Assembly: GCA_030700155.1 (NCBI GenBank)
Contig: JAUYJU010000004.1
Span: 1 to 44,262, forward strand
Length of the DNA: 44,262 bases
Reading direction: 5' to 3'
Origin: Candidatus Nanoarchaeia archaeon
Lineage (GTDB): Archaea; Nanobdellota; Nanobdellia; SCGC-AAA011-G17; JAUYJU01
In this document: piece after piece, positions 1-44,262 of the stretch
Layout: every line of letters starts with the position of its first letter
Numbering within the stretch: position 1 is the stretch's first letter
Notes under the pieces: generated by a model
Told to the model about the DNA's origin: nothing
What the model saw: the letters and a program-made list of their open reading frames with translations, nothing else
Databases searched by the model: none
Made by a program: the position numbers and the translations under genes

Positions 1-396
1 GTCAGCTGCTCTTACAATAAAATTCTCAGGAGTATTAGCTGAATATCCTGTTGGTGTTCCACTAACTATCCCTGTATTTGAATCAATAGAAGCCCAGCTT
101 GGAGCTGTAACTAAAGAATATACTAAAGGATTATCTCCTTCTGGATCTGCTGCATCTGCATCGTAATTATATGAATTTCCTTCCCAAACTGAAGTTACTG
201 GCGTTGAAGTAAAGTTAGGGGCACTATTTGTTGGTGCTGGTGGTGGATTAGAACCTCCGCCTCCTGAACAACCAGGCATTGCACTAATTGCAGCAGCTGA
301 TGCTAAAACATAAGGTGCTACTTTAGTTTTAATTTTGTTTAGAAATCTCTTTAATCTACTATTCTCTTTCACTTCTAATTTGTTTTCAAGTGTCAT
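1..396 (-). CDS. Putative Ig-like (He_PIG/cadherin-like) surface lipoprotein, partial (C-terminus beyond window)
   Basis: Complement reads MTLENKLEVKENSRLKRFLNKIKTKVAPYVLASAAAISAMPGCSGGGGSNPPPAPTNSAPNFTSTPVTSVWEGNSYNYDADAADPEGDNPLVYS...; lipobox-like Cys followed by Gly-rich linker; paralogous to 3669..5132. Confidence 0.75.
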   Translation of the reverse strand, partial: MTLENKLEVKENSRLKRFLNKIKTKVAPYVLASAAAISAMPGCSGGGGSNPPPAPTNSAPNFTSTPVTSVWEGNSYNYDADAADPEGDNPLVYSLVTAPSWASIDSNTGIVSGTPTGYSANTPENFIVRAAD

Positions 397-500
397 TTTA
401 AAGTATAGTCTTTAGAGGTTAAATGCCTATAAAAATGTGTTTATTGGCCCCCTAAATACTTATCTTCATAGTAGTAGAGCAGATATATAAATGTTTCGAA

Positions 501-522
501 TATATATACTGGAGAATATAGG
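501..522. promoter_or_regulatory. Dyad motif copy 1 (tatatatactggagaatatagg)
   Basis: Between divergent genes 1..396(-) and 573..887(+); matches ATATnCTnnAGnATAT shared with 1753, 2921 and 5181. Confidence 0.5.
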
Positions 523-572
523 TTATCGTAGCTTTTAAATAGATACTAATATTATAGGAAATAGGGTTATTT

Positions 573-887
573 ATGGCAAAAACATTAGAATCTAATAGAA
601 GTAATGAAACTCGCTCTACACAGAGGTATGGAGTTGACATATATTTACGCGAAAATCCTCTGGAGAGTAATGATTTGGGTTATTTAGAAAAAATATTACA
701 AATATGTGAAGGATTTAATTATTTTAATGTTGTGCATCATGCAATAGGTTTTGGAAATCCAAGAGCCATGCCATCAGTAACAGATGAAGACCAAATAGGC
801 AAAAGACTTGAAGGTGGGATTACTATTAGGGCACGTTATAGTGTTTCGGATATCAGAGAACATTATGAAAAACTTTCTAAACTTTAG
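573..887 (+). CDS. Hypothetical protein
   Basis: Intact 104-aa ORF with TATA-like sequence upstream (ttttaaataga). Confidence 0.6.
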   Translation: MAKTLESNRSNETRSTQRYGVDIYLRENPLESNDLGYLEKILQICEGFNYFNVVHHAIGFGNPRAMPSVTDEDQIGKRLEGGITIRARYSVSDIREHYEKLSKL

Positions 888-1671
888 TAATTGGCTTAAA
901 ATTAATAACATTTCTGAATGCCTTATTAGCTAATCTTAAAACCTCATTATCAAACTTAATTCTACAGTTTTTAATAAAAGTTTCATATTTTTCATCCAAA
1001 TAAGTGCTTATTTCTCCATTGTCTTGAACAATCCTGAATAGTTTTTTAACTGGCGCAAATTCTGGAAGTGCTCTTTCTAGATTAGGAGTATGAGTAGCAA
1101 TTATCATTGGAGCACGATAAGCTCCGGGAATCATATCTTCATTTATCTTGACAGCTCCTTTTTCGTCATGTACAAATTCTCCAGAAGCATCTATCATGTA
1201 ATGGTTTGCTTTTCTAATTATAAATCTCGCTAAATCTATAATAGTAGAATCGTCTGTTAAAAATACTAAGCTTTGTTCTTCTCCTTCTGCAAGTAAATTA
1301 GGGCTTGACTTATCAAAATCTTCTTGCGTATACAAAATTTTATTGCAATCTACGTCAAATATTCTAACTCCATCTTCAACTGTAAATTCATAATCAGGAT
1401 GTTTGATTTTTTTATATTCATAAACTACCATTCTAGGTATACGTTGCGAAGTTACTGAACTGTCATAACGTGCTGAAACTTGTCCCTCAAGTCCAGCTAA
1501 AAATCTTTCCTCTCTATGACCACATTTTACTGGAATGCTAATTGAATCGCCTAAGTTTAGTTCTATAGAATCAGGGTAATAATTAAATCCACTAGACCAC
1601 TCTTTGACAATCGCTTCATGGGCCCATTTTCTTAAAGTACCTTCAAAATCCTTAAATCTTTTTTCAGTCAT
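877..1671 (-). CDS. Hypothetical protein (264 aa)
   Basis: Long intact ORF; upstream TATA-like ctttatatag on the minus strand. Confidence 0.75.
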   Translation of the reverse strand: MTEKRFKDFEGTLRKWAHEAIVKEWSSGFNYYPDSIELNLGDSISIPVKCGHREERFLAGLEGQVSARYDSSVTSQRIPRMVVYEYKKIKHPDYEFTVEDGVRIFDVDCNKILYTQEDFDKSSPNLLAEGEEQSLVFLTDDSTIIDLARFIIRKANHYMIDASGEFVHDEKGAVKINEDMIPGAYRAPMIIATHTPNLERALPEFAPVKKLFRIVQDNGEISTYLDEKYETFIKNCRIKFDNEVLRLANKAFRNVINFKPITKV

Positions 1672-1717
1672 TGTTTATTGTTTCTATTTTTCATTTAATT
1701 TATTACTTATGAGGAGT

Positions 1718-1772
1718 ATTACTACTATTAAATCTATATAAAGTTTTCGGAAGTATATACTAGAGAATATAT
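1718..1772. repeat. 55-bp promoter-region repeat, copy A (contains dyad motif copy 2)
   Basis: 48/55 ungapped match to 2886-2940; lies between divergent genes 877..1671(-) and 1820..2395(+). Confidence 0.6.
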
Positions 1773-1819
1773 AATCAAAATCGATACCTTTAAATATTAT
1801 CGTATCTAAAAGAATACAT

Positions 1820-2395
1820 ATGTATCTAAAAAGAAACGATGAATTGAAGATTCTATGTTTATACCTTGGGGATTATAAAAGACAATTCTATCTTAGGGAG
1901 ATTAGCAGACTCTCAAAACTTCCTCTTAAGAATACGCAGAATCTATTAAGTATTTTAGAGAAGAAAAATATACTTAAAAGCGTATATCGTGGAAAAAATA
2001 AATATTTTAGCCTTAATTTAGAGAATATTCAAACAAAAATTTATTTATTACAATCAGAGATTTATAAAACTATTTTATTTTTAGAAAAGTATCCTCAACT
2101 TAAAACTTTTCTTAAAGAAGTTTCTGAAACCACAATTATTGTTTTTGGCAGTTTTGCGAAATTAGCAGCAGAAAAAAATTCTGATTTAGACTTGTTAATG
2201 ATAGCAGAAAAAGAGGAGAAGTTGCCAATTTATTTAATACCCTATAAGATTCATGAGATAAGGATGTCAGAAAAATCTTTTGTCAAAGGTCTTGAGAAAG
2301 GAGAAACCTTAATTAAGGAAATAGAAGAAAACCATATCCTTCTGAATAATCATTCATTTTATATAAATAATATGTGGAGACAATATGCAAAATAA
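1820..2395 (+). CDS. wHTH + minimal nucleotidyltransferase (MNT) antitoxin-like protein
   Basis: N-terminal winged-helix-like sequence (FYLREISRLSKLPLKNTQNLLSILEKKNILK) followed by GSFAKLAAEKNSDLDLL NTase signature. Confidence 0.8.
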   Translation: MYLKRNDELKILCLYLGDYKRQFYLREISRLSKLPLKNTQNLLSILEKKNILKSVYRGKNKYFSLNLENIQTKIYLLQSEIYKTILFLEKYPQLKTFLKEVSETTIIVFGSFAKLAAEKNSDLDLLMIAEKEEKLPIYLIPYKIHEIRMSEKSFVKGLEKGETLIKEIEENHILLNNHSFYINNMWRQYAK

Positions 2396-2855
2396 GAAAC
2401 TTAAATGGTGTTTTAGCTTAAAAGATGGTTTAAGAACCGTGGAGCCAAATGAAAGACTTGCAAAATCTTACTTGAGTGAAGCAAAAGCTTCATTGGAAAG
2501 GGCTGAAAAGAATTTAAAGGATGGGGATCTTCTTTGGGCAACCGTAGTTATTTATTATGCTGAATATTATGCTTTATACTCTTTTCTTCAAAAAATTGGC
2601 ATTAAATGTGAAAATCATTTATGCTCAATAACTGCTGCAGGAATTTTATTAGGAACAGATAAAACTAAAACAATTGATGATCATAAAAATAAAAGAATTG
2701 ATGCCCAATATTATATGAAGGTGGATAAAGGAGAGGAAATAGAGAAAATGCTTCAAGAAGCAAAACTATTTATTTCAAATTTTGATGAATTGGTTTCAAA
2801 TTTAAGACAAGAAGAGATTAAAGTTTATAGAGAAAAACTAAAAGAGTCTGCTTAA
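2385..2855 (+). CDS. HEPN domain protein, probable toxin partner of upstream MNT
   Basis: Helical protein with SYLSEAKASLERAEKNL...YYAEYYALYSFLQKIGIKCENH; overlaps the MNT gene by 11 nt. Confidence 0.75.
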   Translation: MQNKKLKWCFSLKDGLRTVEPNERLAKSYLSEAKASLERAEKNLKDGDLLWATVVIYYAEYYALYSFLQKIGIKCENHLCSITAAGILLGTDKTKTIDDHKNKRIDAQYYMKVDKGEEIEKMLQEAKLFISNFDELVSNLRQEEIKVYREKLKESA

Positions 2856-2885
2856 TCTTTCTAGTTTAATTCATTAATTATAGGA

Positions 2886-2940
2886 ATTACTACTCTTAAA
2901 TTTTTATAAAGCTTTAGGAAGTATATACTGGAGCATATAT
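2886..2940. repeat. 55-bp promoter-region repeat, copy B (contains dyad motif copy 3)
   Basis: attactactcttaaatttttataaagctttaggaagtatatactggagcatatat, 48/55 match to copy A. Confidence 0.6.
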
Positions 2941-2987
2941 TTTAGGTATAGAAAAGTTTAAATATTATTAAGTACCTAAAAATATTT

Positions 2988-3218
2988 ATGGGTACGCAAA
3001 TAAGTCTAAAGTTATCAAATAAGATGTTAGAATCTGCTAAAAAGTATGCTGATGCTTATGGGTATGAAAATCTGCAGGATTTTATAAGGGAACTGCTAAG
3101 AGAAAAGTTGTTTGAAGACGAATCTGTGAGTGGCTTTCAAACTTACCTTGCTAGTGAAGCTTCTTTAGCAAAGAATTGGTTAACAAAGGAGGAGGATGAA
3201 GCTTGGAAGGATTTATAA
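2988..3218 (+). CDS. Ribbon-helix-helix antitoxin-like protein
   Basis: MGTQISLKLSNKMLESAKKYADAYGYENLQDFIRELLREKLFED; directly upstream of and overlapping a PemK/MazF-like ORF. Confidence 0.75.
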   Translation: MGTQISLKLSNKMLESAKKYADAYGYENLQDFIRELLREKLFEDESVSGFQTYLASEASLAKNWLTKEEDEAWKDL

Positions 3219-3535
3219 AAAGAGATGTGGTTTTATTTCCTTTTCCTTATACTGATTTAAAGAACAGAAAAATACGCCCCTGTTTAGTACTCTCTGATGA
3301 GATGAAAGACGATATTCTTCTTTGTCAAATAACTTCTCAAAATTTAGCGAAAGATCAATATTGTGTAGAATTAAAAAGAGATGCTACGTTGGAAGGGGGT
3401 TTATTGATTGATAGTTTTATTAGGGCAAACATGTTATTTACTGCAAATAAAAAACAAATACATAAAAAGATTTGTAGAGTAGATGATAAGGATTACAAAG
3501 AAGTAACTAATATAATTAATAAGGTTATAGGATAA
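3203..3535 (+). CDS. PemK/MazF-family toxin
   Basis: KRDVVLFPFPYTDLKNRKIRPCLVLSDEM...LLCQITSQ typical of MazF/PemK; overlaps RHH gene by 16 nt. Confidence 0.85.
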   Translation: MEGFIKRDVVLFPFPYTDLKNRKIRPCLVLSDEMKDDILLCQITSQNLAKDQYCVELKRDATLEGGLLIDSFIRANMLFTANKKQIHKKICRVDDKDYKEVTNIINKVIG

Positions 3536-3537
3536 AG

Positions 3538-3648
3538 ATGAAAGAAGAGATTTTAAAGCGTGAGAAGAATTTTGACTTGATTGGTTTTACAAAGAAAAAG
3601 CCATTGAAATTTAATAAAGAAGATGAGATAAATTTTAATGAACTATAA
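3538..3648 (+). CDS. 36-aa small ORF immediately downstream of the MazF-like gene
   Basis: MKEEILKREKNFDLIGFTKKKPLKFNKEDEINFNEL*; ATG 2 nt after the toxin stop codon. Confidence 0.35.
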   Translation: MKEEILKREKNFDLIGFTKKKPLKFNKEDEINFNEL

Positions 3649-3668
3649 TCCTTTAATCTTTATTTAAA

Positions 3669-5132
3669 TTATTGATCTTTATAGAAATCCATATTTGCGC
3701 CAGCAGTTGACTGTCCTAACCCACCAGCCAATAAACTGGAAACATATTTGAAAATTCTTTGCTCATCTGTTGTTGGACCTGAAGCAGTAGTTGATGTTGC
3801 TAATAAATACTGGCTATCTGGAGATGGTGCAACTGCATTTGGATAATTGGTGCTTACTGTTGTTTGATCTGGTTTCCATAATGCACGTCCTAATGCTTGG
3901 GTCATAATTAAATAACTATTATTTGAAAGGTTATTATCAATTTGAAGTGTAGCGTGTTGATAAGTTCCATCAGAATTATAACCATCTGTTATTGTTAAAC
4001 TTGGAGTTGAAGGAGAGGTCATCCATTGGAATCTTATACCTTGTGTTGGATTTGAGGGAACTTCATTAAAACTTATTCCTGTCAAAGCGGTAACATATAA
4101 TGAAGCTCCTCTTCTTGCTCTATCAACACCATCTGGAGTTCCATTTGAACCTGCTGATCCATCTGCTAATTCATTGTCTGTTGCAGTTGCGTTAGTTGCA
4201 TCGTAAAAAATATTAAATGTTTTTGAAGGCCATTTTCTTAAAATATGTGGTCCACCCGAAGGATTATTAGCTGCTGTAGTTCCAGTTTCGTATTTTAAAA
4301 ATTGCAACCAGCTAGTTTGGTTTTGTGAGTTTCTATAATTTACATTTGAGGATGCAAAAGTATGCATCAAAATCATCTCAGGATTATTCAAATTAAAATT
4401 AGTGGTTTGATTAGGTATAACTATTCCTGGTTGCTGATAAGTAAATATTGTTGAAAATGGAAATGCTGCGTCTGCAATTTCTAAAGTATAAGTTCCTGCT
4501 GGAACTGAAAGTGTATTTGAAACTGCTCCTGAAGTTGAGTTAATCTTATAAGTTCCTTTAGGATAAGTTGAGTTAAATAAATGAACTTCTAAACTTGATA
4601 AACCATTACCATCAATATTTTTTGTATTAATAACTACAGGTGTTATACTTGCTACATTAAGTGAAACATCTTGCGTATCTATTCCACCTTTATTATCCTT
4701 AGCTTGTATTCTAAAAATATAAGTTCCTGCTGGACCTACATTAAACCAATTAATAATTCCACTAGGATTTGCAATACTAATTCCAACTGGTGGTTGTGGT
4801 GCTGGCGGTGGTGCAAATGAATATGTTATTGGATCACCATCTGCATCTGTTGCATCAACGTCGTAAACATAATTACTTCCCTGGTTAATGGAGGTTATAG
4901 GTGTTGAAGTTATTACTGGAGCTTTATTTGCAGAACCTCCACTTGAGCCTCCACCACCATTACATCCTGGCATAAGACCTAAAAAACCGCCTAAAATAGT
5001 TGTAGAAATTCCAGAAAATAATTTTTTGGCTAAACTTGGTTTTCTAACAGCGTATCTAATTCCTGTAGAAGAATCTACTCTATTGTAAACTCGTTCTTTA
5101 AATGCTCCTTTTATTTTGTTTTCAAGTGTCAT
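3669..5132 (-). CDS. Ig-like (He_PIG/cadherin-like) surface lipoprotein
   Basis: N-terminal MTLENK... shared with 1..396; lipobox-like GLMPGCNGGGGSSGG; NKAPVITSTPITSINQGSNYVYDVDATDADGDPITYSF. Confidence 0.75.
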   Translation of the reverse strand: MTLENKIKGAFKERVYNRVDSSTGIRYAVRKPSLAKKLFSGISTTILGGFLGLMPGCNGGGGSSGGSANKAPVITSTPITSINQGSNYVYDVDATDADGDPITYSFAPPPAPQPPVGISIANPSGIINWFNVGPAGTYIFRIQAKDNKGGIDTQDVSLNVASITPVVINTKNIDGNGLSSLEVHLFNSTYPKGTYKINSTSGAVSNTLSVPAGTYTLEIADAAFPFSTIFTYQQPGIVIPNQTTNFNLNNPEMILMHTFASSNVNYRNSQNQTSWLQFLKYETGTTAANNPSGGPHILRKWPSKTFNIFYDATNATATDNELADGSAGSNGTPDGVDRARRGASLYVTALTGISFNEVPSNPTQGIRFQWMTSPSTPSLTITDGYNSDGTYQHATLQIDNNLSNNSYLIMTQALGRALWKPDQTTVSTNYPNAVAPSPDSQYLLATSTTASGPTTDEQRIFKYVSSLLAGGLGQSTAGANMDFYKDQ

Positions 5133-5180
5133 TTTAGCTTTATCTTAAGTAGCCTTGTGAATATATAAACATTTCTTATT

Positions 5181-5200
5181 AATATACTGGAGAATATAGG
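5181..5200. promoter_or_regulatory. Dyad motif copy 4 (aatatactggagaatatagg)
   Basis: Between divergent 3669..5132(-) and 5245..5994(+). Confidence 0.5.
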
Positions 5201-5244
5201 TTTAAGAAACCCTTATAAACCCTAAATTTAGCTTAAAAATAAAA

Positions 5245-5994
5245 ATGGGTGCCTTAATCTACACATTATTAGCTGTAACAGCAGTCAGTTTAATTTCTTT
5301 AATAGGTATACTCAGCTTATTTTTTACCCAGAGATTTGTGAAAAATATAAGTCATTATTTAATCGCTTTATCTGCAGGGGCTTTGTTAGGGGCTGCTTTT
5401 TTAGACTTATTACCTGAATCTGTAGAAGGAGCAGGACTTGAATTAAGCATGATTTACATTCTTGGAGGAATATTAGTATTTTTCTTTATAGAAAAAATTT
5501 TAGCATGGCATCATTGTCATCATGATGAACATTATAACCATCATAAAGTATTGCCTTACATGATTTTGTATGGGGATATAATTCATACTTTTATCGATGG
5601 AGTAATAATTGCTACTGCTTTTTTAGTTGATACTGCTTTGGGTGTTGTAACTACAATTGCAATAATCATGCATGAAGTTCCTCATGAGATTTCAGATTTC
5701 TTTGTGTTAATCTACGGTGGATTTTCAAGAGCAAAAGCTTTGTTTTATAATTTCTTAGTTGCTATGACACATTTTGTTGGGGTAGCTGCAGTTTATTTAG
5801 TTTATAGCCAATCACAAAATTCAATAGTTTATCTATTACCTATTGCTACTGGTGCTTTCTTGTATGTTGCAATGGCTGACTTAATGCCAGAATTACATGG
5901 AAAAGCAAACTTAAAACAAACTGTTGTTCAATTAGCTTTGATGATATTTGGAGTGTTAATTGTTAATTATGCCGCAGGTCTTGCACATATTTAA
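5245..5994 (+). CDS. ZIP family metal transporter
   Basis: Multi-TM protein with HxxxDG and HExPHE signatures (HTFIDGVIIATAFL...IIMHEVPHEISDF) and His-rich loop (HHCHHDEHYNHH). Confidence 0.9.
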   Translation: MGALIYTLLAVTAVSLISLIGILSLFFTQRFVKNISHYLIALSAGALLGAAFLDLLPESVEGAGLELSMIYILGGILVFFFIEKILAWHHCHHDEHYNHHKVLPYMILYGDIIHTFIDGVIIATAFLVDTALGVVTTIAIIMHEVPHEISDFFVLIYGGFSRAKALFYNFLVAMTHFVGVAAVYLVYSQSQNSIVYLLPIATGAFLYVAMADLMPELHGKANLKQTVVQLALMIFGVLIVNYAAGLAHI

Positions 5995-6053
5995 AATATA
6001 ATAAATATTCTAATACAACACGTTTTAATAATCAAAGTTGATTAGTAATTACA

Positions 6054-6605
6054 ATGCCTATAATTGAAAAATTAGGAAGTACAGTTTGGGTTAGAAAAAG
6101 TGATTTCAGACCTATTCCTCGCTCTGAAGTTAATAGTGTGCCAGAAGAAAATAGAGTCAGGAAAATTGCAAAGACAGTTTATGTGTACACTAAAGAAGAA
6201 TTTAATGCGTTTAATGTTAAACATGTTCAAAGAATTCCATTTGGGCGTTATACTGTCATTATAAAAAATGGAATTGAAAAACCTACGATAAGTGAAGTTA
6301 AAGAGGTTATAAACATGCATTTGCTTCTTGGTGAATTTGGATATGATATAACTTTTGTTGATTTGAGAAAACCTTATACTACTGCCAGATGGAATAGTGT
6401 CCTAAGGAGCTTAGTTCCTGATACCAATAACCAAATTCTATTCAGGGACATTAAAGAAATAAATAATAAAAATATTCAAAAAGAGTTGCAAGACAAGTTA
6501 GAAAAAATAGAATACAATGCCTTAATTAATATGTTAAAGAATGTTTCAGAATCTGAATATGTGATTATTCGTATATATCTTATTAAAAAGATTTTGGTCG
6601 TCTAG
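6054..6605 (+). CDS. Hypothetical protein
   Basis: 183-aa intact ORF; convergent 23-nt overlap with 6583..7065. Confidence 0.6.
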   Translation: MPIIEKLGSTVWVRKSDFRPIPRSEVNSVPEENRVRKIAKTVYVYTKEEFNAFNVKHVQRIPFGRYTVIIKNGIEKPTISEVKEVINMHLLLGEFGYDITFVDLRKPYTTARWNSVLRSLVPDTNNQILFRDIKEINNKNIQKELQDKLEKIEYNALINMLKNVSESEYVIIRIYLIKKILVV

Positions 6606-7065
6606 GTTCCATTAAATGAACCCTATACCCTCTATTAATCTCGTGGGCAATATTGTCACAGTTAACTTCTAAGTCTGCTCTTCCCTGCCAAGTTAAATGT
6701 TTTTGTACAATTGGGTCTACCAGAAGTCTTGATTCTATTGGTTTAATAAGTTCTAAATGCCCATAAAAATTTCCAAAGTGATATTCAAATCTTTCCGGTA
6801 TTAAATTTATATCAACACCCAATTCTACTGCAAGGCATTTGTAAACTCCTTCCCTAACTCCAGCAAAACTTACCATTTCAACAGCAGGTATTAATTCTGC
6901 TGGCTCTTTTTTTAAGTAAGTTAGTTCTGGTTCTGTAACTATAAACTTTTTTAGAAATTCGCCTAGATCTCTTTCAAATTCTGCCTTTACAAATACGTCC
7001 CCCATAGGCTTAACTAGATGTGTTTGGGGCTTAAATAGATTTACTCTTTTAGTTTTTGTTGTCAT
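6583..7065 (-). CDS. Hypothetical protein (start moved from 7104 to MTTKTK at 7065)
   Basis: TATA-like actttataaag at about 7083-7093 lies inside the longer ORF, favouring the downstream ATG. Confidence 0.65.
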   Translation of the reverse strand: MTTKTKRVNLFKPQTHLVKPMGDVFVKAEFERDLGEFLKKFIVTEPELTYLKKEPAELIPAVEMVSFAGVREGVYKCLAVELGVDINLIPERFEYHFGNFYGHLELIKPIESRLLVDPIVQKHLTWQGRADLEVNCDNIAHEINRGYRVHLMEPRRPKSF

Positions 7066-7120
7066 AATAACGACTTTAAAAACTAGCTTTATAAAGTTAT
7101 TCATACTATTACTACTAGGA

Positions 7121-8014
7121 TTAAAGTTTAATCTCTAATTCGTCAGAAGATGCTTTCTCTAATATTACTGAACCAATACCTTGTCCTACTACGTAAGAGG
7201 TCTTAGAATCAAATAAATAATTCAATAATGAAGTAGTTTCTTTATGAGTAACTATCTCTGCTTTTTCTATGCCTGCTAATTCTTTGGATTTATTTAAGGC
7301 TTGATCTCTTCCGCCTAATTCATCTATCAAACCATATTTTATTGCTTCCTGGCCCAAGAAAAACTCTCCTGTAGCCAGTTTACTAACTTCTTTTGAACTC
7401 ATATTCCTATTTTCTGCTACAGATTCTACAAAATAGTTATGTATTTGGTTTAGTTTTGACATTAATAATTTATTTTCTTTTTCTGTTAGTTCTTTGAAAG
7501 GACTTCTTGTATCTTTAAATTCCCCTGTAACTAATCTATTATAATTTACATTATATTCTTCTAGTAACCCAGAATAATCTAAATATGAAGAAACAACCCC
7601 AATTGAACCTACAATAGATAATTCATCTGCAATAATATAATCAGAACTTGAGGCAATCCAATAAGCTCCTGATGCTCCTGTACTTCTTATCCATGCAACA
7701 ACTGGCTTTTCTATTTCTTTAACTTTTTCCATAACTTCTTTTGAAGGTAAAACTGAACCTCCAGGAGAATCTATTTCCAAAACAATTGCTTTGACTGAAG
7801 AATCTTTTTCGGCTTCTTTTAAAGTTTCTAAAATATTTAATGAAGAAGCTCCTGTTCCTTCTAATGGTGAACCAGAACCTGAAGATGAAATAGCTCCTTT
7901 AACTTGAACTATTACAATTTTATCTGAAATTTCTCCACCTATAATTGAAGATAGCAGAAAACTAATTATTGCAAAAGTAGCAAGTGCAATAACAATAAAG
8001 TTTATTTTATTCAT
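7121..8014 (-). CDS. sppA: Signal peptide peptidase SppA (S49 family)
   Basis: N-terminal TM, AIVLEIDSPGGSV, RSTGASGAYWIASSSDYIIAD, GEFFLGQEAIKYGLIDELGG. Confidence 0.92.
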   Translation of the reverse strand: MNKINFIVIALATFAIISFLLSSIIGGEISDKIVIVQVKGAISSSGSGSPLEGTGASSLNILETLKEAEKDSSVKAIVLEIDSPGGSVLPSKEVMEKVKEIEKPVVAWIRSTGASGAYWIASSSDYIIADELSIVGSIGVVSSYLDYSGLLEEYNVNYNRLVTGEFKDTRSPFKELTEKENKLLMSKLNQIHNYFVESVAENRNMSSKEVSKLATGEFFLGQEAIKYGLIDELGGRDQALNKSKELAGIEKAEIVTHKETTSLLNYLFDSKTSYVVGQGIGSVILEKASSDELEIKL

Positions 8015-8469
8015 TCTAGTAACCTTAATACTTGTGTGTTAGCGATTTTTTCTGTGTATCTTTGATTTGTTCTTCTAAAAAACATGTATAAACAATCCAA
8101 TATTAAAAATATAGTTGAAACCTTTACAATATTTCTTGTGACTGCCCTCCAGAAAGTTAATTTTTCTTTATTTGTTGAAACTACGTACATTCCTAAAAAA
8201 GATTTTCCTGGAGATTGCTGTATTTTAAATTCAAAAACTGCCCAATATAGAACTGTTAAGATTCCAAATATAGTTGACATTATTACATCTTTGAAATTTA
8301 ATTTTGGATTTATCAATTCGGATTTGAAATCACCATTATCTACATTATCATAAGCATAACCTAACGGCAGTCCTATGACTAAAGCTATGATAATCACGTC
8401 TAAAACATAAGCCATAACCCTTCTAAAGAACGTAGCTTTGACTATAACCTCTTTTTTACCCCTTTTCAT
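8011..8469 (-). CDS. RDD family membrane protein
   Basis: FFRRVMAYVLDVIIIALV...QSPGKSFLGMYVV; 4-nt overlap with sppA. Confidence 0.85.
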   Translation of the reverse strand: MKRGKKEVIVKATFFRRVMAYVLDVIIIALVIGLPLGYAYDNVDNGDFKSELINPKLNFKDVIMSTIFGILTVLYWAVFEFKIQQSPGKSFLGMYVVSTNKEKLTFWRAVTRNIVKVSTIFLILDCLYMFFRRTNQRYTEKIANTQVLRLLE

Positions 8470-8521
8470 AAAGGAGTTGAAATGAGCAAGATATTTAAAG
8501 CTTTTGGATTAAAATGGGTTT

Positions 8522-9073
8522 ATGAAAGAGGAAGAAGTTATAAAACAAGTTAAAGAATGTCTAACATTGATAAAAGCTAATCCTTCTAAATTATACAATT
8601 TTTTAAGTGCAACCTTTGGTCTTTTGGATAGATTAAAAAATAAAGAAAAGGTAAAAGTTTTGAAAGGTAAACTTATAGAACTTCAATCGTTAACTGATGA
8701 AAGAAGTATTGTTGTGAAAGTTGAAGAACTTAGTGAATTAATAAAAGGCTTAAATGAGGAAAATAAAAATCCTTATATAAATACTTTCTTAGGTAAACAT
8801 TATGGAGTAAGGAAGTATGAATATTCTCCAAGTTATTTGAAAGATTTAAATAAATATAAAAGTATTTTAAAATATGTAAAAGATGCCGAAGAGAGATTAC
8901 TTACAGATCCACTATATGTTAGTCATCATCATGAAAAAATAGACCATGGACATTATGAAACATATTTACATGCTAGAATTAAACGTAATTTAAGAATAAT
9001 GTATAAATTAAAAAATGGGACTTTAACCTTTTATAGAATAATTACAAAAAATGAATTTGAAGATGCAAAATAA
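8522..9073 (+). CDS. RelE/ParE-like toxin-fold C-terminal domain with N-terminal helical extension
   Basis: C-terminal YSPSYLKDLNKYKSILKYVKDAEERLLTDPLYVSHHHEKIDHGHYETYLHARIKRNLRIMYKLKNGTLTFYRIITKNEFE. Confidence 0.65.
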   Translation: MKEEEVIKQVKECLTLIKANPSKLYNFLSATFGLLDRLKNKEKVKVLKGKLIELQSLTDERSIVVKVEELSELIKGLNEENKNPYINTFLGKHYGVRKYEYSPSYLKDLNKYKSILKYVKDAEERLLTDPLYVSHHHEKIDHGHYETYLHARIKRNLRIMYKLKNGTLTFYRIITKNEFEDAK

Positions 9074-9634
9074 TTATTTAGAAAGACTAATCTGGTTCTT
9101 TAAGAAGCGATATATTTCTTCTGCAGTTAAAGCATTAAATATTCCTTCATCAGGGTAATTACAGTTCCATTGGCAAACTTTTTTTTCATTATGCATATCA
9201 TTATGCCACGGGCCAATAGCCAATCTTACAGCCAAATCACCTGGAGTTTGTGAAAGTTCTGCTAAAAAAAGTCTATGTTTTTGTACCTCTTGTTTTGGAA
9301 TCTTGTAACTGAAATATAATAAATCTCTTTTTTGTAAATGATTTTCATCTGGACCCACAAAATTTTGATTACCTGTGTGAGCATAAGCTTCGATATTACC
9401 TCTAGTATAAGTTAGGTGTTCGTCTTCAATTTCTTCATCCATATACCATCTCTGGTAATCCAATGTGAAATTTGGTCCTTTAACCAAACTATTTGCAGTG
9501 TAATCTTCATCTGGTAAAGGTTTATTTTCTACTGTTAAACCTAAATCTTTTGCCAAATCTTCTAGAATACCTTCTAATATAAACTTAGTTTTAGGAATTA
9601 TAATTTGTGTTGACATTTTTTCCTTTTTTGCCAT
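9074..9634 (-). CDS. Hypothetical protein
   Basis: 186-aa intact ORF, upstream TATA-like ctttataaat. Confidence 0.65.
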   Translation of the reverse strand: MAKKEKMSTQIIIPKTKFILEGILEDLAKDLGLTVENKPLPDEDYTANSLVKGPNFTLDYQRWYMDEEIEDEHLTYTRGNIEAYAHTGNQNFVGPDENHLQKRDLLYFSYKIPKQEVQKHRLFLAELSQTPGDLAVRLAIGPWHNDMHNEKKVCQWNCNYPDEGIFNALTAEEIYRFLKNQISLSK

Positions 9635-9763
9635 AGAAAGCTATAGGCTTTCTTAATATTTAAGCTTAATAGGAATTTCATTTATAAAGCTTTCGCTTCT
9701 AATAAGTAGTGACATTTTAGCTATAAGATAAGTTATTTAAAGCCTTTTTAGAAGATTATATGC

Positions 9764-11431
9764 ATGTACGAACAATTAATAGAGAAAATCAAGGAAATTA
9801 AACCTAGCAAGAATCAGCTGAATCGCTTGAAATGGGATTTATGTAAAGAATTGAACATTTCTAAGGTTCCTACTGATGCTGAGATATTTATGAGTGCTAA
9901 AAAAGAAGACATTCAAGTATTAAGGGGAATTTTACAAACAAAACCAACAAGAACAATTTCTGGAGTTGCGCCTTTAGCTTTATTTTCTATACCGCATAGA
10001 TGTCCTCATGGGAAATGTACTTTTTGTGTTGGAGGAATTGGAAGTCCTTTTGGTGATGTACCTCAAGCTTATACTGGAGGCGGTTCAGCAGTTCGTAGAG
10101 CTATTCGTAATAAATATGACTCTTATTTGCAAGTTTTTAATAGATTAGAACATTATTTTGTTAATGGACATGAGGCTGCTAAAGTTGATATAATCATAAT
10201 GGGTGGAACCTTTCCTGCTTTAGATAAAAACTATCAGGAAGATTTTGTTAAAAATATCTTTAAAGCCATGAATGATTTCTCTGATATATTCTTTGTTGAT
10301 GGGGAATTTGATTATATAAAATTCAGAGAATTCTTTGAGTTACCTGTGAAAGATATTGAAAGCCAGGAAAGAGTAGATAGATTAAATGAGAAGATTATAA
10401 AATTTAAAACTAAATGTAGTTTGGAAGAAGAGAAAAAGAAAAATGAAACCTCTAATATTAAATGTATTGGATTAACCATTGAAACTAAACCTGACTGGGC
10501 GTTATTAGAACATGGGAATTTAATGTTATCACAAGGCTGCACTAGAGTAGAAGTAGGGATACAAAGTGTTTATGATGATGTTTTGAAATTTATGCATAGA
10601 GGGCATACTTTTGAAGATACTAAAAATTCTATAAGGATTTTGAAAGATTTGGGTTTTAAAATTAATACCCACCATATGAATGGTCTTATTGAAGATAGAG
10701 AAAGAGATTTTGAAGGTATGAAGCAAATATTTTCAAATCCTGACTTGAGGCCGGATATGATTAAGATATATCCTTGTTTGGTGTTTAAAGGCACTGGACT
10801 TTATACCTTATGGAAAGAAGGAAAATTCATAGCTCTACCAACAGAAGAAGCAGCAGAGATGATTGCTGATTTCAAAAAATATGTTCCTGAGTATTGCAGA
10901 ATAATGAGAGTACAGAGAGATTTGCCACATTATGAAGTTGAAGGTGGAGTTAAGAAACCTAATTTAAGACAGTATGTAGATAAAGCTGCTAAAAGAAAAG
11001 GAATAAAATGCAGATGCATAAGATGCAGAGAAATTAAACACGCTGCTATAAAAAATCCTGAATTAAAAGTTATGGAGTATGAAGCTTCTAAAGGGAAAGA
11101 ATATTTTATTTCTTTTGAAGAAAATGATAAAATAATTGGATTTTGCAGATTAAGATTCCCTTCACAACTTTTACGTTCAGAGATAACTGAGAAATCTGCT
11201 TTAATCAGAGAATTGCATGTTTATTCTCCTGCCTTAGCTATTGGAAGCAAAGGAGAGTTCTCACAACATAAAGGTTTTGGAAGAAAATTAGTTGAGAAAG
11301 CTGAAGAGATTGCTAAATCCAATGGAAAAGATAAGGTGGTTGTAATTTCTGGTGTTGGTGTTCGTGAATACTATAAAAAATTAGGTTATGATCTAGAAGG
11401 ACCTTATATGGTTAAATCACTTTCTTCTTAA
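9764..11431 (+). CDS. elp3: Elp3-type tRNA uridine(34) modifying radical SAM / GNAT enzyme
   Basis: HRCPHGKCTFCVGG radical SAM cluster, TIETKPDW, and C-terminal GNAT (ALAIGSKGEFSQHKGFGRKLVEKAEEIA). Confidence 0.95.
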   Translation: MYEQLIEKIKEIKPSKNQLNRLKWDLCKELNISKVPTDAEIFMSAKKEDIQVLRGILQTKPTRTISGVAPLALFSIPHRCPHGKCTFCVGGIGSPFGDVPQAYTGGGSAVRRAIRNKYDSYLQVFNRLEHYFVNGHEAAKVDIIIMGGTFPALDKNYQEDFVKNIFKAMNDFSDIFFVDGEFDYIKFREFFELPVKDIESQERVDRLNEKIIKFKTKCSLEEEKKKNETSNIKCIGLTIETKPDWALLEHGNLMLSQGCTRVEVGIQSVYDDVLKFMHRGHTFEDTKNSIRILKDLGFKINTHHMNGLIEDRERDFEGMKQIFSNPDLRPDMIKIYPCLVFKGTGLYTLWKEGKFIALPTEEAAEMIADFKKYVPEYCRIMRVQRDLPHYEVEGGVKKPNLRQYVDKAAKRKGIKCRCIRCREIKHAAIKNPELKVMEYEASKGKEYFISFEENDKIIGFCRLRFPSQLLRSEITEKSALIRELHVYSPALAIGSKGEFSQHKGFGRKLVEKAEEIAKSNGKDKVVVISGVGVREYYKKLGYDLEGPYMVKSLSS

Positions 11432-12769
11432 AATATAAAAACCTGAAATTAACATTAAAGTAACTATTACATTCATTAATGAAAATACTGGGAATTCCTC
11501 TTCTAATATACAAGACTTAGTATTTTCTGGCTCGTATTGAGAATCAGCACAGAAAGAACCTGTTTCTCCAGTAAATACACATGTTCCAATTCTTGTTATT
11601 GTATTTGTTGAAGTGTCACAATCACTCCAGGAGGTTTGTGAACAATCCCATTGCTGCAAACAAGATTTTTGATCTGAAGAACATCCATCTGAATCAATAT
11701 CTGCTAAATCTGTGGTTTGTGGAGTTCCTGGGCATAAATCTGAGCCTGAACAATCTGGGTTTGTTAGTCCTGCATCACAAACACCATCATTATCATCATC
11801 TGAGTCACATGCATCTCCTCCACATGAATATCCTGAACCTGTTACAAAAGGTGAGGCTGAAAAATCACATAAAGCATTTCCTGATGCATCTGCTGGAAAC
11901 CCATCTAAATCATTGTCTTCCTGTTCTGGATTAGAAATAACAGGACAATTATCTCCGCCAATTATTCCATCATCATCCCAATCATAATCTGGATCTACAA
12001 CTAAACATTGTGAATGGAACGGAGGGAATTGTGAATCTTTTTGGTCTGTTACACACTCACAAGTTCCACTAGTACAAACTAAACCTTGCATACATTTATT
12101 CTGATCATCGCAAGTTGCTCCTTTGTCACCACCTGCATCTTCTGGACAATTTGCAGCTGTCTCTCCAGTTTCTAACATTCCATTGCCACAGGCAGTTTCT
12201 TGAGTAGTTGTAGTTGCTGCACCTGAACTACTTACTTCTAATAAATTACTTGGACCATAACTTGTTTGTGAACCTATCTGAGCAAAGAAATAAAATTCTG
12301 GATCACTGCCAACTCCGTCATCAAATGTTCCATCTGCCGACCATGTTGTTGAAGCTTTTCCTGTTGAAGCTATTGTTGCTGATGAAGGATCAGGGGAGTA
12401 ATCATCATCGTTTGTCAAATCACTTTCCCAAATATCAAAAGAAACTGTTTGTCCTGCACAACCAGTTCCTGCTGTTAATTCCAAAGTAACTGATTGGCCG
12501 TTTGAAGCTGAAGTGATTTCTGAACCTGAAGAGTCAAGCCATTTAATTCCTGTAACTTGACAACAATCAGGATCTGTTGTTGAACAAACTCCTGATGAAG
12601 CATACTCAGGACAGATTCCATCAGATTCACCGCAATCATAACATAGACTACCTATTTTAACTCCATTTTTTCCGGTTGCACAATTTCCTGAAGAGTCTAC
12701 TGAATAAGGATCAGCATACACTAATGGAATTGTCAGAATTAACAATAGTACTATATACTCCTTTTTCAT
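11417..12769 (-). CDS. Thrombospondin type 3 repeat-like, Cys-rich surface protein with C-terminal TM
   Basis: Signal peptide, Ca-binding DxDxDG-type stretches (DPDYDWDDDGIIGGDNCPVISNPEQEDNDLDG...CDSDDDNDGVCD), C-terminal hydrophobic segment then RRK. Confidence 0.75.
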   Translation of the reverse strand: MKKEYIVLLLILTIPLVYADPYSVDSSGNCATGKNGVKIGSLCYDCGESDGICPEYASSGVCSTTDPDCCQVTGIKWLDSSGSEITSASNGQSVTLELTAGTGCAGQTVSFDIWESDLTNDDDYSPDPSSATIASTGKASTTWSADGTFDDGVGSDPEFYFFAQIGSQTSYGPSNLLEVSSSGAATTTTQETACGNGMLETGETAANCPEDAGGDKGATCDDQNKCMQGLVCTSGTCECVTDQKDSQFPPFHSQCLVVDPDYDWDDDGIIGGDNCPVISNPEQEDNDLDGFPADASGNALCDFSASPFVTGSGYSCGGDACDSDDDNDGVCDAGLTNPDCSGSDLCPGTPQTTDLADIDSDGCSSDQKSCLQQWDCSQTSWSDCDTSTNTITRIGTCVFTGETGSFCADSQYEPENTKSCILEEEFPVFSLMNVIVTLMLISGFYILRRK

Positions 12770-12847
12770 AAGGTAATAGTAATAGAATTTGTATAAAAAG
12801 GTTATGGTGAGCGAAAAGCTTATAAATTGGGCTTAAGATTATAAGTT

Positions 12848-12960
12848 TGGACGGTCATAGCGGCATGGTTCCACTGGATCTCATTCCGAACTCCAAAGTT
12901 AAACATGCCTGCGTTTCGACTTGTACTGCATTCTAGCGGGAACGTCGATTTGCTGTCCAC
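12848..12960 (+). rRNA. rrf: 5S ribosomal RNA (orphan)
   Basis: ggacggtcatagcggc...ccgaactccaaagttaaacatgcctgcgtttcgacttgtactg...gggaacgtcgatttgctgtcca; terminal stem tggac/gtcca; conserved 5S loop sequences. Confidence 0.88.
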
Positions 12961-12961
12961 C

Positions 12962-14257
12962 CTATTTGTTTTTACCGTTAAAGATTTCTCCAAGAATTAA
13001 GCCTATTGCTGTTAAAAATATACCCCACCCTATCACATATAGCTGGAGATTTAACATCATAAATAAGGAGATTATAAAACCTAAAACTGCCATAACAGAA
13101 CATTTGCCAAAATTACATGGTGATCTGAATCTTCTTTTCTTTTTAGGAAGTTTATATCTTAATCTTATCAAAGACAAATTAACTAATGCGAAAGCTAAAA
13201 ATATTGAAAAATTGGCTATCTCAGCAATAACCTCTATTTTTTTCAAGAATAGAAAAGCAAGAGCTACAACCATCGTAATTATAATTGAAGTTACTGGTGT
13301 TCTTGTTTTAGAATTTACTTTTGATAGAAATTTTAATTTATTTATTTCTTCTCCAAAACCATAGAATGTTCTTGAAGCCATAAGTAAAGTTAGTAATACT
13401 GTATTACCTGTTGATACTAAAGCAATTAAGGTTAAGAATAAACCAGCTCCTGAACCAAGAACATGTTGTGCTACATCTGCTAATGGTGAGCTAGATTGTC
13501 CTAATGTTTCCCAACCTATAACTGAAACTGCAGCTATTGCAACTAATAAATAAATTATACTTGAAATGGCTATTGATAGAAGTAATGCTCTTGGTATTGT
13601 TTTCTCTGGATTTTTTGTTTCCTCTGAAAGTTTTATTACTCCTTCAAAACCTATAAATGCAAAGAAGACTAAGGCTGCTGCATTTAATACTCCTGTAAAA
13701 CCTTTGGCCATATCTAAGTAGTTTACATCACCAATATAAGGTACTGAAATAAAAATAATTAAAAGTAGTCCAGCAACTTCAACAAGTGTAAAAATTACAT
13801 TCAATGATGCAGAATGTTTTATTCCCCTGATATTAACTATTGTGAAGATTATAATTAAAACTGCTGCCGGTAACCATATAGGTACATTACCTATCAACTT
13901 TGCTAAATAACCTGAAAAACCTAGAGCTACTGTAGTACCAGAAGTTATTCCTGCAATAAGGATGCTGTATAAAGCCATAAAACCTAATCTTGAACCTAAA
14001 CCCTGTTTAACATATTCGTATTCGCCAGAATCTTTTGTAAACATAGAGGATAATTCAGCATAGCTAAAACCTGTGAAGATAGCGACTAAAGCAGATATCA
14101 AAAAAGATAACCAAACAGCATTTCCTGCTATGCCTGCTGCAACTCCAATAAGAACATAGATTCCTGCACCAAGAATAACTCCAACGCCTGCTGCAGTTGT
14201 TGTGAATAAACCTAGATCTTTTTTAAGACCTATTTCCTGAATTAACTCTTTTTTCAT
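12962..14257 (-). CDS. APC family amino acid permease
   Basis: Multi-TM, GVGVILGAGIYVLIGVAAGIAG...GFEGVIKLSEETKNPEKTIPRALLLSI. Confidence 0.92.
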   Translation of the reverse strand: MKKELIQEIGLKKDLGLFTTTAAGVGVILGAGIYVLIGVAAGIAGNAVWLSFLISALVAIFTGFSYAELSSMFTKDSGEYEYVKQGLGSRLGFMALYSILIAGITSGTTVALGFSGYLAKLIGNVPIWLPAAVLIIIFTIVNIRGIKHSASLNVIFTLVEVAGLLLIIFISVPYIGDVNYLDMAKGFTGVLNAAALVFFAFIGFEGVIKLSEETKNPEKTIPRALLLSIAISSIIYLLVAIAAVSVIGWETLGQSSSPLADVAQHVLGSGAGLFLTLIALVSTGNTVLLTLLMASRTFYGFGEEINKLKFLSKVNSKTRTPVTSIIITMVVALAFLFLKKIEVIAEIANFSIFLAFALVNLSLIRLRYKLPKKKRRFRSPCNFGKCSVMAVLGFIISLFMMLNLQLYVIGWGIFLTAIGLILGEIFNGKNK

Positions 14258-14295
14258 TGAGAATTAAATTAATTTTTAAGTATATAAAGATTATT

Positions 14296-14904
14296 TTATT
14301 GAGTTTCATTGAGATATTCATCTTGTGCTTCTTTCAAAGCTTCTGCTGTACAAACCTGGGCATATAGTTCTCTATTATATCTTTCTTGTGACTTAACCCA
14401 GCCTAATGGTGAGAAAAAGAAGTTTGCTCTTGTATCTTTGTCTGAACCTGCTTCTCTAAACCCAATCACTTCACGATACTCTGGATAGGTATATAAAAAA
14501 TTGTCTAAATCTATTATTGCTTTTGATCCATAGTAATGGGATTTATTAAGATAATCTCCTGTAACTTCTAAAAATTGTTTTTCTGAACATTTGAAACCAT
14601 CACTTGCAAATCCCACTGGTCCTGCTTTCAAAGCAAGTTCCCAATATAAACTACTTTTCAGCATATTCAACCTAATTTCTTTAATCTGCATTGAGGGTTC
14701 ATCTTTTGCTGTAACTTTTTCTATTTCACCTATCAAATCATTAACTTTACCTAAGGGTAAGGTAGAAACGTTAAGCTCTTCTGTTCTAAAAGAAGTGTCG
14801 TATTTTTTACTTATCTTTTCCATTTGATTGTAAGTAGCCTCTAAATTAGACTGACATCCAACTATAAATACTACTAATAACAATAAATAGATTAATTTCT
14901 TCAT
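14296..14904 (-). CDS. Hypothetical lipoprotein
   Basis: MKKLIYLLLLVVFIVGCQSN signal/lipobox. Confidence 0.7.
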   Translation of the reverse strand: MKKLIYLLLLVVFIVGCQSNLEATYNQMEKISKKYDTSFRTEELNVSTLPLGKVNDLIGEIEKVTAKDEPSMQIKEIRLNMLKSSLYWELALKAGPVGFASDGFKCSEKQFLEVTGDYLNKSHYYGSKAIIDLDNFLYTYPEYREVIGFREAGSDKDTRANFFFSPLGWVKSQERYNRELYAQVCTAEALKEAQDEYLNETQ

Positions 14905-14953
14905 ATTAAGGGGTTACAAAATCTTTTATATTTAAAGTTTATTGTTATGAACT

Positions 14954-15259
14954 ATGCAGAACAAAAAACTTAACAAGGAAATCGCTGTAAACGAGATTAA
15001 AAGGCTGTTTAAATTAGCAGCTGAGGTATTTGAGAAAAACCCTAAAAGAGCTGACAGGTATATTGAAATTGCGGAGAATATTTCTACAAAACTAAAAGTA
15101 AGGATTCCATCAATTTATAGGAAAAGATATTGTAAAAAATGTGGTAGTTTTTTGCTTCCTGGAAAAAATCTTAGGGTAAGAACTAAAAATAAAGCTGCTG
15201 TTTATACCTGCTTGAATTGTGGAAATATAAGAAGATTCATCTTAAAAAAATCTAAGTGA
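14954..15259 (+). CDS. rnp4: Ribonuclease P protein component 4 (Rpr2/Rpp21)
   Basis: Zn ribbon RKRYCKKCGSFLLPGKNLRVRTKNKAAVYTCLNCGNIRR, basic N-terminal helices. Confidence 0.9.
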   Translation: MQNKKLNKEIAVNEIKRLFKLAAEVFEKNPKRADRYIEIAENISTKLKVRIPSIYRKRYCKKCGSFLLPGKNLRVRTKNKAAVYTCLNCGNIRRFILKKSK

Positions 15260-15715
15260 ATTTCTTAAATGTCTTATATAAGGTCTTATTGGATTTGATA
15301 ATTTTGTTGCTCTTTCAGGACAAAGTTCATTGAATATCTTTGGCCACTCATTTTTTATCCAATGTTTTTCTTTTTTCATTGCGTATTCAAAACCACGTTT
15401 TTTTAATTCTTTGTCTACTACTCCTCCTTTATGAGGATGTTTGTATTTTTTAGGCAGGTGTGAAAAGAACCCATGAGCATAATGTGAAATTTCATGAGCA
15501 ATTGTAAGTTTAATTATATCCTCTGGGACCCTTAAATCTTTAAATAGAGAATTAATTGCTATCTCAGTCTTTTTATCTTTCCCAAAAGAAATGTGTCCGA
15601 ATTTATTTTTCCATTTACCCCTATAAGTGATATAAACATTCTTTTTTTCTATTTCTGAAAAAAACAGATTCCATATCTGATCGAACCTATTATCTAACCA
15701 TTCCTGATTTCGCAT
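15242..15715 (-). CDS. SprT/YgjP-like HExxH zinc metalloprotease domain protein
   Basis: LTIAHEISHYAHGF. Confidence 0.7.
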   Translation of the reverse strand: MRNQEWLDNRFDQIWNLFFSEIEKKNVYITYRGKWKNKFGHISFGKDKKTEIAINSLFKDLRVPEDIIKLTIAHEISHYAHGFFSHLPKKYKHPHKGGVVDKELKKRGFEYAMKKEKHWIKNEWPKIFNELCPERATKLSNPIRPYIRHLRNSLRFF

Positions 15716-15755
15716 AAAGAATTAGGTTTAGTGATGATATAAATTAGTTTCTATA

Positions 15756-16307
15756 TTATGGGGTAATGCCATACAATAAATTACTTAAACGCTTTTTATT
15801 ATAAACAGTCTTATCTACTAATTCGTTAATCCTTTCCAAAAAATAATTTACAAATCTTGGGTTTTCCTGCTTAAAATTAAAGGCGATTCTTAAAATATCA
15901 CTATTATTTGGTTTATTACAAGTTTGAAGGTATTTTTCATATCTGGCTAATTCCTCATTAAGTTCTCTGACGCTTAATAGTTCTACTCGTTTCTTAGTTA
16001 ATTCTCCAGTTACCCTATTACCTAAATATTTAGCCTCGTTTAATATCTCTTCCAGGGGATTAATATAAATAAAACCGAATATTATTTTTTGTTGAGGATT
16101 TAGTAGATTGTAGAATCTTTTATGTGCTTCTGGAACTTCAAAAAAATCTGCAGATGTTGTCAAATATCTTAGCTTTCTCTTTGAGCCATTAGGGTAGTCA
16201 CTATTTCCTTTAAGTCTTTCTACTCTTTCGCTATTACGGAATGCTTTTCTTCTTGTTTTTCCTTTTTTTGGAATGCTATCAAAGTCGCCCATGTTCTTAT
16301 TCCTCAC
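15756..16307 (-). CDS. Hypothetical protein, paralogous to 16348..16839 (start may be MGDFDS)
   Basis: Shared MGD...basic N-terminus and VPEAHKRFYNLLNPQQKIIFGF... pattern with neighbour. Confidence 0.6.
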   Translation of the reverse strand: MRNKNMGDFDSIPKKGKTRRKAFRNSERVERLKGNSDYPNGSKRKLRYLTTSADFFEVPEAHKRFYNLLNPQQKIIFGFIYINPLEEILNEAKYLGNRVTGELTKKRVELLSVRELNEELARYEKYLQTCNKPNNSDILRIAFNFKQENPRFVNYFLERINELVDKTVYNKKRLSNLLYGITP

Positions 16308-16347
16308 GTAACACCCCTTATAAATTTAAAATCTAGAAAACTGGTTT

Positions 16348-16839
16348 TTAAAAGTTTCTATTCTCTATTTGCCCTATCAAACTTTCTGCATCCTCTTTAA
16401 GTTCTTCAAGCTTTTCAGAATCATATCCTCCAGAACTAATATTTCTTTTTAGTGCTGGTTTTTCTGTTACCTCATCTAACAAAAAAACATACCTTACAAT
16501 GTGTTGATATAAACTAAAAAGCAATTCTTCATTTCTTAACTCCTTAGCATCTGTAAATATTGATTTCATTAAAGGGATCTCTTCAATTAAGGTAGCCAAT
16601 GGAGACTGATATTTTAGATTTCTTCCACCTAACCTTGAAAAGAATTTTTGCTGACGTTCAGATAAATTATGATAAAAAGCATAAAATTTTTTATAAACTT
16701 CTCTTACAGGCTCAGTTTTTGGGGTTTCTTTTATTTTTTTTTCAAGATTCTCTCCTCTTTCAAAGGGTCTATAAGCACGTTGGCTCTTTCTAGAAATACC
16801 ATTAGGATTATTTCCTTTTGCGAATCTGTAATCTCCCAT
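16348..16839 (-). CDS. Hypothetical protein, paralogous to 15756..16307
   Basis: VREVYKKFYAFYHNLSERQQKFFSRL...SPLATLIEEIPLM aligns with neighbour. Confidence 0.6.
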   Translation of the reverse strand: MGDYRFAKGNNPNGISRKSQRAYRPFERGENLEKKIKETPKTEPVREVYKKFYAFYHNLSERQQKFFSRLGGRNLKYQSPLATLIEEIPLMKSIFTDAKELRNEELLFSLYQHIVRYVFLLDEVTEKPALKRNISSGGYDSEKLEELKEDAESLIGQIENRNF

Positions 16840-16880
16840 GTTGCATAAATCTCACTATTAATTAAAATTTAAAAATAAAA

Positions 16881-17078
16881 TTAACTCTTCCTGAACTTAG
16901 CTACAGTTTCTGCTAAGTCTACGTGTCCTAAAAATAAAGCTCTGCAGCAGTATCTTTTTAATCCTAATTCATCCAAAGCTTGTTTCTTGTCTGTTCCAGC
17001 TGCAACTTTCTCATTATATTTCTCCCATAATTGAGCAACTGGCTTGCTGCATCCGAAACATCTTACTGGTATAATCAT
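16881..17078 (-). CDS. rpoN: DNA-directed RNA polymerase subunit N
   Basis: MIIPVRCFGCSKPVAQLWEKY...RYCCRALFLGHVDL. Confidence 0.96.
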   Translation of the reverse strand: MIIPVRCFGCSKPVAQLWEKYNEKVAAGTDKKQALDELGLKRYCCRALFLGHVDLAETVAKFRKS

Positions 17079-17093
17079 TTTTTATCCTCCAAA

Positions 17094-17492
17094 CTAACGG
17101 TATGACTTCTGACGTTTAGCACGTGCTTTGGACCTATTAGGTTTTCTTGTCTCTCTTCTTCTTACGTCAGCGACTAGCAAATGCCTGTCATATGTTAAAA
17201 AATCCTGTTTTAGTTTTTTGCTTCCTGTTGCTTGAACTAAAGCTTTAGCAATTGTTAAACGAGCAGCTTCAGCTTGACTATGCCAGCCTCCTCCTTTAAC
17301 ATGAACATGAATATCATATTGCTTGGATAAATCTCCAGCAATAATTAACGGTTCTTGTACAAATAATCTTGCAAGTGGATTTCCATAATCTTCAACTGGA
17401 ACGCTATTAATTCTAATTATGCCTGATCCTTCTCTGCAAGAAGCACGAGCTATTGCTCTCTTTCTCTTTCCAGACACTACCAAAGCTTTCAT
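17094..17492 (-). CDS. rps9: 30S ribosomal protein S9 (uS9)
   Basis: C-terminal KPNRSKARAKRQKSYR, VKGGGWHSQAEAARLTIAKAL. Confidence 0.96.
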   Translation of the reverse strand: MKALVVSGKRKRAIARASCREGSGIIRINSVPVEDYGNPLARLFVQEPLIIAGDLSKQYDIHVHVKGGGWHSQAEAARLTIAKALVQATGSKKLKQDFLTYDRHLLVADVRRRETRKPNRSKARAKRQKSYR

Positions 17493-17908
17493 TGTTTGCC
17501 TCTTAATTCAAGACTTAATTGTTCCAAATTAAGATATTTATAATTCGGAAGCTTATTAGCATTAGCTTTTTCTATAGTTTCAAATTTCTTTCCTTGCAAC
17601 TCAGCAGGAATCCCTATATAACATTTTAATCTTTTGAAAGCTTCTTTTCCACGTGAATTCTTCCATGGGATCATTCCACGTATAGCTCTTTTTAAAATTA
17701 GATCTTCTCTTCTTGGGTAAAATGGTCCTGCATAAGGGTGTCCACGTTCTACTTTTTCCTTATATCTTTCAACAATTCTCTTTCTTGGTCCTGAAATTAT
17801 TGCTTTTTCAGAGTTAACTATACTAACTTCTTCTCCGTGTAAAATCTGCTTTGAAACGTAAGTTGCAATTCTTCCTATTAACAAATGTGTTGCATCTATG
17901 ATTATCAT
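17489..17908 (-). CDS. rpl13: 50S ribosomal protein L13 (uL13)
   Basis: IDATHLLIGRIATYVSKQILHGEEVSIVNSEKAIISG. Confidence 0.96.
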   Translation of the reverse strand: MIIIDATHLLIGRIATYVSKQILHGEEVSIVNSEKAIISGPRKRIVERYKEKVERGHPYAGPFYPRREDLILKRAIRGMIPWKNSRGKEAFKRLKCYIGIPAELQGKKFETIEKANANKLPNYKYLNLEQLSLELRGKQ

Positions 17909-18252
17909 CCTAAAATCCTCACTCCCTTGCCTTTAGGGTTGTCTTTCATTAATTGTCTTATTGTCATTGCATCTAATTTTTCGCTTGCAGATCTTGAAAA
18001 TTTAAAAGCTGCAACTTTTAATTTATGATTTATTTCTCCTGAACCTAAAACCTTTCCAGGAACAATAACGGTTTCGTTAGCTTTTGTGTATCTGCCTAAT
18101 CTATCTAAATTAACTTCTCTTCTCTTTCTTGTTGGACTTTCTAAATCTTCGGCTATTCTTTTCCATATTTTTACTTTCTGATCTAATGAAAGTTTCTTCA
18201 AATCATGAATTAAGTTCACTAAATTTGGATTATCTGATCCTGTTCTTTTCAT
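17905..18252 (-). CDS. rpl18e: 50S ribosomal protein L18e (eL18)
   Basis: RREVNLDRLGRYTKANETVIVPGKVLGSGEINHKLKVAAFKFS. Confidence 0.94.
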   Translation of the reverse strand: MKRTGSDNPNLVNLIHDLKKLSLDQKVKIWKRIAEDLESPTRKRREVNLDRLGRYTKANETVIVPGKVLGSGEINHKLKVAAFKFSRSASEKLDAMTIRQLMKDNPKGKGVRILG

Positions 18253-19013
18253 TTTGCCTTCTTAACCTCTGTATCTAATTCGTCAAGCTTTTCATCAAAT
18301 ATAGACGTAGCTTTTTCTAAAATCTTAGGTATCTCAACTTGACCCCAGGATTCTATATAAAAAATAAAATCTTTATCAGAGTAATTTATTTTTACTCCAT
18401 TTTTCTCACAAATTTCTTCATAGGCATCATTCCATTTTGTGAAATCAATAACTTCTAATCCTTTACCTTTTTCTTTCAAAGCGCCGTTGCAAGCCTCAAT
18501 TATTTTCTTAAGTGAAACATTTCCTGCAACTTCAAATTCTGGAACCCCCCTATAATAAATATGGGCTGGACTGAATTTCATGTGATCTCTTCCTCTTCCC
18601 AAAACTGCAAAACCTTCAAGTTCTAATTTTTGTTCTTTTAACAACATAACAATAGGTATTTTTGGTTCTAATGAGACAACCTTTTTATCATCAAATTCTA
18701 TATTTTCTGCATAAACTGTAGCAGGTCCTTTTACCTTTAATGAAAAATTAACTTGGTACTTTGGACTTTCTTTACCTTCTTTAGGAAATTCGTAATAATC
18801 TAAATCTGTTTTTAAAGGTATTAATCCCATTCTATGAGCAACTATTTCGTCATATAGTGGAGAATCATTTTTTGAAATTGTAATATCTTCAATTGCCAGT
18901 GTTGGAACTTCTTCAAGAACCAATCTTCTAACTGTGTTAGCTACGGCCGGGTTAATATCTTTAAGTATGAAAACAACTTCGTTCTTATCCTTGTGTAAAA
19001 CTTGAATATCCAT
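18249..19013 (-). CDS. rpoD: DNA-directed RNA polymerase subunit D
   Basis: FILKDINPAVANTVRRLVLEEVPTLAIEDITISKNDSPLYDEIVAHRMGLIPL. Confidence 0.96.
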   Translation of the reverse strand: MDIQVLHKDKNEVVFILKDINPAVANTVRRLVLEEVPTLAIEDITISKNDSPLYDEIVAHRMGLIPLKTDLDYYEFPKEGKESPKYQVNFSLKVKGPATVYAENIEFDDKKVVSLEPKIPIVMLLKEQKLELEGFAVLGRGRDHMKFSPAHIYYRGVPEFEVAGNVSLKKIIEACNGALKEKGKGLEVIDFTKWNDAYEEICEKNGVKINYSDKDFIFYIESWGQVEIPKILEKATSIFDEKLDELDTEVKKAK

Positions 19014-19448
19014 TTATACTCTCCTCCCTCTTTTTCCGCCTTTCTTTCTACATGTATCAGAAGGTGTTGCTGTAACATCTTCTATAATTCCAATTCTTAA
19101 TCCTGCTCTTGAAAGAGTCCTAACAGCAGCTTGTGCTCCAGGTCCAGGACTGTTAGGTCCATTATGACCTCCTGGTGCTCTAATCTTAATATGTAAAGCA
19201 TTAATACCTTTTTCTTTAGCGCCATCAGCAGCTATCTTTGCTGCGGACATTGCTGCATTAGGGCTTGATTCTAACCTATCAGCTTTAACTACCATACCAC
19301 CTGATGCTTTTGCTAAAGTTTCTGAACCAGTAATGTCTGTAATGTGAATTATTGTATTGTTATAACTAGAATAAATGTGTGCAACTCCCCACCTATATTT
19401 CTCGCCCCTTGTAGGCATAAATCCTCTTTGTGGTCTTAACGGTCTCAT
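19014..19448 (-). CDS. rps11: 30S ribosomal protein S11 (uS11)
   Basis: [24 protein letters not shown]...[13 protein letters not shown]-type C-terminus. Confidence 0.96.
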
Positions 19449-20086
19449 TTTTCTTTAACCTCAATAACTTTTTCTTCAACTTTTTCTTTAGGTTCTAAAA
19501 CTTTTGGTTCTTCTAATTTTTCCTTTAATTCTGCTTTAATCTCTTGTTTTAATTTAAGTTCATCCTTAGCCACAATTCTTTGTCTTTCTGGATGCATCTC
19601 CTCATTAAATTGCGATGTAGGCGAATAAATAATATCTCCTTCTTCGTCAATATTAACTAAATATGAAGGCACATCAACATTTTTTCCATGAACAAATATG
19701 TGTCCATGAGTTATCAATTGTCTTGCTTGGTTAACAGATCTAGCAAGTCCTTTCTTGAAGACAACTGTTTGTAATCTTCTGCCTAAAATATCTTTATTTG
19801 TTAATTCTAAAACTCTTTCTCTTGTTGCTCCTTTTTCCAATAACCCTAATCTTATTAATTTGTTAAGTAAATTAGTTTCTTCTAAAGCACGTTGTTCTGG
19901 CTTTTTAATAATTAGTTTTTTAGCCTGATCTTTAAAACCTTTTAGTTTAGAAGACATTTTCCAAATTTCTTTTTTATTTTTTAGTCCAAATTCTCTTAAA
20001 ATTATTTTTTCTTCTTCTATCCTTGACCTTTGCCATGGATGCATTGGTCCAGAATATTTGGGTCTATGTTTTTTTGGATCTCCCAT
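19445..20086 (-). CDS. rps4: 30S ribosomal protein S4 (uS4)
   Basis: S4 domain [41 protein letters not shown]. Confidence 0.96.
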
Positions 20087-20088
20087 AT

Positions 20089-20544
20089 TTAACCTGTCTT
20101 ACCTCTCTTTGCTTTCTTAACTCCAATAGCACTTCCCTTTCTGAAGTGAGCTTTTGTGTTCTGTCCTCTTACTGGCTGTCCTATTGAATGTCTCATTCCT
20201 TTGTAAGTCTTTATCTTCTTCATATTTTTAATATCAAAATCAACGTTTAATCTTAAATCAGATGAAATTAAATGTTTATCAGTACCAGTTTCATTATCTT
20301 TTCTTCTATTATATAACCAAGAAGGAATTCCTTGAGGATTTTTTAAAATTGATTCTATTTTCTCAATTTGAGCATCAGTTAAAGCGCCCACTTGCATATT
20401 CTGGTCTAAATCAGAAGTCATACAGACAGCATTAGCCATCATAAAACTAACTCCTTTAACTTGGCGTAATGCATAGTACAAAGTCTTGTGACCTACTACA
20501 TCTGCATCCCCTATCCTTACAATTCCCCTTAATTCTTCTGCCAT
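20089..20544 (-). CDS. rps13: 30S ribosomal protein S13 (uS13)
   Basis: [29 protein letters not shown]...[22 protein letters not shown]. Confidence 0.96.
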
Positions 20545-20589
20545 TTAGTTTTTCCTTTCAAGGAGACTTTAAAAACTTTGCGACAAGAA

Positions 20590-21156
20590 CTAGACGCCTA
20601 CAAAGAGTCTATGTTTGTCTTCCCCTTCAAGTTCTGCCAAGATTCTCTTGACAATTGCTTTTTCAGGGTCAGGCATCAGTTTTACGCGACTCTTAATATC
20701 GTCGAAGCTCTTGAACGGTTCTTTTTCCCGTTCCTTTAGGATCTCCCACATATGTCTTTTACCAATGCCAGGCAACAGTTCCATCTGATGCCTCCTTGTG
20801 TTTATCGGGCCTGCTTTATTGAAAAACTCAACGAACCTTTGCTCGTCTTTTTCAATAAGTTCCCTTATCAAACCATCCAGCTCCATTGTAGCTGTCTGGG
20901 TCAATTTTGAAAGTGGTATTTTTCCAAGTATGTGGTGTATTTTGTCACGTTTTCCTTCACCCATATAAACATCTTCACGAAGTTGAAGGTGAACACCTTT
21001 CTTTGGAACTAATTCTAGTAATATAAAATATTTCTTACCAAGAGCTTGCGCTATAGGAGTCTTCATATGCATTGGTCTCTTGTCGAATGGATAACCATTC
21101 GGAAGAAAATCCAATACAATTGCTTCTTCTTCCCTTACTATTTCGCGTCTTATCAT
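20590..21156 (-). CDS. DUF655 family RNA-binding/HhH protein
   Basis: VLDFLPNGYPFDKRPMHMKTPIAQALGKKYFILLELVPKKG...GPINTRRHQMELLPGIGKRHMWEILKERE; neighbours rpoF and rpl21e as is usual in archaea. Confidence 0.9.
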   Translation of the reverse strand: MIRREIVREEEAIVLDFLPNGYPFDKRPMHMKTPIAQALGKKYFILLELVPKKGVHLQLREDVYMGEGKRDKIHHILGKIPLSKLTQTATMELDGLIRELIEKDEQRFVEFFNKAGPINTRRHQMELLPGIGKRHMWEILKEREKEPFKSFDDIKSRVKLMPDPEKAIVKRILAELEGEDKHRLFVGV

Positions 21157-21180
21157 TTTCTATTGTCTCTTGATTGGTTT

Positions 21181-21510
21181 TTACTTTAAACATTCTAATA
21201 TCCTTTGCATGTCTTCTTGTTTTATTGTTAAGTTCTCACCTATAAACAATGTCTTTATACTTTCGAGGTCTTTAGGCTGCAAATCAGCTATCTTCGCAAT
21301 GTGTCTGTCTTTTAACCTTTGTATACCTAAATCCTCAATTATTTTCTTAAAATCTGTTTTTTGTTTTTTCTCTACTGTTAAACCTAAATATTCCAAGGTT
21401 TTGCTTGCCCTAAAATTAAGTTCTTTGTCTCTTTTCTTAACTTCTTCCAACTTAGTTTTAAGCTCATTAAGGGTCAAAGCTTTTTCTTGTATGATTTCTA
21501 TTTCTCCCAT
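21181..21510 (-). CDS. rpoF: DNA-directed RNA polymerase subunit F (Rpb4)
   Basis: Helical Rpb4-like sequence and position between rpl21e and DUF655. Confidence 0.85.
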   Translation of the reverse strand: MGEIEIIQEKALTLNELKTKLEEVKKRDKELNFRASKTLEYLGLTVEKKQKTDFKKIIEDLGIQRLKDRHIAKIADLQPKDLESIKTLFIGENLTIKQEDMQRILECLK

Positions 21511-21511
21511 T

Positions 21512-21799
21512 TTAGCATCTCTTCAAATGTATCGGATGAACTATCAAATCTTTTTGTTTGTTCGTGTCTTTGAAAGTTACTACGTAGCATCTTCCTTTCT
21601 TTGCCTTTATGATAACATTTCTTCCATGGAATCTTGGAAGGTACATACCTTTTTGATAAGCAGGTTCTGCTGATAAAACAGCATGTTCCCCTTCTTTGAA
21701 AGATTGTAAAAATCTTCTTATGCTTACTTTTCCTTTTTGACTATAATGTTTTTGTAGCTTATACCTAGTTTTCCTTCTAAATCCGCCTATTCTCTTCAT
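21512..21799 (-). CDS. rpl21e: 50S ribosomal protein L21e (eL21)
   Basis: GGFRRKTRYKLQKHYSQKGKVSIRRFLQSFKEGEHAVLSAEPAYQKGMYLPRFHGR. Confidence 0.95.
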   Translation of the reverse strand: MKRIGGFRRKTRYKLQKHYSQKGKVSIRRFLQSFKEGEHAVLSAEPAYQKGMYLPRFHGRNVIIKAKKGRCYVVTFKDTNKQKDLIVHPIHLKRC

Positions 21800-21873
21800 G
21801 GTGTTAAAACTTTGGTCATACCCCTTTATAAAGGTTTGTATGCTTAAAAGTGCTAAATAAAGCGTCTAGAAGC

Positions 21874-22164
21874 CTATTTCTGTATTTTTGTTGCCAAAGA
21901 ACTGAGTGCTTTATCCATAGCAAAGAATAAATTAGATTCTGCGGCCATTGAAGTGAACTCTGAGGAGTCTGTTATAAGTTTTCCTTCAAGTTCTACCTTC
22001 TTAGGATCATTAGATTTCATGTTTAAACTAAGTTCTTTGATGTTTATTTGGTTATCAGAAAGTTTTCTTGCGTAGTTGCCTACTAATTTTTTAACGACTA
22101 CCAGCATTCCAGGTTCTAGCTGACTAAAGCCAATTAATTTAATATTGCCCCCCAGTTCTATCAT
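21874..22164 (-). CDS. Conserved archaeal-type small protein, possibly HPF/ribosome-associated fold (start moved to MIELGG)
   Basis: IELGGNIKLIGFSQLEPGMLVVVKKLVGNYARKL...ESNLFFAMDKALSSLATKI. Confidence 0.5.
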   Translation of the reverse strand: MIELGGNIKLIGFSQLEPGMLVVVKKLVGNYARKLSDNQINIKELSLNMKSNDPKKVELEGKLITDSSEFTSMAAESNLFFAMDKALSSLATKIQK

Positions 22165-22243
22165 GCTAAATAATAGTGATAGAATTCTTATATACATTTC
22201 GGTTTTGGCAAGTTTTATATTATACCTCTTTTAGATTTTATAT

Positions 22244-22600
22244 ATGACTAAAAACAAAACGCTTGAAAAACAGATTAAAGGGGCTGAAAATGATGGAAGA
22301 GTTGGAACCTTGATAGCTCTTTTAGTCAAGAACGACAAAATAAAAGAGGCTGCTGAAATTGCATATACTGAATTTGGTATTGAAAGGGCAATAAAAATTT
22401 ACATGAATGATTCCAAAGGTCAAGAAGCAGCAAAGTTTGCAGAAACAAAAGGTTATTTGAGGGAAGCTTATGAATTATATATAGAATATAATATGAAAAC
22501 TGATTATTTAAGAGTTAGCGAACAAAGTGGTATAGCTTCGAAAGCTAGGAAAAAGCCTGCTAAAATAAAAAAGGAACATCCTCTGAGGAATAAATTTTAG
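22244..22600 (+). CDS. Hypothetical alpha-solenoid-like repeat protein
   Basis: Repeating EAAEIAYTEFGIERAIKIYMNDSKGQEAAKFAETKGYLREAYELYIEY. Confidence 0.6.
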   Translation: MTKNKTLEKQIKGAENDGRVGTLIALLVKNDKIKEAAEIAYTEFGIERAIKIYMNDSKGQEAAKFAETKGYLREAYELYIEYNMKTDYLRVSEQSGIASKARKKPAKIKKEHPLRNKF

Positions 22601-22640
22601 TTTGAAAACCTTTATATAGCTAATATCAAACTTTAACTAC

Positions 22641-23960
22641 ATGCTTAGAACACATAGTTGTGGTGAACTTACTAAAAAAAATGAGGGTAAAAAAGTAACT
22701 TTAGTCGGTTGGGTCAAAACTTTAAGGGTTCAAGGTAAAGTAAGTTTTCTTCTTTTGAGAGATAGGGATGGAATAACTCAATGTTTTTTGAATGATGAGC
22801 TAACTAAGAAGACTTCTGATATCACTCCTGAATCTGTTGTACTTGTTGAAGGCAAAGTAAAAGTCAGACCAGATAAACAAATTAGGAAGGATATAAAAAC
22901 TGGAGAAATTGAAATTGAAACTTCTAAAATTGAAATAATCTCTAAAGCTGAAGTCCCTTTGCCTATTGAAGTTGAAGAGGAAACCACTACTCATATTGAT
23001 AAAAGAGTAGATAACAGGTTTTTAGATTTAAGAAGAGATAAAGTAAATGCAATATTCAGAGTAAGATCAAAAATAGCACAACACACTGTTGAATTTTTTT
23101 CAAAAGAAGGTTTTGTTAATATTAATTCCCCTAAACTAACTGAATCTGGAGTTGAGTCTGGAGCTGAAGAGTTTAAATTACCTTACTTCAAGAAAACTGC
23201 TTCATTGGCACAGTCTCCACAAGTGTATAAACAGATGTTTGTTATTTCTGGACTGGAGAGAGTATATGAGATTGGAACTGTGTTTAGGGCTGAGAAATCA
23301 CATACTACAAGGCATCTAACTGAATTTACTGGAATTGATATGGAAATGGGTTTTATTGAAAATGAACATGATGTTATGGATGTTGTTGAAAATTATTTTA
23401 AATATTTATTGACGGAGGTTAGTAAAAGCTGTAAAGAAGAACTAGAATTGTTAAAAGTAAAATTAAATGTTCCTAAGAAGATTCCCAGGTTAGATATTTC
23501 TGAGATTAGGAAAATATTGAAGGAAAAGAAGAAGAATATTCCTGAAGACGATGATTTAGATGCAGAAGCTGAAAAACTTTTAAGTGAATATGTTAAAGAA
23601 AAATATAAATGTGATTTTGTTTTTGCTTTAAATTATCCTTGGAAGAAAAGACCTTTCTATCATATGAGGCCTGAAAATAATCCTAAAGGGACAAGAAGTT
23701 TTGATTTAATTTATAATGGAGTTGAAATTGGAACTGGTGCTCAAAGAGAACATAGATTAGAAATATTAGAAAAACAAGCTAAAGAAAAAGGTATTGATTT
23801 GAAAAAGATGAAATTTTATAGGGATATTTTTAGGTTTGGTGCTCCCCCTCATGGTGGAGTTGGATTAGGATTGGATAGAATAACTGAACAATTATTGAAT
23901 TTAGATAATATTAGGGAGGCAATATTGTTGCCTAGAGATCCTGAAAGATTAACGCCTTGA
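22641..23960 (+). CDS. aspS: Aspartate--tRNA ligase (archaeal type)
   Basis: RVDNRFLDLRR, FRAEKSHTTRHLTEFTGIDMEM, GGVGLGLDRITEQLL...REAILLPRDPERLTP. Confidence 0.96.
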   Translation: MLRTHSCGELTKKNEGKKVTLVGWVKTLRVQGKVSFLLLRDRDGITQCFLNDELTKKTSDITPESVVLVEGKVKVRPDKQIRKDIKTGEIEIETSKIEIISKAEVPLPIEVEEETTTHIDKRVDNRFLDLRRDKVNAIFRVRSKIAQHTVEFFSKEGFVNINSPKLTESGVESGAEEFKLPYFKKTASLAQSPQVYKQMFVISGLERVYEIGTVFRAEKSHTTRHLTEFTGIDMEMGFIENEHDVMDVVENYFKYLLTEVSKSCKEELELLKVKLNVPKKIPRLDISEIRKILKEKKKNIPEDDDLDAEAEKLLSEYVKEKYKCDFVFALNYPWKKRPFYHMRPENNPKGTRSFDLIYNGVEIGTGAQREHRLEILEKQAKEKGIDLKKMKFYRDIFRFGAPPHGGVGLGLDRITEQLLNLDNIREAILLPRDPERLTP

Positions 23961-24638
23961 TAAAAAAGAATTTTTCTTTTTAGTTTTTCTTAGTAGAGGT
24001 ATTTTCTTTAATAGATTATCTTTACGCAAACGATTATATAAACTGGGGTTCTTATCCTTAACTTGACCCCTAGTTAATCCATGATAATACTTTGTGTAAT
24101 AAGCAAAAGCGTCGTAGCCAAATGGAGATTTTGCTCTTTCAACTTCACTTTTCTCTGCAAGTGGTACGTGGTCTATCAAGCCTTCGCTTAACATTCTTTG
24201 ATAAAGTCCTGGGGCTTTAGTCTGCAACTCGTTTCTTGGCAAACCTTCAAAAAATTCATTGTAGCATTTAAGTGAGTCATCACCATAGCATGCTTTTTGT
24301 GTTGGTATTTGACTCAATAAACCTAATTCTTTTAAAATTTTATAAAACCCTGGATTTAATTTTTTAAGTGGGCCACGTGTAACACCCTTATAATTTGATT
24401 TATAATACAAAATAGGATTACCTTTGTAATCTGTATTTATCGTTTCAATCAAAGGTGTGTTTACAATAGGTACACCCTCCATCAAACCTCTTCTTCTTAG
24501 CAACTCATAGAGAGAAGCTTTTTGTCTTTTTAATGCAAGTCTTGTGACCCCCTTATAATTTGATTTATAATACAAAATAGGATCATCATTATAATTATCC
24601 ATTATCATCTTTTCAAGTGATCTTGCCATAAACCTCAT
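23949..24638 (-). CDS. Tandem-repeat protein (four YYKxxYxGxTRxxLKxxxPxxYxxLxxxGLLxxxP units)
   Basis: Four internal repeats visible in translation; two share a 34-bp identical DNA stretch 165 bp apart. Confidence 0.7.
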   Translation of the reverse strand: MRFMARSLEKMIMDNYNDDPILYYKSNYKGVTRLALKRQKASLYELLRRRGLMEGVPIVNTPLIETINTDYKGNPILYYKSNYKGVTRGPLKKLNPGFYKILKELGLLSQIPTQKACYGDDSLKCYNEFFEGLPRNELQTKAPGLYQRMLSEGLIDHVPLAEKSEVERAKSPFGYDAFAYYTKYYHGLTRGQVKDKNPSLYNRLRKDNLLKKIPLLRKTKKKNSFLSRR

Positions 24639-24703
24639 TTAATGAAAAAGCATTTAAAAACGTTTCCATAAGCTTTAAAAATAGTAATAATAACTAGTAT
24701 TTT

Positions 24704-25072
24704 ATGTTTAAAGAACTTAGTCCAAAGGAAGCTGAAAAATTATTAGAAAACTCTAACGGAGTTATATTAGATGTAAGAACTCAGCATGAATGGGATAAAT
24801 TTCATTTAGAAAGAAATAATGTAAAATTAATTCCTGTTGATCAATTAGAAACGAGATATGAAGAATTAAATAATAAAAGTCAATTAATTGTCGTTACTTG
24901 CAGAGCAGGAGTAAGGGGTGCAGCAGCTTCTGAATTATTAGATCAAAAAGGTTTTACCAATATTGTTAATGTGCAAGGTGGTCTTTTAGAATGGGTTACT
25001 TATCTTTCACAATCAGGTCAGATGAATGAAAATAAGTTTCAAGAAACATTTATGCTTTTGATGAGTCATTAA
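24704..25072 (+). CDS. Rhodanese-like domain protein
   Basis: GVILDVRTQHEWDKFHL...LIVVTCRAGVRGAAASELLDQKGFTNIVNVQGGLLEW. Confidence 0.92.
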   Translation: MFKELSPKEAEKLLENSNGVILDVRTQHEWDKFHLERNNVKLIPVDQLETRYEELNNKSQLIVVTCRAGVRGAAASELLDQKGFTNIVNVQGGLLEWVTYLSQSGQMNENKFQETFMLLMSH

Positions 25073-25130
25073 AATACGCTGTTTTTTCCAAAATTTAGTG
25101 AATCTTTTATATATTTTTACTAATCACTTC

Positions 25131-25946
25131 TTAATTATTCTTATAAAAATCTGGATCTGCACCAATCCTATTTTTTAGGTCTAATCTAGGCTTAGGCTCT
25201 TCTCTTGGTTCTTCTTCTCCAATACTTAAATAATAATTATACAAATTGTTTACGGCAGCAATAGAAGCTCTTTGAAGGTGAGAATCTGAAGTATCAATTA
25301 TTGATTCTATATTTTCGTATAAACTAAATGCCTCATAAAAAGTATCCATTAATGTTTTAACTTCCCTCTGTTCTATATAATTGTGCAAGTCGATAGCGAA
25401 TTTTCTTGAACTTGTAACCTCTTCATTTACAAAAATGTCTATTAAACTTTTATTAGGCAGGTTTCCATTTTCTAATGTCAAAACTACATCAAACATCCAC
25501 CCCAGATCAGGTGTGTTTCCTGTGTTTCTTTCCATATGGCGTTTAAACTTGTTAATTTTAATCTTTTTACGTTTGACTATCTTTGAAAGAGCTGTGCCAT
25601 ATTCCAAACATACTCTGTGATATTTTTCATTTGGTGCAGGGGTATTTTCCATTAAAGCATTATAAAAATCTCCTTTTTTTTCTATTATGCCTGGTATAAC
25701 AACTGGCATCTCAGAAAGAATTTCTTGTATAGTTTCGTCTTCAGTTTCAAAAAGGTTATTATGTAAATTTAAAGCTACACTATAGATATTATCAAAAACT
25801 TCTGCTTTTGTTGGATTATAATATCTATGGAGAATTATTACTTTTGATTTTTTAGGTTCGAAGTTTTTTTCTTTGAAGTCAGTCTTGCTTACATAGAAAT
25901 TATTAGGAATCTTAGAAATGTACCCTTCTAAATCAATTACTTTCAT
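25131..25946 (-). CDS. Hypothetical protein
   Basis: 271-aa intact ORF. Confidence 0.65.
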   Translation of the reverse strand: MKVIDLEGYISKIPNNFYVSKTDFKEKNFEPKKSKVIILHRYYNPTKAEVFDNIYSVALNLHNNLFETEDETIQEILSEMPVVIPGIIEKKGDFYNALMENTPAPNEKYHRVCLEYGTALSKIVKRKKIKINKFKRHMERNTGNTPDLGWMFDVVLTLENGNLPNKSLIDIFVNEEVTSSRKFAIDLHNYIEQREVKTLMDTFYEAFSLYENIESIIDTSDSHLQRASIAAVNNLYNYYLSIGEEEPREEPKPRLDLKNRIGADPDFYKNN

Positions 25947-25970
25947 TAAACCCCCCGACTGTATCTAAAT

Positions 25971-26228
25971 TTATGCTACTGTTACTTTGGTTCCAATTGC
26001 TTGACCAGGCATACCTTTTTCAAAAATTACTCTTAATGCACCTGAATTTCCGTGAGCAGCTGCTACTTTACCTAATATTTCTTTGCCAGCTGGACTTTTC
26101 CAGGTTACCTTTTTTCCTATTAAATCTGAAGCTTTTTTCTTAGATTCAACACCCTTTACTATAACTATCATATGGGTATGAGAAATTGTACTATCTCCAC
26201 GCCTGAAATTGTTGATTAGTCCTTCCAT
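25971..26228 (-). CDS. rpl35ae: 50S ribosomal protein L35Ae (eL33)
   Basis: GKKVTWKSPAGKEILGKVAAAHGNSGALRVIFEKGMPGQAIGTKVTV. Confidence 0.9.
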   Translation of the reverse strand: MEGLINNFRRGDSTISHTHMIVIVKGVESKKKASDLIGKKVTWKSPAGKEILGKVAAAHGNSGALRVIFEKGMPGQAIGTKVTVA

Positions 26229-26301
26229 AGAAAATACTTATAGGTAGGTATTTTTAAAGGTTTTGGTCAGATTTAAATACTTTTTATCTTAGTAGTAAAG
26301 C

Positions 26302-26865
26302 ATGAAAAACTTTGATGATGTGCTTAAGGATATTAAAGAGAAGTTTGAAGAGGAAGAAAGCAAATTAAAGAAATTTATAAAGAGAGCAATAATTCTTTTT
26401 ATTTCTATATTTTTAATCTTTTTGTTCTTAAGTTATCTTGGACCTGGCTGGAGAATTTTAGATATTTTAGAGGGTCAAGCAGCAAGTAGTAATATAGAAG
26501 ATCTTATTGTAAAGTTTAACAACAATACACTCAGTTTTAAACCAGAAGTCTATTCTGCATTAAAACAAATGTGGACAGATAATCAAGATAAAGAATTTGC
26601 TGTTTGTTTATATGGGACTAAATTTAATAATCTTTTAGAGATTAACGACTATAAAATTCCTAAAGTGAAATCAAGTTCATTTATTCATGTGCAAGCTGAA
26701 TTTTGTGAAGAAGATAGTTTAATCTCCATGCATAAACATCCTGCAAAAAGCTGCATATTTTCTGACCAGGATATCTTATATTATAATGCCTATAAAGAAA
26801 TTAAAAGTGATGCTATTATTGGATTAATATGTGAAGAAGATAGATTTAGTTTTTATGGTCTTTAA
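26302..26865 (+). CDS. Membrane-anchored JAMM/MPN-like metalloprotease domain protein
   Basis: N-terminal TM; KEFAVCLYG then HKHPAKSCIFSDQD = exact HxH-x7-S-x2-D JAMM motif. Confidence 0.75.
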   Translation: MKNFDDVLKDIKEKFEEEESKLKKFIKRAIILFISIFLIFLFLSYLGPGWRILDILEGQAASSNIEDLIVKFNNNTLSFKPEVYSALKQMWTDNQDKEFAVCLYGTKFNNLLEINDYKIPKVKSSSFIHVQAEFCEEDSLISMHKHPAKSCIFSDQDILYYNAYKEIKSDAIIGLICEEDRFSFYGL

Positions 26866-26867
26866 AT

Positions 26868-27116
26868 TTATCTAATCTTTTTATTTATATATAAACTATA
26901 AGCAAGTAGGTTTGATGGAGCGTATAACTCTCTGTTAAGTATGGATTGAACATAAATCTCTTCTATTTTGCCTTCTGAAGTTTTTTTAATTAAAAACTTT
27001 CCATCTATTTCAAATCCATTGTTAAGCAAGTCAGAAAGCTCTTTTGCTTTGGACATAATTCCCTTAGTTTGTGGTCCCATTGGGGCATCAAGATTAAATT
27101 GTTGTGTCATTTTCAA
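26868..27116 (-). CDS. Small hypothetical protein coupled to the upstream NTase gene
   Basis: 82-aa ORF with 4-nt overlap with 27113..28939. Confidence 0.6.
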   Translation of the reverse strand: MKMTQQFNLDAPMGPQTKGIMSKAKELSDLLNNGFEIDGKFLIKKTSEGKIEEIYVQSILNRELYAPSNLLAYSLYINKKIR

Positions 27117-28939
27117 TAATTAACCATTATTTCAACATCTTTTCCAAATAGTTTCCTTAGGTCTTCAAATATTTTCTCTTTTATGAAGACATTCTTAGGT
27201 ATTGAGACTTTTGAGATTGCTTCTTCAAGATCTTTTAAATTTGAATCATTTTTCTTTCCTAAACCACCGTTAGGCATTATCTCTGCTTTTATTATTTCTT
27301 TCTTAGGTGCATCTATATCGTTTACTATATAAGCTGTATTATCTAACAAGAATACTTCTCCAAATTTATCCCCATACTTAACCCTTATTTTAGCTCTTTC
27401 TAATTCTGCTCCGCGTTTTCTTTGAATGTGCTCTATCATGGCTCTCAAGAATCCTTGAGATTCTTTTCTTATTTTTTCAACTTCTTCTTTAGCTAACTTC
27501 TTATCCTTAACTTTTAATATGTTTTTTATACTTTCTAAGAATTGCTTTGGTAATTTTCCTTTGTTAACTAGGTTCTTGAAACCTTCTTCTATATCTTTTT
27601 CTTTAATTCCTTCTGCTTCCAATAAATCCTGCATTATTTTAGAGGCAGTATCATAAAAATCATCTGTTCTTTTAATGTCTGCTTTCTTTGAAATTTGTTC
27701 GAATAATTTCTTGATTCTGTCTAAATAATCTCTAGCATCTTTTAAGAAAGAATCAACTTCTTTTCCAGTTACAGTTTTTATTTTTCCGTGCTCTATCTCT
27801 TTGTAAGCTTTTCTTATGTTTTTTAAAATTTCAATATATCTTGGTTCTAATAATTTTTCCTTTTTAACAAAAATTTCTTCCATTAGGTTTATTGTCTCTT
27901 TTGGTGTTGCTGGCGGAAGCCCGTATAACATTAAAGCTGACTGGCTGGGATTAAGAGCAGAATAATAAACATCGTCTAAAACTATGCTTAGTAACTTGCT
28001 GTTTACTCTTTCAAGTAATTTTTCTCCTAAATCCATATGCATATCAATTGCTTCTGGTGAAGGTCTAATCCTTCCCATTTGAAGTAATAATTTCCAAGGC
28101 ATGAAAACACCTCTGTCATATAACGGAGTTCCATCTCTTAAGAATGTAAAAATAACTGGTGATGCTTCTTTAATTGATTCCCAGAAATCTGTCAAAATAT
28201 AAACTTGTATATGGAATTGTTTTTTAACCCCAGTCATTGCTGCAGCTTCATAACCCATACTTCTGATTATTGCTCCTAATTTATCTTTTAATTCGTAACG
28301 AGACATTCTTTTAACATCTGTGTCATCAACAACTAAAGCTACATCAATGTCATGAGAAGTTGCGTCTCCTCTAAATAAACTTCCAACTGCAATATATGAA
28401 ACAATATATTTATCAAATCTTTTTAGAACCATTGACTTGTGAACTTCTGCAACTTTTATTGCTGCAAGCAAATCTTTTGGATCATAAATTGGAGCCCCTA
28501 TAGAAATTAAACCAAGAACTTCGTATTTAGCATCAAAACAAGCTTCTCTTAATTCTGACATCAGCATAACTTGTGGTTTTAATAATTTGTCAATATCTGA
28601 AGCTGTTTTTTCCATTATTTTGAATAATTTATCTTTTAATTCAAACGGAGTCATCTTTTTTACATCTGAATCATCTACAAGAACTAATGCATTAATATTT
28701 TTTGATCTTTCTTCAATTTCCTTTAAAACTTCCTTGGGTATATTCTTCTTTTCTGCTTCAGAAGGTTGCCTCTCTGGAGGTAAAAGCGCTATACCTAAAA
28801 CATATTCTTTGAATTTTGTTAGAATCTCTTTTTTGAACTTGTCTAATTTTCCCTGTAATTTTTCAAGCTTTTTCTTAACTTCAGGAGGTAATTCCTGTGG
28901 TAATTGAGGGGCTTGCTGATTTTCTTCCTGTTTAACCAT
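27113..28939 (-). CDS. Large nucleotidyltransferase-domain protein with duplicated NTase-like module
   Basis: YIAVGSLFRGDATSHDIDVALVVDDTDVKRMSRYELKDKL; N-terminal region repeats LVLVDDSDVKKMTPFELKDKL. Confidence 0.8.
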   Translation of the reverse strand: MVKQEENQQAPQLPQELPPEVKKKLEKLQGKLDKFKKEILTKFKEYVLGIALLPPERQPSEAEKKNIPKEVLKEIEERSKNINALVLVDDSDVKKMTPFELKDKLFKIMEKTASDIDKLLKPQVMLMSELREACFDAKYEVLGLISIGAPIYDPKDLLAAIKVAEVHKSMVLKRFDKYIVSYIAVGSLFRGDATSHDIDVALVVDDTDVKRMSRYELKDKLGAIIRSMGYEAAAMTGVKKQFHIQVYILTDFWESIKEASPVIFTFLRDGTPLYDRGVFMPWKLLLQMGRIRPSPEAIDMHMDLGEKLLERVNSKLLSIVLDDVYYSALNPSQSALMLYGLPPATPKETINLMEEIFVKKEKLLEPRYIEILKNIRKAYKEIEHGKIKTVTGKEVDSFLKDARDYLDRIKKLFEQISKKADIKRTDDFYDTASKIMQDLLEAEGIKEKDIEEGFKNLVNKGKLPKQFLESIKNILKVKDKKLAKEEVEKIRKESQGFLRAMIEHIQRKRGAELERAKIRVKYGDKFGEVFLLDNTAYIVNDIDAPKKEIIKAEIMPNGGLGKKNDSNLKDLEEAISKVSIPKNVFIKEKIFEDLRKLFGKDVEIMVNY

Positions 28940-28986
28940 GATAATATTGTCTTGTTTTACTTGATTTAAAAAGGTTTCGATTACTA

Positions 28987-29193
28987 CTATTGATAATCCT
29001 TACCTTTGTGCCAACCTAGGTGTTCTGAAAATTGTCTTTGTAGATTTGCTGTCCAAGTTAGGTTAAGAATTAATAATGCAATAATCAAATCACTCTTTTC
29101 CCAACTTCCACCAAACAAGATTCTTAGAGCCTGGTAAATCAAGTAAATCGTAAATATTACTAACCCCCATCTAATTAGACTATCTAATTTCAA
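28987..29193 (-). CDS. Small membrane protein (TTG start)
   Basis: 68 aa, two hydrophobic segments; TTG start overlaps TGA of the upstream 33-aa ORF. Confidence 0.55.
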   Translation of the reverse strand: MKLDSLIRWGLVIFTIYLIYQALRILFGGSWEKSDLIIALLILNLTWTANLQRQFSEHLGWHKGKDYQ

Positions 29194-29291
29194 ATTACGC
29201 CCCTTGATTTTAAAAGTAGCAATATTAATATTAGGATTAGTATCACAATTGAGAGGTTCAAGAGTTTTTGTGATAAGTCCTCTTTTTTCAT
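29190..29291 (-). CDS. 33-aa single-TM microprotein
   Basis: Complement reads MKKEDLSQKLLNLSIVILILILILLLLKSRGVI*; coupled (TTGA overlap) to 28987..29193. Confidence 0.45.
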   Translation of the reverse strand: MKKEDLSQKLLNLSIVILILILILLLLKSRGVI

Positions 29292-29322
29292 ATTAAGTTA
29301 CAATACAATCTGGTTTATATGT

Positions 29323-29352
29323 GTTTCTTAGAACTTTTCGGAAATCTTACGG
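29323..29352 (-). promoter_or_regulatory. TTCCGGAA-type upstream motif, copy P3
   Basis: Reverse complement ccgtaagatttccgaaaagttctaagaaac; aligns without gaps to 36931.. and is followed by TATA-like tataaacc at the same spacing. Confidence 0.45.
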
Positions 29353-29400
29353 AATACTACTATAGGGAATGTTTTTAATTGTTGTTATCTACCTTAGTTT

Positions 29401-31134
29401 ATGGAAATTGATAGAGAAGATGTTGAACTGGCTGCAAAGAAATTAAAAAATTATGACCGACTGGCTATGGCTGCTGGAGCCGTTACAGGCTCTACAATTT
29501 TTAGTTTAGGGTATCTTGGTAGAGAAGGTATAATAAAACGTAATGAATATATTGAAACTTACAATAAAGAAACATATCAAAACTATCCATTAAGAGAAGT
29601 GCCTTCTTATGCTGCAATTGGAAGTTATGGTTTATGGTTTGCTTTTGCTATATACACCTTATTTCATTGCTATAATATTACTGGGTCTTTAAATCCTTTA
29701 AATGTTGGGAAGGCAACTTATATATCATTTAGGAGTATGAAAGAAAAATTATTGGGGGATAGCAAAGCTTATCTTGCTTCAAATATGGAACTTGCAGAAT
29801 TATTAGAAGATCCTCTTAAAAAACAAATGGCTTTAGCCAGCATAGACTTTCAATTAGGCAATGCAGATTTAACTTTCAAAAGATACGACCACTTACTTAA
29901 TTTATTGCCGAATAATAAGATACCTAAAAATTTTGTTCGTAGATCTATTGATTTCATTGCAGATAATGCTGTTGGTTTATTCTATAAAAAAGATGCCAAC
30001 CATTTTATTAATCAAGCTTTGGAGTACTTTAAAGATAATAAAATTAACAAAACAAAATTAAATTTAGAAAAAGCAATTGAAGTTGAGAATACTCCTGAAA
30101 CCAATTTGCTGTATGCTTATTTTTTAGATACTATAAACCAAAAAGAACTTTCTATAAATTATTTTAATAAAACGGCTTCATTTATGCAGAAAAATGAAGA
30201 TTTAAACTTGGAATTTATTGGTGAAAGTAAAAATAAAGTAAAAGTAATTGAAGGTAATAAATATATTTCAAAAGGATTTGTGATAAAATATAATTCTGAC
30301 AAGGCTCATTTGGAGGGTGAACGTGATATCATAAATTTTTTAGGATCTGAATTAAGGGGTCGCAGACGTATGCCTAATCATGTTGGTGAAATAATATTCA
30401 ATGGAGAAGACTACGAATCTTATATGGTTAGAGAAAAATGTGAAATTCTGGCTGACAAAATATTAAATGGAAAGGTTAATCTTACAACCATGTTAAATGT
30501 AGCAGAGTTTCTTGCTGACATCTATTGCGCAGTTCCGCCAAGTTTATTGGAAGAAGAAAAAGATGATATAATCTCTATAAAATCTAGTCTAAGTGGAGCA
30601 GGAGTTGATTTAGAAACAATACTACAAATTACTGGGAATCTTACTCCAGTTATCAAAAGCTTTGAAGATTCTCCTTTGGTATATAGGAAAGATCCTCATC
30701 CTTGGCAATGGGGATTTACAGATAAGGGAGAAGTAATTGCATTTGACTTTGAACCTGCTCCAGCTATAAGGTTGGAAAAGGATCTAGCAAATTTAACTGA
30801 TACCTGTCCAATACCTAATGAGGCAAAAAAAACTATCCATAGAAGAGTTATTGAAAGCTATAATGAACATAATCCCTATGGTAAAAAAATAGATCTAAAA
30901 ACTTCTTTATTAGCGCTTTATAACGGCGTTATATTGAGAGCATTTAAAGCTTATAGTTATCTATCTTTGATACGAGAAAGAGAATATCTAAGATCAATCC
31001 TATTCGATAACGCTAAAGGGGCTATAACTAAGATAGAAGAAGAATATCCTGATTATTATTTTGATGGTTTAAATGGGGCGCATTATAGAGATTTATCAGA
31101 TTTGTTAAAAGAATTATCAGAAACCGATTATTGA
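29401..31134 (+). CDS. Membrane protein with TPR-like middle and divergent aminoglycoside-phosphotransferase/kinase-like C-terminal domain
   Basis: N-terminal TMs; ISKGFVIKYNSDKAHLEGERDIINFL; kinase-like catalytic region YRKDPHPWQWGFTDKGEVIAFDFEP. Confidence 0.65.
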   Translation: MEIDREDVELAAKKLKNYDRLAMAAGAVTGSTIFSLGYLGREGIIKRNEYIETYNKETYQNYPLREVPSYAAIGSYGLWFAFAIYTLFHCYNITGSLNPLNVGKATYISFRSMKEKLLGDSKAYLASNMELAELLEDPLKKQMALASIDFQLGNADLTFKRYDHLLNLLPNNKIPKNFVRRSIDFIADNAVGLFYKKDANHFINQALEYFKDNKINKTKLNLEKAIEVENTPETNLLYAYFLDTINQKELSINYFNKTASFMQKNEDLNLEFIGESKNKVKVIEGNKYISKGFVIKYNSDKAHLEGERDIINFLGSELRGRRRMPNHVGEIIFNGEDYESYMVREKCEILADKILNGKVNLTTMLNVAEFLADIYCAVPPSLLEEEKDDIISIKSSLSGAGVDLETILQITGNLTPVIKSFEDSPLVYRKDPHPWQWGFTDKGEVIAFDFEPAPAIRLEKDLANLTDTCPIPNEAKKTIHRRVIESYNEHNPYGKKIDLKTSLLALYNGVILRAFKAYSYLSLIREREYLRSILFDNAKGAITKIEEEYPDYYFDGLNGAHYRDLSDLLKELSETDY

Positions 31135-32016
31135 GACCTCTAATTCACGAATCAATTTTAAAATTACATTAATCTGACTAAAGGCTATAAATTCTTTTCC
31201 TTTTCCCGAACTAATCTGTTCTTTTAATTGTTTAATTAAATGTTTTCTTTTGTTATATAATTTACTTAATGAATCTTGTTTAAATTTATTGAATAAAGAA
31301 TAAATCTCCATAAAATATTGTTCCACGTCCCTTAATAACTTAATTGTTTCTTTATTTAATTTTATTTTATTTTCTAATATCAACTCATATAAATTGTAAT
31401 AAGCGTCAGCTATTTGCTCTAACATTATATTTTGCTGGAGTAATAAATTTGTTCTACTCTGGTTCTGATGCCCATACTTATTAAGTATTCTTTCGCAAAG
31501 ATTATAAAGTTTATTAATTGTATCTTCAATTGCAGTGAAATTATCCAAATTAGTTATTCCTTTATCTTCTAAATATTCGTAACCTTCTCTAGCTAAAGAA
31601 TGAACCATCAAGAATAATCTATTAAATAAAGAATCAAATTCCCGTTGTTGCGTTTCTGTTACGTTTTTAATAAAGCAAGTTTTATCAGAGGTTGAAACAA
31701 TTTCGAAACCTAATAAGTATTTTAGGTCCTCTTTGCTTATTAGTTTTGTATCAACTTTTTTAGTGAAATTTATCTTAACCTCGTCATAACCTAATCTGTA
31801 CATTCTATTTAAGAATAATTTCAAGAATTTCTGATCTGTTTCTAAGTTAATCTCCCCTTTTTGATAACCGACTTTGGTTGTAGAAACCTTTATCGTATTA
31901 CCTTCCTCAACAACGTCTATCTCGTCTCCTTTTTTTATACCAAGTTTTTTAGCCCATTTACTAGGCAAAGAAACCATTAAAGTTGCAGGTCCTATCTGAG
32001 CTACTTTTCTTATCAT
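31117..32016 (-). CDS. AbrB/SpoVT-PhoU-type regulator
   Basis: MIRKVAQIGPATLMVSLPSKWAKKLGIKKGDEIDVVEEGNTIKVS plus helical PhoU-like C-terminus. Confidence 0.85.
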   Translation of the reverse strand: MIRKVAQIGPATLMVSLPSKWAKKLGIKKGDEIDVVEEGNTIKVSTTKVGYQKGEINLETDQKFLKLFLNRMYRLGYDEVKINFTKKVDTKLISKEDLKYLLGFEIVSTSDKTCFIKNVTETQQREFDSLFNRLFLMVHSLAREGYEYLEDKGITNLDNFTAIEDTINKLYNLCERILNKYGHQNQSRTNLLLQQNIMLEQIADAYYNLYELILENKIKLNKETIKLLRDVEQYFMEIYSLFNKFKQDSLSKLYNKRKHLIKQLKEQISSGKGKEFIAFSQINVILKLIRELEVSIIGF

Positions 32017-32150
32017 AATATCTATATATCCTAACTAGTATATAAATATTTTCATTTATTATAATATTATAATTATTATTATAATATATTAATTATGTAT
32101 ATATATCCCTATGATATTATTTGTTATAATAACAATACCGGGGTGGTAGC

Positions 32151-32609
32151 GTGATACAATTAAAAGATATCCAAATATTAAGTCAGTTGAGAAAAAACAG
32201 CAGAAAAAGTTTAACTCAGTTGTCTAGAGAGACAAAAGTACCTGTCTCTACATTATATGATAAACTAAAAGGTTACAGGGGTAAAATAATCAAAAAGTTT
32301 ACTGCTTTGCTTGATTTTAAAGTTTTTGACTTTGATACACGAGCAACAATAGTAATCAAAGTTGATCATATGGGAAAAGAGGCATTAAGAAAACACTTGG
32401 AAAGACATTCAAGGGTTAATTCTTTGTACAGGATAAACAATGGTTTTGACTTTATGGTTGAAGGTCTATTCTGTAATGTAAAGGAATTAGAAGATTTCCT
32501 GGATGAACTTGAAACAACATATGATGTGATAGCAACTAAAGTTTATCACATGATTGATGATATCAAACGTGAAGCATTTCTTGAAAATTTACTGGAGGTG
32601 AAAAAATGA
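32151..32609 (+). CDS. Lrp/AsnC-like HTH transcriptional regulator
   Basis: IQILSQLRKNSRKSLTQLSRETKVPVSTLYDKLKGYRGKIIKKFTALLDFKVFDF; GTG start after ggggtggtagc. Confidence 0.8.
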   Translation: MIQLKDIQILSQLRKNSRKSLTQLSRETKVPVSTLYDKLKGYRGKIIKKFTALLDFKVFDFDTRATIVIKVDHMGKEALRKHLERHSRVNSLYRINNGFDFMVEGLFCNVKELEDFLDELETTYDVIATKVYHMIDDIKREAFLENLLEVKK

Positions 32610-33088
32610 ACTGCGAATATAGTTTTTGCGATTGTGAGAAAGAAGTTGTTAAAAAAAGTGGACTTGAAGAAAAAGTTGCGCAATGTGATGATGCCCCAGA
32701 TATAGTAACTGGAAATCTGAAATATTTAGTTAAAGTTGCTCCTATTGCGTTGGCTGCTGATTACTTTGGTTTCTTGGGTAATGAAGGCCTTGATACTCCT
32801 GCTCTAACAACAATGGCAGCTTTAGGTGCAATGGCTGGTTATTTTGGAAGATTAAGAGATGCTTTGATATTAAGTGTTCCAGGATATTTTGTAGCTAAAA
32901 TTGGAGAGATGACAATGGATTATAATGCCCATGGCAATATGGATAGTGTACAACCTGATTTAGGGAAGAATATACTAATATTTGGCGGGGCTATGGCAGC
33001 AGCCGAATTAGTTAAGAAGTTTGGATTTGGTATAATTGGCAAGTTTCTTAGCAGTCCAACTAAAAAAGAAGAAGGAGAGTCTTTCTAA
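32606..33088 (+). CDS. Hypothetical membrane protein
   Basis: Hydrophobic segments; ATGA overlap with upstream regulator. Confidence 0.65.
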   Translation: MNCEYSFCDCEKEVVKKSGLEEKVAQCDDAPDIVTGNLKYLVKVAPIALAADYFGFLGNEGLDTPALTTMAALGAMAGYFGRLRDALILSVPGYFVAKIGEMTMDYNAHGNMDSVQPDLGKNILIFGGAMAAAELVKKFGFGIIGKFLSSPTKKEEGESF

Positions 33089-33624
33089 TGGACATATTTG
33101 GACTTTATTATGGAAGAAAGAAGATAAATGCCAAACTTTTAATAAAAAATCTGTATAACTGTAGACAGAGATATGTAGAAGTATCAAATTCAATATTAAA
33201 TGATATTGAAATAAAAAGATTGGATAATGTTGGCTGCAAATTCAAAGAACTTTTATCCATTGCTGAAAAAATAAATATTGAATTCAGTATTCTCTACTGT
33301 AAAATTGAAAATTTGATAGATTGTGGAGATTATAAAAATAATCCGCTTAGTTATAGGTTTAAAAGTGAAAAGGATATTGCAGAATTTGGTTGTGATTTAA
33401 TTGAATCCAAAAAAGAAATAAGTTCTGTGGTTGTTGGATTATTAGAGAGCCATAAATATCTTGATTTGATAGAGATGTCTATAATCAAAGAAAGTTTGAA
33501 AGATATCCCTGTCTTAAAGTTGAATGAATTTCAAAGGAGGGTAGTAAGTTCTCTGAATAGGATAGTTTACAATGGAAAAGGAGAAAATGTTTCATTACAA
33601 AGTAAATTGCAGGGTAAAATTTGA
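33088..33624 (+). CDS. Hypothetical helical protein
   Basis: Starts at the stop codon of the preceding gene (TAATG). Confidence 0.6.
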   Translation: MDIFGLYYGRKKINAKLLIKNLYNCRQRYVEVSNSILNDIEIKRLDNVGCKFKELLSIAEKINIEFSILYCKIENLIDCGDYKNNPLSYRFKSEKDIAEFGCDLIESKKEISSVVVGLLESHKYLDLIEMSIIKESLKDIPVLKLNEFQRRVVSSLNRIVYNGKGENVSLQSKLQGKI

Positions 33625-34234
33625 TAAAAAGGAATTAGATTATCATATTTCAACCGCAAGAGAATACCTTAACGGTCTATTTGGAAAATCAACCAAATGC
33701 TGCTCTGTTGAAGTGTTTAATCATAATGAATTTCCACATAGTGATTGTTCAGGAGCTTATCATCATTCTTGTAATAAAATATGTATTTATTATTCTGAAG
33801 ATCATGATAGTTTCTTTAGTCTACTGCTTCATGAAATGACACATAATAAGCTCCATGATATACTGGGAAATCCTCCAAGGTGGTTAGATGAGGGGCTTGC
33901 TCAATATGCAGTTTTTAAAAATGGAAAAGTAATTCCAGGTAAAATTAAAATGAATTCACTTGAAACTATTTTAAATTCTGCTATAAAAGATGAATTAATG
34001 CCTTTGGATTATTTAATTAATGGAGATTCTTTTAATTGTAATAGGAGTCTAGCTTATGCTGAATCCTGGTCTTTTATTCATTTTTTGATAAATACTTATA
34101 GATTTAATAAATATTTTAAAAGATTTAAAGACACTAAACGTGAATTCTTCAATGAAGACGAGATTAAAAATTTAGAACCCAGATGGATTGCTTATTTAGA
34201 TTTGATTACCACCAGCCAAGAAGCCTGCCTATGA
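33572..34234 (+). CDS. Gluzincin / peptidase MA-like metalloprotease
   Basis: LLHEMTHNKLHDILGNPPRWLDEGLAQY (HExxH...E); start may be MFHYKV at 33587. Confidence 0.75.
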   Translation: MEKEKMFHYKVNCRVKFDKKELDYHISTAREYLNGLFGKSTKCCSVEVFNHNEFPHSDCSGAYHHSCNKICIYYSEDHDSFFSLLLHEMTHNKLHDILGNPPRWLDEGLAQYAVFKNGKVIPGKIKMNSLETILNSAIKDELMPLDYLINGDSFNCNRSLAYAESWSFIHFLINTYRFNKYFKRFKDTKREFFNEDEIKNLEPRWIAYLDLITTSQEACL

Positions 34235-34298
34235 TGATTACTATAATCAAACTAAGAACTATCTCCCCTAAACTTAATTTGTACCTCTTACGTTTCAT
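34206..34298 (-). CDS. 30-aa single-TM microprotein
   Basis: Complement reads MKRKRYKLSLGEIVLSLIIVIIIGRLLGWW*; ATGA overlap with 34295..34498. Confidence 0.45.
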   Translation of the reverse strand: MKRKRYKLSLGEIVLSLIIVIIIGRLLGWW

Positions 34299-34498
34299 TT
34301 AAGCACCTCTTCTTTATTCAGGATTATATATCCTATTAAGATAGTGAAGTAGACTATACTTAATAAAGTTAACCATTTAAAATTTTTTAAAAAATCTAAA
34401 AATTGAAGAAGATTATTTATTGTTATTATAACTACACCCGCAGCTAGAAGAGGAATCCATACCTGCTCTTTTTCCTTGAAGCTATCTAAAAAGGCCAT
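34295..34498 (-). CDS. Small two-TM membrane protein
   Basis: 67 aa MAFLDSFKEKEQVWIPLLAAGVVIITINNLLQFL...; promoter-like sequence upstream. Confidence 0.6.
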   Translation of the reverse strand: MAFLDSFKEKEQVWIPLLAAGVVIITINNLLQFLDFLKNFKWLTLLSIVYFTILIGYIILNKEEVLK

Positions 34499-34521
34499 AA
34501 TACTAGAATTAATTTAAGTTT

Positions 34522-34560
34522 AATAAGCTTTATTCAGAAAATTCCGGAAGATTTTCGGTT
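34522..34560 (-). repeat. 39-bp inverted repeat arm / motif copy P1
   Basis: Reverse complement aaccgaaaatcttccggaattttctgaataaagcttatt matches 36929-36967 at 35/39. Confidence 0.8.
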
Positions 34561-35056
34561 AAATATTTTTTAGCATATCTGCAATTTCTTTCCAATTATT
34601 TACTCTTTTAACATAATTAAGAAATCCTTCCCAACCTTTAATCTCACTTTCTTGAGGTTTGAATAAATATAAATTATCTACATAATCTATCATATACTTA
34701 AGAACTTCTAATCTATCATCTATAAAGTGGGTTATTCCAATTTTTGCACAAATCGGACCTTTTCCACTTCTTTCCCTACAAAAATGCAAACGTTCTTTGG
34801 GTATTCCTGTGATTTCATAAAATCCTGTGTGGGTCATCCATTCCAAACTTTTTCTTTGATTATTCTCACCGCATTTAGAAACTATGAAAAGTTTATCTTT
34901 GAAGATTCCTTTGTTTAATTTAGAAAGATATTCAAAAGCTCCTGGTACTGCTGTAGTGTTTAGATAGTTATCGCTAAAAAATGAGGTATCTTTTGAGTCA
35001 TTTATCCTGTCTATTATTACACCTCCAATATCTACTCCTAATTTATATTCTGTCAT
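34559..35056 (-). CDS. HAD-like protein
   Basis: LGVDIGGVIIDR...KLFIVSKCG...THFIDDRLEVL. Confidence 0.6.
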   Translation of the reverse strand: MTEYKLGVDIGGVIIDRINDSKDTSFFSDNYLNTTAVPGAFEYLSKLNKGIFKDKLFIVSKCGENNQRKSLEWMTHTGFYEITGIPKERLHFCRERSGKGPICAKIGITHFIDDRLEVLKYMIDYVDNLYLFKPQESEIKGWEGFLNYVKRVNNWKEIADMLKNI

Positions 35057-35159
35057 AATTAAGATCTGGAGAATTTGCTATATTAAATTAACCTTATAAT
35101 AATATATATTGACATTATAGGTAAATTTATAAATAATCTACTTCTGAAACAGTCTTATC

Positions 35160-35235
35160 GGGCCAGTGGTCTAGTGGCTATGACATCACCCTTACAAGGT
35201 GGAGGTCACAGGTTCAAATCCTGTCTGGCCCACCA
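35160..35235 (+). tRNA. tRNA-Val (anticodon TAC), encoded CCA
   Basis: GGGCCAG acceptor pairs CTGGCCC; anticodon loop CTTACAA; T-loop TTCAAAT; 3' ACCA. Confidence 0.95.
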
Positions 35236-35242
35236 TTTTTAT

Positions 35243-35316
35243 GCGCGAGTAGTTTAGCCTGGTTAGAATGGAGCGTTGCCAACGCTTTGACCCGGGTTCG
35301 AATCCCGGCTCGCGCA
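35243..35316 (+). tRNA. tRNA-Gly (anticodon GCC)
   Basis: GCGCGAG acceptor pairs CTCGCGC; anticodon loop TTGCCAA; T-arm CGGGTTCGAATCCCG. Confidence 0.95.
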
Positions 35317-35377
35317 TCTACCCTTTGTGTGATTTTGAAGCGCAAACTATTTAAGTTAGAACTACTTCTAGAAAAAG

Positions 35378-36553
35378 ATGGTAGATAGATATATTGATCC
35401 ACATAATTTTGAAGAGCGTTATAATAAATGGAGAAATAAAATAAACTCTATTGATGGCATTTGTAAAAAAGATAGCGATCTTATCTTGACTTACCTAGAT
35501 GATATGTCGCAAGGCATGAATGTAGCAATAGGTCATAGCAAAGGATCAAGAAGCTTTACTAGACTGATGACTTTAAGAACAAGAATACCTCAAATTATTA
35601 GACTTTTAGAAAAACATTTAGAGATAAACAGCATAACACAAGCGACAGAAAGAGATTTAAGTAAATTATTTACAATGATGAGAACTGGCGCTATAGGGAA
35701 AGATAATGGGGGTAAATATAAATCAACAAGAGACTTTGTTAAGGATCTAAAAAGCTTCTGGCATTGGTATCAAAAATATATTTTTGAGACTAAAAACAAA
35801 CACCTACTTGATATTACTCTTAGTTTAGATACAAGCAAAGATGAAAAACCAAAATGGGTGTGGATTAAACAAGAAGATCTAGAAAAACTTGCCAACAATT
35901 CTACACAATATAAGTATAAGGTAATGCTTTACCTATTATTTGAAAGTGGTATTAGAGCGCCAAGCGAACTTTTCAATGTTAAAGTTAAGGATTTGATTTT
36001 TAAAGAAGACTTTGCTTTACTACACGTTAGGTATTCAAAAACTTTTGAAAGAAAAATCAAGCTTTTCTTTTCAATAAGTGTGCTGAAAGGATGGATAAAT
36101 AGTCAAAACTTAAAACCAGAAGATCACTTATTTAATCTTTCTGCTGGGAAAACTAATCAATATCTTAAGAGACTAGGTAAACGGGTTTTAGGAAAGGAGT
36201 TTACTATGTATGATCTAAGGCACTCTAGTGCTGTATACTGGCTTCCTAGATGCAAAACTGAGTCTGCTATGATGTATCGTTTTGGCTGGAAGAAGGCTGA
36301 TAAAATATTCTATTATTCGGAATTTTTAGGTATGCGTGATACTACACAACAAGAAGATCTTTATGTTGATACAACTAAAACTGAACTTGAGAATGAGATT
36401 ACAAAAGAGAAACAGAAAAGAGAGATGCTTGAAAGCCAGATGGAAGATATGAACAAACAAATTCTTCTTATGAAGAAAGCTTTTGTAGGTTTTGCCAAGT
36501 CTTTGCCAAAAGAGAATAGAACTAAAATATTGAAGGAGCATATTTTGAATTAA
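35378..36553 (+). CDS. Tyrosine recombinase / phage-type integrase
   Basis: LLFESGIRAPSELFNVKVKDL (box I Arg), TMYDLRHSSAVYWL (box II HxxR-like region), KIFYYSEFLG (Tyr); SAM-like N-terminus. Confidence 0.85.
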   Translation: MVDRYIDPHNFEERYNKWRNKINSIDGICKKDSDLILTYLDDMSQGMNVAIGHSKGSRSFTRLMTLRTRIPQIIRLLEKHLEINSITQATERDLSKLFTMMRTGAIGKDNGGKYKSTRDFVKDLKSFWHWYQKYIFETKNKHLLDITLSLDTSKDEKPKWVWIKQEDLEKLANNSTQYKYKVMLYLLFESGIRAPSELFNVKVKDLIFKEDFALLHVRYSKTFERKIKLFFSISVLKGWINSQNLKPEDHLFNLSAGKTNQYLKRLGKRVLGKEFTMYDLRHSSAVYWLPRCKTESAMMYRFGWKKADKIFYYSEFLGMRDTTQQEDLYVDTTKTELENEITKEKQKREMLESQMEDMNKQILLMKKAFVGFAKSLPKENRTKILKEHILN

Positions 36554-36572
36554 ACTACGGGGACTGTTTAAA

Positions 36573-36929
36573 GTGATAATTGAATTTAGTATAGAACATA
36601 AACGTAAAAGGGAAGATAGAGAAGCTTTGATTAATTATATGAATAAAGAATATAGTGCAGAATTAGTTTCTGTAAGCCATAACGGGCAAACTCCAATTTT
36701 AATAAAACTTTTAGGATTTTTGCCCATTCCATCTGCCTTGCTAAATATTTTTAACGAAGGAGCATATGAAGTTTTTATGGAGTGTTCAAAACAAATTAGA
36801 AAAAGATGTAAAAGTTGTGGTTTCCCAATAAATAAAAAAGATCTTATTGATAGACATAGACATGGTAGAAAGATAGATTGCAGATGTTGTTGGGATGATC
36901 TTGATGATAAAGGGAGGCTTAGAAAATAA
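36573..36929 (+). CDS. Hypothetical protein with Cys-rich (zinc ribbon-like) C-terminus (GTG start)
   Basis: CKSCGFPINKKDLIDRHRHGRKIDCRCCWDDL. Confidence 0.6.
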   Translation: MIIEFSIEHKRKREDREALINYMNKEYSAELVSVSHNGQTPILIKLLGFLPIPSALLNIFNEGAYEVFMECSKQIRKRCKSCGFPINKKDLIDRHRHGRKIDCRCCWDDLDDKGRLRK

Positions 36930-36967
36930 ACCGTAAATCTTCCGGAAAATTCTGAATAAAGCGTATT
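36929..36967 (+). repeat. 39-bp inverted repeat arm / motif copy P2
   Basis: aaccgtaaatcttccggaaaattctgaataaagcgtatt; 35/39 to reverse complement of 34522-34560. Confidence 0.8.
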
Positions 36968-37029
36968 AAAGCTGATTTCTAAGAATTAATCATACCAACC
37001 AGGGTATAAGCCTCAGATGTTCTCTGGGG

Positions 37030-38034
37030 CTATCTTTTCTCGTAAACAAGTCTTACTACGGAACTCTTAGACTTCCAGGGGTCAGCGTTGCAGTCTAAAA
37101 TTGCAAACAAATATCCACTTCTTGCTTTTCGTATGCCCATCTTTGCAACAGAATTATTGTTTTCTGGTGCAAGAAATTCAATATATCTTGCTGTCCTAGG
37201 GTCTTGTGGAGCATCTTGTCTTGGCATCCCCTGAGAATTTGCATTCGTCAACCATTCTTCAACATCCACAGACCAATTGCTCTTAAATGTTTTTTTTAAT
37301 ATTTCTGAGTAATTAGGCGTTAGTTTTCCATCAATAAACTTATGGTTTTGATTTAAGTAAAATGTTCCATTTTTCTTTTCAAATGCAGCATCAATCCATT
37401 CATAGCTTTCTTTATAGCGTGAATCATAAATTGAATTCTTAATTTCTTCCACTTCTTTTTTTGAAAGTTTATTTCCTAAACCGTCTCTTACATTATCTGA
37501 ATCTAAAAAGTGAAGAAAATCTGCATATTCTTTTAAAGTCATAATTCTTGCTTTTTCTTTATGCGCTTTTTCTTGAGCTTCATACCAATTACATTCCTCT
37601 AAAAATTCCGCCGATTGAGCAACATACAAATTATGCTGTGCAAAATTTATATATCTTGATAAATGAACAACGTAAACATCAAACTCTTGGGTAGTGTAGG
37701 CGCCTCTTTCATCATTTACTTTCACCTTGATTTTAGAGCTATACTCTTGCGATTTTGGAGTCCATCTAAGTTTCCCCTCTTCAAAAGAATGTGAGATAGC
37801 AAACACTGGATCCTTAGAGAATTTAAGTTCATGCAATTCCCTTCTCTCAAATTCGTATCTTAAAGGCTCTCCATCTGGATCTACGGCTTTTACATCATAA
37901 GAAAATTCTTCTCCAGTAAAAACCACTATATCTTTTGGAGGTGTAGAAGTGATTACTGGTGGACTGTTAGGTTTTCCAGAACAGCCTAAAAATGCTGTTG
38001 CACCCATTACTAATGCGCATAGTGTTTTTTTCAT
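37030..38034 (-). CDS. Ig-like lipoprotein with C-terminal formylglycine-enzyme/lectin-like region (uncertain)
   Basis: LMGATAFLGCSGKPNSPPVITSTPPKDIVVFTGEEFSYDVKAVDPDGEPLRYEF. Confidence 0.65.
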   Translation of the reverse strand: MKKTLCALVMGATAFLGCSGKPNSPPVITSTPPKDIVVFTGEEFSYDVKAVDPDGEPLRYEFERRELHELKFSKDPVFAISHSFEEGKLRWTPKSQEYSSKIKVKVNDERGAYTTQEFDVYVVHLSRYINFAQHNLYVAQSAEFLEECNWYEAQEKAHKEKARIMTLKEYADFLHFLDSDNVRDGLGNKLSKKEVEEIKNSIYDSRYKESYEWIDAAFEKKNGTFYLNQNHKFIDGKLTPNYSEILKKTFKSNWSVDVEEWLTNANSQGMPRQDAPQDPRTARYIEFLAPENNNSVAKMGIRKARSGYLFAILDCNADPWKSKSSVVRLVYEKR

Positions 38035-38127
38035 GTTTACCTATATAGAAAACATCGTTTAAAAGGTTTATGCTTACTACTATGAACATCCAGTAACCTT
38101 TAAATAAACAAATAACTAATTTAGATT

Positions 38128-39147
38128 ATGCTTAAAAGAACCTTAACTGCATTGGTGTTAGCTAGCTCAGCAGTTATAGGCTGTGGTATGTCAGGTCAAT
38201 CAAATGCGTCAACAAATCAATCATATTCTGATGAAACTCTGCAAATTGCTAAAAAGAAAATAGATGAAGGAGAGTATAACTCAGCAATTAGGATATTAGA
38301 AGGATATGCAACAAATAACTCAAATACCATAGCGCAAAGAAATTTCCTTTTGGGAGAGGCTAATCTAAAATCAATAAGTTCTTCCAGCTTGATGGCTTTA
38401 TGGGCTCCTTCCCAGAATGGTGGAAAATCGCCAAGACTTAATGAAGAATATAGCATAGCAGTTAATGAATTTCGAAAAACCCATGATAATGCAGGTGATT
38501 ATTTCAAAACTGCAATAGAATTAGATTCAGAACTGGAGAGTAGATTAAAATATATTTATCTTGTAAAAAATAAAAAATTAGCTGATGCAGATTTGTTTGA
38601 ACCAGTACTTCTAGCTCGTTTAAAGGAAGTTTACTCTGCTTATGACAAACCGTCTTTACTTGAATTGATAAATATTGATAGTTATGACCTTGAAGCTATA
38701 AGAGAAAGCAGATTAAGACTTTTGGAAGGAGAATATAAACGTGCAATGTTTGAATATATGCCAAAATTACCCAAACCAATAAGTGTTAATTTAAAAGGCA
38801 GGGCTCTTGAAAAAGAAAAAGAAAGATGGGAAAGAGACCTTCAAGATGAAAAAGAAAGATCAGACACAGAATTTGCAGGAGAAAAAGAAAGAGTAACAAA
38901 TGAATTTGAAGCTAAAAAAGCTGAAGTTAGAAAGATGGGAGCATTTGAACTACTTAAACCAACTAAAATAAAAAATGATTTTGATATAAGCTGGCTTAAG
39001 GAAGATGAAGTTGTTATTCTGAAAAGTTCTAAAAAAGAAGCAGAGTTCTTGACAATTGAACTTAGCGGTCGTCCAGAACTGCATATTATTAAGGTTAAAT
39101 TAGCTGAAAACGGAAAACTCGAACCTTTTATTGGAGTAAGACGTTAA
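38128..39147 (+). CDS. Lipoprotein with TPR-like N-terminal half and charged coiled coil
   Basis: SSAVIGCGMSGQSNAS lipobox; ALEKEKERWERDLQDEKERSDTEFAGEKERVTNEFEAKKAEV. Confidence 0.65.
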   Translation: MLKRTLTALVLASSAVIGCGMSGQSNASTNQSYSDETLQIAKKKIDEGEYNSAIRILEGYATNNSNTIAQRNFLLGEANLKSISSSSLMALWAPSQNGGKSPRLNEEYSIAVNEFRKTHDNAGDYFKTAIELDSELESRLKYIYLVKNKKLADADLFEPVLLARLKEVYSAYDKPSLLELINIDSYDLEAIRESRLRLLEGEYKRAMFEYMPKLPKPISVNLKGRALEKEKERWERDLQDEKERSDTEFAGEKERVTNEFEAKKAEVRKMGAFELLKPTKIKNDFDISWLKEDEVVILKSSKKEAEFLTIELSGRPELHIIKVKLAENGKLEPFIGVRR

Positions 39148-39153
39148 AACTTT

Positions 39154-39687
39154 TTAATTTATCTTCCTTATCACTTCTATTTGCTTCTTGAAAAAGCCAG
39201 AGATCCAATATGCAAAAATTAACCATAATATTAATGGAACTATCCAAAGCTTTATTTTTAAGAAATTAATAAAGGGATTATTTATACAAAAATCTAAAGT
39301 TCCCCCTTTAAGATTATCTGTCCCACATAAAAAATTTCCAATGAATTCATGGTAACCAAAAATTAGAGGTATCAACCACCTGCTCCTATCTAATTTTTTT
39401 CTGGTAAGCCAAACAAAAATTAAAGCAAGCCCTATTATTAAGATTGTACCACCGAATGGAGTTAAAGCAGTTTTTATTGCAGGAATAGTTTGTTGAGGTA
39501 TACTAAAAATTGGTAGAGGAGAACAAGATACGTAATTTGAAAATTCAAACTTTGGAGAAAAACTGAAAATAACATGTCCGAATTCGTGTAAATAAAAAGA
39601 ACCACAATAAGTCAATGAAGCTAAGATATAGCTTACAGTTATGATACTAAAAAAGCACATAACTAACGTTTTAATTTTGTAATTCAT
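39154..39687 (-). CDS. Membrane-embedded HExGH zinc metalloprotease-like (site-2/M50-like) protein
   Basis: TYCGSFYLHEFGHVIFSF in hydrophobic context. Confidence 0.65.
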   Translation of the reverse strand: MNYKIKTLVMCFFSIITVSYILASLTYCGSFYLHEFGHVIFSFSPKFEFSNYVSCSPLPIFSIPQQTIPAIKTALTPFGGTILIIGLALIFVWLTRKKLDRSRWLIPLIFGYHEFIGNFLCGTDNLKGGTLDFCINNPFINFLKIKLWIVPLILWLIFAYWISGFFKKQIEVIRKIN

Positions 39688-39688
39688 T

Positions 39689-40573
39689 TTAATGATGCAA
39701 TGAATGTATCAATGGAACAAAATCTCCAACAGCCTTTCTTAAATTCCTCATAATCATCTTGGTCAGAGGATCTTTACTTTTTTTTATTTCTGATAATATT
39801 TCTTCTCTAAAATTAACAAATTCTTCTAAACTATTTTCATCGCATTTATTGATTAACTTATGGGCTTTGGATATGGCTTCAACTATCATTCCGTAAATCT
39901 TGATAAAATCTTTTTCTAGTTTAAGTTTTGGAGATTCCATCAAAGTAGCATTTATTTCGTCAAACATATCTCCTACAAATTCTAAATGTTTTATAATTGC
40001 GTATAGTATGCCTACTTTTCTTGGTTCTTTATAGCCTTCTTTGTTAAGCATTCTATGGCAGAAACCAACTAATGAGTTTAGGGTATATTCCAAAGATTTC
40101 ACGTTTTTTAGTTCTTTTAGTTCGTCTTTTTTAATAAGTTCAAGACTTTGTTTTCCAAGTTCGATAGCAGTTTCAAATGCCCTGTTTAATACTGGATCAA
40201 ATTCTGTTTCTTTAGCTATACTTTTCAGAACACATTTTTTATCAGTTTTTTCTGAAACAATGCAACCTAGCTGTTCTTTGGCGATATGATTAATAATTAC
40301 TGCTGTTTCTGGGTTATCAAAAGTAACTTCAATTTCATCATAACCTAGTTCATAAAGAGGAACAATAGACCACCAAGTTGCTATTTCATTTTTTCCAGAA
40401 ACGTGGATTTTGCACCTGCTTACTTCTGATTCGCTTTCCACACCAACTATAAGTTTCCTGCCTTTTATAGAAACATCTAATTCCTGGCCTTTTTTAATTT
40501 TCATTTCATCAGTCCAGACTACTGGCAGAGTAATGCCCGATGCTGTTCCAATATGGATTACTTTTCTTTTCAT
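39689..40573 (-). CDS. AbrB/SpoVT-PhoU-type regulator (paralogue of 31117..32016)
   Basis: MKRKVIHIGTASGITLPVVWTDEMKIKKGQELDVSIKGRKLIVGV plus helical C-terminal region. Confidence 0.85.
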   Translation of the reverse strand: MKRKVIHIGTASGITLPVVWTDEMKIKKGQELDVSIKGRKLIVGVESESEVSRCKIHVSGKNEIATWWSIVPLYELGYDEIEVTFDNPETAVIINHIAKEQLGCIVSEKTDKKCVLKSIAKETEFDPVLNRAFETAIELGKQSLELIKKDELKELKNVKSLEYTLNSLVGFCHRMLNKEGYKEPRKVGILYAIIKHLEFVGDMFDEINATLMESPKLKLEKDFIKIYGMIVEAISKAHKLINKCDENSLEEFVNFREEILSEIKKSKDPLTKMIMRNLRKAVGDFVPLIHSLHH

Positions 40574-40717
40574 GCTTTTTATGAATCACTTCTTATATAT
40601 AACAGTTTTTATTTGTATTTATAAGTTATAATAGATATATATTATATGAAGACAAGCTTTATATACTACTACTCAGAATAATACTACTAGTAAGTAACAA
40701 ATATAACTGAGGCAGAA

Positions 40718-40906
40718 ATGACATACTTATCAAAAATCAAAGAGAATATTAAAAGAGCCTTAGGCTATACGCCTAAACAAGAGCTTAGCTTAGAAGAAGC
40801 TGGCTATAGTGTTTCAAAAGCTCAAGATGAGGCTTTTTCTGCTACAACTAATGCGCTTGAAAACTTAATCAGAAGGTCAATCAAGAGCTTAGAGGGGAGA
40901 TTATAA
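40718..40906 (+). CDS. Small hypothetical protein
   Basis: 62 aa, coupled by TAATG to the downstream NUDIX gene. Confidence 0.55.
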   Translation: MTYLSKIKENIKRALGYTPKQELSLEEAGYSVSKAQDEAFSATTNALENLIRRSIKSLEGRL

Positions 40907-41343
40907 TGAAGCCTAAATTAGTTACATCTGCTTTGATTACTCACGGCTGTAAGGTATTGCTAATCAAAAGAAAGAAAGCTCCTGAAGTGAATAAATGGTC
41001 TTTTCCTGGTGGAGTAGGTTCTTTTGAAAAGTTTGCCGATCCTAAACTAGCTGTTCAGGACGAAGTAAAGTTTGATTTAGGAGTAGACTTTAATGTAGAT
41101 TCATTTTATACTTACAGCTTCTTTGTAAACCAGAATGAGCCTTCAATAGTTCTTCATTATACTGGTGGAATTAGTGGAGTTCCTGAGCCTAATCCTACAG
41201 AAGTTATTGAATGGAAGTTTATATCTGAGGAAGACTTGGACGAGATGTCTGAGGAAGATTTTGCCTTTGATCATTATGAGATTTTGAAGAAATATTTTAA
41301 TGGTATTCCAAAAATGGGGGTTCCGTATCCGATTAGTTCCTAA
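40906..41343 (+). CDS. NUDIX hydrolase-like protein
   Basis: KVLLIKRKKAPEVNKWSFPGGVGSFEKFADPKLAVQDEVKFDLGVDF (divergent Nudix box). Confidence 0.8.
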   Translation: MKPKLVTSALITHGCKVLLIKRKKAPEVNKWSFPGGVGSFEKFADPKLAVQDEVKFDLGVDFNVDSFYTYSFFVNQNEPSIVLHYTGGISGVPEPNPTEVIEWKFISEEDLDEMSEEDFAFDHYEILKKYFNGIPKMGVPYPISS

Positions 41344-41347
41344 GACA

Positions 41348-41518
41348 ATGGCTAAAAAACAAAAAAGTGTTGCAATGGATGAGGAGATAGCAGAGCTTAT
41401 GGCTAAATACTGCGTTTTTGTAGGGTTTAAGATGCATGAGTATCTGAATAAGCTCGTGTCTGAGGATCTTGAAGGCTTTAAGAAAAAGCTTGAGGTTTTG
41501 AGGGAGCTGAAATGCTGA
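41348..41518 (+). CDS. Small hypothetical helical protein (start moved from 41300)
   Basis: MAKKQKSVAMDEEIAELMAKYCVFVGFKMHEYLNKLVSEDLEGFKKKLEVLRELKC; ATG 4 nt after the NUDIX stop. Confidence 0.5.
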   Translation: MAKKQKSVAMDEEIAELMAKYCVFVGFKMHEYLNKLVSEDLEGFKKKLEVLRELKC

Positions 41519-41555
41519 AGGATTACATTATATTCGGTTTTGAATATGCCTATAT

Positions 41556-41589
41556 TGAGGTCTAAGGGTCTTTGAGGTCTAAGAGTCTA
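41556..41589. repeat. Two 17-bp tandem units (tgaggtctaagggtctt / tgaggtctaagagtcta)
   Basis: Direct reading. Confidence 0.7.
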
Positions 41590-41751
41590 AAATAGATTTA
41601 TAATAATTACTATTAGCTCCAACTCCGTAATTTAGTCTGCTACGCAGGAAATGATATTACTTAAATTTTAGAAAAACTACGCCAATCCCTGTGCTCAGGT
41701 TACTTTGGTGGCACAACAAAGGAAAATAAGAGACTTCTTCGTTCGCTTCGC

Positions 41752-41820
41752 TCACTACGACCACGCTGCGCTCTCCCTACGCTTCGCTTCGGTCGGGACG
41801 CATAACAGCAATTATTAGCA
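41752..41820. repeat. GC-rich hairpin-forming repeat, left copy
   Basis: cgaccacgctgcgctctccctacgcttcgcttcggtcgggacgcataacagcaattattag resembles 42375-42430. Confidence 0.5.
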
Positions 41821-41821
41821 A

Positions 41822-41861
41822 TAGCGATGGCTTATATCCAACCCCCACCCGAAGGCAGTGC
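41822..41861. repeat. 40-bp inverted-repeat arm, left (10/10 identical at outer end and 10/10 at inner end)
   Basis: tagcgatggc...aaggcagtgc; reverse complement found at 42322-42361 with identical length. Confidence 0.75.
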
Positions 41862-41902
41862 TTAACGATAATTCTATAAACAAAGATATATTACTAAGTA
41901 TT

Positions 41903-42313
41903 ATGATTACTAAAAAAAGATTTTTTATTGTTGGATTTATTGCTTTGATTTTAAATATCCTTTGGGAATTTTCACATCATCCCTTATATATTGATTTATC
42001 TGGAATTCCAAAATACCTTCATTTAATTATTGCTTCTTTTATGGATATGCTTATCATTATAGGTATTTTTTCGATTGTCTCAATAAAAAATAGAAATTTT
42101 AATTGGATAAAAAATCCAAGTAAGTTTGATTATTTGATGGTGGTTTTTTTAGGTCTTATCATCGCAATTTTTATAGAGATGATGAATTTAAACTTGGGAA
42201 GATGGGAATATACTGTGGCAATGCCGACTCTTTTTGGGATCGGAATAAGTCCTTTGATTCAATTAGCTTTGACTGGGATAATTTCTCTGATTTTTATAAA
42301 ACAAATTAAGTAA
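41903..42313 (+). CDS. Small multi-TM membrane protein in a repeat-flanked cassette (start moved from GTG 41858 to ATG 41903)
   Basis: MITKKRFFIVGFIALILNILWEFSHHPLYIDLS...; four hydrophobic stretches. Confidence 0.7.
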   Translation: MITKKRFFIVGFIALILNILWEFSHHPLYIDLSGIPKYLHLIIASFMDMLIIIGIFSIVSIKNRNFNWIKNPSKFDYLMVVFLGLIIAIFIEMMNLNLGRWEYTVAMPTLFGIGISPLIQLALTGIISLIFIKQIK

Positions 42314-42321
42314 CAATAAAC

Positions 42322-42361
42322 GCACTGCCTTCCCCTACCCTTAAAATATGTGCCATCGCTA
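42322..42361. repeat. 40-bp inverted-repeat arm, right
   Basis: gcactgcctt...gccatcgcta. Confidence 0.75.
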
Positions 42362-42372
42362 CTTGCTCCCTT

Positions 42373-42432
42373 TAGTCGCACCCCGCTACGCTCTCCTCCT
42401 TTCAGTCGTCGGGGCGTATAGCAAGAATTAGT
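42373..42432. repeat. GC-rich hairpin-forming repeat, right copy
   Basis: gtcgcaccccgctacgctctcctcctttcagtcgtcggggcgtatagcaagaattag; stem caccccg/cggggcg. Confidence 0.5.
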
Positions 42433-42510
42433 TGTAATTAAATTTCCACTTATTTTCTTGATACACTCACACTATTAGAAGTAAAATAAATATTTTAAAT
42501 ATTTAAGAAA

Positions 42511-43398
42511 TTATCGCTTTAATTTAAAGCGTTTCCAGCCAATATTTCCTAATGCAGCTAATACCAATGCAGCTGCTCCACCCACAAGTGCTTTTTGACC
42601 TGGAGTGTTACCTGGTATATAATCGCCTAATACGGCAACGGCAAAACCTGTTAATGGTGAATTTGCTACAGCTTGAGGTTGTGTCTCTGGAACTGCAGGT
42701 GCTACTGGAGTTGGACTAACTGTTTCTGGCTGAGCAGCAGGAATATTTTGCTGCGGAGCTGGTGCTGGCGCACGTGTAATAGTACTTGTTGAACCTCCAC
42801 CACCGCCTCCTCCGCCATTACCTGAGGATGCAGGAACATCTTTAACTAGTATAAAATTACTTTGTGTATTAGAATAAACAAATGACTTTGAACCATCAAC
42901 AACATTAGCATCTAAAGTAACATCATAAGAAGTATCTGCTGAAACTGCAGGAGTGGTCCATTTTACTCTGTATCTTAATTCTGTCTTGCCATCAACTGTA
43001 TTTGAATAACCAGTTGTATAACCATAACCGTATCCGTAACCATATCCGATATTAGTTCCTCTATATCCATATCCGTAACCATAACCTATCGGACTTGAAT
43101 CTAATGGATTAATTTCTACAGAGCTGCATAATGTTCCAGAGATTTCTACTCCGTTTGGACTAAACTTACATGATTCTGTTCCAATTTTTAAATTTAGATC
43201 CTGAACAGGAACCCTTTGACCATCTTCAATATCTACAAAAGCTGTAAACTCAACAACAGTTGCTTCATTAGGAGTTGGAGTTGATAAGTCCTGCAAACCT
43301 ATTACTAAAGCATTTGCTGGTCCTGTAAAAAATAAAAGAGAGATTACTATAAATGTTAGAAAGTAACTGGATATTTTCTTTTTAAAATTTGAAGTCAT
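42511..43398 (-). CDS. Surface protein with Gly-Tyr repeats, Gly- and Pro-rich linkers and C-terminal TM anchor
   Basis: Signal peptide; IGYGYGYGYRGTNIGYGYGYGYGYTTGYSN; GNGGGGGGGGSTST; C-terminal hydrophobic stretch then KRFKLKR. Confidence 0.75.
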   Translation of the reverse strand: MTSNFKKKISSYFLTFIVISLLFFTGPANALVIGLQDLSTPTPNEATVVEFTAFVDIEDGQRVPVQDLNLKIGTESCKFSPNGVEISGTLCSSVEINPLDSSPIGYGYGYGYRGTNIGYGYGYGYGYTTGYSNTVDGKTELRYRVKWTTPAVSADTSYDVTLDANVVDGSKSFVYSNTQSNFILVKDVPASSGNGGGGGGGGSTSTITRAPAPAPQQNIPAAQPETVSPTPVAPAVPETQPQAVANSPLTGFAVAVLGDYIPGNTPGQKALVGGAAALVLAALGNIGWKRFKLKR

Positions 43399-43531
43399 TA
43401 TAGAGTTTACCTTGAGGTTATACGTATAATGTATGGTTTATAAAGCTTACGATTATCTGCATTTAGTTTTTTGTTATCCTTCAGTAGTAATAATAGCAAG
43501 ATTTATAAAGGAGTTTTTAAGCCTTTTAATA

Positions 43532-44262
43532 ATGAAACTTGTTATTAATATTCCTTGTTTAAACGAAGAGCATACACTTCCTTTAGTTCTTAAAGATATT
43601 CCAAAACAAATTCCAGGAATTGATAAAATAGAAGTTCAAATAGTTGATGACGGTTCAAATGATAGAACAGTAGAAGTTGCAAAAAAGCTGGGCGTTGATA
43701 GAGTAATTATACATAAGACTAATCAAGGATTGGGTAATGCATTTAAGTATGGTATGCAGGTAGCTCTTGAAGCAGGGGCAGATATTTTTGTAAATACTGA
43801 TGCAGATAATCAATATCCTTCAAGATATATTTCTAATTTGGTTAAGCCAATTATTAATCAGGAAACAGATATTGTAATTGGCAATAGACGACCCTGGAAA
43901 GTAAAGCACTTTTCTTTCTTGAAAAGAGTTCTGCAAAGATTTGGTAATTGGGCAACAAGAAATGTTCTTGGAAGTGATGTTCCTGATGTTGTATCTGGTT
44001 TTCGTGCGTATAACCGAGAGGCGATGCTTAAGATTAATGTCACCACAAAATTTAGTTATGTTCTAGATACAATAATGCAGGCTGTTCAGAAAGGTCTTAA
44101 AATAAAAAGCATTGATATAGAAACAAATCCTCCAACAAGAAAATCAAGGCTTTTTAGTAATATATTCCAGCATATGAGGAAATCAGCCGCAAATCTAGTA
44201 AGAATGTACTATTTGTATGAACCTTTGAAAACATTTGCTTATCTTTCAGCAACTGCTTTTAT
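43532..44262 (+). CDS. Glycosyltransferase family 2 (DPM1/DolP-mannose synthase-like), partial
   Basis: MKLVINIPCLNEEHTLPLVLKDIPKQI...VQIVDDGSNDRTVEVAKKLG...GLGNAFKYGMQVALEAGADIFVNTDADNQYP; no stop before window end. Confidence 0.9.
   Translation, partial: MKLVINIPCLNEEHTLPLVLKDIPKQIPGIDKIEVQIVDDGSNDRTVEVAKKLGVDRVIIHKTNQGLGNAFKYGMQVALEAGADIFVNTDADNQYPSRYISNLVKPIINQETDIVIGNRRPWKVKHFSFLKRVLQRFGNWATRNVLGSDVPDVVSGFRAYNREAMLKINVTTKFSYVLDTIMQAVQKGLKIKSIDIETNPPTRKSRLFSNIFQHMRKSAANLVRMYYLYEPLKTFAYLSATAF

Follow-up and report, generated by a model that had tools for sequence, protein, structure and literature searches.

Introduction

Toxin-antitoxin (TA) modules are usually viewed as independent units, each under the control of its own antitoxin. 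For type II TA operons, control by the operon's own antitoxin is standard (PMC4803016); these are short two-gene modules of the VapBC, MazEF, and RelBE/ParDE types, in which each antitoxin normally binds an operator of its own that is palindromic and overlaps the promoter. Unrelated toxins under common control have their closest precedent in the SOS-induced toxin genes of E. coli (tisB, symE, dinQ, hokE, yafO, and yafQ), where several unrelated toxin or TA genes are placed under one transcriptional control (PMC8406316). That set is bacterial, consists of a handful of genes, and is tied to DNA damage. In archaea, promoters with an upstream activating site carry the regulator's site upstream of the BRE and TATA box and give rise to leaderless transcripts, and we know of no upstream-activated promoter set in archaea that targets mainly TA operons. 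A last point of comparison is the integron cassette array (PMC9668308), with its small tandem genes, a site at the preceding stop codon, and a tyrosine recombinase nearby.

Here we describe a promoter element that was met as a pair of inverted repeats in a 44,262-nt stretch of archaeal DNA (the window, which is a whole contig of its assembly) and that resembles each of these systems in part. As in autoregulated type II operons, the genes behind it form mostly short two-gene operons whose promoter has a palindromic operator close by, but one operator, lying upstream of the BRE and TATA box, serves unrelated families. In comparison with the SOS toxins, the operator is a different one and the set is larger and made up mostly of two-gene TA operons. 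The layout matches that of archaeal upstream-activated promoters, leaderless transcripts being predicted here as well. Whereas integron arrays carry attC sites, this element lacks attC cores, has the geometry of a promoter, and occurs in both orientations. A regulon in itself is a known kind of arrangement; the one proposed here is unusual in its membership, and the part of the journal literature that was searched yielded no account of a promoter common to archaeal or DPANN TA operons. Taken as a whole, the reading that we consider reasonably likely is that of a class-wide promoter with an operator, linked to TA genes and served by one putative common regulator.

Two inverted copies of a promoter element

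The preliminary description of this DNA reported inverted arms at 34522-34560 and 36929-36967, and their 35/39 identity was recovered at those coordinates. The repeat is in fact longer than had been claimed, reaching 42 nt with 38/42 matches (34519-34560 versus 36929-36970), and it is real, since 40 order-1 resamplings of the region yielded no 42-nt inverted match better than 31/42. Other parts of that description held as well: each arm starts inside the stop codon of the outermost ORF flanking it, both arms contain a TATA-like stretch, which falls on conserved TAT.AA columns of our extended alignment, and a tRNA-Val gene, a tRNA-Gly gene, and a tyrosine recombinase gene do lie between them (Table 1). 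The HAD-like label given to the minus-strand ORF could not be upheld, as this ORF matches no family in Pfam or NCBIfam.

The core pattern of the arms was searched in the window's own assembly (788 kb in 36 contigs), where the same sequence stands on other contigs. Thirteen copies make up a first alignment (A1), from which a sequence-only profile (R1) was built and the search iterated over relatives; the extended alignment (A2) holds 53 copies and has the consensus TCCGNAAATCTTCCGGAWWTTTCTNAGAAANNNTTATTAAG. Its strongest columns are CCG, AA, TT, and CGG, the A pair at positions 29-30, and TAT.AA, the dyad being the most conserved part. Behind the dyad, CCGNAA-N3-TTNCGG, the element has a T-rich spacer, then a BRE-like AGAA stretch, and then TATTAA. 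The operator dyad is imperfect and spans 15 bp, with its center some 53 nt before the start codon. Spacer letters vary among copies, while the promoter positions are fixed, and the two half-sites showed no signal of covariation beyond composition (p 0.82), a result that lends no independent support to contact by a dimer.

In most copies, an ATG falls +61 to +63 from where the element begins and some 20 to 26 nt past the TATTAA box. Among 52 copies at loci outside model building, mostly from other genomes, 28 have an ATG in the interval +60 to +64, against 1 to 10 (mean 4.4) in the other 5-nt bins (binomial p ~4e-17). A TATA box about 26 nt before the start, held at a constant distance, is what is expected of an archaeal TATA/BRE promoter. 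Because the box lies about 26 nt away and the start codon keeps its fixed distance at +61 to +63, the mRNAs are probably leaderless. The position weight matrix (PWM) threshold for element copies was a score of 22; in the same genome, the regions upstream of 72 ordinary genes reached 5.9 at best, with a median of -28.5. We regard it as very likely that the two arms are copies of this promoter.

Arm 1 and arm 2, compared in register, agree at 37/42 positions and have GAATAAAG in common, while no other nonredundant copy agrees with either of them at more than 34/42. Since the arms are thus closest to each other and share this stretch, one may derive from the other. Arm 1 is predicted to drive a gene for a 67-aa membrane protein. 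A paralogue of this protein lies behind another element copy in the same genome (L216, on contig C7), and more distant homologues in two genomes of another family (L211 and L212) have a diverged element at an equal distance. Behind arm 2, the interval +54 to +126 contains no ORF of 38 aa or more. Starting from the predicted arm 2 start site (~36991), the sequence can form two hairpins (fold z -3.3), the second followed by a T-rich tail that resembles a terminator site, and no second copy of this putative RNA was found in the genome. The output of arm 2 is possibly a small RNA, although arm 2 may also be an orphan promoter and the hairpin a terminator only. Some 20 of 124 copies, with arm 2 among them, lack any ORF of 38 aa or more behind them, and no tRNA gene stands directly behind any of these ORF-less copies.

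The window also holds a third, weaker copy. The two genes behind it belong to a recurrent element-led pair, in which a hydrophobic peptide of 33 to 50 aa is followed by a membrane protein of 68 to 109 aa (window, 28987-29291 minus; L069, 1502-1928 minus; L082, 215-690 minus). Judged by its sequence and layout, this pair is a candidate for a new TA-like or defense module.

Table 1. Features of the window that are discussed in the text
Feature	Position	Strand	Basis
Membrane protein of 68 aa, second gene behind third copy	28987-29193	-	ORF; same layout in L069 and L082
Hydrophobic peptide of 33 aa behind third copy	29190-29291	-	ATG at +62; sequence read directly
Third, weaker element copy	29312-29353	-	PWM 27.8; R2 E 9.3e-6
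Membrane protein of 67 aa, predicted arm 1 gene	34295-34498	-	ORF, start codon at +61
Arm 1, promoter element copy	34518-34560	-	R2 match 43.8 bits, E 1.9e-11; PWM; inverted repeat
Arm 1 TATA box, TTATTAA	34520-34526	-	Conserved TAT.AA columns 35-40 of A2; 22-28 nt before ATG
Arm 1 operator dyad, CCGAAAATCTTCCGG	34544-34558	-	Position in alignments A1/A2
ORF upstream of arm 1 (formerly HAD-like)	34559-35056	-	No family in Pfam or NCBIfam
tRNA-Val (TAC), between arms, outside element	35160-35235	+	ARAGORN, Rfam
tRNA-Gly (GCC), probable integrase target	35242-35318	+	ARAGORN, Rfam; same neighbor in homologues
Tyrosine recombinase (integrase), separate from element	35378-36553	+	PF00589, E 7e-7
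Cys-rich ORF upstream of arm 2	36573-36929	+	No family in Pfam or NCBIfam
Arm 2, promoter element copy	36929-36971	+	R2 match 38.4 bits, E 9.9e-10; inverted repeat
Arm 2 operator dyad, CCGTAAATCTTCCGG	36931-36945	+	Position in alignments A1/A2
Arm 2 TATA box, GTATTAA	36963-36969	+	Conserved columns of A2
Possible small RNA from arm 2	36991-37041	+	Hairpin 37009-37031 and T-rich tail; alternatively terminator only

Distribution among genomes

The archaeon's own genome has 28 copies of the element at E <= 1e-4 (profile R2). Within its order, 38 of 103 genomes are positive (R2), several of them with 10 to 21 copies, and in a sample of the class the element was detected in 34/234 genomes at E <= 1e-5. 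A sample of the phylum gave 44 positives among 371 genomes at E <= 1e-6, all in one class (Woesearchaeota-type DPANN archaea). An exact scan of 84,980 species genomes with a degenerate 29-mer matched 18 stretches. Contigs titled Woesearchaeota or Nanoarchaeota hold 12 of these; three more are in a bin titled "bacterium" (JAUYPF) that corresponds to G072, a genome of the same order, and the remaining three are in bacteria and may be chance matches. These matches place the archaeon of the window among the Woesearchaeota-type DPANN archaea. The same 29-mer had no match in viral contigs. The element is a class-wide promoter family. The suggestion in the preliminary description that the arms might be a duplicated, outward-facing regulatory element was therefore correct but understated, in that the duplicated unit belongs to a family present across the class and strongly preferring TA operons.

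Genes behind the element

A Pfam scan covered 95 first genes and 60 second genes behind the element. Among the first genes, MazE (7 genes) and VapB (5) were most frequent, followed by nucleotidyltransferases (NTP_transf_2), DUF4258, and PBECR2 (4 each), PIN, PLD nuclease, and LTD (3 each), and HEPN (2), with single cases of SNase, Mrr, TnpB-like, DNA methylase, LAGLIDADG, and phage-integrase-type proteins. The second genes include 12 PIN, 10 DUF2283, 4 PemK/MazF, 2 ParE, and 2 HEPN proteins. The operons driven are mostly two-gene, and the pairings that read as TA modules are those of DUF4258 or PBECR2 with DUF2283; VapB, RHH, or AbrB with PIN; AbrB or RHH with MazF/PemK; MNT with HEPN; and RHH or wHTH with RelE/ParE. 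For the pairing of DUF4258 with DUF2283, no paper was found in the portion of the literature searched.

TA operons account for 43 of the 95 cases (~45%), compared with 4 of 92 control ORFs (~4%; Fisher p ~2e-11), a comparison that sets operons against single ORFs and uses hand counts and partly hand-assigned TA labels. The control ORFs did not exceed 250 aa and came from eight 20-kb stretches, taken from the same genome or from related ones, and the 25 of their 83 Pfam families that were listed include one HicA. About half of the operons driven by the element are not recognizable TA modules; small membrane-protein pairs are another recurrent group, and nucleases and a few mobile-element genes also occur. 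With these figures in view, we hold the association of the element family with TA genes to be highly probable.

A putative common regulator

The same operator stands before many unrelated genes and is kept across genomes, as a common operator would be. The dyad precedes operons with VapB, AbrB, MNT, wHTH, and DUF2283 proteins alike, which, as far as sequence can tell, is not the pattern of operators that each belong to their own antitoxin. DUF2283 is not known to bind DNA. As the antitoxins fall into classes that are not related to one another (RHH, AbrB, wHTH, and MNT) or are DUF2283 proteins, they cannot all recognize the dyad, and a common trans-acting factor would best explain why they share it. 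Under the mechanism that we propose, one dimeric DNA-binding protein would act in trans, bind the dyad, and set the output of the whole set together, so that its members would be coexpressed. This factor would most likely be an activator or recruiter, not a steric repressor, because the dyad lies upstream of the BRE and TATA box and because divergent promoter pairs have one dyad in common, as happens in two places (C26, 4161-/4195+; C9, 9097-/9130+). That one putative regulator controls the element family seems to us somewhat probable.

A strong promoter could also work without any dedicated regulator. The dyad would then be an extended contact for a basal factor, either a TFB variant or RNA polymerase itself, and TA genes would simply tend to carry the element. 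The joint conservation of the BRE-like and TATA parts with the dyad is in keeping with such a promoter, as is the fact that no regulator was found; the one candidate checked by its distribution, a wHTH protein encoded behind a divergent copy (C26, 3491-3844), was rejected because it is absent at E <= 1e-5 from several element-rich genomes, G050, G057, and G069 among them. However, the TATA-like boxes of ordinary genes in the same genome are not accompanied by such a dyad, the dyad is the part of the element that is conserved best, and many genomes of the order do without the element although basal factors are universal. We therefore consider control by basal factors alone unlikely, and favor the common regulator.

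A broader form of the common-regulator proposal would make the TA arsenal of this whole class of ultrasmall archaea one regulon, under a single protein that recognizes CCGNAA-N3-TTNCGG and including the membrane-peptide pairs and small RNAs; on this we find the scales evenly balanced. Were it true, the uncharacterized genes driven by the element would represent new TA or defense families, which could be traced through the promoter. A single operator serving unrelated TA families would open the central control of toxins to direct test, and would do so in archaea that are probably host dependent and whose regulation is almost uncharacterized. The 42-mer offers a simple sequence handle by which new toxin, antitoxin, and small-RNA genes may be found through their promoter.

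The enclosed integrase and the cassette readings

It could be argued that the element is not primarily a promoter but a site of recombination or capture for small gene cassettes, akin to integrons or transposon ends, with the promoter features as by-products. Integrons exist in Archaea (PMC9668308), both arms begin at stop codons, and TA genes stand in tandem, each behind a copy and with similar immediate flanks (C26, at 5597, 6125, and 8937). Against this, likeness stops at the promoter once local duplicates are set aside, the spacer letters differ from copy to copy but the promoter positions do not, and divergent pairs share a dyad. The attC core motifs RYYYAAC and GTTRRRY were each present in 1/110 cases and together in 0/110, which rules out an integron attC array. 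Such recombination or capture sites appear very improbable beside the promoter reading.

The preliminary description had itself raised a mobile or invertible cassette, and its version, in which the tyrosine recombinase would act on the arms as its inverted sites and the enclosed 2.4-kb segment would be invertible or mobile, can draw on the enclosure of a recombinase beside a tRNA gene and on the mutual closeness of the arms, but it is scarcely credible given that dozens of other copies of the element have no recombinase with them, that none flanks the integrase homologues (loci L098 to L111), that similarity tracks promoter positions and ATG distance, and that the integrase has an expected target of its own in the tRNA gene. 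Copies elsewhere occur in both orientations, single or in tandem. The 39-mer is found many times upstream of unrelated genes, an outcome that the same description had named as telling against a cassette.

Beside the promoter family, then, the recombinase is a separate, tRNA-associated integrase and probably part of an integrated element. Homologues are present in 13 of the 103 genomes of the order, its own included. In three of the others, too, a tRNA gene on the same strand closely precedes the recombinase gene; it is tRNA-Gly in two cases (L098 and L111) and tRNA-Thr in one (L107). The gap between integrase and tRNA gene measures 60 to 110 nt in several genomes, and the distribution is patchy. 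A second copy of the tRNA-Gly 3' end, which would mark attR, was found neither in the window nor in the 36 contigs of the assembly, and a comparison of the integrase with named genomes gave no confirmed relative.

Copies in unusual settings

Several further observations deserve mention in their own right. A ribosomal protein gene that reads like L10e/uL16 (L012, 1501-1519 minus; L037, on contig C3 of G000) has a dyad, CGGAAATCTTCCG, that adjoins its TATA box. The dyad is about 8 nt closer to the box than in the element, possibly pointing to a different mode of control.

A group I intron in the 23S rRNA (RF00028, 53.9 bits; L006, 1332-1619 minus, on contig C33 of G000) holds a strong element copy. 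This copy (L034, 6440 minus) has an ATG at the right distance that opens an ORF of only 31 aa, and it may be what is left of the promoter of a lost homing endonuclease gene.

The best-scoring copy of all, on contig C9 of G000, has no ORF behind it and would drive a structured stretch of 131 nt (L032, 8960-9090 minus) that is stable (z -3.7), G+C rich, and without a match in Rfam, making it a candidate small RNA. GGDEF-domain diguanylate cyclases are unusual in archaea; two adjacent proteins encoded on the same contig (L032, 6700-8958 plus) nevertheless read like members of this group. In G238, several strong copies likewise have no ORF behind them (L173, L176, L177, and L192). The sequences that follow their TATA boxes are alike (e.g., AGAGTATCTTAGAGAATGAAAAAAAG), and they possibly represent a family of small RNAs.
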